From positions 208,741-272,740 of the forward strand of contig JAUJOF010000004.1 of the NCBI GenBank assembly GCA_030447785.1: a stretch of 64,000 nucleotides of DNA. Reading direction: 5' to 3'. A program made the position numbers and the translations under genes. This DNA is from Solirubrobacteraceae bacterium (GTDB taxonomy: Bacteria; Actinomycetota; Thermoleophilia; Solirubrobacterales; Solirubrobacteraceae). How positions within the stretch are numbered: the first letter of the stretch is position 1; the number at the start of each line of letters is the position of its first letter. A model generated the notes under the pieces. It saw nothing but the letters and a program-made list of their open reading frames with translations. It searched no databases and had not been told where the DNA came from. Below are positions 1-64,000 of the stretch, in pieces.

Positions 1-137
1 GCGCGCGTCCGTCCGGGCGCTCGCGCAGACTGCGCCGCCCTGATGCCCGTCGCCGCACTCTCCGGCTCCTGCGCCCCCTCGCCTCGCGTCGCCTCGGTCG
101 GGAACCTCTCCGCCCGCCCGCGAGCCTCGGCCTGCGC

Positions 138-1741
138 GTGACCGCGCTGCGCGGCTGGCAGGAGCAGGCGCTGGCGCGCCTGGCGGAGTGGGACGGCTCG
201 CGGCCGTTCCTGGTCTCCGCCGCCCCGGGCGCCGGCAAGACCCGTCCGGCGCTCGTCCTCGCCCGCCGGCTCCTGCGCGCCGGGGCGATCCGCCGCGTGG
301 TCGTCGTGTGCCCCACCACGCCGCTGACGCGCCAGTGGGCGCAGGCCGCCGGCGCTCTGGGCCTGCAGCTGGCCCCCGACGCCGAGCGCCTGCGCCCACC
401 GTCGGGCTTCGACGGCGTCTCGGTCACCTACGCGCGCGCGGCGGCGGGCGCCAGGCGCTGGGCGACGGAATGCACGCCAGGGACGCTCGTGGTGGCCGAC
501 GAGGCCCACCACCTGGGCGAGGAGCTGGCCTGGGGGGAGGGCTTTGCCACCGCGTTCGCGTCCAGCGCGCGCTGGCTGCTGCTCTCGGGCACGCCCTTTC
601 GCTCCGACCAGACCGCCATCCCGGGCGTGCGCTACGAGGACGGCGTCTGCGTGCCTGACGTGACCTACTCCTACGCCGACGCCGTGCGCGAGGGCGTGTG
701 CCGTCCGGTCTCCTTCATCCCCTACGACGGCACGCTGGCGTGGCGCAGCGGCGACGACGTGGTCGAGAGTTCGTTCTCCGACGCGCTGGCGGGCCGCGAG
801 GCGGGGCGACGCTATCGCACCTCGATCTCCGTCGAGCTGCCCGACGGCCTGCCGCGCATCCTGCGGGCCGCGCACGCACGGCTCGTGGAGGTGCGCGCCG
901 GGGGCCACCGCGACGCCGGGGGCCTGGTGGTGGCCGCCGACGCGAGCCACGCCCGTGCGATCGCCAAGAGCCTGCGCGAGATCTCCGGAGAGGCGCCCAC
1001 CGTGGTGCTGCACACCGACACGCGGGCCCACCACAAGCTCGCGGCCTTCCGCACAGGTCGCGAGCGCTGGATCGTGGCGGTCAACATGGTTAGCGAGGGC
1101 GTGGACATCCCGCGCCTGCGCGTGGGCGTCTACGCCACCGCCGCACGCACCGCGCTCATCTTCCGCCAGATCGTCGGGCGCTTCGTGCGCACGCTGCCCG
1201 GCCGCCCGGCCGGCGAGCTCAGCCACCTCTTCCTGCCCGCCGACCCCCACCTGCGCGGGCTGGCCGGCGAGGTGGAGACCGAGCTGCGCCACGTCCTGCG
1301 CCCGCCCGACGAGGAGGCCGGGGACGGCGAGTGGGACGAACCCGCCGAGCGCCGCGCGCCCGCCGCCGGCTCGACTTCCGCGCCGGTGGCCGCCGACGTC
1401 AGCCCCAGCTCGCCCTCTTCGGCGGCGGGCCGCCACCGCCCACCGCGCCCGCACCTCCGGGCGCGGCCCCGGGCGCCGCGGGATCGGCTCCCGGGCCCGA
1501 CGAGCCCGAGGTCCCCGCCTACGAGCGCCGCGCCCGCCTGCGCGAACGCCGCCACGCGCTCGTCTCCCAGCTGCGCCGCGAGGACGGGCGCTCCCACCGC
1601 GAGATCAACGCCTGGCTCAACCGGGCCACGGGCATCGCGCGCGTCGACGACGCCTCCCTCGATCAGCTCCAGCGCTCCATCGACCTCCTCCTGGGCGAGC
1701 TAGACCGCCGGGCGTCGCGGCGCAACGGGCGGGCAGCGTGA
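138..1741 (+). CDS. DEAD/DEAH-type superfamily II helicase, frameshifted near the C-terminus (ORFs 138-1703 and 1331-1741)
   Basis: Walker A-like SAAPGAGKTRPAL, DEAH box VVADEAHHLGEE, LLSGTPFRSD, and helicase C motif VNMVSEGVDIPRL...RQIVGRFVRT. The C-terminal tail continues in another frame (QLALFGGGPPPP...REDGRSHREINAWLN). Confidence 0.88.
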
Positions 1742-1761
1742 GCGTGCCAAAATCGCGAGGC

Positions 1762-1832
1762 GCGCCCCTAGCTCAACGGTAGAGCGGCGCTCTTTTAAAG
1801 CGGCAGATCCGAGTTCAACCCCGGGGGGCGCA
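1762..1832 (+). tRNA. tRNA-Lys(TTT), atypical 6-nt T-loop
   Basis: Acceptor GCGCCCC/GGGGCGC, D-arm GCTC..GAGC, anticodon loop CTTTTAA. T-loop reads TTCAAC (usual TTCGAAY lacks one G); one mismatch each in the anticodon stem and T-stem. Confidence 0.75.
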
Positions 1833-2524
1833 CTCCGCGGCGGGCAGGCAGTCGAGCCACCGGGGATGGTCAATGCCGCAGTACTCCTGGATGGCGCCGT
1901 AAATGCCCTGAACCAGTTCTGTCGAGTGGACGAACACACGGGCTGTGCCGTACATGAGCACGTTGCGTCGTTGCAGCGACGCCTTCGACGGCTTGTTCAC
2001 CATCGTCTTGCGGAGCGACGAGCGCGGCAGGGCCAGCCGATCGAGCCACCAACTCTCAATCTCCGCGACGGTCAGGCCATTGCCCAAGTGGCAGTTCACG
2101 CTGAGCAAGATGCGCGTGTCGGCCACGTCGCACTCCTCGCGCAGGAAGCGGACGAAGAACAGGAGCATGTCGGGATCGGAGTTGGTGAATGCGACGCTGT
2201 TGCGCAGCTTGGAGCCCTCAGCCCAATAAAGCATGCATCCCGCGAGGTGAAGAGGGTCGCCGGCCGCGGCACGCCGTCGCCCCGCCTGCTGTGCGGCGAG
2301 TCGTCGGCCTTGCGCCCGCCTCACCAGAGCAGGCCTCGCCGCGATCTGGCCGGCGGTCATCTTCGCTCGGAGCGCCTGTTCGTGCTCGGCGTGAGCTCGA
2401 CGTCGCGAGTCCATACGCTCGCCGAGGACACGGACACACCGACGAGCCTGGCGATCTCCTTGATCGAGCGACCCTCAGAGCGTAGGCGCCGAGCTTCCTG
2501 TCGCTCCTTCGGCTTCACGAACAT
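1815..2524 (-). CDS. HTH-domain protein of an uncharacterised family (MLYWAEGSK..FTNSDP...YGTARVFVHST..VQ.IYGAIQEY), possibly LAGLIDADG-like; frameshifted at about 2387
   Basis: The N-terminal HTH (MFVKPKERQEARRLRSEGRSIKEIARLVGVSVSSASVWTRDVELTP) reads in one frame. The C-terminal ~190 aa read in ORF 1815-2414. Adding one base near 2387 joins them (..VELTP-EHEQALRAK..). Confidence 0.6.
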
Positions 2525-2553
2525 AGGTTCGCATGAAGTCCGGACGGTCGCGA

Positions 2554-2626
2554 TACCCCCAGTCGGATTCGAACCGACGATCTCCGCCGTGAAAGGGCGG
2601 CGTCGCGACCGCTAGACCACCCGGCC
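2554..2626 (-). tRNA. tRNA-Glu(TTC)-like, acceptor stem not complementary
   Basis: T-arm GTCGG TTCGAAT CCGAC, anticodon arm CCGCC CTTTCAC GGCGG, D-arm GGTCTAGCGG. The 5' acceptor GGCCGGG does not pair with the 3' acceptor TGGGGGT. Confidence 0.65.
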
Positions 2627-2639
2627 AGTCTACGGTCCT

Positions 2640-2885
2640 TCTGTAGGCCAACCGCGCGCACCACAGCGCGAACAGCGGCACACCGACCACGGCGCCGATC
2701 AGTGGATCCAGGGGGACGGCGAGGGCTGGGCAGGCCGGCGACGGCCGCGCCGGCGGCGGCCCGGTGGGCAGCGTCAGGGGCGGGCGGTGATCAGCGCACA
2801 AGCGAACCAGACGGCCGGCCCCGCCAGCCAGCCCCAGTCCGCGAAGAACTCGCGGGGCGAGTCCGAGGGTCACCACGCGATCGCC
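2640..2885 (-). pseudogene. Decayed small membrane protein
   Basis: SPREFFADWGWLAGPAVWFACALITAR, RAAAGAAVAGLP and PLIGAVVGVPLFALWCARL lie in different minus frames, so at least two frameshifts are needed. Confidence 0.35.
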
Positions 2886-2938
2886 ACCAGGCCGCGCGCA
2901 CCACAGCGTCGTCAGATCCATGGCGACATGGTGGCGGA

Positions 2939-3012
<74 letters not shown>

Positions 3013-3053
3013 GGGAACGAGAGGCTAACCGCCCGTGCCCGGCGCGCACGCGT

Positions 3054-4042
3054 CTAGATGATCGATTCCATATCGATGGAATCAGTGGTCGTAGGCGATG
3101 AGGCTGCGGTCCCAGCTGCCGGCGAGTTGGTTGTGGCGGATGGCGGCGGCCAGAGCGAGGATGCGGGCGGCGATGCGGGCCATGAGGCCGGGCATGGTGC
3201 GTGCGCCGTGGCGCTCGAGGGAGAGTTGGCCTTTGAGGGTGTCGATGATCGATTCGATCCACTGGCGGGCCGCGCCCAGCTGGCCGTGGCGTCGTGGTTC
3301 GTCCTTGCGGTCGGGCCGGATGAGTCGTGCGCCCATCTGCTCGACCATGGCTTCGAAGTCGCGGCCCGCGAAGCCCTTGTCGGCCAGGATGGTGCGTGCG
3401 GCCACGGGCAGGCGTTCGAGGATCTCCGCGGCGACCTTGCGCTCGCTGACGTTGGCTGGGGCCAGTTCGAAGCCCACAGGCATCCCGTCGGGCGCACACG
3501 AGGAAATCCCCAGAAATGACGGGAGTGCGAGCGGCTCCATCCGTAGGCGGCATAGCCGGCCAGCTCCGAGCGCCGGGCGGTCTCGCGCGACTGCCCGCAG
3601 GGGACCGGGGTGCCGTCCACCAAGCCACAACTCGTCGCAAAACGAGGGCGACTCGAACACGATGAGGTTGAGCAGGCGCACGATCTGGGGGGCCAGGGCG
3701 CGGACGCGCGCTTGTTGTAGGCGGGCTGCTTGGGAAGGTAGGGAAACAGGTGCCCGAGGCGGTAGCGCGCGATGGCCAAAAACCGCCGGTCGCCGGGCAG
3801 TCCAACAGCATCTGCGCGACAGCCAGACAGAGCAGTTCAGCGTCGGTGATCTGGGGCGGGCGACCAGGCCCACGGCGGGGTGCGAAGAAGTCATCAGCCA
3901 GGACATAGAGTCCGATGAGGAGCGTGTCGAGGCAGGCGGGCACTGGGCCTCCAAGGTCGACGGTGTGAGAACACCGTCTGTCTTCGACACCTCCAGCCGC
4001 CCACCCCGCTGGCCCTCACGCAATTCGGAATCGATCATCTAG
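3054..4042 (-). mobile_element. Insertion sequence (IS982/IS5-like) with terminal inverted repeats CTAGATGATCGATTCC...GGAATCGATCATCTAG
   Basis: Exact inverted ends at 3054-3069 and 4027-4042. The terminal CTAG is palindromic, so it could be a 4-bp target duplication outside a 12-bp TIR. Confidence 0.85.
3082..3943 (-). pseudogene. IS transposase (IS982-like), several frameshifts
   Basis: Pieces in three frames: MPACLDTLLIGLYVLADDFFAPRRGPGRPPQITDAELLCLAVAQMLLDCP; AIARYRLGHLFPYLPKQPAYNKR; VDGTPVPCGQSRETARRSELAGYAAYG; CAPDGMPVGFELAPANVSERKVAAEILERLPVAARTILADKGFAGRDFEAMVEQMGARLIRPDRKDEPRR. Confidence 0.8.
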
Positions 4043-4055
4043 TCTCCGGGCCTCC

Positions 4056-4943
4056 GTGCGCGTCGGCGTCCTCGTCCCCGTCCATGGCTTCGCGCCCTAC
4101 CTGCCCGAGGCGCTGGACACGGTGCTGGCCGAGGAGCCGGCCGCGGTCGTGGTCATCGACGACGGGTCGCCCCAGCCGCTGGCCCTGCACCCCGACCATG
4201 CGCAGCAGTGCCGGCTGGTGCGCCGCGAGCAGCGCGGCGGGCCCGCGGCTGCACGGCAGACCGGGCTGGAGGCGCTGGACGCGCAGATCGACGTTGTGGC
4301 CCTGTGCGACGCCGACGACGCGTGGACGGCGGGCTCGCTGGCCTCGCGTCTGCGCGCGCTCGAGGGCGGCGCCGACGTGGCCTTCGCCCGCGCGGAGATC
4401 GTGGGGGTGGATGGGCAGCCCACCGGAGAGGCCTGGCCGCTGCCGGCCGGAGGGCCCAGCGTGGAGGAGCTCTACCGGGCCAACCCGCTGTGCACGTCTT
4501 CGGTGGTGGTGCGCCGCGCCGTGCTCGAGGCCGCCGGCGGCTTCACCAGTCCGCTTGCGCTGGCCGAGGACTGGGACCTGTGGCTGCGCCTGGTCGCCGG
4601 CGGGGCGAGCTTCGCCGCTGCGCCCCAGGCCGTCGTGCGCTACCGGCGCCACCCCGGAGGGCTCACCGCCGACATCGAGGCGCTGGCCCGCGCCCAGCAC
4701 CGCCTGCACGCCCGCCACGCCGCGCTGGTCGCCGACCGCGCCCGCCGCCGCGCGCAGGCGCGCGACCTCGCCGCGCTGGCCGACGGCCTCGCCGCCCGCG
4801 GCGCGCACCGCGAGGCCCGCGTCGCCCTGCGCGGCAGCATGCGCCTGGGCGGTCCCGCGCCTCGGAGCCTCGCGCGCCTGCTCGCGCTCGCGCTGCCCGG
4901 CCTGCGCCGCCGCGCCGGCCGGCGCACGCCCTACCTCGGCTGA
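4056..4943 (+). CDS. Glycosyltransferase family 2
   Basis: MRVGVLVPVHGFAPYLPEALDTVL...VVVIDDGS...CDADDAW...AEDWDLWLRLV. Confidence 0.88.
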   Translation: MRVGVLVPVHGFAPYLPEALDTVLAEEPAAVVVIDDGSPQPLALHPDHAQQCRLVRREQRGGPAAARQTGLEALDAQIDVVALCDADDAWTAGSLASRLRALEGGADVAFARAEIVGVDGQPTGEAWPLPAGGPSVEELYRANPLCTSSVVVRRAVLEAAGGFTSPLALAEDWDLWLRLVAGGASFAAAPQAVVRYRRHPGGLTADIEALARAQHRLHARHAALVADRARRRAQARDLAALADGLAARGAHREARVALRGSMRLGGPAPRSLARLLALALPGLRRRAGRRTPYLG

Positions 4944-4986
4944 CGCTGGTGGTGACCAGAGCCGCGACAGCCTCGCGGCTCCTGCT

Positions 4987-5856
4987 TCATCTCCGGCGCA
5001 GCGGGCGGTTGGGGAGCGCGCGTCCCAGCTCGAAGGCCCACACCGCCGGACCGTCGAGCAGGCCCAGCAGCGCCGCGTCGCGGTCCCCTCGCGCCGCGGC
5101 GACGACACCGGCGGCGGCCCGCCGCGCTGCCCACCAGGCCAGCCCCGCGCGCCGGCGCGGGGCAGGGCGCCCGGCCAGCGTGCGCCCAGCCAGGCCGCGC
5201 CCGCCCCGTGCGCGCGCGCGCTGGGCCAGCAGGCGCGCCACCGTCGTGCGGTTGTGGTGCACAACGGCGGCCTCGGGGCGGCGCTCGAGCTCCCAGCCGG
5301 CGGCCAGCAGGCGCCAGCAGAGGTCCGCGTCGCCGCCCGAACGGATCCCCCCGGCGAAGCCCCCGGTCTCGGTGAACGCCGTGCGGCGCACCGCGCAGTT
5401 GGCCGTCTGCGCGAAGGCCCAGCGTCCGTGGGCCAGTGTCGTCTCCTGGCTCATCGAGGCCTTCAGCCACGCATAGCGCACCGCGGCGCGGTCCTGCGCG
5501 CCCGGCGGCGAGTCGAGCACCGCGCCCGCCAGCACGGCGCAGCGCGCGGACGGAGCCTGGGCGAAGTAGCGCTCGAGCAGGTCGGCCGGCGCCTCGACGT
5601 CGGCGTCGAGGAACAGCAGCCACGGTGCACCTCCCCCCGCCGCGCCGCGGTTGCGCGCGCTGTAGGAGCTGCGCGGCCGCGCGAGGCGCTCCACCCGCAC
5701 GCGTGCCCGGCCGGCGCCGGGCACGCCACGGTTATCCACGACGGTCACCGTGTCGTCCTCGCCCAGCTCGAGGGCGGCCAGGCGCGCCACCACGCCCGCC
5801 AGCGCCTTGACGCCGCCAGCGAAGGGCACCACGACGTCCACCCCCGGGCGCTCCAC
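4987..5856 (-). CDS. Glycosyltransferase family 2
   Basis: VDVVVPFAGG...VTVVDNRG...APWLLFLDADVEAP...GGFAGGIRSGGDADLCWRL. Start trimmed from ORF 4987-6249 to a GTG. Confidence 0.82.
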   Translation of the reverse strand: MERPGVDVVVPFAGGVKALAGVVARLAALELGEDDTVTVVDNRGVPGAGRARVRVERLARPRSSYSARNRGAAGGGAPWLLFLDADVEAPADLLERYFAQAPSARCAVLAGAVLDSPPGAQDRAAVRYAWLKASMSQETTLAHGRWAFAQTANCAVRRTAFTETGGFAGGIRSGGDADLCWRLLAAGWELERRPEAAVVHHNRTTVARLLAQRARARGGRGLAGRTLAGRPAPRRRAGLAWWAARRAAAGVVAAARGDRDAALLGLLDGPAVWAFELGRALPNRPLRRR

Positions 5857-5894
5857 GCCGCGCAACCTGCCCGAACCCGGAGGCCGGCCCCGGT

Positions 5895-7325
5895 TCAGGC
5901 GCCGACCGGTGAGCGCACACGGCGTACGCGCACCGGCATCCCGCCGCGGGGCCCGATCGTCGGCGTCTGGCGGATGCGCAGGCGCCAGCCGGGTTCCAGC
6001 TCGAGGCGAAACTCGCGCAGCAGCAGCGAGGCGATCACCTTGATCTCCAGCTGGCCGAAGCGCATCCCGATGCACGTCCGCGAGCCGCCGCCGAAGGGCA
6101 CGTAGGCGCCCCTGGGCAGCGTCGCGCGCGCCTCGGGCAGGAACCGCTCCGGGCGGAAGGCGTGGGGCTGGTCCCACACGTCGGGCAGGCGGTGGCTGGC
6201 CCACGAGCAGTACTCCACCGGCACGTCGCCGGGCACGCGCACGCCGCACAGCTCGAAGGGCGCGACTGAGCGCCGCGGTCCGATCCAGGCGGGCGGGTAC
6301 AGGCGCAGCGTCTCGTCGAGCACCAGGTCCAGCTCGGGCAGGCCGCCGGCCATCAGCGTCTGGGCGTCGGGCGGGCGGTCGCCCAGCACGCGCGCGCCCT
6401 CCGCGGCCACGCGGTCAGCCCACTCGCGGTTGGCGGCCAACTCATAGACCATGAAGGCGACCGTCGCGGTGGTCGTGTCGTGGCCGGCGAACAGCAGCGT
6501 CATGACCTGGTCGCGCACGTGCTTGTCGCTGAGGCGCGAGCCGTCCTCGTCCTCGGCGTCGAGCAGCAGCGAGAGGATGTCCTCGCCCCGCTCGCCCGTC
6601 CGCCGCCGCCTGGTGATCTCCCCGAAGACGAGCGCGTCGAGCTTTGCCCGTGCGCGCAACATGCGAGCGAACGGCGAGCCCGGGCCGCGAGCCACCTGCA
6701 TCCAGTAGTCGTTGCCGTAGAAGTCCAACGCATGCTGGAACTCCGCGGCCGCGTCGAGGTCCCGTTGCTTGTCGGGGTCCAGGCCGAACAGGGCGCGCAT
6801 GGCGATGCGCAGGGCCACGCGTCGCGTCCAGGCGTAGAGATCCAGGCGCGCGCCGTCCTCCCAGCGCGCCAGCGCGGCCTGCGCCTCCTCCACGATGAGT
6901 TCTGCCGCGGCCGCGATGCGCTCGTGGTGGAAGGCGGGCAGCACGATCCGCCGCGAGCGGCGGTGGAAGTCGCCGTCGATGGTCAGCAGCCCGTCGCCCA
7001 GCAGGGGCAGGAGCTCGCGGAAGTGGCCCTCGCGCCACAGGAAGTTGCGCGCGTTGGAGACCAGCACATGGTGGTTGGCCTCCGGCCCGAGCACGAAGAC
7101 CACCCGCTCGTGGAAGACCCGCAGCGTGAAGACCGGCCCGTAGCGCTCGTAGGCGCCCAAGAGGACGGAGAGGGGGTCGCGCACCATCGCTCGCGCCCGG
7201 GCGAGGCTGAAATTCGTGTCCCCCGGCGGGTACGGGTCAGGTACCCGGCGCTCGTGGCGTACGTCGAGCCACAGCCGCTTCATCGGGTTGGTCGTGGCGG
7301 GCGGCGGCGGGCCGACGAGCGACAT
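5895..7325 (-). CDS. Cytochrome P450
   Basis: AGHDTTTATV I-helix, ETLRLYPP (ExxR), heme-binding FGGGSRTCIGMRFGQLE. Confidence 0.95.
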   Translation of the reverse strand: MSLVGPPPPATTNPMKRLWLDVRHERRVPDPYPPGDTNFSLARARAMVRDPLSVLLGAYERYGPVFTLRVFHERVVFVLGPEANHHVLVSNARNFLWREGHFRELLPLLGDGLLTIDGDFHRRSRRIVLPAFHHERIAAAAELIVEEAQAALARWEDGARLDLYAWTRRVALRIAMRALFGLDPDKQRDLDAAAEFQHALDFYGNDYWMQVARGPGSPFARMLRARAKLDALVFGEITRRRRTGERGEDILSLLLDAEDEDGSRLSDKHVRDQVMTLLFAGHDTTTATVAFMVYELAANREWADRVAAEGARVLGDRPPDAQTLMAGGLPELDLVLDETLRLYPPAWIGPRRSVAPFELCGVRVPGDVPVEYCSWASHRLPDVWDQPHAFRPERFLPEARATLPRGAYVPFGGGSRTCIGMRFGQLEIKVIASLLLREFRLELEPGWRLRIRQTPTIGPRGGMPVRVRRVRSPVGA

Positions 7326-7446
7326 GCGCGAACCGTAGTTGACCAAGTTCAATACGCCACCCCGGTCGGTCGCCCGCCGGTCCGTTCCCCCCACAGTACG
7401 CCGTCGGGACCTCGTGCGGCATCTGCGATACTCGCCGTCCCCGCCC

Positions 7447-7522
<76 letters not shown>

Positions 7523-7594
7523 CCAAGAAGGCGCTGCAAATCAGCGTCTTTTCTCGTTTCCAGGGCCCTCTCGGACGGGCCGATTCTAGAAGTG

Positions 7595-7615
7595 GGTACC
7601 ACAGTTCGGTACCAC
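7595..7615 (+). promoter_or_regulatory. Candidate integrase arm-type sites, left end (two GGTACCAC)
   Basis: GGGTACCACAGTTCGGTACCACATTGG; the same octamer recurs next to attR. Confidence 0.6.
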
Positions 7616-7945
7616 ATTGGCCTAACGCGAGGCATTCGTCTGAGTCGGTGGCCACTCACGGCGCGGCGGGCGGTCCGTTTCGCGAAGGACTGGACGTCGC
7701 AGAACGGCAATGCCGAGTCTCAAGCGGTTAGCCATGCCCAACCCCTCCCGCCGGTTGTGACCACAGACGACGACCCTGCCGCTCGTGCTGCTTGTCCTCA
7801 GCGATGCCGCGGGGCGAACCGGCACTATCTCTAGCGCCAGCGCGCAAAGGTCCTAGATTTCGAACCGGGCGCGGACGGGGTTGCCGCTGGGTTCTCTGGA
7901 TGCTGGCCAGCGAGCGGATGTTCTGCGGATTGTGGTCGCCTGTTG

Positions 7946-9040
7946 CTATCGCGCTGGACCGCTGCGCAGCGTTCCAGCAGAGGCCGGCAGCAGCTCTCCG
8001 GTGATCGCGGCAGAGAGCGCCGTCATGTGCGTGCCGATGCTAATACTCTGGGAGTCCGTCACCACGATCCCGGCCAGCCTCTCGACTTCGGCTGTGACCT
8101 CCACCATGCCGAGGCGCACCATGAACGACGCATCCTCTTTCGTGGCCAGCCGCACCCGGTAGCCGAAGCTCCCTGCGCGCCAGGTGCCATCGGCAATCGC
8201 TCCGGCCACCTCTGGCGGGCCGAAGACGACGAGATTCTCGATCGCCCGCGCTACCGCGGAGATCAGCCCGTCGACCCGTTCGAAGGCGACGAGGTACGGC
8301 CGGACGGCTTCCGATGCGTCCGCCAGCACCGACGCCATGACGGCCTCCCGCAGGCGATGGCGGCGCATTAGGTTGTCGGGCTCGATCGCGTCGACGTCGT
8401 CGTCGCGCGTTTGGTCACGATAGCTCCGCGCGAGCGAGCGCAGCTCGGCGACCATCGCGTTGTCGAGGGCTGTGTAGGCGGCAGCGAAGTCGCGGAACTC
8501 GGCGGTCTTGGTCAATACTGTTGGCACCCGAGCGACAGCCTCGCGCAGCCGCTCGGCCTCCTCCGGATCGAGCTCGAAGGTCTCGACGTTGACGCGTCCG
8601 TGGAACTGCGGCGCTTCGCTACGGAATGTCTGCCACCACGGGAATCCCGGGCCGAAGAAGAACCCTGACCCTTGCGCGCGGACCGAGCCGGGCAGCAGTT
8701 GCGGGACGAGCAGGCGCGGGTAGCCCGGGAGGCGCGACCGCAGCCACTCAATGATGCGCCCGAAGCCGAACGCTACCTGCAGCGCCCCCCGTAGCCATTC
8801 GCGCCCTTCGGCTGCGGCGGCCATCGGCTCCGCAGATGCGCTGTCGGCGTAGAGAAGTCCCATGACCAGCGGATGGCGGTCCCACATTTCTGCGACCGGA
8901 TCCTCGTGGAGCACCTGCCGGACATGGTCGGGCGGGTCTATCTGGCGCCAGGTTCCCATCGCCGCCGCGTGCGTTCGCACCACGCTACTGCGGCAGAGGA
9001 CCGCTGCCACGTCGTCGACGGCGAGCCAGACCTCCCGCAT
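7946..9040 (-). CDS. Uncharacterised partner protein (~365 aa) coupled to the upstream STAND NTPase
   Basis: Trimmed to MREVWLAVDDVAAVLCRSSVV...; its start codon is at 9038-9040, one nt after the upstream stop at 9042-9044. No family recognised. Confidence 0.7.
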   Translation of the reverse strand: MREVWLAVDDVAAVLCRSSVVRTHAAAMGTWRQIDPPDHVRQVLHEDPVAEMWDRHPLVMGLLYADSASAEPMAAAAEGREWLRGALQVAFGFGRIIEWLRSRLPGYPRLLVPQLLPGSVRAQGSGFFFGPGFPWWQTFRSEAPQFHGRVNVETFELDPEEAERLREAVARVPTVLTKTAEFRDFAAAYTALDNAMVAELRSLARSYRDQTRDDDVDAIEPDNLMRRHRLREAVMASVLADASEAVRPYLVAFERVDGLISAVARAIENLVVFGPPEVAGAIADGTWRAGSFGYRVRLATKEDASFMVRLGMVEVTAEVERLAGIVVTDSQSISIGTHMTALSAAITGELLPASAGTLRSGPAR

Positions 9041-9041
9041 T

Positions 9042-11645
9042 TCAGGGACCCCAGGCCACGAGGAGCTTCTTGAGCGCACTCGCGACTGCGTTGGTTGCGT
9101 CGACTTCGGGCGCCTCGTGCATGAAGTACTCGGCAATCGTGTGCGCCTCTCCGCGAAACTCGTCGTCGGGCCCGGCAACCTTGACCGCGACGTGGTCGCT
9201 GTTATGGGTGTAGGTCAGCGTGTGTACTGCGCAGCCGCGCATCTCATCTAGGCGTTCCTCGGCGTCCAGGCGCGCGTCGAGGCCACGCCAGCCGACGGTC
9301 TCGACGATCCGCTCGCTGAGGGCCGGACAGACAGCCTCGGCGAGCCCTGCGACCGCTTCCCGCTTCGCCTTGAAGTGGGCGGCGACAGCTGCCGCCAGTG
9401 GCTCGGGCTCGTCGGGAATCGGGCGCGGCCGACCAGATTGCGCCGCCCGCCGCAGCTGCTCGCGCAGGAGCTCCTGCCATGCCCGGACCACGATCCGCAG
9501 CGCGGGCGGCCGCTGTGGGTAGGCGGCAATCACGAGTGCGCGCTCGACCGCGTCCTCGAACTCCTCGACGGCCTCGCAGATGCGACCGTCCCCCTCGTGG
9601 ACCGCGACGTAGAAGCGCTGCTCGCCCGACCACTCCGTTAGCCCGAGCGGCTCGGGCAGCTGCGCCTGTGGCAGCGCAAACTCGGCCAGCAGATGCCGCA
9701 GCAGCATCTGTGCCAACTCGCGCGAGGGCTCGTGCACATCGACGTCGAGCTCGGCCGCCCGGGCGGCTGCAACGGGGTTGTCGCATAGGCGCAAGACCAG
9801 CTCGGGCGTGGCTTTCGGAGTGCCCTGAGCCACGAGGTCGGCGACCAGCTCGTAGCGCTCGTCGAGCGGCTCCGGCAGCGGCGCATGGCCGTCGATGAGG
9901 GCACGAGCAGCGAGGTAGTCGCGGAAGCCGTCGTGCAATAAGCCCAGCTGGACAGCTGCCCCACGTTCATGCACCAGGCCGATCTCGACTAGCGAAGCGA
10001 TGGCACTCTCCGCCGAAACGCCGCCGAGCTCGAAGATGCCGCTCGCGGCCAAGGCGTCGAGCGCCGCCCGCATCGAGGACCGCCACCAATACGCGTCGGC
10101 AGCGAAGCGCTCCTGGGCGACCAGCTCCAGGCAGCAGAGGCCCGCCGCGGCAAGCGCTGCGTCCGGTCGCACGACGCCGGCACGCGCCGCCAAGCCGGAG
10201 ACGAACTCGCCATAGAGCTGCTCCACAGACGCGGGGTCGCGGCCGTGGGCCAGCAGCGACAGTCCCATCCGAAACAAAAGCGGCACCTCGGTCGCGTCGC
10301 CGAGACGGTCCGCGAGCGCCCGCGCCGCCTCTGCGCCGTCCTCCATCACCGCTTCGGCCACTCGCTCGCGCGACTTCCAGTCGAGACCCCGTAGCTCGTA
10401 GATCGGGCTGTCGATCGCGCGCAACTGAGCGGTTCTACGTCCGGTGGCGATCACGCGCACGGGCCAGTCTCGGCGCAGTTCCGCCACGTCCTGCAGCAGA
10501 TCTGCCGCCTCCTCACCGGGGCGCTCGGTCACGCCGTCGAGAAGCACGACAGCGTCGCTCGACGCCAGCACGACGTCCAGGCCACGCGGTCCGATTGGCC
10601 CTTCGAGATGCGCTTCGAGCTCTTGGTGGAGCAACCGGCGGAGGCTTCCGGCGCGGTAGGCGACGAGGTCGGGCGTGATCGGCAGGAGCCCGCTCCCCGC
10701 GGCCTGGACGGCAAGTTCCTGCAGGGCCGTGCTCTTGCCCGCGCCGCCGCGGCCGACCAGCGCCGCGCCTTGGGCCTCGTCGAGCAACTCGACGACACGC
10801 TCGGCCGGCTCGGCCCGCGTCGTTTTCGCCCGCCCTTCGACGAGCAGCAGAGCCGCCTCCGGAGCAACGGGTTCCAGTCCAAGCTCGACCGCCGCGGCGT
10901 CATGCGGCTGGCCGAGCATCGTCTGCCGGTACTGTTCAGCGCGCTCACCACACCAGCCGGCCCCAGCGTCGATGCTGGCCAAGCCAACGCCGATGACCTC
11001 GGCGACCTGCGCGCGCGTCAACCGGCGTAGGTTCCGTTCCCCTTCGCCGGCGGCGGTCGCGATCAGTCGAAAGAGCCGATCGACAATCACCTGCGCGTCA
11101 TCAGCCGAGACCGGCCGGTGGCTGCCCACCAGCCGCAGCATGCGCATCTCCGCTTGAGTGAGCAGAGCCCCGAGCGGCGGGTGCTGCGCCACGACACGCA
11201 CCCGCGCAAGAAGAGCGTAGTCGTCGCCAAGGCCTCTTGTGCGTAGGTAAACCTCTTGGTCGGCGTCGAGGGCCTGACCCTCAGCCAAGCGCCGGAGCGC
11301 CATAACGAGCTTGGTCGCCGCTTGCCGGCCGAGGTGCGCGTCGGTGACGTACTCGAACTGCGCTTGCTCGCTGGCCGGCAGCTGCCGCCAGCGCCTGATC
11401 ACGTCGATGATCTCTTGGGGGCCGACCGGCGTCGCTCGCGACTTGATCTGTGCGACGCGCCGGCGAACGTCTCCGGCGCCGAGGCTCTGGAAGTCGATGA
11501 CGTCGTCATCGCCCTCGATCTCTATCCGCTCGCTGTCGGGATCGTCGAGGAGGTCGAGCGCGGCGTGCAGTGCCGCCGCATGCTGGAAGTTGAACCCACG
11601 GATTGTGTCGGGCCCGCTCATCGTCGGTCGCTGGACCCTACTCAC
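9042..11645 (-). CDS. DUF4297/Cap4-like N-terminal domain fused to a STAND/NACHT-like NTPase (Avs-like)
   Basis: N-term GFNFQHAAALHAALDLLDDPDSERIEIEGDDDVIDF...RRRVAQIKSRA (nuclease-like), Walker A ALVGRGGAGKSTAL, Walker B SDAVVLLDGV, LLHDGFRDYLAARAL STAND-like region. Confidence 0.8.
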   Translation of the reverse strand: MSRVQRPTMSGPDTIRGFNFQHAAALHAALDLLDDPDSERIEIEGDDDVIDFQSLGAGDVRRRVAQIKSRATPVGPQEIIDVIRRWRQLPASEQAQFEYVTDAHLGRQAATKLVMALRRLAEGQALDADQEVYLRTRGLGDDYALLARVRVVAQHPPLGALLTQAEMRMLRLVGSHRPVSADDAQVIVDRLFRLIATAAGEGERNLRRLTRAQVAEVIGVGLASIDAGAGWCGERAEQYRQTMLGQPHDAAAVELGLEPVAPEAALLLVEGRAKTTRAEPAERVVELLDEAQGAALVGRGGAGKSTALQELAVQAAGSGLLPITPDLVAYRAGSLRRLLHQELEAHLEGPIGPRGLDVVLASSDAVVLLDGVTERPGEEAADLLQDVAELRRDWPVRVIATGRRTAQLRAIDSPIYELRGLDWKSRERVAEAVMEDGAEAARALADRLGDATEVPLLFRMGLSLLAHGRDPASVEQLYGEFVSGLAARAGVVRPDAALAAAGLCCLELVAQERFAADAYWWRSSMRAALDALAASGIFELGGVSAESAIASLVEIGLVHERGAAVQLGLLHDGFRDYLAARALIDGHAPLPEPLDERYELVADLVAQGTPKATPELVLRLCDNPVAAARAAELDVDVHEPSRELAQMLLRHLLAEFALPQAQLPEPLGLTEWSGEQRFYVAVHEGDGRICEAVEEFEDAVERALVIAAYPQRPPALRIVVRAWQELLREQLRRAAQSGRPRPIPDEPEPLAAAVAAHFKAKREAVAGLAEAVCPALSERIVETVGWRGLDARLDAEERLDEMRGCAVHTLTYTHNSDHVAVKVAGPDDEFRGEAHTIAEYFMHEAPEVDATNAVASALKKLLVAWGP

Positions 11646-11854
11646 CGTTCATTAGCTGGCGACCACCTCGGAGCGGCGTTAGTCGCGACGCTCTGCACTG
11701 GAAGCGCTTCCGCTGGTCGCGGAGGCTGTTGCGCAAACGTCTGGCGCGTGGCGTCTGGGTGGGAAGGGGGTAGTGAAGGCGAGGGCCAGCGCGGACGGTC
11801 TGTGGCGCCGGGGGAGGCGCTGGCGGGGGTCGGTCAGGCCGCCGGGGGCGCGTG

Positions 11855-11987
11855 GTGTGCCGCCCGAGTTTGAGCAGGTCGTGCGTCGCTGTGGCAGCCG
11901 CCATTTCGATCTTGCCGCAGCTCTGCCGCGGCGTAAGAAGCGGTCGATGCGGCGCTTGAACTTCGTGTCGGCGAAGACTGGTTCCCC
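11855..11987 (-). pseudogene. Remnant of a transposase C-terminus (IS1182-like)
   Basis: VFADTKFKRRIDRFLRRGRAAARSKWRL then, one frame over, TATHDLLKLGRHTTRP. Confidence 0.5.
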
Positions 11988-12033
11988 ACCACATGTGGCG
12001 TGTGAATTCAGGACGGCCGTGATCGGCGAAAGC

Positions 12034-12279
12034 TCAAGTAATGATTCGCGTGAAGCGGTCGCGCTCGACGCGTACCGGTGCCTTCGTCTCCACCCAGAGC
12101 CTCGCGCCGCATGACAGTGGGCGGTCCGGACGGTAGACGATGTCCGAGGGACCATCGATGCTGACGCGGTCAGCGAGGACGTTCTCTCGGTATGTCTTGA
12201 CGGTTATGGGTGGCTCGCGCAGGCCATGCCGGGTGTTGCTCCGAATGACGTGCTGATTCACATGTATTCGCTTCAGCAT
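12034..12279 (-). CDS. Small conserved protein (IHVNQHVIRSN...GPSDIVYRPDRPLSCGARLWVET)
   Basis: Start overlaps the end of the HIT gene by 7 nt. The motif matches a widespread uncharacterised small-protein family known to me from recall. Confidence 0.7.
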   Translation of the reverse strand: MLKRIHVNQHVIRSNTRHGLREPPITVKTYRENVLADRVSIDGPSDIVYRPDRPLSCGARLWVETKAPVRVERDRFTRIIT

Positions 12280-12947
12280 GGGCTGATGACCGGCATCCTG
12301 GCGAACAGGTCGATGGTCGAGTGCATCCGTTCATGTGCCGGATGTGTACGCCAGTTCCATTCAGCGCCGATGGCCAGTGACTCAGCCAATACCTGCCGGA
12401 GCATCTGGGACGGGAAGCCTTTCGTTGTTGTTGCCACCAGTCGCTCTGCTGTAGGCGCTTCGTAGAGCAGGTACTCGCGCGCTGCGATGCGTTCCTGTAG
12501 CTCCTCGACGTGCGTCGGCGCAGGCTCCCAGGCCCCCATCGCGGAGATTCTGCCGATGATTGTCACGTCGGCGGGCACCAGGTGAATGTGGGCGTGATCG
12601 ATCGAGCAAGCGATGCGGTCGCCGGACAGCGAGGAGCCGTGTTCGAAACGATGGACGCCCTGGGCCGTCGTATTCGCGAGGTGCGCCTGGACCTCATCCG
12701 CCAAACGAATCACGTCGGACACCACATCGTCGTCGCCGGCAAGTGAACTCCGCAGGTGCTGCTTTGGGGACACGAGGACATGGCCGCTCGTGAGTGCTCC
12801 GATACTGGGCATGACGACGGCGTTCGCGCTTTCCGCGAGCACCGGGCGACGGAATCGCTCTTCGGGCATGAGCATCAAGACCGCATTGTGCTCCGATTCA
12901 CCGGCGATTTGGGCACAGAAGCTGCAGGGCATGGAGGCAAGTGTCAT
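12273..12947 (-). CDS. HIT-domain protein (histidine triad)
   Basis: SIDHAHIHLVP triad; N-terminal MPCSFCAQIAGE typical of HIT proteins; ATGA overlap with the upstream gene. Confidence 0.88.
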   Translation of the reverse strand: MTLASMPCSFCAQIAGESEHNAVLMLMPEERFRRPVLAESANAVVMPSIGALTSGHVLVSPKQHLRSSLAGDDDVVSDVIRLADEVQAHLANTTAQGVHRFEHGSSLSGDRIACSIDHAHIHLVPADVTIIGRISAMGAWEPAPTHVEELQERIAAREYLLYEAPTAERLVATTTKGFPSQMLRQVLAESLAIGAEWNWRTHPAHERMHSTIDLFARMPVISPC

Positions 12948-14926
12948 TGCAACGTCTCCAGATACGGATCGCTGGTCGTGTCGCGATCTTCTTCATATGC
13001 CGCGAAGGCCTCCGGCGTAACCGTAAGCGACGAGCTCATGGACTCGGCGACAATCACGGCATCGTCCCCGGCGGCCTTGGCGGTGGACCACGGAGCGCGC
13101 TCCCACAGTTTCTCGCTTGCGCGCTTGAGCTCCGAGCGGCCGAAGCGGCCGGTGCTTCGAACCAGCTGCTCGAACGCCGCCTCCGCGTGACGAGGCCGCG
13201 GTGGCTGGGGCTGGAAGGTCTCGAGGATCTTCGCTCGCGCGAACTCGTCAAGTGGCCCCACGGCCACACGGTGGTCAATCCGGCCGGGCCGCTTTACGGC
13301 AGCATCCATCATGCGTACGTGGTTCGTGCAGATGAAGAACAACACCTCCCCGCGATCGTGCAAGTCTTGCAGCTTTGGAAGCATGCTGGCGGTTACGAAG
13401 GCACTGATGTTCCGCGTGGGCTCGGTGCTGCCGGAGGGGCTGCGGTCGCGGAAGAGTTCGTCGCACTCGTCGAAGATGACGACGACACGGCGGAGCCGCT
13501 CGAGGCGGTCGAAGACGGACTGCGCCGAGGCCTCGATAGCTTCGAGGCCCTGCTCGATGAAGGTTCCGGGGCTGAGGAAGACTATCGGCCACTGCAGCGC
13601 GTCGGCGACCGCTTGCACGATCGTGGTCTTCGAGGTCCCGGGTGGTCCGAACAGCAGCACAGACGCCGTCTCGCCTCCCCCCGAGGGCAACTGCCTCGGG
13701 TGCGCGAGAATCGGGTCGACTATGCGCTTCGCGAGGTAGGCGTACACCGGCGATACAGCCTCTGGGTCGCTGTTCGGCGCGAGCTTCGACCAGCGCAGCC
13801 AGCTCGGCCAACGCGCTTCGGCGGGATGCTTGCTTCGGAACGTCTGCAGAATCTCGCGGTTCTGCATCTCGCGACGGAGCTCCTCCCCGGCAAGGAGAAA
13901 CTGCAGCGCGATGGCGGACGTCCACGACTCGATGCGCGGCTGCTGGTAGGGATGGTCGGACGCCCATCCCTGCAGGTCGTCGACGCGCAGCAAGGATCGC
14001 TCGGCGAAGGTGGCTGCGTGCCCGACAGCAGAGGTGATGCGGTTGATCGCGTCGTGGTGGGCGGAGGAGCTCCGGGTCAGGAGCTTAGGAAGCGTCACGG
14101 TGACGACCCAGGCGACCTCGTACGTCGAGATCTCCAGCCGGCTGGGTTCTGACTGCACCACACGGCCGAGCGGCCAGCTGCCGCCCTGGTCCTGGCCGGC
14201 GGCGGCCGCATCCAGCGCCGCAAGAGCCATCCGATCCTCGCGGGGCCCCTCAGCCGAGCTGAGCACGGCAGCGCAGAAAGCAAGCGCGACGGATTCGCCG
14301 GGGCTGATGAGGGACATGTGGTGCTTGGCGATTAGAACTCGGGCCTGCCGCTCGGCGGACGCCACGATGTTGGTTCTAAGCTTTTCCGCCTCTCCCTTGG
14401 CGGTTCCGTCGAGGTACGACTCGGCGGCTAAGAGAGCCCGCATGATGTGCTCCTGCACGAACGGGTGGACCGAGTCGAGCTGCGTCAGCGACAGACAAGC
14501 CGTGAGCGCCCGGACGGTGTCCGAGACCCTCGCCTTGGCGTCCTCGGCTGCGTCGAGCCCGGACTGGGCAACGCGGGCGATCGCCAGGGTGAGGAGCGCC
14601 AGCGTGAACGGCGGGTAGTTGAGATCCGACGCGTCAAGGGCCTCATGAGGTCCCGTGTCGACCACGACGCGCGCTGCCTCCTGCAGGCTCGTTCGAGCGG
14701 CTTCGTCGAACAATTCGGGGTTGCTTTGTGCTGCGCCGAGCATGACCTCAGTGCATCGAAAGGTCACGGTGGGGCGGATTTGCTCCGGGTTGTCAGTCGA
14801 GGCACGCAGGAACGTGTTGTCTCTCCAAAGCCACAGCACCCCCTTGGTGGCGGCCTGCGCGACCGCGGGTAGCTCCGCGAACGGCGGTTCCAGAGTGGTG
14901 TAGGCCGTTTGGTTCAATCCGTTCAT
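12944..14926 (-). CDS. AAA+ ATPase with a ~400-aa N-terminal domain carrying a QW-like motif (possible alpha/alpha toroid)
   Basis: Walker A LLFGPPGTSKTTIV, Walker B VVVIFDECDELF, FICTNH sensor, KRPGRID arginine finger region; N-terminal GQDQGGSWPLGRV. Confidence 0.9.
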   Translation of the reverse strand: MNGLNQTAYTTLEPPFAELPAVAQAATKGVLWLWRDNTFLRASTDNPEQIRPTVTFRCTEVMLGAAQSNPELFDEAARTSLQEAARVVVDTGPHEALDASDLNYPPFTLALLTLAIARVAQSGLDAAEDAKARVSDTVRALTACLSLTQLDSVHPFVQEHIMRALLAAESYLDGTAKGEAEKLRTNIVASAERQARVLIAKHHMSLISPGESVALAFCAAVLSSAEGPREDRMALAALDAAAAGQDQGGSWPLGRVVQSEPSRLEISTYEVAWVVTVTLPKLLTRSSSAHHDAINRITSAVGHAATFAERSLLRVDDLQGWASDHPYQQPRIESWTSAIALQFLLAGEELRREMQNREILQTFRSKHPAEARWPSWLRWSKLAPNSDPEAVSPVYAYLAKRIVDPILAHPRQLPSGGGETASVLLFGPPGTSKTTIVQAVADALQWPIVFLSPGTFIEQGLEAIEASAQSVFDRLERLRRVVVIFDECDELFRDRSPSGSTEPTRNISAFVTASMLPKLQDLHDRGEVLFFICTNHVRMMDAAVKRPGRIDHRVAVGPLDEFARAKILETFQPQPPRPRHAEAAFEQLVRSTGRFGRSELKRASEKLWERAPWSTAKAAGDDAVIVAESMSSSLTVTPEAFAAYEEDRDTTSDPYLETLQ

Positions 14927-17415
14927 GTTGGCTCCACTGCCAAGCTCAACTGTCCAACAGGCATTGGCGGCTCGACCTCCTCGACTTTTATCTCGAGGCG
15001 AGATCCGATATAGGTAAAGGTGATACGTGCGTCACCGACGCGTGTATCGTATTGCCGCAAGGGGACGGCCCTCGTAAGCGGAGGTACTAGGGGTACGCGG
15101 AAGGTCATCGCGTGGTCGTTCACGCGCTCGAACTCGACGGGGGTCTCCGTCGAAGGCGGCAGCGACCTCTCTCCCGGGGAACCCGCGCCGAAGAGCGCGG
15201 ACGCCTCACGGTCGTCAGTGACTGCAGTATCGCTGACGCCCGCCGCCTCGAGGTACGCCAGCGTCGAGAACGTGCCCCGGGCCGCCGCCTTTGCTTTGCG
15301 TGTGCTGGATACCGAGGCTTCGGAGATCCGCGCGCGTGCTTGAAGTGCTGACAAGACTTCGAAGAGGTCGGCCAGTTCATCGACGAGCCTGTCGTCGTCG
15401 GCCTGCAGCACCTCGTAGGCCTCCTCCAAGAGCTTATGACGCAGGAGCGCTCCCGCCTCAGCCTCCGTTGCGTGGAAAACCCGGACGGCCGAGCCACCGC
15501 GCCGGGCGATCGCGGGTATCTCGTCTCGTACGAGCTTGTTGTAGTCGTACCGTGGCGGGTCGGGTTCGTCTGCGCCCACCGGCACGACGGTCGCACCGGC
15601 TGATCGGAGAAGGAAAAACGGGTGACCGAGCACACTGCCTTCGAAATAGATCGGAGTGCCGGCGTCGGCAGCCTTTCGGCCCACGTGGATGAGGAAGTCG
15701 GGATCCCGCCGAACCTCGACTGCGGGCATGAGGTGGACGCCGGCAATGTCGCCGGGCAAGGACGGCGGCACGTCGTCGGGACGTGAGATGGTCATGATGC
15801 GGCGTCCCGGCACCGACCGGATCGGCGCGCCGGCCGTCGGCACCTGGTGGTCCGTGAAATGCCAGGGCATCATGGCGGAGGCTCCTCGCCGGCCGTCGAT
15901 CCGCGCGAGGACCATGAGCTGGACCTCGTGCTGAAGGTGCTCGGCCAGACGCCGGGCCCAGCTGGACGCCGTCGTTACCTCCTCTCGGTTCAGGACGTGG
16001 CCCCAGTCATACGGTTCCGGGACCGACGCGAACTGCCAGCCCGTTGCAGGCTCGTAGGTCAAGCAGGTGCCCTTGTACTCCTGGCGCTCAATCAGGCGAC
16101 CCCGAACGACGTCGTGGAACCAAGTGTCGTGTGGAAGGAGACCGATGCCGTCGGGGAAGCCCCAAAGTGCGTCGACGCGGATCCGCTGTGCGCCAGGCTT
16201 GGCATGGACCATGATGCTCGCCCGAGCCGGGATGAGGTAGGCGGGCAAGAAGGCCCAGTCGTCGTCCGACAAGCCATTCCCGGCGAACGCGGTCGCCTGA
16301 GCCCGCATGAACTCCAATGCCGCGCCGGGGTCAGTCAGTGGGTCGCTCGTCGGCAAAGAGAGCGACTCCGCTCCGCTCCCGAGGCGGACGTCGCAACGGA
16401 TGACTACGGGCCAGTCTGTTGCCAAGAGTCTGGCGAGGTCCTGACGAACGCCAAGACAACTCGCCCGCTCATCGGATCGGTAGCGGGACCCTTCAAGCAG
16501 GAAGATCGTCGCAGTGGGCATCTGGAGCGCGTCGAAAGTCACCGGTCGCCGCGACTTGCACCAGTCGCTCACCGTCGACGCCTGTACCGGCTCGATGACT
16601 CTGAGGTCAAGAACGTCGGCCCTGGGCACGTATCGGGACTCTTGGCGACCGAGGTAGGCGCTTAGGGCCTGGTTTACGACCGGCGCCAGCTCGTCGCGCT
16701 GTACGACCCACACCCGTTCACCATCCCAGACCCACTCGCACAGATAGCGCGCCGTGGGCTCGGTGAAGCGGTGCGAGACGGTGCGAAGGGCGCTTGCGAC
16801 TTCTGCTTCCGACGATGCTTCCAGCGACCTTCTTGTTGTGCCGTTGCGGCTGTCGAGGGTGTAGGGGGAGCCGAAGCGCTCACCGTACGCGTCGAGGTCT
16901 TCGCCCATCCACACGGTCCGCCGCGACGTCACCCGCCGCTCGTTCGACAGATGGCCGCCGCGGACCCGGTTGACCGAGAGCTGCGCGATCGCGCATAGGC
17001 CGTCTCTGTCAACATCCGGTTGCGAAAGGACGCTGTCGATCGCGCTGCTCAGATCGGTCCAGTCCGCTGCAGCGAGGAACGACTCGTATGCGCCTCGCCG
17101 CTGATGCGAGGCCTCGGCAGGGGCGTTCGAGCGCACGAGGATCCCGTTGCTCCAGGACGCCTCGCGGCTCCGACGCAGCAACTCATGCAGGGCGCCTTGC
17201 GCCGGGGCGGCGAGTGTGGCTAAAGCTGCCGCTGCGCTGCCGGTTTGGCGCCACAAGGCTGTGAACCACGTCGGGAGCACGACGAAGGGCGGCGTCCAAT
17301 CTCGTGGAATCGCCAAGAGGCCGACGGCCTTTCCACCGATGACCTCGGGGGAGCCGCAGGCGGAGATCCCATCCCATGACGGCAGCAGCTGTGCGTCCTC
17401 AGTCATCCCTCCCAT
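14923..17415 (-). CDS. PPDK/PEP-synthase-like ATP-binding domain + swivelling-domain-like + MazG-like NTP pyrophosphohydrolase fusion
   Basis: IGGKAVGLLAIPRDWTPPFVVLPTWF; ILVRSNAPAEASHQRRGAYESFL; RVDALWGFPDGIGLLPHDTWF; GTPIYFEGSVLGHPFFLLRSAGATVVPVG; YNKLVRDEIPAIARRGG...LLRHKLLEEAYEVLQADDDRLVDELADLFEVLSAL. Confidence 0.8.
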   Translation of the reverse strand: MGGMTEDAQLLPSWDGISACGSPEVIGGKAVGLLAIPRDWTPPFVVLPTWFTALWRQTGSAAAALATLAAPAQGALHELLRRSREASWSNGILVRSNAPAEASHQRRGAYESFLAAADWTDLSSAIDSVLSQPDVDRDGLCAIAQLSVNRVRGGHLSNERRVTSRRTVWMGEDLDAYGERFGSPYTLDSRNGTTRRSLEASSEAEVASALRTVSHRFTEPTARYLCEWVWDGERVWVVQRDELAPVVNQALSAYLGRQESRYVPRADVLDLRVIEPVQASTVSDWCKSRRPVTFDALQMPTATIFLLEGSRYRSDERASCLGVRQDLARLLATDWPVVIRCDVRLGSGAESLSLPTSDPLTDPGAALEFMRAQATAFAGNGLSDDDWAFLPAYLIPARASIMVHAKPGAQRIRVDALWGFPDGIGLLPHDTWFHDVVRGRLIERQEYKGTCLTYEPATGWQFASVPEPYDWGHVLNREEVTTASSWARRLAEHLQHEVQLMVLARIDGRRGASAMMPWHFTDHQVPTAGAPIRSVPGRRIMTISRPDDVPPSLPGDIAGVHLMPAVEVRRDPDFLIHVGRKAADAGTPIYFEGSVLGHPFFLLRSAGATVVPVGADEPDPPRYDYNKLVRDEIPAIARRGGSAVRVFHATEAEAGALLRHKLLEEAYEVLQADDDRLVDELADLFEVLSALQARARISEASVSSTRKAKAAARGTFSTLAYLEAAGVSDTAVTDDREASALFGAGSPGERSLPPSTETPVEFERVNDHAMTFRVPLVPPLTRAVPLRQYDTRVGDARITFTYIGSRLEIKVEEVEPPMPVGQLSLAVEPT

Positions 17416-17899
17416 AATGCATCAGCGACCGGCACCTACCCAGCTTTTTTCGGGTGCTCGGGACGCTGGCGCGCCTTCGAGCGTACCGCCGTCGAAGACT
17501 GCTGGCTGCGCCGCCCGTGACCGTAGCGGCCCGTCCCCAGGTTCGTGCTCCGCTCAGAATTTCTGACTACGACGAGGCGCCAAGCACCCAACACGGGCTT
17601 GTGCTTTCGCGTGGACGTGAGCGTGTCAGCGATCACGCCCGATAGGAGGAGCAAAACGACAGCCGGCGTCGGGAACTCCCTGCCGGAGGCTGCCAAGAGC
17701 CGCGTCCTCTCCCTCATGCCCCCATTCAATGACGCATTCAACGGTCGCGCGGGGCGGCTGCCGCTCGGCCCCGCTCCTGAGCCGGTTTTGCCGTCCTCCG
17801 CGTTCCCGACCACCCGCCCCCACCATGTACTTCGTAGCGATGGCGAGGTCGGGTGGTCGGGAACACTCCGGAGGCAGGGTCAGGACGGGGCCGAGCGGC

Positions 17900-18788
17900 A
17901 GCCGAGGCATGTGGGTGGAGGGACAGAGGAGGGCACTGAGGGCAAGGATCTGGCGGGGGCCGGAGAGCGGCTGGCGGATCGGGTCGCGCCGGGCGATGTG
18001 GGGCGGCCGAGGTGGCAGGTCGAGGAGGCGGCGAAGGACGAGGCGGTGCTGCGGTGGGTCGAGCGGTTCAGGTTCGTCACGGGGGAGTTGGTGGCGGTGA
18101 GGTTCGGGATCTCATGGCAGCGGGCGAACGCGAGGTTGCGGCGGCTGGAGCGGATGGGGCTCGTGGCCGGCGAGCAGCAGCACGTGTGTGAGGCGCGCGC
18201 CGTGTTCATCACCGGGCGGGGTGCGACGGTGCTGGGTGTCGGGCGGCGGCGTGCGCCGCGGCCGAGCGTCCAACGCGAGCACGTGCTGGCGATCGTGGCC
18301 CTGGTTGGCGCTTTGGAACGCAATCGCTCGGACGTCGAGGTGCTCACCGAGCGCCAGTGCCGGCGGCGTGAGCGGGCAGGGCACGGCGAGTACAGCATCA
18401 AGGGCAACGACGGCGGCCGACACGAACGCGGGCACTGGCCCGATGCGGCCATCGAGCTGCCGTGGGGCGCGCGCGTGGCCATCGAGGTCGAGCTGTCGGC
18501 CAAGGCACCCGAGCGCCTGCGTCGCCTCGTCGAAGCGCACGTGACCCCATCGACGTACACCAGCGTGCCTACCTGGTCCGCGAGACGGCCCTTGCGCGGC
18601 GCGTCCGGGTGATCGCTGACCAGACCGGCGAGCAGCTTGCATGGAGGGAAAACGAGACGACGCAGCTTGTCGTCGAGCCGCTGCCCGGGGTCTCCCCAGA
18701 CATCGCCGAGCGCATCCATGTGATCGCGCGCGAGCAGGGTGTGACCGACGCAGAGACCCGGACGACCACCAGCGCCACGTCCTGGTGA
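17900..18788 (+). CDS. Replication-relaxation-like protein, frameshifted near 18535; 5' end uncertain
   Basis: DEAVLRWVERFRFVTGELVAVRFGISWQRANARLRRLERMGLV...HWPDAAIELPWGARVAIEVELSAKAPERLRRLVEAH, then YLVRETALARRVRVIADQTG in another frame. Confidence 0.65.
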
Positions 18789-19015
18789 TCGTGGAGGTGA
18801 CCGAACCCCTCGCACCCTGGGGAGGCCGTGCGCTGACGCGCGAGGACATTCTCGACGCCGGCCAGGTCGTCCAGCTGCTCGGTGTCCGGCGCTCGACCGT
18901 CGAGGACTGGGGTCGTCGCGGGGAGCTTCCGTGTGTTCGTCTGGGCAAGCACCGCCGCTTCCTGCGCGCCGACGTCGAAGCCTCGGTGGTCGGTCGGCGC
19001 GGGCCGGCGGCGTAG
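18785..19015 (+). CDS. Excisionase-like helix-turn-helix protein
   Basis: EDILDAGQVVQLLGVRRSTVEDWGRRGELPCVRLGKHRRFLRADVEA. Confidence 0.8.
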   Translation: MIVEVTEPLAPWGGRALTREDILDAGQVVQLLGVRRSTVEDWGRRGELPCVRLGKHRRFLRADVEASVVGRRGPAA

Positions 19016-19132
19016 ACAACTTCACGGCGCTCCGCCGACGCGAGTGCGAATGGCGACGCTGCCCTCAAGCCGTGAGCGAACGTGAAGTGCTGGCGGCTAA
19101 GAGCCCCAGGCAGCCACACGAAGGGAGTTGGG

Positions 19133-19434
19133 ATGTTCGAAAGCGTCAGGCGCTACCGCTTGATCGAGGGGTCGCTGGGCGACCTCAAGCAGCGCATTGA
19201 CGAGGGTTCGCCGAACAGATCCGCGCCCAGCCCGGCTTCTGTTCGTACCACTTCCTGGACTGTGGCGAGGAGATCGTCATGACGCTGAGCATGTTCGCCC
19301 ATGCCCATGAGGCCGAGGCATCGCGCGAGCTGGCCCAGCGCTGGAACGACGAGAACCTCCAGGACCTCCGCTTTACGCGGCTCGAGTCATTCGGTGGCGA
19401 GGTCCTCGTGAGCTGCGTCGCAGAACCCGGTTAG
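19133..19434 (+). pseudogene. ~100-aa protein (EthD/ABM-barrel-like), single-nt frameshift at about 19208
   Basis: MFESVRRYRLIEGSLGDLKQRIDEG | FAEQIRAQPGFCSYHFLDCGEEIVMTLSMFAHAHEAEASRELAQRWNDENLQDLRFTRLESFGGEVLVSCVAEPG; one T restores the frame. Confidence 0.55.
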
Positions 19435-19465
19435 GCAGCTCCGCGCCGAGCTGGTAGCCGAGCGT
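19356..19465 (+). repeat. Left copy of ~110-bp imperfect direct repeat
   Basis: Aligns at offset 2220 to 21576-21685 with a few substitutions. Confidence 0.85.
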
Positions 19466-19496
19466 CTTTTCGTCGAGGAAGCCCTCGCGCGGACGC
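19463..19496 (-). pseudogene. Fragment of an integrase 5' region (internally deleted integrase)
   Basis: CGTCTTTTCGTCGAGGAAGCCCTCGCGCGGACGC vs 22837-22870 CGTCTTCTCGTCGAGGAAGCCCTCGCGCGGGCGC. Confidence 0.7.
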
Positions 19497-19558
19497 AGCG
19501 CTGCACCGGCTCGCGGTCACGACCGGCGCGGTAACGACTGACCGCTCGGTGTTCACCT

Positions 19559-20398
19559 TCAGAGGAGCAGGGCGCGGAAGAAGCGCTCGACGACATCGAC
19601 GGCGTCGGCCCGCAACGTCGCCGGGTCGAGCTCGGGATCGACTTGGAGCGATTGCTCCGCATAGGAGGTCGGGCCGATGTCGTTCGGACGGACGTAGCGC
19701 TCCCGGACCTCGAGGGAGATGCTGCGAAGGGCGGGCAGCGCGTCCGACAGCGCGCTCTCGCGGAGCTGCGCCGCAGCCCCTTCCGGGCCGCCCGCGCGAT
19801 TGTGGAGGAGCACGAACGCGAAGTCGTAGTAGTCCTTCTCAAGCCCGCGCGTTCGGACGGCGACGCATTTGGAGAGGAGATAGCCCTTCAGGCCGGCGAA
19901 ACGAACTCGCACCCGCACCTCGCCGCCATCAGGAGCCGTTGCGCTGAGTTCTTCCCACGCCCAATCGCGTGCCACGTATCCGGTGCCCCGCAAGTTCACC
20001 GCCGCCAGCTCGGCACAGCCGGTGGGACTGATGACCTGTCCCTCGGGCCGGTCCTCGAGATCACACAGGAACTCGACCTTGACGGGCCGGCCGTCGATTC
20101 GCCCACGCCAGCGCCATGCCTCACTAAGAGGCTTGAATCCGAGTCGCTTCAGCGCGCGCTCCACGGCGCCGAGATCCGTATCCGCGTCAAGGTGCGTGAT
20201 CAGGAGAACGTCGACGTCGGTGGTCCCGAGGTGCTGAGGAATGACTGCGCCCTCGTACCGCGTCAGCACTTCAGGCACGAGCCCCCCGAGGACGATCAGC
20301 GGGACGTTCTCGTCTCCTACCTCGTTGACCAGGAGAACGAGGGCGCGCTCGGCGCGTGCGCGCGTCTCAGCGCTGCGAGCTTCGTCCGTGTCGCTCAC
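19559..20398 (-). CDS. Nucleotidyltransferase-like protein (AbiEii-like)
   Basis: PLIVLGGLVPEVLTRYEG...HLGTTDVDVLL...VKVEFLCDL...LKGYLLSKCVAVRTRGLEKDYYDFAFVL; ATGA overlap with upstream gene. Confidence 0.72.
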   Translation of the reverse strand: MSDTDEARSAETRARAERALVLLVNEVGDENVPLIVLGGLVPEVLTRYEGAVIPQHLGTTDVDVLLITHLDADTDLGAVERALKRLGFKPLSEAWRWRGRIDGRPVKVEFLCDLEDRPEGQVISPTGCAELAAVNLRGTGYVARDWAWEELSATAPDGGEVRVRVRFAGLKGYLLSKCVAVRTRGLEKDYYDFAFVLLHNRAGGPEGAAAQLRESALSDALPALRSISLEVRERYVRPNDIGPTSYAEQSLQVDPELDPATLRADAVDVVERFFRALLL

Positions 20399-21489
20399 GG
20401 CGCTTGCGCGACCAGCTCATCTGCCTCCCGACGGACGCGCTCGTGAAGTGGATCGATCAGCTCGCTCTTGATGTGCTCTGCGGCGTCGTGACCTCGCCCA
20501 CCCAACGCCGTGAGGTCCGCGTAGAGCCGTGGAGGGCTTACAACGGGGAGCCCGCCGTCCCGATCTGCGAGCGCGAGCACCCGCTCGTCCGCTGCCCAAA
20601 AGACGACACGCGCACCGTCCTCGACCTCGCGCACGCCTGCAGTCTCCATGGCTTCCGAGAGCGGGCCCGCGAACTGGTCCTCAGCGACGTAAATTTGAAG
20701 GCTTGGGACAGCTGTCATGAACGGAGCCCTCACCTCGGCGCCGGCCCAGCCGCTCAGGCCCCACTTCGTCCCCTTCTCGAGAGCCGGCGCCAGGGCGTCG
20801 TGCAGAAGGATCATCGCGTCGCGCGTCGCGCGGTGACCCAGCCGCCGCTTGCGCGGCTCCTCCGCGACTGCCGCCGACCAGGCGGAGAGCAGGCCGTCAG
20901 ACTCGGCCAAGATGCGCCAGGCACGCGGTCCGCGCTGAGCGCCGAGCTTCCGCGTCCAGCCGGCGCGGTCGAACCCCGCCAGCACGGTGCTGATCTGAGC
21001 CTGCGACCATCCGCACTCGCGGGCGAGATGGCCCACCTGGATCCGCGGTCGTGGATGGGCGAGCAAGAGCTCACCCACCGAGCGCGCGGAGGAGGACCAG
21101 TGAAATGGCCGTGGCGTGCGTTCGAGCTGTCGATCAAGCTCCCGGATCACGACCAGGCCACCCGGGCCGACGATCCGCGCGCGTCCTGTTTCGTCGGCCC
21201 AGTTCGCCTCGTGCGCGGCTAGCCATTCCAGAGCACCAGGAGAGAACTGCCTAGCCACGAGCACGAGGTTCTCTGGCCATGGCTCGGGCAACTGCGAAAC
21301 GAGCCTCCGCACATCACCGGGCCAGCCCTCTCCTACCCACTTAACTTCAAGCGCGATGGGAGCGCTGGCGCCGCGAGGCTGGACCAGCATGTCCCATTCT
21401 TGCGCCCCTGCCGCACGCTCGACGAGGGCACCGTCCAGCGCACGCGCGACAATCGCCTCGGCCTTGTTCGCTGATGGCGCGTTATTCAC
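20395..21489 (-). CDS. AbiEi-like regulator/antitoxin with nuclease-like N-terminal domain
   Basis: N-term EWDMLVQP...APIALEVKWVGEGW (D...ExK-like); C-term PVVSPPRLYADLTALGGRGHDAAEHIKSEL. Confidence 0.65.
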   Translation of the reverse strand: MNNAPSANKAEAIVARALDGALVERAAGAQEWDMLVQPRGASAPIALEVKWVGEGWPGDVRRLVSQLPEPWPENLVLVARQFSPGALEWLAAHEANWADETGRARIVGPGGLVVIRELDRQLERTPRPFHWSSSARSVGELLLAHPRPRIQVGHLARECGWSQAQISTVLAGFDRAGWTRKLGAQRGPRAWRILAESDGLLSAWSAAVAEEPRKRRLGHRATRDAMILLHDALAPALEKGTKWGLSGWAGAEVRAPFMTAVPSLQIYVAEDQFAGPLSEAMETAGVREVEDGARVVFWAADERVLALADRDGGLPVVSPPRLYADLTALGGRGHDAAEHIKSELIDPLHERVRREADELVAQAP

Positions 21490-21575
21490 TCGAATTGCAA
21501 ATTAGCCGTCTAGGCCGAAAAAGGCAAGCTCACGCACGACCGGTTCAGTCCGTGGAACTGCCGAACGCGCCCTGA

Positions 21576-21685
21576 CCTGCAGGACCTCCGCTTTACGCGG
21601 CTGGAGTCATTGGGTGGCGAGGTCCTCGTGAGCCGCGTCGCAGAACCCGGTTAGGCAACTCAGCGCCGAGCTCGTAGCCGAGCGT
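21576..21685 (+). repeat. Right copy of ~110-bp imperfect direct repeat
   Basis: Matches 19356-19465: 3' end of the EthD-like gene plus adjoining sequence. Confidence 0.85.
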
Positions 21686-23030
21686 GACGCGACGGCGCGG
21701 CGTCGGGTGGCGCTCACGGCTGGACGGGCTCGGCTGCTCGTCGAGCTCGCCCATGCTCCCGGTGAACGCGCGATCCAGCCGCGCGACGTCGGAGTGGCGC
21801 GGCTTGGCGTGCAGGTAGCGCTCGGTGGTCGTCAGCTTCGCGTGGCCCATCCAGGCCTTGAGCGTCGCGGTGTCGACCTCGCGGACGACGAGCGAGCCGA
21901 AGGAGTGGCGCAGGTCGTGGAACCGCAGCCGGCGCAGGCCGGCCGCCTCCTGCGCGCGGCGGTAGCGCCGGCGCAATGCCGAGGGATCCAACGGCCCGCC
22001 GAGCGCGCTGCAGAACACGATGTCGTCGTCGGCCACAAACCGCCCACGCTCGGCCAGGCGGGCCAGCTCGGCTGCGGCCGGCGTGGCCAGCGGGACCGTG
22101 CGGACATGCCGGGACTTGGGCGCCGTGAGGTGGCCGGCCGACCACGACGCCGCGACGGTCAGCGTCCCGCGCTCGAAGCTCACGTGACGCCAGCGCAGCG
22201 CCAGCACCTCGCCGAGGCGCAGGCCGGTGAAGGCCGCGACCGTGAACAGGGCCGCGTCCTGCTCGTCGGCCAGGCGCCGCTCGCGGGCCTCGGCCTCCGA
22301 CACCGCCGGGCGGCGCGGATCGCGGTGGCGGCCCTCGTGGGCCGCGCGAGCCAGCGCGGCAACCTCCTCGGGCTCGTAGAAGTCCAGGGCGCCGGGTGAG
22401 GCCTCGCGTCGCTTGGCGCTCGCACGCGCAACGTTCGCGGTAATCCCGTAGCGCTGCGGCCGCCGGGCGGCGTACTCGAGCACCGAGCAGACGATCTGGC
22501 GGTGCTTGTTGATGGTGCGCTTGGATACCGCCTCGAAATCCATGCCCTCGAGCCAGCGCTCGACCTGCTCGGTGGTGATGTCGCGGAGGGCCTGGCCGCC
22601 GAACTCGCGCATCACACGGGCGCGGGCGCGGCTGCGACCCCGCTTGCGCGGCCGTGCGTCGGGCATGGCAAGCGTGTAGCGGTAGTCGGCAAGCGTGGAG
22701 GGCTTGGTGCCCTCGACGTGCTCGAGGTGGTGACGCCAGTCCGCGGCCGCCGCCTCGAGGTCACGCCCCGCGCGAGCTGAGGTTTCCCCAGTGCTGCCTC
22801 GTGCTCCTCGATGGCCCGGCGCATCTCGACGATCGCCGTCTTCTCGTCGAGGAAGCCCTCGCGCGGGCGCCCGCGCCGTCTGCGCCGAGCGTCGCCGTCG
22901 CGCTCCACCCAGGCCGGCCCCAGACGGCGCTTGACCTGGCGCCGCCCGGAGTCGGCCACTTGGCCTCGTAGAAGGGCCGGCCGCGACCCTCGCGAACGAC
23001 CAGGGCACCCGTCGGAACGATGTCTCCCAT
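21593..23030 (-). CDS. int: Tyrosine recombinase / integrase; N-terminal region split over frames
   Basis: TGLRLGEVLALRW, FHDLRHSFGSLVV, MGHAKLTTTERYLHAK catalytic motifs. N-term MGDIVPTGALVVREGRGRPFYEAKW and REGFLDEKTAIVEMRRAIEEHEAAL read in other frames. Confidence 0.88.
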
Positions 23031-23064
23031 CGGCGGACGATGCTACCCGGCGCCGGCAGCTTTG

Positions 23065-23112
23065 GGTACCACATTGGGTACCAAACCAACCCGAGGCAAC
23101 CTTAGGTACCAC
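23065..23112 (+). promoter_or_regulatory. Candidate integrase arm-type sites, right end
   Basis: GGTACCAC at 23065 and 23105, GGTACCAA at 23077. Confidence 0.6.
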
Positions 23113-23165
23113 TCTTCTACTTGTAGGAGTATCGCTGCAAAACAGCCAGTTTCTCCTTGGGGGAG

Positions 23166-23213
23166 CGGCCTGTCACGCCGGAGGTCGCGGGTTCGAGTCC
23201 CGTCGCTCCCGCT
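23166..23213 (+). repeat. attR: 48-bp direct repeat of tRNA-Asp 3' part
   Basis: Identical to 7475-7522. Confidence 0.95.
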
Positions 23214-23233
23214 ACACAGCTCTTGTTCTCGCT

Positions 23234-24148
23234 TCACTGGCCGCGCATCAGGGCATTGATGTCGCCGAGCGGCCCGAGGTGGCGCAGCTTGTCGGGGTTG
23301 ACGATCGATCGCACGGCGTGGACGCCGTCGTCGGCGACGTCGAGCGTGACGACGTTGATGAGCTGGCCATGGCTGTCGAGGTAGACGGCCCCCGGCTGGC
23401 CGTTGACGGTCGTCGGTCGTTGGCGGAGTCCCATTCGCCGCGCCTGGCGGGTCAGGCCCGCGACCACGCGGGCGACCCGCTCGCGGCCGCGGATCGGTCG
23501 GGCGAAGGCGGGCGCCTTGCCTCCGCCGTCGCCGTGCAGGGTCGCGTCGGAGGCCAGCAGCTCGACGAGGGCCTCGACGTCGCCGTCCTGCGCGGCGGCA
23601 AGGAATCGTCGTGTGAGCTCTTCGCGCTGATGGGGTGAGGAGGCAAAGCGGGGCCTGCGGGCGTCGACGTGGCGCCGTGCTCGGGAAGCGATCTGGCGGC
23701 AGTTGGCCTCGCTCTTGTCGATGATGTCGGCGATCTCCGCGTGGGCGTAGCCGAAGACCTCGTGCAGCAAGAAGACCGCTCGCTCGATCGGCGAGAGCGT
23801 GTCCATCACCACGAGGAAGGCCATCGACAGCGACTCGGCGAGCTCGGCCTGCTCGCTCACCCCGGCGCCCGGGTCGGCGAGCACGGGCTCGGGAAGCCAT
23901 TCACCGACGTACTGCTCGCGCCGGGCGCGGGCGGAGCGCAGCTCGTCGATGGCCAGGCGGGTCGTGACCTTGGTCAGGTAGGCGCGCGGCGAGGCCACCT
24001 GGGCGGGTACGCCACGGTGAAAGCGAAGGAAGGCCTCCTGCACCACGTCCTCGGCCTGGCTCATGCTGCCGAGCATCCGGTAGGCGATCGAGATCATCAG
24101 GGGGCGCAGGTCCTCGTAGACCTCTCGGTCCGTGTCCACGGCGTCCAT
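23234..24148 (-). CDS. ECF41-type RNA polymerase sigma factor (SigJ-like) with SnoaL-like C-terminal domain
   Basis: Sigma-70 region 2 AYRMLGSMSQAEDVVQEAFLRF; C-terminal DGGGK and NPDKL motifs characteristic of ECF41. Confidence 0.93.
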   Translation of the reverse strand: MDAVDTDREVYEDLRPLMISIAYRMLGSMSQAEDVVQEAFLRFHRGVPAQVASPRAYLTKVTTRLAIDELRSARARREQYVGEWLPEPVLADPGAGVSEQAELAESLSMAFLVVMDTLSPIERAVFLLHEVFGYAHAEIADIIDKSEANCRQIASRARRHVDARRPRFASSPHQREELTRRFLAAAQDGDVEALVELLASDATLHGDGGGKAPAFARPIRGRERVARVVAGLTRQARRMGLRQRPTTVNGQPGAVYLDSHGQLINVVTLDVADDGVHAVRSIVNPDKLRHLGPLGDINALMRGQ

Positions 24149-24205
24149 CTATAGCCACCGACGAGGTAGCCACGCGCCGCGTGACACCGGATTCGGCGTG
24201 CGCGT

Positions 24206-24232
24206 TGTCACGTCGTGGCCCCGTCCTTCGTC
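24206..24232 (+). promoter_or_regulatory. ECF41-type promoter: TGTCACG-N16-CGTC
   Basis: Matches the published TGTCACA-N16-CGTC consensus at 10 of 11 positions; 33 nt upstream of the epimerase ATG. Confidence 0.75.
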
Positions 24233-24264
24233 TTGCCTCGAGAGGTCCCAGAAGAGGAGAGGTC

Positions 24265-25251
24265 ATGAGGGTGTTCGTGGCCGGGGCGACGGGTGCCATC
24301 GGCAAGAGGCTTGTCCTGCTGCTCGTCAGCCGGGGGCACGAGGTGACGGCGATGACTCGGACCGGGGCAAAGGTCGCCGGCCTGCGGGCGGCGGGCGCGG
24401 AGCCGGTGGTGGTCGATGGCCTCGACGCAAACGCCGTGATGCGCGCGGTGAGCGCCGCGCGGCCCGAGGTGATCGTGCACGAGATGACCGCGCTGTCGAG
24501 CATGGGGGCAAACCTCCGTCGCTTCGACCGCGACTTCGAGCTCACCAATCGGCTTCGCACGCAGGGCACCGACACCCTCCTGGCGGCCGCGCGGCGCACG
24601 GACACCCGGCGCGTCGTCGCGCAGAGCTTCGCGGGCTGGCCCTACGCGCGAGAGGGGGCGTGGGTCAAGAGCGAAGAGGACCGCCTCGATCCCCACCCAC
24701 CCCAGGGGATGCAGCGCACGCTGTCGGCCATCGGCCACCTCGAGGGTGCCGTCGCGGGAGCCGGCGACATCGAGGGGCTCGTCCTGCGCTACGGCACCCT
24801 CTACGGTCCGGGCACGTCGCTCGCACGCGACGGGGAGCACGCAGAGATGATCCGCCGCCGACGCTTTCCGATCGTCGGTCAAGGGACTGGCGTGTGGTCG
24901 TTCGTGCACATCGACGACGCCGCCGCGGCCACCGTAGCCGCGATCCAGGGCGGGGCCCCGGGCCTGCTTAACATCGTCGACGACGACCCGGCGCCGGTCT
25001 GCGAATGGCTGGTGCACCTGGCCGATGCGCTTGGCGCCAAGCCACCGCGCCGCATCCCGCTGTGGCTCGGCCGGCTCGCGACCGGCGAGGTCGGCGTCTC
25101 GCTCATGATGCAGGTCCGCGGAGCGTCCAACGAGAAGGCCAAGCGCGAGCTTGGCTGGCGTCCGCGCCATCCCAGCTGGCGCAGTGGGTTTCGCGAAGGG
25201 CTGGACGACAGCGCGCAAGAGCGCCGCGAGCCCGCGGAGGCAATCACGTAA
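24265..25251 (+). CDS. NAD-dependent epimerase/dehydratase
   Basis: MRVFVAGATGAIGKRLV Rossmann motif; divergent from the sigma gene. Confidence 0.9.
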   Translation: MRVFVAGATGAIGKRLVLLLVSRGHEVTAMTRTGAKVAGLRAAGAEPVVVDGLDANAVMRAVSAARPEVIVHEMTALSSMGANLRRFDRDFELTNRLRTQGTDTLLAAARRTDTRRVVAQSFAGWPYAREGAWVKSEEDRLDPHPPQGMQRTLSAIGHLEGAVAGAGDIEGLVLRYGTLYGPGTSLARDGEHAEMIRRRRFPIVGQGTGVWSFVHIDDAAAATVAAIQGGAPGLLNIVDDDPAPVCEWLVHLADALGAKPPRRIPLWLGRLATGEVGVSLMMQVRGASNEKAKRELGWRPRHPSWRSGFREGLDDSAQERREPAEAIT

Positions 25252-25305
25252 GGGCGGCCGTGAAGCGCTGTAGGACCGGGCACGCCCAGCGGGAAGGAGA
25301 TCCCC

Positions 25306-25683
25306 ATGTCCTATCGTCTGCTCACCGCTAGCGAGATGCACTGGCGCCCGTCCAACCAGATGGGCGTGCTCAACACCGACCTCGTCAGGCAGCTCGAGGT
25401 GCCGACGCTGGGGGCCCGCCTGTGGCGACTGCGCCCCGGGGAGGCATCGACACGCCACCGCCACCGCAAGCAGGTCGAGCTCTACGTCCTGCTCGAGGGG
25501 CTGGGACGCGTGCGTGTCGACGGCGACCTGCTCTGCCTACGCCCGGGGGACGCACTGGCCGTTGAGCCGCCATCGGTACGCCAGGTCTTCAACGACACGA
25601 CCGACGATCAGCTCTGGCTGGCGGTCGGCGCGCCGCCCGAGCCGGCCAACACCCTGGAGATGGCCGAGGAAGAGCTCCGCTGA
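25306..25683 (+). CDS. Cupin-domain protein
   Basis: STRHRHRKQVELYVLLEGLGRVRVDGDLLCLRPGDALAVEP. Confidence 0.85.
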   Translation: MSYRLLTASEMHWRPSNQMGVLNTDLVRQLEVPTLGARLWRLRPGEASTRHRHRKQVELYVLLEGLGRVRVDGDLLCLRPGDALAVEPPSVRQVFNDTTDDQLWLAVGAPPEPANTLEMAEEELR

Positions 25684-25745
25684 CTGTATCCCGATGGGCC
25701 CGTGCCCTCCCGCCAGAGCTCGAACGCTGAGACCGTCGAGTGGCC

Positions 25746-26867
25746 CTATCGCGCGGCAGGCTCGACGAATCCGAGCTCCACGAGCCGGCGAGCCAGCGCC
25801 AGTCCCTCCGCGCGGTTCTCGCTGGGCAGGTCGGCCAGGACCGCGCCGAGCTGGCGTGTCCCGTCCAGGTCCCACAGCATCGCGAGCAGGTCGCCGGGCA
25901 CGACGGCCTGCACGCCGACCGTCGGGACGACTCGCAGCGTTGCCGGCCCGGGCTGCCACGCACCGGCGCGCCGGCGCGTCGTGTGCTCCACGCGCACGCC
26001 GTCGACGACCGCGAGCGCTGCTGCGCGCAGCGCGTCGTCGCCGCGACTGGCCAGGTCGGTGCCGCGCAGCAGGCGCTCCACGTGCACACCGGCGCGGGGT
26101 GTCGGCCTGGTCGAGGCCTCCAGGGTCTGAAGTCGCGCGCGACCATCGTCCTCGCGTCGGCGCAGGAGCAAGAAGGCGGCGCCGATGGCCTTGATGCCCC
26201 TCTCGCGGTACCACTCCAGCCACCGTGCGACGCGCGTGTCGTGGTCGGGCCCCGCGGGCACCCAGGTCTGGGCGTACTGGTCGGGGCGCATGGTCGCGTG
26301 GTGGACGACGAGCGCGTCGCAGCCGGGGGGGATCCAGTCGCGCAGCGGGGCGATCCAGTCGTCGGGCTCGTGGACCCAGTTGATGAGAAACTCCGCCAGC
26401 CCACCGGCCACCAGGTGCTCGGCGGCGGTGCGCACGACGCCCGCCGTGGCCTCCGAGCCGTCGCGAAACAGCAACTGGGTCTCGGGCGAGACGACGTAGG
26501 GCGGGTTGCAGGCGATGAGCTCGAAGCGCTGGCCGCGCACCGGGGAATACCAGTCGCCCTGGCGCCACTCGACGTTTCGGATGCCGCTCAGGTGGGCGGA
26601 GCGCCGCGCAAAGTCCAGCGCTCGAGGGTTGATGTCGCAGGCCACCACGTGCTGGGCGCGGCGCGCCATCGTAAGCGCCAGCACACCAGATCCCGTGCCC
26701 AGATCCAGCGCCGTGCGCACCGGCCGGGGCACGAGCAGGCCGGCGAGCGTCTGCGCGGCCGACGTGACGCCCTGCACCACGTCGGGACGCCGGCTGTCAT
26801 CGGGATCACAGACGAGCCTGAGCCCGTCGAACTCTTCGATCACGCCTGCGATGGTCGTCCCCGCCAT
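25746..26867 (-). CDS. SAM-dependent methyltransferase (HemK/PrmC-like catalytic motif)
   Basis: ALDLGTGSGVLALTMARR and FELIACNPPYVVSP. Confidence 0.88.
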   Translation of the reverse strand: MAGTTIAGVIEEFDGLRLVCDPDDSRRPDVVQGVTSAAQTLAGLLVPRPVRTALDLGTGSGVLALTMARRAQHVVACDINPRALDFARRSAHLSGIRNVEWRQGDWYSPVRGQRFELIACNPPYVVSPETQLLFRDGSEATAGVVRTAAEHLVAGGLAEFLINWVHEPDDWIAPLRDWIPPGCDALVVHHATMRPDQYAQTWVPAGPDHDTRVARWLEWYRERGIKAIGAAFLLLRRREDDGRARLQTLEASTRPTPRAGVHVERLLRGTDLASRGDDALRAAALAVVDGVRVEHTTRRRAGAWQPGPATLRVVPTVGVQAVVPGDLLAMLWDLDGTRQLGAVLADLPSENRAEGLALARRLVELGFVEPAAR

Positions 26868-26872
26868 GGCGA

Positions 26873-27463
26873 TCAGGCAGCGAAGTGGCGCATGGCCGCG
26901 GCCAGCGGGGCGTTGGCGTACGGCCCGGGCGCGTCCAGGCCGGCGAGCACGCGCGCCTGTTCCTCCTCGGGCTTGTCCTGGGAGAGCTTTGCCTCCGCGT
27001 GCCAGGAGTCGGCTCGCAGGCGGAAGGCGACGACCCGGTCGGCCATCTCGCGCGCGGTCTGCCCCAGGCGCTCCAGCGACCACGGGTGCTCGACGGCGGC
27101 CTCGAAGTGGTCGACGGTGCGCTCCAGCACCCCCATCGCGTCCTCGAACAGCTCCGGCGCCCCCCGGACATGCAAGGTGACGTGGTTCCACGTCGGGATG
27201 GTCTCGCTCTCGTACCAGCTGGCCGACACGTAGCCGTGGGGCCCGTGGAAGATCACCAGCAGGGGCCCGTCGAGCGCCTCGGACACCGGATCGGCGCACG
27301 CGACGTGGCCGAGGATCGCCAGGTCCTCGGCTTCCTGATCGACCAGGCAGGGCATGTGCGTCGCGCGCAGGTCCGCGGTCACGATCGTGGCGAACGGGTG
27401 GGCGCGCACGATCGACCGCGCGCTCTCCACATCGCCAAGCTCGAAGGACTCGTCGATGTGCAC
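26873..27463 (-). CDS. PaiB-family FMN-binding negative transcriptional regulator
   Basis: HPFATIVTADLRATHMPCLVD...FHGPHGYVSASWYESETIPTWNHVTLHVRG. Confidence 0.9.
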   Translation of the reverse strand: MHIDESFELGDVESARSIVRAHPFATIVTADLRATHMPCLVDQEAEDLAILGHVACADPVSEALDGPLLVIFHGPHGYVSASWYESETIPTWNHVTLHVRGAPELFEDAMGVLERTVDHFEAAVEHPWSLERLGQTAREMADRVVAFRLRADSWHAEAKLSQDKPEEEQARVLAGLDAPGPYANAPLAAAMRHFAA

Positions 27464-27638
27464 ACCGTCGCGCTACCCGCTGGGGAAGGCCTCCGAGCAG
27501 CACTCGCTTGCCCGAGTCTGGGCCGCCCCCGTATCCTCCGCCGCGCACCAGCCCGGTCGGGACGACGCGTTCGCAGGGCACAGCGTTCGACCGGCACGGT
27601 GACACGGACGTTCACCAGTTCCCGGAGGTACGGACACC

Positions 27639-28889
27639 ATGCGACGAATCGCACTCATGGCGGGGCTTGCCTGCTGCCTCGGGCTCCCGGCCTCGGCGCT
27701 CGCGCGTGAGCAGCTGCTGGGAGCGGGAGCCTGGCTGTATCACTCGGACCCCAGGGCCGTGCACCACCGAGGCATCACCTACACCGGCTGGATCACCACC
27801 AACGGCCACGTGCGGGTCGCCGCCATCGACCACGCCACGGGCCGCGTGGTCCGCAGGACGATCATGCGCGGCCTGGGAGCCGATGACCACCACTACCCGG
27901 TCTTCCACGTGCGATCCGACGGGCGCATCATGGCCTTCTACTCCACCCACAGCGGCAAGTACCTGCCCACGGACCGCCCCAGCCGGATGTACTACCGCAC
28001 CACCACGCGCCCCCGCGACATCCGCAGCTGGAGCCCGACCCGAACGATCCCGACCAACACGCCCGGGGGCTGGGGGCACACCTATCCCAACGCCGTCAGG
28101 GCCGCCGGGAAGCTGTGGCTGTTCTGGCGCGGAGGCAACTGGTGGCCGACGTTCGTCACCTCCACCGACGGCGGGCGCAGCTGGTCGCGCGCGCGCAACA
28201 TGATCGTCGGCCCGGTGGGCAACAAGCCCTACATCAAGTACGCGGGTCGTGGGAGGACGATCCACATGGCCTACACCAAGGACACGCCGGATGCAGCGCG
28301 GACCAGCCTGTACTACGCCCAGTGGCGCAACGGACGCCTGTATGGCGCGGGCGGGAGACGGCTCGGGAGGCGCCCGCTGCGCTACGACCGGGGAGAGCTG
28401 ATCTACGGCTATCGCAGAAGCCTGGGCCGTGGCTGGGTGTATGACATCGCCACCGACCGCGCCGGCCGGCCGGTGATCCTCTACATCACCGGCTACGACA
28501 GGCGCGAGCCCGTCTTCTGGTACGCGAAGTGGACCGGCTCGGAGTGGAAGAAGACACGCATCGTCTCGGCCGGCAGGCAAAGCCGCCAGCGCTACATCAC
28601 CGGCGGGGGCACGCTCGACCACGACGATCCCAGCACCGTCTATCTGTCGCGTGCCGTGGACGGCATCAGCCAGGTGGAGGTCTGGCACACCGAGGACGAC
28701 GGCCAGGCCTGGGCCTCAGGCGCGGTCACCTCCGGTTCGGTCCCCAGCTTCCGCCCGGTGTCCCCGCGCGGGCTCACCGACTCTCCCTTCGTCATCTACC
28801 TCAGCGGGCGCTACCGCGGCTGGCTGTCCTACCGGCAGGTCAGGGTCCGCCTCACCGACCAGGCGCCGTTCTACGCGCCCCTTCCCTGA
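27639..28889 (+). CDS. Secreted BNR-repeat protein (BNR_4-like)
   Basis: Signal peptide MRRIALMAGLACCLGLPASALA; WITTNGHVRVAAIDHATG...STDGGRSWSRARN; HTEDDGQAW. Confidence 0.78.
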   Translation: MRRIALMAGLACCLGLPASALAREQLLGAGAWLYHSDPRAVHHRGITYTGWITTNGHVRVAAIDHATGRVVRRTIMRGLGADDHHYPVFHVRSDGRIMAFYSTHSGKYLPTDRPSRMYYRTTTRPRDIRSWSPTRTIPTNTPGGWGHTYPNAVRAAGKLWLFWRGGNWWPTFVTSTDGGRSWSRARNMIVGPVGNKPYIKYAGRGRTIHMAYTKDTPDAARTSLYYAQWRNGRLYGAGGRRLGRRPLRYDRGELIYGYRRSLGRGWVYDIATDRAGRPVILYITGYDRREPVFWYAKWTGSEWKKTRIVSAGRQSRQRYITGGGTLDHDDPSTVYLSRAVDGISQVEVWHTEDDGQAWASGAVTSGSVPSFRPVSPRGLTDSPFVIYLSGRYRGWLSYRQVRVRLTDQAPFYAPLP

Positions 28890-29566
28890 GCGCCGGATTC
28901 CGTCGGGCGCAGCAGCAGCCACGACAGCCAGATGACCAGCGCGAACAGCGGGACGCCCATGGCCACGCGGGCGGTACCCAGCGCCACCAGGGAGCCCGAG
29001 AGGTAGAGCGGCAGCTGCACCGCCACGCGCGCCAGGAACAGGCCGACCCAGATCCAGGTCGCGCGCGCGTAGGCGCGCCGGCGCACGGGGTCACGTCGCC
29101 AGTCCATGCCTGAGCCGGAGATGCCGGCGACGATCAGCCCCAGCAGGGGCCAGCGCACCGCGATGGAGATCACGTACGCCCCCGCGTAGGCGAGGTTGAG
29201 CAGCAGTCCGGGCAGGAAGAAGTCCTCCGCGCGCCCCGTGCGGGAGGCGATGTAGCCGGCGATGGCCACACCGAGCACGCCGGACAGCGCGTAGAGCGGG
29301 GTCTGACGGCGCACGACGCGAGCCAGCGTGAGCACGGCGGCGATGCTCACCGCGACGATCGCCGCGAGCGTGATGTCTCTCCCCGTGGCCGTGACCACGA
29401 CGACGAAGGCCACCGCCGGGAGGGCCGATTCCGCGATGCCCAGCGGCCCGCCCAGCGCGTTGCCAAAGGCCGCGCCCAGCGGGGCGCTGCCGGTCTTCGC
29501 GGCGGTCTCGTCCTCGTCGGGCCCGGTCGGCTCGTCCCCCGCACGAGGGGCGGTCGGCGTGCTCAC
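28871..29566 (-). CDS. DUF3159-like membrane protein
   Basis: Multiple TM segments; GGPLGIAESALPAVAFVVV; RRAYARATWIWVGLFLARVAVQLPLYL. Confidence 0.8.
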   Translation of the reverse strand: MSTPTAPRAGDEPTGPDEDETAAKTGSAPLGAAFGNALGGPLGIAESALPAVAFVVVVTATGRDITLAAIVAVSIAAVLTLARVVRRQTPLYALSGVLGVAIAGYIASRTGRAEDFFLPGLLLNLAYAGAYVISIAVRWPLLGLIVAGISGSGMDWRRDPVRRRAYARATWIWVGLFLARVAVQLPLYLSGSLVALGTARVAMGVPLFALVIWLSWLLLRPTESGAQGRGA

Positions 29567-29682
29567 GCCGACATCGTGGCGCACACGGGGCGCGGACCTC
29601 CCCAGACGGTGATCCGGACGCGCGCGAACGGGTAGCCCCGTGCTGTCAGCTTCAGATCGCAAGCGCCGGAAGGAACCCGCAG

Positions 29683-30516
29683 ATGGACATGAAGACGAAG
29701 GTCATCCAGCAGCTCGAGGAGATCCTCACCCTCGAGCTCGCCCTCACCCAGACGCTGGCCGCCCACATCGCGATGACGCCGCGGGGCGATCATCGCGACG
29801 GCCTCGAGCGCCACCTGGGCGAGACCCGTCGCCAGGCCGAGCGCATCCGCTCGCGACTGCGCGCCCTGGGCGCCAGGCGCAACCCGCTCGCGCTGGCCTA
29901 CGGCGCCGCGCAGACCGTCGCCGGACAGACCGTCGCGGCGGCCAAGGCACCCCTCGACGCCCTGCGCGGCACCAGCGGCGCGGAGAAGCTGCTCAAGAAC
30001 ACCAAGGACGAGATCTCCAGCGAGGCGCTGGAGATCGCCTCCTACGACGGCTTGGAGGCGCTGGCCCGCGAGGCCGAGGACGAGCCCACCGCACGCCTGG
30101 CCCGCGATCACCGCGACCAGGAGGAGCGCATGATGCGCGAGCTGCGCGCGCTGATCCCGCAGCTCACCGCCGCGGTCATCGCCGAGGACGTGCGTGGGGA
30201 GCGGGTGATCGACGCCTCCACGACCGGCGCGGCCGACGCGGCCGGCATGGTGGGCGGGCGCGCGGTCGAAGCGGTGCGCTCGATTCCCGGCAGCGCCACC
30301 GTCGAGGGCGAGGCGCGCGGCGCGGTGGCCGACGCGGGCGATCTGCCGATCGCCCGCTACGACGAGTTGACGGTCAAGCAGCTGCTGCCGAAGGTCGACA
30401 AGCTCAGCCAGGAGAAGCTCGCGGAGGTCGACGCCTACGAGCGCCGCCACCGCGGTCGCAAGCAGGTCCTGCAGCGCATCCAGCGCCGCCGCGAGCCCGC
30501 GGCGACCAGCCGCTGA
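29683..30516 (+). CDS. DUF892-like helical bundle protein with C-terminal YDELTVKQLLPKVDKLSQEKLAEVDAYERRHRGR domain
   Basis: Helical N-term; conserved C-term motif. Confidence 0.6.
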   Translation: MDMKTKVIQQLEEILTLELALTQTLAAHIAMTPRGDHRDGLERHLGETRRQAERIRSRLRALGARRNPLALAYGAAQTVAGQTVAAAKAPLDALRGTSGAEKLLKNTKDEISSEALEIASYDGLEALAREAEDEPTARLARDHRDQEERMMRELRALIPQLTAAVIAEDVRGERVIDASTTGAADAAGMVGGRAVEAVRSIPGSATVEGEARGAVADAGDLPIARYDELTVKQLLPKVDKLSQEKLAEVDAYERRHRGRKQVLQRIQRRREPAATSR

Positions 30517-30526
30517 GCGCCAGCGC

Positions 30527-30991
30527 TCACCATCCCCGCGTGCCCGGGCCGCCCTTGAAGGGCCCGCGCACGTCGGGGGTGATCCACCCGCCGTAGAAGT
30601 CGCCCTCCTGGGCGGCGACGCGCTCGTCGCCCAGCCAGCAGGCCCCCATGCGCGAGGGATAGAAGCAGACATGGTCGCGCAGGGCCGCGTAGCGCTTCAC
30701 GGGGGCGCGGTAGGTCCACGCCGCGCGCTCCTCGTGGCGTCCGCCGGCGCCCACGTCGAGATAGGTCGCCTGTCCCTTCCACTCGCACAGCGAGCGCCCG
30801 CGACCGGGAGACAAGACGCCTGCCCTTACGTCGCCGGCGGGCACGTAGATGGTCGGTGGATGGCTGGTCTCCAGCACCCGCAGCGCGGCGGTGGAGTCGA
30901 CGATCGTCACCCCGCCCAGCTCGATACGCACGCGCCGACGCTCGGGCTCCAGCGCCGGGGGGCGCGGATAGTCCCACACGGACTCGCTCAC
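30527..30991 (-). CDS. DUF427-domain protein
   Basis: VRIELGGVTIVDSTAALRVLETSHPPTIYVPAGDV...CEWKGQATYLDV. Confidence 0.85.
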   Translation of the reverse strand: MSESVWDYPRPPALEPERRRVRIELGGVTIVDSTAALRVLETSHPPTIYVPAGDVRAGVLSPGRGRSLCEWKGQATYLDVGAGGRHEERAAWTYRAPVKRYAALRDHVCFYPSRMGACWLGDERVAAQEGDFYGGWITPDVRGPFKGGPGTRGW

Positions 30992-31088
30992 CGGGAGAAG
31001 GTATCGACCTGGAGGTCCCGCCCTCGCGGTGCCAGCGTGCCGCGCGGCCGGGCGGGCCGGCGGGCGAACCGCTAGGCTGATCGGCCGC

Positions 31089-31400
31089 ATGGCACGTCCC
31101 CGCACCACCGCCAAGCGCAAGTCGACCCGCCTCACGGGCGGCAAGCGACCCAAGCGCCGCCAGCTCAAGCCCGAGGACGAGGCGCGCATCATCTACCGCG
31201 ACCCCGAGTTCCTCGGCCAGTTCCTCTCCCCGCGGGGCAAGATCCGCGCCCGCCGCCAGACCGGCCTCAGCCGCCGCCAGCAGGCGCGGCTGGCCCGCGA
31301 GGTCAAGCGCGCGCGCGAGGTGGCGCTGCTGCCCTACGTGGGCGAGGAGCGCCGCGGCGAGGACGACCGCCCGCGGCGGCGTCGCGACGACGACCGCTGA
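31089..31400 (+). CDS. rpsR: Ribosomal protein bS18 (Cys-free form)
   Basis: [51 protein letters not shown]; no cysteines; not next to rpsF/ssb/rplI in this window. Confidence 0.88.
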
Positions 31401-31528
31401 GCGCGGGCGGCGTCGCGCGTCGAGGGCCTCGAACTGGCAGACGGCTCGCTCGTCGCGCTTGCCGGGCGGCTCGTCACCCTCCATGTCGCCGCCGACGCAC
31501 CCCCGACCTGCCTCCGAAGACCTCTGAG

Positions 31529-34352
<2,824 letters not shown>

Positions 34353-34384
34353 CGGCGGCCGGGGGAGGCGGGAGCCGCCGCCTC

Positions 34385-34954
34385 CTAGGCCGCCGGGATC
34401 TCCACGCGCAGGCGCTCGATCATCCCGTCGACGCGCTGGGAGAAGCCCCGCCCGTCGAGGCGCAGCGTGCTGGCCGCTTCGGCCGGCGGCGTGCCCTCGA
34501 GCAGCATGCCCAGGATCGGCATGTCCCGCTCGTCCAGCGCCCTGGCGGCCTGCTGGCGGTGCTCGGCGCCGACCGGCGGGAGGACCTTGTCCCCGCGGGC
34601 CACGGAGCGGATCGCCTCGTAGAGCTCCTGGGCGGGCGCGCCCTTGTGCACGAGCCCGTCGGCCCCGGCCAGCACGGCGGGGATGGCCAGCGAGCCGTCG
34701 GCGTAGGCCGAGTACAGCAGCACGGCCGGGGCGGGGACCATGCGCTTCAGCCGCCGGCACACCTGTAGGCCGTCCTCGCCGGGCAGGTGGTAGTCCAGCA
34801 CGACCAGGTCGGGGCGCGTGCGCGCGAGGAGCGGCTCGAGCTCGGCCGCGTCGCTGGCGGCCCCGAGGGGCACGAGCCCCGGCTCGGCGCGCAGAACGGC
34901 CGACAGGCCGGCCCGCAGGGCGGGGTGGTCGTCGACGATCACCAGGCGGATCAT
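34385..34954 (-). CDS. Response regulator
   Basis: MIRLVIVDDHPALRAGLSAVL...PDLVVLDYHLPGEDGLQVCRRL. Confidence 0.85.
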   Translation of the reverse strand: MIRLVIVDDHPALRAGLSAVLRAEPGLVPLGAASDAAELEPLLARTRPDLVVLDYHLPGEDGLQVCRRLKRMVPAPAVLLYSAYADGSLAIPAVLAGADGLVHKGAPAQELYEAIRSVARGDKVLPPVGAEHRQQAARALDERDMPILGMLLEGTPPAEAASTLRLDGRGFSQRVDGMIERLRVEIPAA

Positions 34955-34970
34955 GCGGTGGACGCTCCTC

Positions 34971-36104
34971 TCACGCTTCCTGCAGGGCGCGGGCGAGGGG
35001 CACCTCGAGGGCGACCACCGTGCCCCCGCTCTCGCCGGCGGCCACATCCAGCCGGCCGCCGATGGTGGCGGCGCGCTCGCGCATGGAGCGCAGCCCGTTG
35101 GAGCCCGGTCGCAGCTCGTCGGGCAGTCCCTGGCCGTCGTCGCGGACGATGATGCGCAGCGTATCGGGGTCTCCGTCCAGCCTGACCTCGATGTGCCGCG
35201 CGCCCGCGTGGCGCACGGCGTTGGTCAGCGCCTCGCCGGCGATCCGCGTGGCGTGGGCGGCCACCAGGGGTGGCAGCGCCGGCGCCTTGCCGTTCACGTC
35301 GATCCGCGCGCGCGTGGCGCCCGCCAGCTCCTGCGCGCGGTGGGCGACGATCTGCTCCAGCGGGCGGCCATCCAGAGGCTCGCGCAGCTCGGCCACGCTG
35401 GTGGCCATGTCGCCGGTGGCCGCGCTGAGCTGGTCGAGTGCCTGGTCGAGCAGAGGGCCCTCGCGCTGGCCGACGCGGTCGCGCACCATGGTCAGCACGA
35501 GGTGGGCGGCGTGCACGCGTTGCTTGGCCGAGTCGTGCAGCTCCCACGCGATGCGCTGGCGCTCGGTCTGCACGGCCAGGCGCTCGGAGCGCTCGCGCTC
35601 CTCGCCCAGGCGGTCGAGCAGGCGCTGGGCGTAGGCCAGCGCGACGGCCACCAGCCAGGGAGTGAGCAGCCGCGTGGTCACCGTCTCCAGGCGCACCGCG
35701 CTCTCGATCGTGTTGGCCTCAAGCGTGGTGAGGACGCCCACAACGAAGTAGACGAGGCTGAAGGCCCCTCCCCAGACGATCGCGCGGCGGAAGGGCAGCG
35801 TGGTGGCCGGCAGCACGAGCGCGGTGACGGCCAGCAGATAGAAGGGCGAGCGCCACGTCTCCGAGGCGATGATGAGGGCGAACCCGCCCAGCGCGTCGGC
35901 GACCCAGGCCGCCTTGGAGCGCTGCAGAGGCTCCACCTTGGCGAACGCGACGCAGCTGACCGCGGCGTAGGCCAAGCAGGCGCCGATCAGCGCCACTTCG
36001 CGCGCGCTCACCGCGGTCACGCCCACCAGCACGCTGCCCACCAGCGCGGCCACCACGCGGGTGAGCAGAAACAGCTCCAGCCACCGGTTGGAGTCGCCTC
36101 TCAC
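34971..36104 (-). CDS. NarL-partner type sensor histidine kinase (HisKA_3)
   Basis: TM N-term; QRIAWELHDSAKQRVHAAHLVL; ATRIAGEALTNAVRHAGA; DDGQGLP. Confidence 0.88.
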   Translation of the reverse strand: MRGDSNRWLELFLLTRVVAALVGSVLVGVTAVSAREVALIGACLAYAAVSCVAFAKVEPLQRSKAAWVADALGGFALIIASETWRSPFYLLAVTALVLPATTLPFRRAIVWGGAFSLVYFVVGVLTTLEANTIESAVRLETVTTRLLTPWLVAVALAYAQRLLDRLGEERERSERLAVQTERQRIAWELHDSAKQRVHAAHLVLTMVRDRVGQREGPLLDQALDQLSAATGDMATSVAELREPLDGRPLEQIVAHRAQELAGATRARIDVNGKAPALPPLVAAHATRIAGEALTNAVRHAGARHIEVRLDGDPDTLRIIVRDDGQGLPDELRPGSNGLRSMRERAATIGGRLDVAAGESGGTVVALEVPLARALQEA

Positions 36105-36574
36105 TCGCCGTCGCCCACCGCGATGAAGCGCTCGGCCAGTGCCGCGAAGAAGTCCCCGCGCGTGATGATCCCCTGCACGCGCCCGCCGTGGGCGACCGGC
36201 ACGATCAGCACCCGGTGGTGCAGGAAGATCTCGGCGACCTGCGCGTCGGACCAGTCCTCGTCGACGTCGACGTGCTCGCGGTTCATGTGGCGCTCCACGG
36301 GCTCCATCCCGCTCGAGCCGCGCTTCTCCAGCTCGGCCTCCAGCGAGCGGGGGACGAAGCCGGCGTAGCGCAGCTCGCTCAGGTAGCCGGGGAACAGAGC
36401 GGTGAGGAACTCGCGCTCGCCGAAGATGCCCACGAGGCGGTCGTGGTCGTCGACCACCGGCAGGGCGGGCACGCCGGCGTCACGCAGGGCCGCGACCGCC
36501 TCGCGCACCGTCGTGGCGGTGCGCAGCAGCGCGACGCGGCGGACGAGGTCGTGGCTGAGCGAGCGCGGCGACAT
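36101..36574 (-). CDS. CBS-domain pair protein
   Basis: AALRDAGVPALPVVDDHDRLVGIFGEREF...VLIVPVAHGGRVQGIITRGDFFAAL. Confidence 0.88.
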   Translation of the reverse strand: MSPRSLSHDLVRRVALLRTATTVREAVAALRDAGVPALPVVDDHDRLVGIFGEREFLTALFPGYLSELRYAGFVPRSLEAELEKRGSSGMEPVERHMNREHVDVDEDWSDAQVAEIFLHHRVLIVPVAHGGRVQGIITRGDFFAALAERFIAVGDGE

Positions 36575-36577
36575 GGC

Positions 36578-37831
36578 TCAGAGGTAGCGCAGGACGATGT
36601 AGGCGGTGGCCAGCACCATCGAGATGATGACGACCGGGAGGCCGATCTTCAGGAAGTAGAGGAATCCGATGCGCTGCCCCGCCCGCTCGGCCATGCCCGA
36701 GGCGGCCACGTTGGCGGCCGCCGCGATGATCGTGGCGTTGCCCCCGAAGCAGGCGCCCAGGGCCAGGCTCCACCAGTAGGCGTCGTCGCCCTCGGGCCCC
36801 TTCAGCTGCTCGACCACGGGGATCATGGTGGCCGTGAAAGGGATGTTGTCCACCACGCCCGAGCCGATGGCCGACACCCAGGTGATGCCCAGCAGCTCGG
36901 CGGTGCGGTCGCCGTCGGTCACGGCGGCGATGCCCTCGGCGATCTCCTCGATGGCCCCGGTCTCCTCCAGGGCCCCGACCATCACGAACAGGCCGATGAA
37001 GAAGAAGAGCGTGGGCCACTCGATCCCCCGCAGCGCCTCCTCGACCGACTGACGGGTGACCAGCAGCATCACGGTGGCGCCGGCCAGGGCGACGGTGGCC
37101 GGCTCGATGCCGATCTGGCGGTGGACGAAGAAGACCAGGATGGTGCCCAGCAGGATGGGCAGCGTGCGCTTGAGCTCCTCGGGGTCCTCGATGGAGCGCC
37201 GGGCGTCGAGCTCCATCACGCGCTCGCGCGCCTCGGGCGCGATGCGCAGCTTCTTGCGATAGACGAGGTAGAGCAGGCCGATCACCACCACCAGGGTGAA
37301 CAGGGCGATCGGGGCGAGGTTGACGATGAAGTCCAGGAACGAGAGCTCGGTCGCCCCGGCGATGAGGATGTTCGGCGGGTCGCCGATGAGGGTGGCGGTG
37401 CCCCCGATGTTGGAGGCGATGATCTCGATGACCACCAGCGGGATCGGGTCGATGTCCAGCGCGTCGGCCAGCAGGAAGGTGATGGGGACCATCAGCAGGA
37501 CGGTCGTGAGGTTGTCCAGGAAGGCCGACAGCAGCGCCGTCGTCCCCGCCAGGGCGACCGTCACCGCCAGGGGCTTTCCCTTCGCGAGCTGGCCGGCGCG
37601 GATCGCGAAGTAGGTGTAGACGCCCGTCGTCTCGGTGATCTTGACGATGAGCATCATCCCGGCGAGCAGGCCGATGGTGTTCCAGTCCACCGCCTCGATC
37701 GCGGTCTCCTGGTCGATGACCTGGGTGAGCAGGACGGCGATCCCGCCCAGCAGTGCCACCTTGGTGCGGTCCACCCGCTCGGAGGCGATGGCCACCAGGG
37801 CGGCGGCGAAGATGGCGATCGCCAGGGGCAC
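36578..37831 (-). CDS. ArsB/NhaD-type anion permease
   Basis: Polytopic; LSAFLDNLTTVLLMVPITFLLA; IASNIGGTATLIGDPPNILIAG. Confidence 0.9.
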   Translation of the reverse strand: MPLAIAIFAAALVAIASERVDRTKVALLGGIAVLLTQVIDQETAIEAVDWNTIGLLAGMMLIVKITETTGVYTYFAIRAGQLAKGKPLAVTVALAGTTALLSAFLDNLTTVLLMVPITFLLADALDIDPIPLVVIEIIASNIGGTATLIGDPPNILIAGATELSFLDFIVNLAPIALFTLVVVIGLLYLVYRKKLRIAPEARERVMELDARRSIEDPEELKRTLPILLGTILVFFVHRQIGIEPATVALAGATVMLLVTRQSVEEALRGIEWPTLFFFIGLFVMVGALEETGAIEEIAEGIAAVTDGDRTAELLGITWVSAIGSGVVDNIPFTATMIPVVEQLKGPEGDDAYWWSLALGACFGGNATIIAAAANVAASGMAERAGQRIGFLYFLKIGLPVVIISMVLATAYIVLRYL

Positions 37832-37869
37832 CTTGCGAACCAGCGTAGACGATCTGCTACAACGCGCTC

Positions 37870-38133
37870 GTGCCCACGATCCCCCAGCGCGAGCTGCGCA
37901 ACAACATCAGCGAGGTGCTGCGACGGGCGGAGGCCGGGGAGCGCTTCACCATCACCGTGGACGGCCGCCCGGTGGCCGATCTGGGGCCCACCGGGGCGGT
38001 GCGCCGGCCGGCTTCGCCGGCCGATCTCGCTCGTATTCTCGCCGACATACCCGCTGACGCGGGCTGGGCCGAGGACCTCGCGCGCGAGCGCGAGAACGAG
38101 CGCGCCGCGGCCCGCGATCCGTGGGCTCCTTGA
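37870..38133 (+). CDS. Phd/YefM-family antitoxin
   Basis: IPQRELRNNISEVLRRAEAGERFTITVDGRPVADLGP. Confidence 0.9.
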   Translation: MPTIPQRELRNNISEVLRRAEAGERFTITVDGRPVADLGPTGAVRRPASPADLARILADIPADAGWAEDLARERENERAAARDPWAP

Positions 38134-38498
38134 GCGTCCTGCTGGACACCAGCGTCCTGCTTCGCGTCCCCGGTGGTCGCGAGCGCGCCCTGGCGGACCA
38201 CTGGACGATCAGCGTGGTGACAGTGGGCGAGCTGGAGGCCGGGATCCTCCTGGCCGCGGAGGACGCGATGCGCGCGCAGCGCCTGCGCCATCTGACCGCC
38301 GTGCTGGAGGTCTCGCCCGTCCTCGCCGTGGACCGGGACGTCGCCGCGCGCTACGGCGAGCTGCGGGCGGCGAGCGGGCGGGTGCCCTCCAACGACCTGT
38401 GGATCGCCGCCACGGCGCTGGCCCACGGGATGCGGCTCGTCACCGCCGACCGCCAGCAGGCCGCCCTGCCGCTGGTGGCCACCACCCTGGTCGGGTGA
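38121..38498 (+). CDS. vapC: PIN-domain toxin (VapC-like)
   Basis: SVLLDTSVLLR...ISVVTVGELEAGI...PSNDLWIAATALAHGMRLVTAD. Confidence 0.9.
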   Translation: MGSLSVLLDTSVLLRVPGGRERALADHWTISVVTVGELEAGILLAAEDAMRAQRLRHLTAVLEVSPVLAVDRDVAARYGELRAASGRVPSNDLWIAATALAHGMRLVTADRQQAALPLVATTLVG

Positions 38499-38571
38499 GG
38501 CTCGGCGAACGCACCGGGAGATCCGGGCACTCCGCGCGCGGGCGCAAGGTCGCGGAGCATAGGCTCCCGGC

Positions 38572-39627
38572 ATGCCCGCGCCCGACCTCCTCCTGCGCCT
38601 GCTCACCGCCGCCGGCCCCTCTGGCCACGAGACCGCCCCCGCCGCCGTGTGGCGGGCGGCCGCCGAGGACTTCGCGGTGGTCAGCGGTGACGTTATGGGC
38701 TCCTCCGTGGCGCGGGTGGACGGCACGGCCGGCGGGCCGTCGCTGGCCGTGATCGGCCACATCGACGAGATCGGCCTCGTCGTCACCCACGTGGACGACA
38801 AGGGCTTCCTCTTCTTCGCCGGCGTCGGCGGCTGGGACCCTCAGATCCTGGTCGGCCAGCGCGTCGGGGTGGTCGGTGCCGACGCGGTCGTGCCGGGCGT
38901 GATCGGCAAGAAGCCCATCCACCTGCTGCGCGAGGAGGAGCGCAAGAAGGTCGCCGAGCTGCGCGACCTGCACATCGACATCGGCGCGGCGAGCGCCGAG
39001 GAGGCACGCGAGCTCGTCGGGATAGGAGACGTCGCGGTGCTGGCCGGCGAGCCGGTGGAGCTGCGCCGCGGGCGGCTGGCCTCGCGCGCGCTGGACAACC
39101 GCCTGGGCGCCTACATCGCGCTGGAGGCCGCGCGGCGGATCGCCGACGGCGGCGGGTCGCCCGGCGACGTGCTGGCCGTGGCCGGCGTGCAGGAGGAGAT
39201 CACCATGGCCGGCGCCCACACCAGCGCCTTCGCCCTGCAGCCCACCGCCGCGGTGATCGTCGACGTGACCCACGCCAGCGACGCGCCCGGCGTCGACCCC
39301 AAGGAGGCGGGCGACCACGGCCTGGGCAGCGGCGCGGTGATCAACCGCGGGGCCACGATGCACCCGCTGCTGACCTCCATGCTGCTCGACGTGGCGCGCG
39401 AGGAGCAGATCGCCCACAGCGTGGAGGCCTCTGCCGCGCGGACGGGAACCGACGCTGACGCGGTGCACCTGCAGCGTGCGGGCATCCCCACCGCGGTCGT
39501 CTCCATCCCGCTGCGCTACATGCACTCGCCGGTGGAGACCGTGCAGCTGGGCGACATCGACGCCTGTGTGGCGCTCATCGCCGGGCTCGCCCTGCGCCTG
39601 GCCACCGGCATTTCGTTCGCGCGCTGA
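38572..39627 (+). CDS. M42-family metallopeptidase
   Basis: AAGPSGHETAPA, VIGHIDEIGLVVTHVDDKGFL, ALDNRLGAYIALE, AGVQEEITMAGAHTSAF. Confidence 0.9.
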   Translation: MPAPDLLLRLLTAAGPSGHETAPAAVWRAAAEDFAVVSGDVMGSSVARVDGTAGGPSLAVIGHIDEIGLVVTHVDDKGFLFFAGVGGWDPQILVGQRVGVVGADAVVPGVIGKKPIHLLREEERKKVAELRDLHIDIGAASAEEARELVGIGDVAVLAGEPVELRRGRLASRALDNRLGAYIALEAARRIADGGGSPGDVLAVAGVQEEITMAGAHTSAFALQPTAAVIVDVTHASDAPGVDPKEAGDHGLGSGAVINRGATMHPLLTSMLLDVAREEQIAHSVEASAARTGTDADAVHLQRAGIPTAVVSIPLRYMHSPVETVQLGDIDACVALIAGLALRLATGISFAR

Positions 39628-39637
39628 GCGTCGTCGC

Positions 39638-40519
39638 GTGCTGCTCCTGTTCGACATCGACGGCACGCTGCTCCAGGGCGCCTCCGACGCGCACGCCGCC
39701 GCGATCCACGAGGCCATCGCCGAGATCTGGGGCGTGGACGTGCGCGCGGCGCGCCCCACCCTCGAAGCCGCAGGGCGCACCGACCTGGAGATCTCCCGCG
39801 CGCTGCTGACCGCGCTGGACGTGCCCGCCCGGGACATCGACGCGGGCATGGGACGGCTGCGCACCGGGGCCGCTGAGGCCTACGCGCGGCTGGTCCCCGG
39901 CGACCTCTCCGATCGGGTCACGCCGGGCGTGCCCGAGCTGCTGGCCGGCCTGGACCGGCGCGACGGGGTGCTGCTCTCGCTGCTCACCGGCAATCTCGAG
40001 GCGGTGGCGCGCCTGAAGCTGCGCGCGGCGGGTCTGTCCCGGTGGTTCCCCGCCGGCCAGGGCGCCTTCGGCTCCGACAGCGAGGACCGCACCCGCCTGC
40101 CCGCGGTGGCCCGCGCCCGGGCGGGCGCCGACGGCGAGGGCCGGCGGGGTGGGCGGGGGTCCTATCCCCGCGAGCGCACCGTGGTCATCGGTGACACGCC
40201 CCACATCGCGGGCTTCATCGCGGCCGTGCGCAGCGGCGGGCGGCGGGCGGGCGGCGGGCGGGCGGGGCGGGGCGGCGCGGGGGCGGGGGCGCGCGCCCGG
40301 GCGCGCGCGGGGGGCGGGGGGGGGCGGGGCGCCCCCCCCCGTGAGCGCCCCGGGGTCATCGGTGACACGCCGCGCGACGTCGCGTGCGCACGCGCCGACG
40401 GGGTGCGCTGCATTGGGGTGACCACCGGGCCTTGCACGGCGGCCGACCTGGCCGGCGGCGACGAGGTCGTCGCCGGCGCGCGCGAGGTGGCGGGCGCTCT
40501 CGAGCGTCTGGGGTTGTAG
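39638..40519 (+). CDS. HAD-superfamily hydrolase with suspicious G/C-run insertion
   Basis: LLLFDIDGTLLQGASDAHAAA...LLSLLTGNLEAVARLKLRAAGL...VIGDTPRDVACARADGVRCIGVTTG. Confidence 0.85.
   Translation: MLLLFDIDGTLLQGASDAHAAAIHEAIAEIWGVDVRAARPTLEAAGRTDLEISRALLTALDVPARDIDAGMGRLRTGAAEAYARLVPGDLSDRVTPGVPELLAGLDRRDGVLLSLLTGNLEAVARLKLRAAGLSRWFPAGQGAFGSDSEDRTRLPAVARARAGADGEGRRGGRGSYPRERTVVIGDTPHIAGFIAAVRSGGRRAGGGRAGRGGAGAGARARARAGGGGGRGAPPRERPGVIGDTPRDVACARADGVRCIGVTTGPCTAADLAGGDEVVAGAREVAGALERLGL
40183..40371 (+). repeat. 171-bp-spaced duplication with extreme G/C runs
   Basis: GGTCATCGGTGACACGCC at 40183-40200 and 40354-40371, separated by GGGCGG/CCCCCC runs. Confidence 0.8.
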
Positions 40520-40537
40520 GACTAGGGTTCGCCGCGC

Positions 40538-42021
<1,484 letters not shown>

Positions 42022-42022
<1 letters not shown>

Positions 42023-42082
42023 GGGTGCCGGAGGCGGCCAGGTGGCCGCCGGAGGTGGGTCCCCAGGTCGCGACAGCGACAC
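42022..42082 (+). repeat. Two-hairpin interspersed repeat, copy 1
   Basis: AGGGTGCCGGAGGCGGCCAGGTGGCCGCCGGAGGTGGGTCCCCAGGTCGCGACAGCGACAC. Confidence 0.9.
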
Positions 42083-42087
42083 CTTTT

Positions 42088-42536
42088 CTAGAAGACCGGC
42101 CCTCGCCGGCGGGCTCGCGCTCGCCGGCCTCGCGCTCCACGCCGGGCTCCGCGCGCTCGCGCACCCGCAGCTGGCTGAGCAGCACGCCGCACACCCCGGC
42201 CAGCACGGCCCACAGCAGAAAGAGTGGGTCGGCGTCGTCGAAGAAGGTGTCCAGCGCCAGGAACACGAAGGCATAGGTGGCCAACCCAAGCCCGGCGCGC
42301 AGGGCGCCGACGGTGGCCTTCTCGCCGGCGGACGCACGGCGCCCGAGCGTGGAGGACCACCCCACGGCGAGCACCACCACGCCTCCGGCGACGGCGAGGA
42401 CCGCGATCTGGCTGCCCTCGAGCCGGAGTATCGCCGCGATCAGGCCCGCGACCAAGGCGAGCCCCACGGAGACGACCAGCGGGGGGATGGCACGGTCGGG
42501 CACGGTCGGGGTGTTCCCGCGGGCGCGCTCGCGCAC
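42088..42536 (-). CDS. Polytopic membrane protein, 3' end disrupted near the repeat
   Basis: PPLVVSVGLALVAGLIAAILRLEGSQIAVLAVAGGVVVLAVGW...LATYAFVFLALDTFFDDADPLFLLWAVLAGVCGVLLSQLRVRER; open frame runs through the repeat. Confidence 0.6.
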
Positions 42537-42565
42537 GCACGCGCCGCTACCCTCGAAGGCCGCCC

Positions 42566-43873
42566 ATGACCAACGTCCTGGACCTCGAGCAGTCGCTGCT
42601 CCTGCTGGAGCTCGAGCCGCCCTTCGACAAGCGCGACGTCCAGCTCGCGCGGCGCAGGCTGGCCAAGGTGTGGCATCCCGACCTGGCCCCGCCCGGGCGC
42701 CAGCCCGAGCACGAGCGTCACCTCAAGGCGATCAACGAGGCGGCCGACCAGCTCGGGTCCCTGGCCGAGGACTCGCGCGGCGGGCGGGTCACCAAGAACG
42801 CGGTGCGCGCCAGCGCGGCGGCGGCCCGCGCGGCGCGTGCGGAGGCCGGCCGGCGCGCCTACGAGGAGAGCCGGCGCAACGCCGAGGCGGAGGCCGAGCA
42901 GCGCCGCCACGACCCCTTCCGAGCACGCACGCCCGACCACTCGGTCGTCCACCGCTACGCGCGCTGCCTGTCCTATCCCGAGTGGGGCGTGGGCAGCGTC
43001 ACCGGCATCTACTTCACCGGGGATACGCAAGCTGACGGGGACATCACGGGCGCGGCTGGCTCCGACGTGCAGCAGTGGGCCCGCGTCAAGTTCGCCGAGG
43101 GCGTGCGCACCGTGCCCGCCGGCAGCCTGCGCTTCGTGGACTTCTCCAAGCCCGATCCGGGCGCCGAGCGCGTGGAGCGCTTCGTCACCGCCGCCCAGCA
43201 CGCGATGGCCGAGGGTGACTACGCGCTGGCGGCCAAGCGCCTGGTCTACGCGCGTGACGCCCAGCCCGGCAATACCTCGGTCCTGCGCATGCTGACGCTG
43301 GCCTACTGGCAGGGAGGCGATCTGCCCGCCGCCGCGCGGGCGGTGCGCGACTGGGCGCGGGCCGACCGCGAGCGCCCCGCGCCCCAGCGCTTCGCCGCGC
43401 GCATCTACGAGGACATGGGGGCCTTCGAGCTGGCCGAGGAGTCGGCCGCGCGCGCCGTGGCGCGCGGGCCCGCCGACGCCGGGGCGTGGGAGCGCCTGGG
43501 GCGCCTGCGCCTGCGCCTGGGCCACCGCGCCGGGGCACTGGACGCCCTGCGTCGCGCGCGCGCACTGGCGCCCACGGTGGAGGGCCTGCTCGACCTCGCT
43601 CTGGCCTGCCAGCTGGCCGGTGAGCTGGGCGGTGAGGTCACGGCTTGCGAGCAGGCCGTGGCCCTGGCCGGGGAGGGTGACAGCGAGGGCGAGGGCCGCG
43701 GCGCGCTCGCTGAGGCGTGGTCGCGCCTGGCCCACGCGCTGGCGCGCACCGACCGCCTCGGCGACGCCCTCGAGGCATGCGAGCACGCGCTGGCCCATGG
43801 CGCCGGCGACGAGGTCGACCACCTGCGCAAGCGTCTGCGCGCGGCCGAGCCGCGCGTGCTGCCGGCGGCCTGA
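42566..43873 (+). CDS. J-domain-like/TPR-type protein
   Basis: LELEPPFDKRDVQLARRRLAKVWHPDLAPPGRQPEHERHLKAINEAADQL; TPR-like C-term. Confidence 0.78.
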   Translation: MTNVLDLEQSLLLLELEPPFDKRDVQLARRRLAKVWHPDLAPPGRQPEHERHLKAINEAADQLGSLAEDSRGGRVTKNAVRASAAAARAARAEAGRRAYEESRRNAEAEAEQRRHDPFRARTPDHSVVHRYARCLSYPEWGVGSVTGIYFTGDTQADGDITGAAGSDVQQWARVKFAEGVRTVPAGSLRFVDFSKPDPGAERVERFVTAAQHAMAEGDYALAAKRLVYARDAQPGNTSVLRMLTLAYWQGGDLPAAARAVRDWARADRERPAPQRFAARIYEDMGAFELAEESAARAVARGPADAGAWERLGRLRLRLGHRAGALDALRRARALAPTVEGLLDLALACQLAGELGGEVTACEQAVALAGEGDSEGEGRGALAEAWSRLAHALARTDRLGDALEACEHALAHGAGDEVDHLRKRLRAAEPRVLPAA

Positions 43874-43908
43874 CGCTCCATCCGCTGGCGGGCGTACGGT
43901 GCGCGGCC

Positions 43909-44595
43909 GTGCGCCTCATCGTCGCCCGCTGCGAGGTCCGCTACTCGGGCCGACTGAACGCCGTGCTGCCCGAGGCCCTGCGCCTGCTCATGCTCAAGAC
44001 CGACGGATCGGTGATGGTCCACGCCGACACCGGTGGCTACAAGCCTCAGAACTGGATGACCCCGCCGGCGGTCATCGAGGAGATCGGGTCCCCGCCCACC
44101 CGGATCGTCGTGCGCAAGGTCAAGGACGACGACCGGCTGGAGATCGCCATCGCCGAGGTGGTCTCCGACGTGACCCATGAGCTCGGCCCACTCGCCCACG
44201 CCGCGGCGCTCGAGAAGGACGGCGTGGAGGCCGACCTGCAGGAACAGCTGGCCGCCGCGCCGGGGTGGTGTGGCGAGGGCTTTCGCCTCGTGCGCCGCGA
44301 GTGGCCCACCGACATCGGGCCCGTGGACCTCATGTGCCGCGACGCCCGGGACGGCTGGGTGGCGGTGGAGATCAAGCGCGTGGCCACCATCGACGCCGTC
44401 GAGCAGCTCACGCGCTACCTGGAGCGCATCCGCCTTGATCCCGAGAAGGGCGGGTGCACCGGGGTGCTGGCCGCCGAGCGCATCAAGCCCCAGGCGCGCG
44501 TCCTGGCCGAGTCACGGGGCCTGCGCTGCGTGGAGGTGGACCTGGCCGTGCTGCGCGGCGAGCGCGAGCCCGAGCTCACGCTGTTCGCGGCCTAG
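43909..44595 (+). CDS. nucS: Endonuclease NucS
   Basis: CEVRYSGRLNAVLPEALRLLMLKTDGSVMVHADTGGYKPQNWM; VDLMCRDARDGWVAVEIKR; C-term ELTLFAA. Confidence 0.95.
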   Translation: MRLIVARCEVRYSGRLNAVLPEALRLLMLKTDGSVMVHADTGGYKPQNWMTPPAVIEEIGSPPTRIVVRKVKDDDRLEIAIAEVVSDVTHELGPLAHAAALEKDGVEADLQEQLAAAPGWCGEGFRLVRREWPTDIGPVDLMCRDARDGWVAVEIKRVATIDAVEQLTRYLERIRLDPEKGGCTGVLAAERIKPQARVLAESRGLRCVEVDLAVLRGEREPELTLFAA

Positions 44596-44605
44596 AGCCT
44601 CCTGA

Positions 44606-45028
44606 CTACTCCCCCCACAGCGTCACCACCAGCGAGCGTGCGCCGCCGCGGTCGCGGTGCTCGCACAGATAGATCCCCTGCCAGGTGCCCAGCGCGAAGC
44701 GCCCGTCGCGCACCGCCAGGGTCAGCGAGGGACCGAGCAGCGACGACTTGACGTGGGCGGGCATGTCGTCGGAGCCCTCGAGCGTGTGCGTCCAGGCGAA
44801 GTCCTCGGCGACCGCCGAGTCGAACCACGCGCGGAAGTCGCGGCGAACGTCGGGCGAGGCGTTCTCGTTGAGCGTCAGCGCCGCGGAGGTGTGCAGCAGC
44901 TGCAGGTGGGCGAGCCCGATGCCCATCCCGCCCAGGTCGTCGCCCAGGGCGCCCACCACCTCGTCGGTTACCAGGTGGAAGCCTCGCGGGCGGGCCTCCA
45001 GCTCCACCGTCGTCTGGGCCCAGCTCAA
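44606..45028 (-). CDS. yjbQ: YjbQ-family protein
   Basis: GIGLAHLQLLHTSAALTLNENASPDVRRDFRAWFD; GTWQGIYLCEHRDRGGARSLVVTLWGE. Confidence 0.92.
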   Translation of the reverse strand: MSWAQTTVELEARPRGFHLVTDEVVGALGDDLGGMGIGLAHLQLLHTSAALTLNENASPDVRRDFRAWFDSAVAEDFAWTHTLEGSDDMPAHVKSSLLGPSLTLAVRDGRFALGTWQGIYLCEHRDRGGARSLVVTLWGE

Positions 45029-45031
45029 CGC

Positions 45032-48000
45032 TCAGCGCTCGCCGGGCATCTTGAGCGGATACAGGCCGATCGGCCGCGACAGGTCGAGCGCCGTGCGGAT
45101 GATCCGCGACTGCTCCTCCACGTGGGCGGCGGGATAGCCCTCGCCCGGTGAGGCGCGCTCGGGCCGGCCGATGTAGCCGAAGGCCAGGTGCTCGGGGAGG
45201 ATCTGCATGAGGCGCGGGGACATGTGCGCGCGGGCGCCCATGTTGCGCGGCTCCTCTTGTACCCACACGACCTCCTTGAGGTTCGGGTAGGTGTCCACCA
45301 GCTCGCGGATCTGCGCCTCGGGGAACGGATAGAGCAACTCCACGCGGCCCACTGCGACGCCCTCGTTGCCCGCGCGGTCCTCGTGGCCGACGAGGTCGTA
45401 GTAGATCTTGCCGGTGCACAGCAGCAGGCGGCAGACCTTCTCCACCGGCACCCGCGGCTCGCCCAGCACCGGGAAGAAGCGTGCCTCGGTCAGATGCTCG
45501 ATGCGGTTGGTGGCCTGCGGCAGGCGCAGCAGCGACTTCGGGGTCATGACGACCAGCGGGCGCTGCTTGGCCACGCGCGCCTGGCGGCGCAGCAGGTGGA
45601 AGTACTGCGCGGGGGTGGTGAGGTTGGCCACGCGCAGGTTGCCCTCGGCGGCCAGCAGGAGGAAGCGCTCCAGGCGCCCGGACGAGTGCTCGGGACCCGA
45701 GCCCTCGTAGCCGTGGGGCAGCAGGAGCGTCAGGCGCGTGGTCTGACCCCACTTGGCCAGCCCCGACACGATGAACTGATCGATGATGACCTGCGCGCCG
45801 TTGACGAAGTCCCCGAACTGCGCCTCCCACAGCACCAGCGTCTCGGGTGCCTCGGCGCTGTAGCCGTACTCGAAGCCCATGCACGCGATCTCGCTGAGCG
45901 GGGAGTTGTGCAGCTCGAAGGGCGCCAGCGCGCCGGGTAGGCGCTGGATGGGCGAGCACGACCGGCCGGTCCGCGCGTCGTGCAGCACCAGGTGGCGCTG
46001 GGAGAAGGTGCCGCGCTCGGTGTCCTGGCCGGTGAGGCGCACCGGGATGCCCTCGGTCAGCAGCGAGGCGAAGGCCAGCGCCTCGGCGTGCGCCCAGTCG
46101 ATGCCCCCGTCCGGCCCCACAGCGGTGCGCCGTCGCTCGAGCTGCTTGACCAGCTTGGGATGGATCGTGAAGTCCTCGGGCACGGCCAGCATCTCGTCGT
46201 TGAGCGAGCGCAGGCGCTGGTCGGAGACCGCCGTCTTGATGTCCGGGCTGGGTGAGCGGTCGAGCTGGTACTCCCCGGTGGACTGGTCGACCTGACCGGC
46301 CTCCAGCGCCGCCTTGATCTTCTCCTTGAGCTGCTGGTGGATGCGCGTCAGCTCGGCCCACACGTTGGCCTTGCGCTCCTCGACCTCCTCGGCGCTGACC
46401 TCGCCGCGGGAGACCAGCACGTCGGCCCACAGGTCGGCCACCCGGGGATGGCTCTTGATGTGCGCGTACATCTCGGGCTGGGTGTAGGCGGGCTCGTCGG
46501 CCTCGTTGTGACCGAAGCGCCGGTAGCCGATGAGGTCGATCAGCACGTCGTGGCCGAACTCCTCGCGGAAGGCGAAGGCCAGGCGCAGCCCCGCGATGCA
46601 GGCCTCCACGTCGTCGGCGTTGACGTGGATGATCGGCACGTCGTAGCCCTTGGCCAGGTCCGACGCCCAGCGGGTGGAGCGCGCGTCGTCGGGGTCGGTG
46701 GTGAAGCCCACCTGGTTGTTCTGGATCAGATGGACCGTGCCGCCGACCTTGTAGCCGTCCAGGCCCTGGAGGTTGAGCGCCTCGGCCACCACGCCCTGGC
46801 CGGGGAAGGCCGCGTCGCCGTGCAGGACCACGGGCACCGCGGCGTTGGTGTCCTGCTGGGCGTGGGGGCCCTGCCGCGTGGTCTGCGCCGCGCGTGAGGC
46901 GCCCACCACCACCGGGTGGACGAACTCCAGGTGGCTGGGGTTGGATTCCAGGTTGACCAGCAGGGAGTCGCCGCTGGCCACCTGGTAGGAGCCCTGCGCG
47001 CCGTGGTGGTACTTCACGTCGCCCGTGCCCCCCTGGGGGATCGTGGTGACCGCCTCCAGCGTGGAGGCTCCCTCGAACTCGGCGAAGATCGTGTCGTAGG
47101 GCCGGCCGAGGTTGTGGGCCAGCACGTTGAGCCGCCCGCGGTGGGCCATGCCGATGATGACCTCGCGCGCACCGTGTGCGGCCGAGAGCTGGATGAGCTC
47201 GTCGAGCATCGGCACCGCCATGTCCAGACCCTCGATCGAGAACTGCTTCTGGCCCAGGTAGGCCTTGTGCATGAAGCGCTCGAAGGCGTCGACCTGGATG
47301 AGGCGCTCGAGCAGGAAGGACTGGTGCTCCTCGGTCAGCGGCTGGCGGAAGGCCCCTGACTCGATCTGCTCGCGCAACCACGTGCGCTGGCGGTGCGAGG
47401 CGATGTGCTCGATCTCGTAGGCCATCGTCCCGCAGTAGGTCTCGTGCAGGTGGGGCAGCGCGTCGGCCAGCGTCTCGCCCTCCACGTAGGTGCGCAGGAT
47501 CCGCGCGGGGATGCGCCGCTGCAGTTCGGGCGTGAGACCCAGGGGCTCGGGATCGAGCGCCGGGTCGCCCCCGGGCTCGACGCCCAGCGGGTCAAGCCGT
47601 GCGGCGAGGTGCCCGTGGGTGCGGTGGGCCTTGATGAGCGAGGTGGCGGCCTGCACGGCCTGCAGCAGCTCCTCGTCGACCCCGTCCACCGCTTCCTGCG
47701 GTCGCGCGGCGGGGGCGGGGGTCGGGGCCGCGGCCGGAGCGGTGGGCGCGGCCTGGGGCTGGGGCGGCGCGGGCGCGGGCCGCAGCTGCACCCCCAGATC
47801 GCCGAAGATCTGCTCGTAGAAGCCGTGCTCGCCCTGCAGGTGGTCCTCAACGACCTCGAGGAAGCGTCCCGACTCCACCCCCTGGATGACGCGGTGGTCG
47901 TAGGTCGAGGTCATCGACATGACCTTCTCGGCGCCGATGCTCGCGCCGATGGCCCCCAGGCCGACGGGGTAGTCGATCGCGCCGGTGGCCACGATCGTGC

Positions 48001-49414
48001 CCTGGCCCACCATCAGCCGCGGGATCGAGGCGATGGTGCCGATGCCGCCGGGGTTGGTCAGCGAGATGTTGGCCCCGCTGAGGTCGTCGGCGGTCAGCTT
48101 GTTGTCGCGCGCCCGCGCGATGAGGTCGTCGAAGGCGTGCTGGAACTGGGGGAAGGTCAGGCGGCCGGCGTCGCGGACCACCGGCACCATGAGCGTGCGG
48201 CTGCCGTCGCGCTTCTCGACGTCCACGGCGATGCCCAGGTGCACGGCGCCGTCGTCCACTCGGTGGGGCCGGCCGGCCACCTCCTCGAAGTGGTGGGCCA
48301 TGACCGGCATGTCGTCCTGCGCGGCCCGGGCGATGGCGTAGGCGATGAGGTGGGTGAAGGAGACCTTCAGGCCAGCGGCCTTGAGCTCCTTGCGCCGCGC
48401 GTCCAGCACGGTGACGGTCAGCGTGCGCAGCGAGGTGGCCGTGGGGATCGACAGGCTCTCGTCCATGTAGCGGGCGAGCATCGCGCCGCCGCCCCTGATC
48501 GCCGTGCTCACCCCCGCCGTGGGAGCAGGGATCGTCGCGCTCGCCCCGTTGCCCCCGCCGGCCGCGGCCGCGCTGACGTCGGCCTTGACGATGCGTCCGT
48601 TCGGGCCGCTGCCCCGCAGCGTGGAGACGTCGACGCCCTGGGCGGCGGCCATGCGCCGCGCCACAGGGGAGATGCGCGCATCCGCGGGCACCTCGGTTCG
48701 GGGTGCGCTCGCCGCCGCGCCGTCTCCGCCGTCGGTGGCGGTCGGGGGTCGGGCCCTCGGCGCTGGGGCGCCCGTTCGCATGCGCGCGATGACCTGGCCG
48801 ACGGTGACGGTCTCGCCCTCCTCGGCCAGCAACCCGGTGATCTGGCCGGCGCCCGGGGAGGGCAACTCGACGTCGACCTTGTCGGTGGAGATCTCGACGA
48901 GGGTCTGATCGACCTCCACGATGTCGCCGGGCCCGACGTGCCACTCGAGGAGTGTCCCCTCGGTGACCGACTCGCCGGCGCCCGGGGTGACGATGTCGAC
49001 GATCTCCCCGGCACCGTCGCTCGAGCCGACCGGGGCCTCGGCCTCGGCGGCCTCGGGCTCGGGGGTCGCGGTGACCGCCCCGCCGTCATCGGGGCCTCGG
49101 CCCGTGCCGTCGGCGATGGCTTGCCCGTTCCCGATGTCGGCCAGCGCCGCGGCCCCGCCGTTGCCGCCCGGCCGGATCTCCGCGAGCAACGCTCCGACCG
49201 ACACGAGATCGCCCTCGGCGGCGTGGATCCTCACCAGCGTGCCGGCGGCGGGCGCGGGTACCTCGGCGTCGACCTTGTCGGTGGAGACCTCGACGAGCGT
49301 CTCGTCGGCCGTGACGCTGTCGCCTTCCCGCTTGAGCCACTCGAGGACGGTGCCCTCGGTGACCGACTCCCCCATCGCCGGGAGGACGACCTCGACCGTC
49401 GTGTTCACCGCCAT
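45032..49414 (-). CDS. kgd: Multifunctional 2-oxoglutarate dehydrogenase: two lipoyl domains + PSBD + E2 catalytic + E1
   Basis: Two ..VEVSTDKVD../..VEISTDKVD.. lipoyl motifs, ISPVARRMAAAQGVDVSTLRGSGPNGRIVKADV, STYDHRVIQG, then E1 MAHRGRLNVLAHNLGRPYDTIFAEFEG. Confidence 0.95.
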   Translation of the reverse strand: MAVNTTVEVVLPAMGESVTEGTVLEWLKREGDSVTADETLVEVSTDKVDAEVPAPAAGTLVRIHAAEGDLVSVGALLAEIRPGGNGGAAALADIGNGQAIADGTGRGPDDGGAVTATPEPEAAEAEAPVGSSDGAGEIVDIVTPGAGESVTEGTLLEWHVGPGDIVEVDQTLVEISTDKVDVELPSPGAGQITGLLAEEGETVTVGQVIARMRTGAPAPRARPPTATDGGDGAAASAPRTEVPADARISPVARRMAAAQGVDVSTLRGSGPNGRIVKADVSAAAAGGGNGASATIPAPTAGVSTAIRGGGAMLARYMDESLSIPTATSLRTLTVTVLDARRKELKAAGLKVSFTHLIAYAIARAAQDDMPVMAHHFEEVAGRPHRVDDGAVHLGIAVDVEKRDGSRTLMVPVVRDAGRLTFPQFQHAFDDLIARARDNKLTADDLSGANISLTNPGGIGTIASIPRLMVGQGTIVATGAIDYPVGLGAIGASIGAEKVMSMTSTYDHRVIQGVESGRFLEVVEDHLQGEHGFYEQIFGDLGVQLRPAPAPPQPQAAPTAPAAAPTPAPAARPQEAVDGVDEELLQAVQAATSLIKAHRTHGHLAARLDPLGVEPGGDPALDPEPLGLTPELQRRIPARILRTYVEGETLADALPHLHETYCGTMAYEIEHIASHRQRTWLREQIESGAFRQPLTEEHQSFLLERLIQVDAFERFMHKAYLGQKQFSIEGLDMAVPMLDELIQLSAAHGAREVIIGMAHRGRLNVLAHNLGRPYDTIFAEFEGASTLEAVTTIPQGGTGDVKYHHGAQGSYQVASGDSLLVNLESNPSHLEFVHPVVVGASRAAQTTRQGPHAQQDTNAAVPVVLHGDAAFPGQGVVAEALNLQGLDGYKVGGTVHLIQNNQVGFTTDPDDARSTRWASDLAKGYDVPIIHVNADDVEACIAGLRLAFAFREEFGHDVLIDLIGYRRFGHNEADEPAYTQPEMYAHIKSHPRVADLWADVLVSRGEVSAEEVEERKANVWAELTRIHQQLKEKIKAALEAGQVDQSTGEYQLDRSPSPDIKTAVSDQRLRSLNDEMLAVPEDFTIHPKLVKQLERRRTAVGPDGGIDWAHAEALAFASLLTEGIPVRLTGQDTERGTFSQRHLVLHDARTGRSCSPIQRLPGALAPFELHNSPLSEIACMGFEYGYSAEAPETLVLWEAQFGDFVNGAQVIIDQFIVSGLAKWGQTTRLTLLLPHGYEGSGPEHSSGRLERFLLLAAEGNLRVANLTTPAQYFHLLRRQARVAKQRPLVVMTPKSLLRLPQATNRIEHLTEARFFPVLGEPRVPVEKVCRLLLCTGKIYYDLVGHEDRAGNEGVAVGRVELLYPFPEAQIRELVDTYPNLKEVVWVQEEPRNMGARAHMSPRLMQILPEHLAFGYIGRPERASPGEGYPAAHVEEQSRIIRTALDLSRPIGLYPLKMPGER

Positions 49415-49749
49415 GCGGTTCCCACTGTACCCGCTTCCTGCGGGTGCTTCCCCCGGCGCCCGAGGCGTACGAACTCGATCGTTCCGAAGAAGGGTCCGAT
49501 GCCTCCCAGGACCGCGATGGCGACCGCCAGGCGCACGGGGATGATGCGCCGGCGCGCGGCCGCGATAGCCCCCAGCGACATGGCGATCCAACCCACGCCA
49601 TGGCCCCAGCCCAGCAGGGGCTTGACGCCCTCGAGCTCGCCGGTGAACGCGCTGAACAGCAGCAGCAGGTAGACCGTCGAGTGGGCGAAGGACGCCCACT
49701 TCAGACGCCGCCACGTGAGAAGGCTGCGGCTGCGGGCCCGGTCAGCCAC
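49405..49749 (-). CDS. DUF3817-like small membrane protein
   Basis: RLKWASFAHSTVYLLLLFSAFTGELEGVKPLLGWGHGVGWIAMSLGAIAA. Confidence 0.8.
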   Translation of the reverse strand: MADRARSRSLLTWRRLKWASFAHSTVYLLLLFSAFTGELEGVKPLLGWGHGVGWIAMSLGAIAAARRRIIPVRLAVAIAVLGGIGPFFGTIEFVRLGRRGKHPQEAGTVGTAWR

Positions 49750-50404
49750 CGAGCAGCCTGGCCGTCCGGCGCAGGGGTTCGTCGGCCTCGGCGGGCCACT
49801 GCGCGGGGTCGGGCGGCCACCACGCGAAGGCGTCGTGCTCGCTGTCCATCTCGAGGGCCTCCTCGGCTCCTTCGGCCAGCCATGCCTGGCCGATGAGCAT
49901 GGCCAAACGGTGGGGCAGGCGGACCAGCGCCTCGATCGAGACGGCCTCGGGGCGCAGGGCCCATTCCTCCTCGAGCTCGCGCGAGAGCGTGTGGGCGGGG
50001 CTCTCGCCCACGTCCACCGCCCCGCCCGCGCCCAGCGCCCAGCGCCCCGGCCAGCTGGACAGCCAGGCGGCGCGCCGGCCGGCCAGCCAGGCGCCGTCGG
50101 CGCGGCGCGTCACACACAGAGCCGCGAGGCTGCAGGAGGCATCGCCCGCCACCAGGCGCAGCGCCCAGCGCATGGGTTGCAGCTCGAGCACCAGGCGCCC
50201 GTCGCCCTGGGTGAAGCCCGCCAGGCGCGCGGCGAGCCCGTCGTGGCTGGGCGAGCCGCGGTCGCGCAGCGCCGCGATGGCCGCGTCGGCTGCCGCGGCG
50301 CGGTCGGCCGGGGGATCGAAGTGGTCCTCCGACCAGCGCGCCCGGACCGCCTCTGCCGGCCAGGGCCCGCGGGCGAGGATGGCGGGCGCGGCCGGTGCGG
50401 GCAT
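49742..50404 (-). CDS. NUDIX hydrolase
   Basis: GAGGAVDVGESPAHTLSRELEEEWAL Nudix box. Confidence 0.85.
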   Translation of the reverse strand: MPAPAAPAILARGPWPAEAVRARWSEDHFDPPADRAAAADAAIAALRDRGSPSHDGLAARLAGFTQGDGRLVLELQPMRWALRLVAGDASCSLAALCVTRRADGAWLAGRRAAWLSSWPGRWALGAGGAVDVGESPAHTLSRELEEEWALRPEAVSIEALVRLPHRLAMLIGQAWLAEGAEEALEMDSEHDAFAWWPPDPAQWPAEADEPLRRTARLLGG

Positions 50405-50613
50405 GGCCCCAGGGTAGTCTCGGTGGGTCACGACCACACCCCTGGTACGACCGCTGGCGCCCGGACCTGTTCGCGGTCGCATTGGGCGCGGCCAAGGCCG
50501 CTCTCGACTCGCGCGGGGTGCTCGACCACGGGGTCATCGTCGACCCGGCGCCGCGCGCCACGCGGGCGTAGAATGCCCGCGGCGCTTCTCGCGATCGCGA
50601 TACGCTCCATGCC

Positions 50614-50934
50614 ATGGCTGACACGTCGAAGATCGCCAAGAATCTGCGTGCCTTCCAGATCGCGGTCAACGCCCACGATCGCGAGAACCCGACCCACACC
50701 GCGTGGGGCATCGGCCTGGCGCCCTTCGACATGGAGCGCCTGGGCTTCGACGAGGGCGAGCAGGTCCTCCCCGGCATCGTCATCCAGGCCGACGGCGGCG
50801 TGACCGGCAACTTCCGCGTCCTGTGCGACGGCGACCACGACGCCGAGCTCGAGGAGAGCGAGGAGCAGGCCGAGGTCGTCGAGGCGGTCGGCACCCAGCC
50901 GGTCGAGCTCTCGCCGGCGCCGCGCCACCCCTGA
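50614..50934 (+). CDS. Conserved hypothetical small protein
   Basis: MADTSKIAKNLRAFQIAVNAHDRENPTHTAWGIGLAPFDMERLGFDEGEQVLPGIVIQADGGVTGNFRVLCD; clear coding-like composition. Confidence 0.65.
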   Translation: MADTSKIAKNLRAFQIAVNAHDRENPTHTAWGIGLAPFDMERLGFDEGEQVLPGIVIQADGGVTGNFRVLCDGDHDAELEESEEQAEVVEAVGTQPVELSPAPRHP

Positions 50935-50993
50935 GAACGCCTGGGGGCCCGTCTCAGACGGCCACGTCGGCCGTCTTCGCCACCCCTGAGCGC

Positions 50994-51572
50994 TCAGCGG
51001 TCGACGGCGCCCGCCGCGGCGGCGGCCGCGCGCTGGGGCCCCAGCCCGGCGCGCGCCAGTGTGCGCCACGTCTCGAAGGCCACACAGAGGGTGAGCAGCG
51101 CGCGGCCCTCGCCGGCATCCGCGCCGGGGCGCCCAGCGGCCAGCAGCTCCACCATCGCCTGCTGGCGGGGGCGGAAGGTCCGCTCGTGCAGCTCGGCCAG
51201 CGCGGGCAGCAGCTGGGCGTCGCGCGCGCTGTTGGCCAGCATCGCCTCGTTGGCCGCATACCAGGCATAGAGTTCCTCCAGAGCGACGCGCAACCGCTGC
51301 CCGGGATCGTCGACGGCCGCCCACGCGCCCGCGTCGGGCGGGGGGTGGCGCTCGATCCAGTGCCCAGAGCAGGCGTCCAGCAGCGCCGCGTCGTCGGGGA
51401 AGTGGTTGTAGACGGTCAGCCGCGAGACGCCGGCGCGGCGGGCGATCTCCGCCACGGTGGTGCGGGCAGGGCCGACCGAGCCGTGCAGATCGACCGCCGC
51501 CTCCACGATGCGCCGTCGGGTGGCCTCCTGGCTGCGCGCGCGCGCCTGCTTTCGATAGGGACGGGTGGACAT
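50994..51572 (-). CDS. TetR-family regulator
   Basis: RRRIVEAAVDLHGSVGPARTTVAEIARRAGVSRLTVYNHFPDDAALLDACSGHW. Confidence 0.93.
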   Translation of the reverse strand: MSTRPYRKQARARSQEATRRRIVEAAVDLHGSVGPARTTVAEIARRAGVSRLTVYNHFPDDAALLDACSGHWIERHPPPDAGAWAAVDDPGQRLRVALEELYAWYAANEAMLANSARDAQLLPALAELHERTFRPRQQAMVELLAAGRPGADAGEGRALLTLCVAFETWRTLARAGLGPQRAAAAAAGAVDR

Positions 51573-51574
51573 CG

Positions 51575-51622
51575 GCTTGACACAGAGTACAACGAAAGAC
51601 TACAGTCAACATACTGTCAAGC
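51575..51622. promoter_or_regulatory. Candidate TetR operator region in divergent intergenic
   Basis: Inverted GCTTGACA (51575-51582)/TGTCAAGC (51615-51622) with inner ACAGT-N6-ACTGT. Confidence 0.6.
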
Positions 51623-51639
51623 GAAAGTTGGAGGTCGTC

Positions 51640-52128
51640 ATGTCGTACGTCATCCGCTCCCAGGACGGCCACGCCGTCTCCTTCCTGGGCTTCGGCGCCC
51701 GCTTCCTCGTGCGCGGCGAGGACACCGGGGGGCGCTTCGCCGTGGTGGAGCACCCCATCGCGCCGCGCACGCTGGCGGCGCCCGTGCACACCCACACCCA
51801 CGAGGACGAGTACTCGTTCGTGCTCGAGGGCCGCATCGGCGTGCTCGTCGGCGACCAGGAGCACGAGGCCGCGGCGGGCGACCTCGTCGTCAAGCCGCGC
51901 GGCGTCCCGCACGCGTTCTGGAATCCCACCGACGCGCCCACGCGCGTGCTGGAGACCATCTCGCCCGCGGGCTTCGAGCGCTACTTCGAGGAGCTCGCCC
52001 CGCTGCTGGGCGGGGACGGCCCGCCCGACGAGGCCGCCCTGGGCGCGGTGATGGCCCGCTACGCGCTGGACATGGACATGGGCTCGGTGCCCACCCTGGT
52101 AGAGCGCCACGGGCTGCGCGGCGGCTGA
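51640..52128 (+). CDS. Cupin-domain protein
   Basis: APVHTHTHEDEYSFVLEGRIGVLVGDQEHEAAAGDLVVKPRGVPHAFWN. Confidence 0.88.
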   Translation: MSYVIRSQDGHAVSFLGFGARFLVRGEDTGGRFAVVEHPIAPRTLAAPVHTHTHEDEYSFVLEGRIGVLVGDQEHEAAAGDLVVKPRGVPHAFWNPTDAPTRVLETISPAGFERYFEELAPLLGGDGPPDEAALGAVMARYALDMDMGSVPTLVERHGLRGG

Positions 52129-52131
52129 GGC

Positions 52132-52195
52132 TAGGGGTGCCGGAGGCGGCCAGATGGCCGCCGGAGGCGGGCCCCCAGGTCGCGACACACGCTCC
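52132..52195 (+). repeat. Two-hairpin interspersed repeat, copy 2 (second hairpin lost)
   Basis: TAGGGGTGCCGGAGGCGGCCAGATGGCCGCCGGAGGCGGGCCCCCAGGTCGCGACACACGCTCC. Confidence 0.9.
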
Positions 52196-52213
52196 TGCGG
52201 CGCCGGTGGGGCG

Positions 52214-52870
52214 CTACATCACGAAGCGCTCCGCCGGGTCGTCCAGCTCGGTCTCGATGCCGTCGCCCAGGAAGCAGAGGTGATGGCGCGCGCCGATGGA
52301 CTCGGGCAGCGCGGTCTCGTAGCTCCACGCGGCGTCCGCGAAGCGCTGCCCGTCGACCGTGACGTGCCAGTAGTTGGCCTCGCCCTTGTAGGGGCAGAGC
52401 GTGCGCTTGTCGCTTGCCTGCAGCACGCCCGCGGCCACGTCGGCGGCCGGGATGTACACGCGCAGCGGCAGGCTCGTCTCGTAGAGGAGCTTGGCCCGCG
52501 GGGTGTCGGCGATGATGGTGGCGCCCGCGCGCACGCGCGCCGCGCGCGAAGACTCCACCACGTCGACGCGGTGGTAGGGGTCGCGGAAGTGGCCGAAGAC
52601 GCGCTCCTCCTCGAGGAACCACTGCGCGCCGTCCTCGGCGAGGGTCACGTACCCCTCGAGGGTCTGGACCTCCTCGACGGCAACGCCGTCGGCCACGTCC
52701 TCGCGCGGAACGCAGGGCGCCATGAAGGCGCCCGGAGCGAAGACCATCCTGCCGCGCACCGAGTCGAGCACGACCCGGTCGCCGACCACCGCCCGCAGCC
52801 GCCGCGGCTCGTCGATCACGTGCGGGTCGCCGCCCCCGGCGAGCGGCCCGGTTCCGAAGGTGAGTGCCAT
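52214..52870 (-). CDS. DUF427-domain protein (two DUF427 units)
   Basis: HVIDEPRRLRAVVGDRVVLDSVRGRMVF...ADTPRAKLLYETSLPLRVYIPAADV...CPYKGEANYWHV. Confidence 0.87.
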   Translation of the reverse strand: MALTFGTGPLAGGGDPHVIDEPRRLRAVVGDRVVLDSVRGRMVFAPGAFMAPCVPREDVADGVAVEEVQTLEGYVTLAEDGAQWFLEEERVFGHFRDPYHRVDVVESSRAARVRAGATIIADTPRAKLLYETSLPLRVYIPAADVAAGVLQASDKRTLCPYKGEANYWHVTVDGQRFADAAWSYETALPESIGARHHLCFLGDGIETELDDPAERFVM

Positions 52871-52881
52871 GAGAGGGGCCG

Positions 52882-54405
52882 CTACCCGCCGGGCGCGATG
52901 GTCAGCCGCCGGCCGAAGGCGCGATCGAACAGGCTGGTCTCGCGCTCGGCCGCCCACTGGGCCACCCGCACGTCGCCCGCCGCCTCCAGGATCAGGTCCA
53001 CCGTGCCGTTGCGGGTGCTCACCCGGGCGGCGCGCACCACCTGGTCGCGGCTGCGCTCGAGGTCCTCGGCCAGGCGCAGGAGCACGGCCAAGCGGTCCAG
53101 GCGCCGCTCGTCGCCGGGGCGCGCGAGGCCCTCGAACATGCCCAGGTCGGGGGTGCCCTTGCGGTGGTAGCGCGCGGCCTGGGCGATCAGCGCGAGCTCA
53201 GCGGGCGAGAAGCCGGGCAGGCCGCCGTTGAGGATCAGGTAGCGCGAGTGCTTGTGGTGGTCGTCGTAGGAGACCGACATGCCGATGTCGTGCAGCTGCG
53301 CGGCCGCCCACAGCAGCTCACGCTCCAGCGGGTCCCCGGCGTGCAGGCCGTCCTGCGCGAGCTGGTCGAACAGCCCCAGGGCCAGCGCGGCGACGTGCTC
53401 GGTGTGTGCCGGCGCCACCGCGTGGCGCGCGGCCAGGTTGCGCACGCTGTCACGGCGCACGTCCTCGAGCAGGGGAGGGTCGCCGTCGAGATGCTGGGCG
53501 AAGAAGATCCCCTCGCGCAGGCCCGCCTCGGTCACCTCGAGGCCGTCGAAGTCCCCGGCGCGCAGGACGGCCTGCACGGTCACCGCGCCGGCCAGGATGA
53601 GGTCGGCGCGTGCCGGCTTGATGCCGGTGACCTTGCTGCGCTCCGCGGGCGGCAGGCCGGCCAGGCGGTCGACCAGCGCGTCGAGGGCGTCGCGGGTGAG
53701 GACGAAGCCCTGCACCCCCATGGAGGGCAGCCCCGCCTCGGCCTGCGCGGCGGTGGCCAGATTGCGTACCGTGCCCCCGATGCCCACGATCCGCCGGCCG
53801 GTGCGCCCAAGCCAGCCGGCGCGCCCGAGCTCCTCGCGCACGTGCCCGCGCAGCGCCTTGAGGTGCTTGGACTTGGCCGGGCCGTCGCCGGGCAGGAAGC
53901 GCTCGGTCATGCGCACCGCCCCCAGCGGCCAGGAGCCCAGCTCACCCGGATGGCGCCCGCGGACTTCCACGAGCTGCAGCGACCCGCCGCCGAGGTCGAG
54001 CACCACCCCGTCGGCCAGGGTGGTGGAGTTGACCGCCGCCTGGTAGCCCGCACGGGCCTCCTCCTCGCGCGTCAGCACGCGGACGGCCAGGCCGCGGTCG
54101 CGCTGCGCGCGATCCAGGAACGCGTCGCGGTTGGTGGCGTCGCGGATGGCGCTGGTGGCCACCGCGTCGACGTCGGGGGGCGCGATCCCCGCCGCGTGGC
54201 AGAACTGCGCGAAGACCTCGACGACGGACAGCGCGCGCTCCATCTGCTCGGCGCCCAGCGCGCCGTCCTCGTCCACGCCTGCGCCGATGCGCACTGCCTC
54301 GTAGATCTCGTCGGTGCGCTGCCAGCACTGGTCGTCGGCCGTGAAGACCACGAGGCGGAAGGAGTTGGAGCCGAGATCGATGACCGCGGTGCGCCGGGGT
54401 TCCAT
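52882..54405 (-). CDS. Ppx/GppA phosphatase
   Basis: TAVIDLGSNSFRLVVF; VATSAIRDATNRDAFL; VVLDLGGGSLQLVEV; LHDIGMSVSYDDHHKHSRYLI. Confidence 0.95.
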   Translation of the reverse strand: MEPRRTAVIDLGSNSFRLVVFTADDQCWQRTDEIYEAVRIGAGVDEDGALGAEQMERALSVVEVFAQFCHAAGIAPPDVDAVATSAIRDATNRDAFLDRAQRDRGLAVRVLTREEEARAGYQAAVNSTTLADGVVLDLGGGSLQLVEVRGRHPGELGSWPLGAVRMTERFLPGDGPAKSKHLKALRGHVREELGRAGWLGRTGRRIVGIGGTVRNLATAAQAEAGLPSMGVQGFVLTRDALDALVDRLAGLPPAERSKVTGIKPARADLILAGAVTVQAVLRAGDFDGLEVTEAGLREGIFFAQHLDGDPPLLEDVRRDSVRNLAARHAVAPAHTEHVAALALGLFDQLAQDGLHAGDPLERELLWAAAQLHDIGMSVSYDDHHKHSRYLILNGGLPGFSPAELALIAQAARYHRKGTPDLGMFEGLARPGDERRLDRLAVLLRLAEDLERSRDQVVRAARVSTRNGTVDLILEAAGDVRVAQWAAERETSLFDRAFGRRLTIAPGG

Positions 54406-54606
54406 GGCCGCCTCAGTCGTCCCCCGGTCGCAGCGCGGCCGCCTTCCGGCGGTGGACGCCGCCCATCCCGCCCCGGCCCAACGCCGCCTCGATCACACAT
54501 CCGGCGGTCCGGCCGCCGGGCCGCAGCTCGGCCTTCATCGTGGGAAAGGCTACCCGCGCCAGAGGATCGTTGTGCGTCTCGGGCGCCGCGCGTATCCTGG
54601 CCGCGG

Positions 54607-55983
54607 ATGGCGGGGTGCCGGCAGAGCCTGCGGGGTGCAAGGGCGGCGCGCTGCGCTTGTGTCGCGGTCCTGGTGGCGCTGGGCCTGATCGCGCTCGCGC
54701 TGTGGTCGCCCCGCCCCGCGGCGGCGAGCGCGCTGCTGGTGGTGGACCGCGGTCTGCTCGAAGTGGTCGACGATCCGCTGCTGCCGGCGCCCCTGGCTGC
54801 GCAGGCGCCCGGGGCCCGCCAGCGTGGTCCGCTGGACGGGCTGGGGGACCTGCTGCCCTTCCTGGATCCCGGTCCGCCCCCACCACCCCCGGACCAGCCG
54901 CCGCCGGGCCCGCCCCCGGACAAGCCGCCGCGCCCGTCCGACCGCGACCCGCCGGGCCCCCGGCAGGGCAAGCAGGACCTGGGCGAGGGGAGCCTGGGAA
55001 CGGTGCTCGGCCGCGCGCGGCGGCGGGGCGTCCTTTCGGCGCGCGACCACCGCGCGATGCGCGCCATCCTGCGTCAGGCCAAGCGCACCCGCTCGCGGCT
55101 TGGAGGCCAGCGCCGGCGCGAGCTGTCGCGAGTGATCCTCGCAAGCGAGCGCCTGGCGCGCCGCGGGCGCCTGACCACCGGGCGCCTCGAGGTGGTGTTC
55201 TTGCAGATGAAGCGCAACGCCCAGTACTGGCGCCGCCACGGGACGCCACGCCCCGGAACGCGCGTGAGCTTCGCGGGCAGCCCCATCGTCTTCCAGTACT
55301 TCCCGGGCCAGGGCTTGCAATTCCACCCACTGGCCAACTTCGGCAGGGCCAACGCTCTGTACAACCTGTGCGCCACGGCAAAGCGCGGCACGTGCCGGCG
55401 CGAGACGCTGCGCAGGTACCTCGACCATCTCGCCCGCCTGGGCTCCACGCGCGAGGGAGGGTTTCTCACCTGGGAGTACTTCTTCTCCTTCGGCGGCGGC
55501 TCGCCGCCCTGGACCAGCGGCATGTCCCAGGGCACCGCGCTCCAGGCCTTCGCTCGCTCGGCGCGGCTGCTAGACGAGCCCCGCTACCGCCGCTACGCCC
55601 GCCAGATGCTGGGCGCCTTCTCGCGGCGCCCGTCCAACGGCGTGCGGATGGACTCCTCGGGCGGCCGCCACTACCTCCTCTACTCCTTCGACCGTCGCCT
55701 GCGGGTGCTCAACGGCCACCTGCAGGCGACCATCGGCCTCTTCGACCACGCCCGCGCCACCGCCAGCAGGCGCTCGCACGACCTCTACCGCGCCGGCAGC
55801 CGCTCGGCGCTGCGCGAGCTGCACCGCTACGACCTGGGAAACTGGTCGCGCTACGCCCAGGGCGGCGGCCGCGCCTCCCGTGAGTACCACGAACTGGTCA
55901 CCGTGTTCCTCGAGCGCCTCTGCCAGCGCACGGGGCACCGCACCTACTGTGGCTACGCCAAGCGCTTCCGCGGCTATCTGTAA
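54607..55983 (+). CDS. Secreted D-glucuronyl C5-epimerase C-terminal-domain-like protein with Pro-rich linker
   Basis: N-terminal hydrophobic signal; PPPPPPDQPPPGPPPDKPPRP linker; FQYFPGQGLQFHPLANFGRANALYN; MSQGTALQAFARSARL; NGHLQATIGLFDHAR. Confidence 0.75.
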   Translation: MAGCRQSLRGARAARCACVAVLVALGLIALALWSPRPAAASALLVVDRGLLEVVDDPLLPAPLAAQAPGARQRGPLDGLGDLLPFLDPGPPPPPPDQPPPGPPPDKPPRPSDRDPPGPRQGKQDLGEGSLGTVLGRARRRGVLSARDHRAMRAILRQAKRTRSRLGGQRRRELSRVILASERLARRGRLTTGRLEVVFLQMKRNAQYWRRHGTPRPGTRVSFAGSPIVFQYFPGQGLQFHPLANFGRANALYNLCATAKRGTCRRETLRRYLDHLARLGSTREGGFLTWEYFFSFGGGSPPWTSGMSQGTALQAFARSARLLDEPRYRRYARQMLGAFSRRPSNGVRMDSSGGRHYLLYSFDRRLRVLNGHLQATIGLFDHARATASRRSHDLYRAGSRSALRELHRYDLGNWSRYAQGGGRASREYHELVTVFLERLCQRTGHRTYCGYAKRFRGYL

Positions 55984-56021
55984 GCCGCCGCTCGAGCAGC
56001 GATGTCCCTCTCGGGGTCGCT

Positions 56022-56093
56022 AGGAGCATGTGTCGCTATCGCGACCTGGGGGCCCACCTCCGGCGGCCACCTGGCCGCCTCCGGCACCCCTAG
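56022..56093 (-). repeat. Two-hairpin interspersed repeat, copy 3
   Basis: Reverse complement reads CTAGGGGTGCCGGAGGCGGCCAGGTGGCCGCCGGAGGTGGGCCCCCAGGTCGCGATAGCGACACATGCTCCTA. Confidence 0.9.
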
Positions 56094-56199
56094 ACCCTGG
56101 CGATCCGGCGCTCATGCGAGCCGCAGATCACGAGGTGGCGCCGCCCCTCGAGGGCGGCGCCACCTTCGCGGCGGTGCTGCGCGGATCGTCCGGGGTCTC

Positions 56200-56739
56200 C
56201 TACCGCTCCACGCCGGTGGGGTAGCGGGAACTGTCCGCCGCGGGCGGCGCTCCCTCAGACGGGCGCTGGAAGCGCTGCTGGCGCCTCGACTTCGGGTCTC
56301 CATCGAGCTTGTCGCGCTGCTTCTCGCCGGACGGGAGGCCGACGACCAGGCCGAGGCCGCCGAGGACCGCGTGCGTGACGTTGTTCGTCGTGTCCGCGAT
56401 GATGATGCTGGCGACGTCGTTACCGTCGATGAAGCCCCACACGGCCACGACCGTGAAGAACACCCCGGCGATCAACGAGTAGTTACGCGCAGCATCCGCA
56501 TTGATCATGGTCGCCAGTCCGGCCGCGCCGAAGGCGATCCACATGATCGTGGTCCAGCCGCTGGTGGACCAGAGGATGAACTCCGCGCCGCTGCCCGGAT
56601 CACCGACCGAGTCGAACTCCACTCCGGTGATGATGAGGCCGAGCACACCCAGCGCGGTCAGGAACGCCCCGGCGATGATCGCATACATCTGCGCGGGGGT
56701 CTTTGGCTTCTCGAGCCCGTGCTGTCGCTCTCCAGCCAT
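56200..56739 (-). CDS. DUF4383-like membrane protein
   Basis: PAQMYAIIAGAFLTALGVLGLI...NVTHAVLGGLGLVVGL. Confidence 0.75.
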   Translation of the reverse strand: MAGERQHGLEKPKTPAQMYAIIAGAFLTALGVLGLIITGVEFDSVGDPGSGAEFILWSTSGWTTIMWIAFGAAGLATMINADAARNYSLIAGVFFTVVAVWGFIDGNDVASIIIADTTNNVTHAVLGGLGLVVGLPSGEKQRDKLDGDPKSRRQQRFQRPSEGAPPAADSSRYPTGVER

Positions 56740-56870
56740 GGGGTACCTCCTCCTGTCGTTTGCTTTCTTCACCCTGGAATACCCCCGCCCCGATCCGTGG
56801 TTTCCGGCACCGTCACCGGGCGGACGGTCCTGCGTGGTGACCTCTCTCTGGCCGCAGCGAGTGGGTCGGG

Positions 56871-57269
56871 CTAAGAACTCGCGCCGACCGACGGGCGCTC
56901 GATCAGCTCGATCCGGTAGCCGTCGGGATCGCGGACGAAGCAGATGCGCGGGCCGCCCTCCCCGACGTGGTAGGGCGGCTTCTCGGGTCCGATTCCCTGT
57001 GCCTCCAGCGCGGCCAGCTTGGCATCGAGGTCCTCGACGGTCACCGCGATGTGGTTGTAGCCCGTGCCGAGGTCGTAGCTCTCCACGCCCGGGTTCTTGG
57101 TCAGCTCGAGGCGGTCGCCGTCGCCGGGCAGGCCCATGAACACGTTGGTCGCGCCGTCGGGGAGGTCCATCCGCCGGCGATCCTCGAAGCCCAGCGCCTC
57201 GTAGAAGGACACGGAGCGCTCAACGTCCCCAATCCTGTAGCAGGTATGAATTAGCTGCTCGGTGGTCAT
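56871..57269 (-). CDS. VOC/glyoxalase-family protein
   Basis: HTCYRIGDVERSVSFYEALGFEDRRR...YNHIAVTVEDLDAKLAALEAQG...FVRDPDGYRIELIER. Confidence 0.92.
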   Translation of the reverse strand: MTTEQLIHTCYRIGDVERSVSFYEALGFEDRRRMDLPDGATNVFMGLPGDGDRLELTKNPGVESYDLGTGYNHIAVTVEDLDAKLAALEAQGIGPEKPPYHVGEGGPRICFVRDPDGYRIELIERPSVGASS

Positions 57270-57297
57270 GCCTTCGGACAGTACCCTCGCAACGCGC

Positions 57298-58704
57298 ATG
57301 GCCGACAAGGACTCCATCCCCACCTCCCGCATCCGCCGCTCGGGGCGCATGGCCCGGCTGGGCGCCGAGACCGCGGCGCGTACCTTCGGAACCAAGGCGG
57401 CCAATCTGGGCCGCGACGAGGAGGGCCGCCGCGACGCCGCGTCGCGACGCCAGCTGGAGACCGCGGAGCAGATCGTCGCCGCGCTGGGGACGATGAAGGG
57501 TGCGGCCATGAAGCTCGGCCAGGTCATGTCGTTCCTCGACGTGGGCCTGGTGCCCGAGGAGCACCGCGAGGCCTTTCAGGCCAAGCTGGCCGAGCTGCGC
57601 GACGCGGCGCCCAAGGTCTCCTTCAGGGACATGAAGGGCGTGATCGAGGGCGAGTACGGCGAGAAGCTCGACGACGTCTTCGAGACCTTCGACCCGGTGC
57701 CCATCGCGGCGGCCTCGATCGGCCAGGTCTACAAGGCGCGCCTGCCGGCACCGACCCCGAAGGGGTTGGTGGGGCGCGACGTCGCCGTCAAGGTCCAGTA
57801 CCCGGGCGTGGCCAACGCGGTGCGCGCCGACATGCAGAACCTCGGCCTGATCCTGCGCCTGATGAAGCGCATCGCCCCCGGCCTCGATCCCAAGGCCATC
57901 GCCCTGGAGGTGCGCACGCGCATCGAGGAGGAGCTCGACTACGAGCTCGAGGCCCAGAACCAGCGCACGCTGGCGCGCATCTTCCGCGGCCATCCGTTCA
58001 TCCACGTCCCCGCGGTGATGACCTCGCTGTCGCGCGAGAAGGTCATCGTCAGCGAGTTCGTCGACGGGCGCGGCTTCGAGGAGATCAAGCAACTGCCCCA
58101 GGACGAGCGCGACCGCATCGGCGAGATCGTCTACCGCTTCTACTTCGGCTGCATGTACCGCCACCACCAGTTCAGCGGCGACCCGCATCCGGGCAACTCG
58201 CTGCTCATGGGGGACGGACGGATGGCCTTCATCGACTTCGGGCTGTTCAAGCACATCCCCGCCGAGGCGGCGGAGTTCGAGCTGCAGTCCCAGCGCCTGG
58301 GCGTGGCCCGGGACGCCAGAGGCCTCGTCGAGCACCTGCACCGAGGCGGCTGGCTCGGCGATCCCTCGCGCTACTCCGAGGAGGGCCTGCTCGCCCAGTT
58401 CGACGACCTCACGTGGTGGTACACGCGCGACGAGGAGGTGGCGCTCGACTCCGACATCGCCACCGAGGTGTTCATCCAGATGGGCGACATGCGCTCGGAC
58501 CACTTCCAGCAGATGCGCCATGAGACACTGCCCCCCGACCACCTCTTCGGCCGCCGCCTGGAGACGCTGACGCTGGCGGTCATGAGTCAGCTCGAGGCGC
58601 GGGGCAACTGGCACCGGATCGCCCGCGAGTGGATCTTCGGCGACGCGCCCGCCACCGAGCTCGGCCGCCAGGAGGCCGAGTTCTACGCCCGCGCCGCCGC
58701 GTAG
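57298..58704 (+). CDS. ABC1/UbiB-family atypical kinase
   Basis: GTMKGAAMKLGQVMSF; AAASIGQVYKARL; VAVKVQYPGV; FSGDPHPGNSLLMGDGRMAFIDFGLF. Confidence 0.93.
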   Translation: MADKDSIPTSRIRRSGRMARLGAETAARTFGTKAANLGRDEEGRRDAASRRQLETAEQIVAALGTMKGAAMKLGQVMSFLDVGLVPEEHREAFQAKLAELRDAAPKVSFRDMKGVIEGEYGEKLDDVFETFDPVPIAAASIGQVYKARLPAPTPKGLVGRDVAVKVQYPGVANAVRADMQNLGLILRLMKRIAPGLDPKAIALEVRTRIEEELDYELEAQNQRTLARIFRGHPFIHVPAVMTSLSREKVIVSEFVDGRGFEEIKQLPQDERDRIGEIVYRFYFGCMYRHHQFSGDPHPGNSLLMGDGRMAFIDFGLFKHIPAEAAEFELQSQRLGVARDARGLVEHLHRGGWLGDPSRYSEEGLLAQFDDLTWWYTRDEEVALDSDIATEVFIQMGDMRSDHFQQMRHETLPPDHLFGRRLETLTLAVMSQLEARGNWHRIAREWIFGDAPATELGRQEAEFYARAAA

Positions 58705-58744
58705 CGCAGGCACCCCCGCCCGGCTGGCGCGCCTGCGCCTGGGC

Positions 58745-59368
58745 GTGCTGGTCCTCGCCCTGACCGCCGTCTTCGCCCTGGTCGTGCTCGTCGTGGCCCG
58801 CTCCCCCGCGGCCATCCGCGAGACAGTCGACGACGCCGGCGGGTGGGCGCCCGTGGCCTACGTCCTGGTCGTGGCGCTGCTGACGTGCGCGTTCTTTCCC
58901 TTCCCGGTCATGGCCGTGGCCGGCGGCCTGCTCTTCGGCGTGGCCGCGGGCACGGCGCTTTCCACCGCCGGAGAGGCGATCGGCGCCGTGACCGCCTTCC
59001 TGATAGCGCGGTACGTGGCCCGCGCGGGCGCCGAGGACCTCGCCGGGCAGCGCCTGGGACGACTGCGAACCTTCGTCGCGCGGCGGGGCTTCGTGGCCGT
59101 CCTGTACGCGCGAATCATCCCCGGGGTCCCGCGCCACCTGGCCAACTACCTCTTCGGCATCACCCGGGTGACCCTGGCGGCCTACGCGCTGGCCACCGTG
59201 ATCGGCGTCGTCCCGCGCGCCTACGCCTACACCGCGCTGGGCGGCACGCTGGGCGACCTCACCTCGCCGCAGTCGGTCATCGCCGTCGGGGTGCTGGTCG
59301 CCATGGCCCTGCTGGGACTGTTCATCCTGCGCCGCGAGGGGCGCTCGGGCGCCGCTCTGTCCGGTTAG
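58745..59368 (+). CDS. TVP38/TMEM64 (VTT-domain) membrane protein
   Basis: VMAVAGGLLFGVAAGTALSTAGEAIGAVTAFLIARYVAR; LYARIIPGVPRHLANYLFGITRV. Confidence 0.88.
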   Translation: MLVLALTAVFALVVLVVARSPAAIRETVDDAGGWAPVAYVLVVALLTCAFFPFPVMAVAGGLLFGVAAGTALSTAGEAIGAVTAFLIARYVARAGAEDLAGQRLGRLRTFVARRGFVAVLYARIIPGVPRHLANYLFGITRVTLAAYALATVIGVVPRAYAYTALGGTLGDLTSPQSVIAVGVLVAMALLGLFILRREGRSGAALSG

Positions 59369-59452
59369 GGGGTGGCGCAGGCTGACCTCTCAGTTGCGCA
59401 CGGCGTCGCTGCGCTCGTGCGTTGGTAGGGCGCCTGACTGCCCGGCGCCGGA

Positions 59453-60862
59453 TCAGGTCTGCGCCACCTGGAACAGGCTGGTCGTCCCCGGCCGGCCGCT
59501 CGGCAGCCCCGCGGTCACGCCGATGCGCTCTCCGGGCGCCACCCAGCCCAGCTCCACCACGCGCCGTGCGGCGTCGTAGATGAGGTCCTCGGTGACCTCG
59601 TGGCGACGCATGGAGGCCGCGCGCACGCCCCACATCAGCCCGCAGCGGCGCACGGTCTCCTTGCCTGGCGACAGCGCGATGATCGGCACCTCGGGACGGT
59701 GGGCGCTGACCAGGCGCGCCGAGCGCCCCGACAGCGTGGGCACCACCAGCGCGGCCAGCTTGAGCTCGCGGGCGGCCACGCAGGCCGAGTGAGCCACCGT
59801 GTAGGCGGGGTCGCGGTCGTCGCGCGCCACCCGGTGGTCGTTCCAGTGCTGGTAGGGCAGGGCCTGCTCGGTGTGCAGCGCGATCGCGTTCATCATGGCC
59901 ACCGTTCCCACCGGGTGCTCGCCCACGGCGGTCTCCTGGGAGAGCATCACGGCGTCGGTGCCGTCGAGGATCGCGTTGGCCACGTCGGCCACCTCGGCGC
60001 GCGTGGGGCGGCTGGCGGTGACCATGGAGTCGAGCATCTGTGTCGCGGTGATGGCCGGACGGGCCAGGCGACCGGCCATCGCGAGCAGGCGTTTCTGCAC
60101 GAGCGGGACCTCCTCGATCGGCAGCTCGATGCCCAGGTCCCCGCGGGCCACCATGACGCAGTCGGCGACGGCGAGGATCTCCTCGGCGCGCTGCACCGCT
60201 TGGGGCTTCTCGATCTTGGCGATGAGCGGCAGGCGCGTGTGCTCGCGCACGTGCTCGATGTCCTCGGGGCTGCGCACGAAGCTCAGCGCCACCAGGTCGG
60301 TGCCCATCCGCTCTCCGGCGCCGAGCAGCTCGAGGTCGTCCTGGGGCACGGCGGGCAGCACGTCGAGCGGGCCGGGCACGTTGAGCCCCTGGCGCGAGGC
60401 CACCGCGCCGCCGACCTCCACCTCCGTGTCGATCTCGCCCTCGCCGGCGCGCACGCCGGTGACCTTCAGGCGGATCGCCCCGTCGGCCAGGTACATCACC
60501 TCGCCGGGGGACACGCCGTCGGCCAGGCCCGGGAAGCCGACGCTCATGCGCCGCGCGGTGCCGGCACTGTCCGCCCCGCAGACGAACGTGAGGTGGTCCC
60601 CGCCGGCGAGCTCCACCAAGTCCTCCTCCAGCGGCCCGATGCGCAGCTTGGGCCCGGGGAGGTCCTGCAGGATGGCCACGGGTCGTCCCGCGCGCCCGGC
60701 CGCGTCGCGCACGCGGTGCGCCGTCTCGGCGTGCTCCTCGACCGACCCGTGGGAGAAGTTCAGCCGCGCGACGTCGAGGCCGGCGTCGACCATGCGCACC
60801 AGCGTCTCGGGCTCGCGCGAGGCCGGGCCGATCGTCGCGACGATCTTGGTGCGGCGCTCCAT
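59453..60862 (-). CDS. pyk: Pyruvate kinase
   Basis: RRTKIVATIGPASREPETLVRMVDAGLDVARLNFSHG; MVARGDLGIELPIEEVPLVQKRLL; PAITATQMLDSM. Confidence 0.97.
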   Translation of the reverse strand: MERRTKIVATIGPASREPETLVRMVDAGLDVARLNFSHGSVEEHAETAHRVRDAAGRAGRPVAILQDLPGPKLRIGPLEEDLVELAGGDHLTFVCGADSAGTARRMSVGFPGLADGVSPGEVMYLADGAIRLKVTGVRAGEGEIDTEVEVGGAVASRQGLNVPGPLDVLPAVPQDDLELLGAGERMGTDLVALSFVRSPEDIEHVREHTRLPLIAKIEKPQAVQRAEEILAVADCVMVARGDLGIELPIEEVPLVQKRLLAMAGRLARPAITATQMLDSMVTASRPTRAEVADVANAILDGTDAVMLSQETAVGEHPVGTVAMMNAIALHTEQALPYQHWNDHRVARDDRDPAYTVAHSACVAARELKLAALVVPTLSGRSARLVSAHRPEVPIIALSPGKETVRRCGLMWGVRAASMRRHEVTEDLIYDAARRVVELGWVAPGERIGVTAGLPSGRPGTTSLFQVAQT

Positions 60863-60915
60863 GGCCCGCACAATACGTCCCCGTCTGCCACGGGCGGCGC
60901 TCTGCCGGCGGTCGG

Positions 60916-61374
60916 CTACGAGGTCACGATGCGGCGCGCCCCCGCTCGCCCCAGCCACGCGCAGAGGCCCACGCCCACCGCGATGCCCACGGCGGCGCCC
61001 CCGACGATGTCCACGGGGACGTGGTAGTCGCCCAGAACGAGGGCGATCGCCTGCAGGGCGACCAGCGGGACCACGGCGCCCAGCCAGCGCCGGTCGCGGG
61101 CCACCAGGAAGACGGCCGCGGTGACCGCGTAGGCCGTGTGCCCGCTGGGGAAGAGCGGGTGGCCCGGCCAGACCTCGAGGGTCTTCCCCGCGAGCGTGAC
61201 CAGGGCGGCCAGCAGCGCGGCGCCCAGGGCCCACAGCCGGAAGCGCCAGCGATCGTGCCCCGGTCCGCTCCAGCGGGGCGCCAGGAAGAGCAGACCCGTC
61301 CAGACGACCAGCAGCAGCTCTGCTGCGATCGCCCAGTAGAACGCCGCAGAGCCGGCCACATGGGCGAGCGTCAT
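60916..61374 (-). CDS. PAP2-superfamily phosphatase
   Basis: FPSGHTAYAVTAAVFLVARDRRW...GDYHVPVDIVGGAAVG. Confidence 0.88.
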   Translation of the reverse strand: MTLAHVAGSAAFYWAIAAELLLVVWTGLLFLAPRWSGPGHDRWRFRLWALGAALLAALVTLAGKTLEVWPGHPLFPSGHTAYAVTAAVFLVARDRRWLGAVVPLVALQAIALVLGDYHVPVDIVGGAAVGIAVGVGLCAWLGRAGARRIVTS

Positions 61375-61442
61375 GGGCCGAGGGTACTCGCCGTCCCACG
61401 CGGATTCGCGTGTGGCGCGGATCCGCTCCAGCGGCGGCTGCG

Positions 61443-62536
<1,094 letters not shown>

Positions 62537-62540
<4 letters not shown>

Positions 62541-63724
62541 TGCGCACTCGCTCGCACTCCACCCCAGGCCTCGTCCAGCGCGGCCAGCGCCTCGGTCGGG
62601 TCAACCCCCAGCGCGCCGGCCAGAGCGCTCACCAAGCGGCGCTGGGGCTGGCGGCGCGCGCCGGTGCCCATGACCCCGATCCGCCACGCCCGGCCGGCCA
62701 GCGGGCCCAGGCCGCCGGAGACCTCGATGCCGTGGTCGAGCAGGAGCATGCGGCGCACCGCGGCCTCGTCGATGTCCTCGGGGACCCGCACCGCCAGCAG
62801 CGGCCACAGCGCCTCGCCCTCGGGGGCCAGGCGCTCGAAGCCCAGGCCCAGAAGGGCCACCCGCAGCGCCTCGTGAGCTTGGCGGTGACGCGCCCAGCGG
62901 GCCTCGAGGCCCTCCTCCGCCACGAGGCGCAGCCCCTCGCGCAGCGCGTAGACGAGGTTGATGGGCGCGGTGTGGTGGTAGGCGCGCCCGCCGTCGCCCT
63001 GCCAGTACGACAGCACCAGCGACAGGTCGAAATACCAGGAGCGCACCGGCGAAGAGCGCGCCCGCAGCTTGGCCAGGGCCCGCTCGCCCGCGGTGAAGGG
63101 CGCGAGCCCCGGTGGCACGTTCAGGCACTTCTGCGTGCCGCTGAAGGCGGCGTCCACCCCCGCGTCGTCCAGCGCGAGCGGGTGGCCGGCCAGCGAGGTC
63201 ACGCAGTCGATCATGAACAGCGCGTCGTGCTCGCGGCAGGCCTGCCCGAGCCCGTCCAGCGGCTGGGCCACGCCGGTCGAGGTCTCCCCGTGCACCACGA
63301 CCATGGCGTCCAGCCCGCCACGCGCGGCCTCGATCAGCCGGGCGGGGTCGATGGCCCGGCCCCACTCGGCCTCCACGCGCACGACGTCGGCGCCCGCGCG
63401 GGCCAGCTGGTCGGCCATCCGCTCTCCGAAGAGCCCGTGCACGCCGCACACCACGCGGTCGCCCGGCTCGACGAAGTTGCCCACCAGCGCATCCATCCCC
63501 GCGCTGCCGGTGCCGCTGATGGGCAGCGTCGCGCGGTTGGCCGTGGCGAAGGTCGCGCGCAGCAGCTCGGCCAGGTCGTCCATGATCACGGCGAAGGCCG
63601 GGTCCAAGTGCCCGATGGTCGGCCAGGCCAGCGCGTCGAGCACCTCGCGGGGCACGGGGCTGGGGCCCGAGCCCAGCAGCAGCCGCTCGGGCGGGCGGCC
63701 GGCCGGCGCCGCGGCCGCGCTCAC
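62537..63724 (-). CDS. Class V aminotransferase (alanine--glyoxylate aminotransferase-like)
   Basis: LLLGSGPSPVPREVLDAL; HGETSTGVAQPLDGL; DCVTSLAGHPL; SGTQKCLNVPPGLAP. Confidence 0.93.
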
Positions 63725-63999
63725 GGCGCTTGCACGTCGGGGAAGTGCTCGGCCAGGTGCTCGCGCAGCGCGTCGCGCACGAAGCGCCGCTCGTCCTGGG
63801 TAGCCAGGCGAAAGCGCCCCAGCAGCTCGCGCTGGTCCTCGGCGGGCACGCCGTCGATCTCCCAGCGCACGGCCAGGCGCTCGAAGAGGAACTCGACGGC
63901 GCGCTGCCAGGAGTCCTCGGTCGAGCGCCCCTGGTCGTGCAGGACGGCGGCGTACTCGCGCCGCGTGGCGGGCGTGAGCGCTCCGCGCAGGGTCAGCAC
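63721..63999 (-). CDS. Hypothetical small protein (may continue beyond the window)
   Basis: ATGA-type overlap with the aminotransferase; no family recognised. Confidence 0.5.
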   Translation of the reverse strand: MLTLRGALTPATRREYAAVLHDQGRSTEDSWQRAVEFLFERLAVRWEIDGVPAEDQRELLGRFRLATQDERRFVRDALREHLAEHFPDVQAP

Positions 64000-64000
64000 G

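Follow-up and report, generated by a model that had tools for sequence, protein, structure and literature searches.

A putative mobile cassette built on an AAA+ ATPase and a HIT hydrolase with variable nucleotide-acting partners, probably an anti-phage conflict system

ORF calling in the window, that is, the whole 64-kb stretch of DNA analysed, identified four overlapping genes on the minus strand, referred to here as A to D:

14923-17415, minus strand: gene A, 830 aa, two PPDK_N-like ATP-grasp domains, a swivel-like segment and a MazG/NTP-PPase domain
12944-14926, minus strand: gene B, 660 aa, helical N-terminus with QW motif and classical-clade AAA+ ATPase
12273-12947, minus strand: gene C, 224 aa, HIT hydrolase with a CwfJ-like C-terminal extension
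12034-12279, minus strand: gene D, 81 aa, member of the phage protein family phrog_8676

These calls reproduced exactly the coordinates and overlaps given in the initial annotation: the A/B and the B/C junctions each share an ATGA, and the reading frames of C and D have 7 nt in common. Its proposal that the genes form a translationally coupled cassette for nucleotide handling is supported. Two further members of the family have homologues of A, B and C (32-35% identity) and of D (68-70%) clustered in their genomes, indicating that A to D are real genes. At locus L022, A, B and C are co-directional and D lies nearby on the opposite strand, while at L021 A and C are divergently oriented, with B about 3.4 kb away.

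The cassette is enclosed in a 15.7-kb segment bounded by a 51-bp direct repeat (98% identity) of tRNA-Asp sequence, together with the following features:

7475-7525, plus strand: attL, 51-bp direct repeat, comprising the 3' part of the tRNA-Asp gene (7447-7521) and flank
23166-23216, plus strand: attR, 51-bp direct repeat, copy of the tRNA-Asp 3' end
21593-23089, minus strand: tyrosine integrase beside attR (Pfam Phage_integrase, 9.7e-28)
17545-18612, plus strand: MobC/replication-relaxation-like protein, start uncertain (MobC_subf 7.4e-9 in NCBIfam, below cut-off; Pfam 8e-4)
18641-19015, plus strand: HTH_17/excisionase-like regulator (Pfam 1.5e-10; phrog_66, 6.7e-8)
9042-11645, minus strand: Cap4/LmuA-like N-terminus followed by a P-loop NTPase (PADLOC LmuA 3.5e-7; Pfam Cap4_nuclease 9.7e-4)
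19559-21489, minus strand: candidate AbiE-type toxin-antitoxin pair, consisting of AbiEi_2 (20395-21489, Pfam 4.3e-6) and ORF 19559-20398

The att repeat at tRNA-Asp, with an integrase next to its second copy, indicates that the cassette is cargo of an integrative element, as judged from sequence features. A mobile, defence-island context is supported by the att repeats, the integrase and the Cap4/LmuA-like and AbiE-type cargo. The second ORF of the AbiE-type pair, coupled to the first, had no Pfam match. A comparison aimed at an empty integration site yielded none, as the loci of the flanking sigma-factor homologues, the window's own included, contained no tRNA. The host is a soil-type actinobacterium.

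Protein A could be divided into four segments:

16666-17373, minus strand: domain 1, residues 15-250, PPDK_N-like (hhalign probability 83.6, E 8e-6)
15811-16653, minus strand: domain 2, residues 255-535, PPDK_N-like (hhalign probability 95.3, E 2e-8)
15571-15738, minus strand: residues 560-615, GSxLGH segment with the invariant H598, a candidate phosphohistidine
15256-15543, minus strand: residues 625-720, MazG/NTP pyrophosphohydrolase domain (Pfam PRA-PH 0.0015)

The PPDK-type ATP-binding domain that had been proposed for A gave no Pfam match and was recovered, in two copies, by hhalign against a profile of 19 PPDK_N proteins, the values being pairwise and uncalibrated against a database; unrelated control profiles gave a probability of 0.1. 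These alignments place A in the PPDK/PEP-synthase superfamily through its PPDK_N ATP-grasp domain. Within domain 1, Lys29, Arg95, Glu227 and Gln239, which we take to be the PPDK ATP-site residues, are invariant in four homologues, one of them carried on a Caulobacter plasmid. An equivalent set was not evident in domain 2 when read by eye, and this copy is possibly degenerate. H598, equally invariant in the four homologues, resembles a phosphohistidine site and is put forward as a candidate, the GSxLGH segment having shown no significant similarity to the profile of the PEP-utiliser mobile domain (probability 0.1). No PEP/pyruvate-binding C-terminal domain was found in A, whose C-terminus consists of the MazG domain and a further segment. 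The MazG-like domain, also part of the first description, is weak in Pfam and is backed by 43-44% identity to annotated NTP pyrophosphohydrolases and by the EExxE and ExxD metal-site motifs (EEAYE at 664, ELAD at 680). It is shared by the window and the Caulobacter homologue and absent from L021 and L022. The AlphaFold model of A, built from a three-sequence input, was too poor for use (pLDDT 43). A search for A relatives in IMG/VR found none, and the match to A in G150 proved on reading to be an ordinary PPDK_N enzyme.

Two regions were distinguished in protein B:

13832-14884, minus strand: all-helical N-terminal domain, residues 15-365 (AlphaFold, pLDDT mostly 80-95)
13127-13714, minus strand: AAA+ domain, residues 405-600 (Pfam AAA 9.6e-21)

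The assignment of B as an AAA+ ATPase is clear from the Pfam match, and the hallmarks of the classical clade are all present, namely Walker A (427) and Walker B (481), sensor 1 (533), an Arg finger, the RPGR motif at 546 and an aromatic pore loop whose Phe456 is invariant; by sequence, B therefore belongs with Cdc48, AFG2, Rix7 and FtsH. Matches of B to IetA, TRIP13 and FtsH themselves were rejected as generic AAA similarity. B had also been called toroid-like. Its N-terminal domain has no Pfam match; the model is indeed all-helical, but squalene-hopene cyclases, the best PDB matches of its profile, aligned at the QW motif with a non-significant E of 0.14, so that an alpha/alpha toroid is a probable fold rather than a proven one. 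No B relatives were detected in IMG/VR.

The initial identification of C as a HIT protein likewise holds clearly (Pfam HIT 8.9e-6; CwfJ_C_1 just above the cut-off). The H-x-H-x-H motif (HAHIH at 118), the HIT profile and PDB profile matches place it in the HIT superfamily (HINT/CwfJ), and its C-terminal part, with QxxR at 181 and WNWR at 197, aligns with CWF19L1 (7e-9) and also with HINT-type proteins; by sequence comparison, HINT and CWF19/CwfJ HIT proteins are thus its closest relatives. A tblastn search of the phage collection with C returned none; phrog_23000 matches C over its full length, and one IMG/VR contig carries a C-type HIT. In a phage locus (L185) such a gene adjoins a DNA ligase-like gene, and in L033 and L034 it lies beside a cysteine desulfurase and biosynthesis-like genes.

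Gene D, first described as a small conserved protein, is real and conserved, but its family is one of phage proteins (phrog_8676, 1.9e-17). Its relatives were found on 240 IMG/VR contigs (54-66% identity among the 80 matches listed) and in named phages, frequently close to replication genes or within groups of small genes. Of 61 relatives, three have a chromosomal D, and these are precisely the genomes carrying A-B-C, a coincidence with a random chance of 1 in 35,990 if kinship is ignored. None was found in 395 other Actinomycetota, save one weak 33% match, nor on plasmids, nor in the more distant loci with B and C, and the family is otherwise almost confined to phages. A tree built to ask whether D had been captured separately from several phages grouped the chromosomal copies of the window and L022 (94/85), but on long branches.

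A B homologue extending well past the AAA core occurs in 3 of 101 related genomes, the window's own included. A wider search of 84,980 species genomes, and of plasmids, revealed B homologues in Armatimonadetes, Mycobacterium, Bacteroidales, Pyrinomonadaceae, Myxococcales and one deltaproteobacterium. Among the ten B loci considered (the window, L021, L022, L029, L035, L038, L039, L040, L041 and L042), nine have a C-type HIT gene, L041 being the only one without it, and in eight B and HIT lie no more than about 22 bp from each other, directly adjoining or overlapping cases included. B together with C was present in just 1 of 149 Bacteroidales genomes and 1 of 151 genomes of the mycobacterial family; the distribution is therefore rare and patchy over several phyla. 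The conserved co-occurrence expected of a functional system was found, extending across phyla, but it does not apply to the four-gene unit as first drawn: the core is B plus C, usually a coupled gene pair, to which A and D are lineage-specific additions. One locus, L032, has A and HIT without B. The partner enzymes vary and all act on nucleotides (MazG, ThyX, DUF4406, PPDK-like). MazG is part of the cassette, as had been stated, but an optional one, being fused to A in the window and a separate gene elsewhere; a MazG-type gene or domain accompanies HIT in four lineages (the window, L029, L032 and L040). A two-domain ThyX is also encoded at two Bacteroidales loci, in the order ThyX-B-HIT-(MazG)-DHFR. 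This ThyX was found in only 1 of 99 Bacteroidales genomes, which led us to reject it as a resident gene of the group; that genome is the one carrying B-HIT and also encodes ThyA, which suggests that ThyX moves together with the cassette. In a divergent branch from rhizobia, the B homologue is accompanied by a DUF4406 enzyme plus a PPDK-like protein, in separate or fused form.

In terms of raw adjacency, B-HIT loci often lie beside BREX, Dnd or SIR2 genes. The neighbours include PglZ (5.5e-81) and BrxL (3.6e-216) in L022, DndB and DndC in L038, Orf5/HEC-06 and a DndB-like protein in L041, and a ThsA/Dsr2-type SIR2 in L021. L042 has an ORC-CDC6-like neighbour and L035 an integrase. The gene trio of L040 (Pyrinomonadaceae) sits amid housekeeping genes, and nothing unusual surrounds the Bacteroidales loci, where the set adjoins DHFR.

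Since B-HIT recurs with nucleotide enzymes in scattered genomes, often beside anti-phage systems, it probably constitutes an undescribed defence system. We favour, with a probability of roughly 60%, a horizontally transferred conflict system, directed most likely against phages and made of an AAA+ core and nucleotide-acting effectors. The att-bounded mobile element, its defence-like cargo, the patchiness, the anti-phage neighbours and the nucleotide-enzyme partners would all point to defence. Against it stand the housekeeping setting of L040, the DHFR adjacency in Bacteroidales, the lack of HIT in L041 and of B in L032, and the HIT genes of L033 and L034.

Part of this contrary evidence would suit an accessory module for nucleotide-pool maintenance or repair with no conflict role, in which HIT would be an aprataxin-like deadenylase, MazG a house-cleaning NTPase, and ThyX and DHFR would serve dTMP supply. 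The Bacteroidales gene order at two loci, the surroundings of L040 and the ligase-like neighbour of the phage HIT gene in L185 agree with such a role; we nonetheless hold it to be improbable, because the distribution is very patchy, ThyX is additional to a resident ThyA and the cassette is carried by an integrative element. Equally hard to credit is a mobile detoxification or immunity module directed against nucleotide-type antibiotics. Here HIT would split a nucleotidyl or phosphoramide bond, in the manner of MccH acting on processed microcin C; toxic nucleotides would be sanitised by MazG and the kinase-like protein, and poisoned targets recycled by the AAA+ protein. MccH-clade HIT hydrolases do provide microcin C resistance (PMC7157772), every partner is a nucleotide enzyme, and the cysteine desulfurase and biosynthesis-like genes of L033 and L034 could be read in the same way, whereas genes for the biosynthesis or transport of a peptide-nucleotide were not observed around A-B-C, and BREX, Dnd, SIR2 and Cap4-like genes are among the neighbours. 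A conflict function might also be aimed at plasmids, ICEs or phage satellites, as element-encoded exclusion or competition instead of anti-phage defence. The MobC-like and AbiE-type genes of the carrier element and the phage-family nature of D would be in line with this, but other lineages have established anti-phage systems as neighbours and the surroundings of the cassette vary by lineage, which makes exclusion very unlikely in our judgement.

If the anti-phage reading is correct, the N-terminal domain of B could detect an infection product, and its AAA+ ring, in which Walker A/B, the Arg finger and the pore-loop Phe are kept, might then remodel a target and license the attached nucleotide enzymes. 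HIT and MazG, or elsewhere ThyX or the DUF4406 enzyme, would hydrolyse or otherwise change nucleotides required or produced by the phage, and in the lineage of the window the PPDK-like ATP-grasp protein A would add an ATP-dependent phosphotransfer step. D would act as a decoy or trigger, or as an immunity component, which is the least certain step. Nucleotide signalling, adenylylation and NTP depletion, the modes of action put forward in the initial annotation, are likewise hypothetical. The most far-reaching version, an immune system spanning several phyla in which a toroid-AAA+/HIT pair works with interchangeable nucleotide enzymes and the solirubrobacterial branch captured phage D as bait or trigger, is a speculative proposal that we regard as rather unlikely in full. 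Were the anti-phage reading true, a thinly spread, multi-phylum system would be added to the nucleotide-acting class of defences, prokaryotic immunity would gain a link to a HIT hydrolase of CwfJ type and to a PPDK-like enzyme, and the phage-family protein inside a probable defence operon would offer a directly testable case.

As anticipated in the initial annotation, the cassette has no system name in PADLOC (2023), Pfam, NCBIfam or the searched literature; its novelty is provisional, as PADLOC dates from 2023 and most preprints and subscription papers fell outside the literature search. The best PADLOC model for B is that of IetAS/IteA (NF042959, 7e-14), likewise an AAA+ ATPase in a small defence-type operon, but the match is confined to the AAA core and scores 36 bits against a cut-off of 510, and B differs in its N-terminus and HIT partner. 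No Peptidase_S8 match corresponding to the subtilase partner IetS was found among the Pfam-scanned ORFs neighbouring the window cassette. BREX and Dnd genes (PglZ/BrxL, DndBCD) gave no match in the window cassette or in the adjacent genes scanned, and occur only as neighbours in L022, L038 and L041. With PPDK, PEP synthase and rifampin phosphotransferase, A shares two PPDK_N-like domains, the first of which keeps the Lys, Arg, Glu and Gln, but it has no Pfam-level match, canonical TSH swivel or C-terminal PEP/pyruvate domain, and is fused to MazG. DefensePredictor work includes MazG and thymidylate-synthase domains predicted or validated in defence and candidate nucleotide-modifying systems (MazG, TS, NMAD) with nucleotide-metabolism domains in defence islands, as here, but the text consulted describes neither an AAA+/HIT core nor a PPDK-like/MazG fusion; these domains fit the cassette but do not identify the system (PMC13092281). 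The microcin C phosphoramidases of the MccH type are, like C, bacterial HIT hydrolases and have a conflict role, a likeness by analogy, and no mcc-like genes were seen near the window cassette. Finally, C resembles CWF19L1/Drn1 (CwfJ) and HINT in its HAHIH motif and QxxR...WxWR extension, and differs from them in being bacterial and operon-linked to an AAA+ ATPase.

The 51-bp direct repeat at tRNA-Asp sets the limits of a 15.7-kb integrative element, inside which the cassette lies. The 111-nt repeat that surrounds the AbiE-type pair (19559-21489) is possibly an internal gene-cassette boundary.

Features of the window:
7475-7525 and 23166-23216, the two copies of the 51-bp tRNA-Asp repeat
9042-11645, separate candidate defence gene, Cap4/LmuA-like N-terminus and P-loop NTPase
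19355-19465 and 21575-21685, 111-nt direct repeat (94% identity) on both sides of the AbiE-type pair

A large nSTAND3 protein also adjoins the A and HIT locus of a Caulobacter plasmid (L032). For so small a phage protein, and one with no assigned function, the D family (phrog_8676) is strikingly conserved (L046-L125); the D homologue of genome G009 was cut in two by a contig break, its parts lying on L025 and L026.

Relatives of genes B and C were found in the following settings:
L029 6613-11899 and L039 400-5374, Bacteroidales, gene order ThyX-B-HIT(-MazG)-DHFR
L030 6933-11151 and L031 6924-11197, a B-like AAA+ protein on rhizobial plasmids, accompanied by a PPDK-like protein and a DUF4406 enzyme
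L034 4173-12329 and L033 8441-11737, C-type HIT genes with adjoining cysteine desulfurase and sugar/nucleotide genes
L185 6004-7894, phage contig, full-length C-type HIT gene near a DNA ligase-like gene (by eye)

Besides this ThyX, the L039 genome carries a resident ThyA. The surroundings of the C-type HIT genes in L033 and L034 resemble a nucleoside-type biosynthetic cluster, and the closeness of the phage HIT gene to the ligase-like gene suggests an aprataxin-like role. The rhizobial set, whose PPDK-like protein contains a TSH motif and in one strain is fused to the DUF4406 enzyme, has the look of a sister system.
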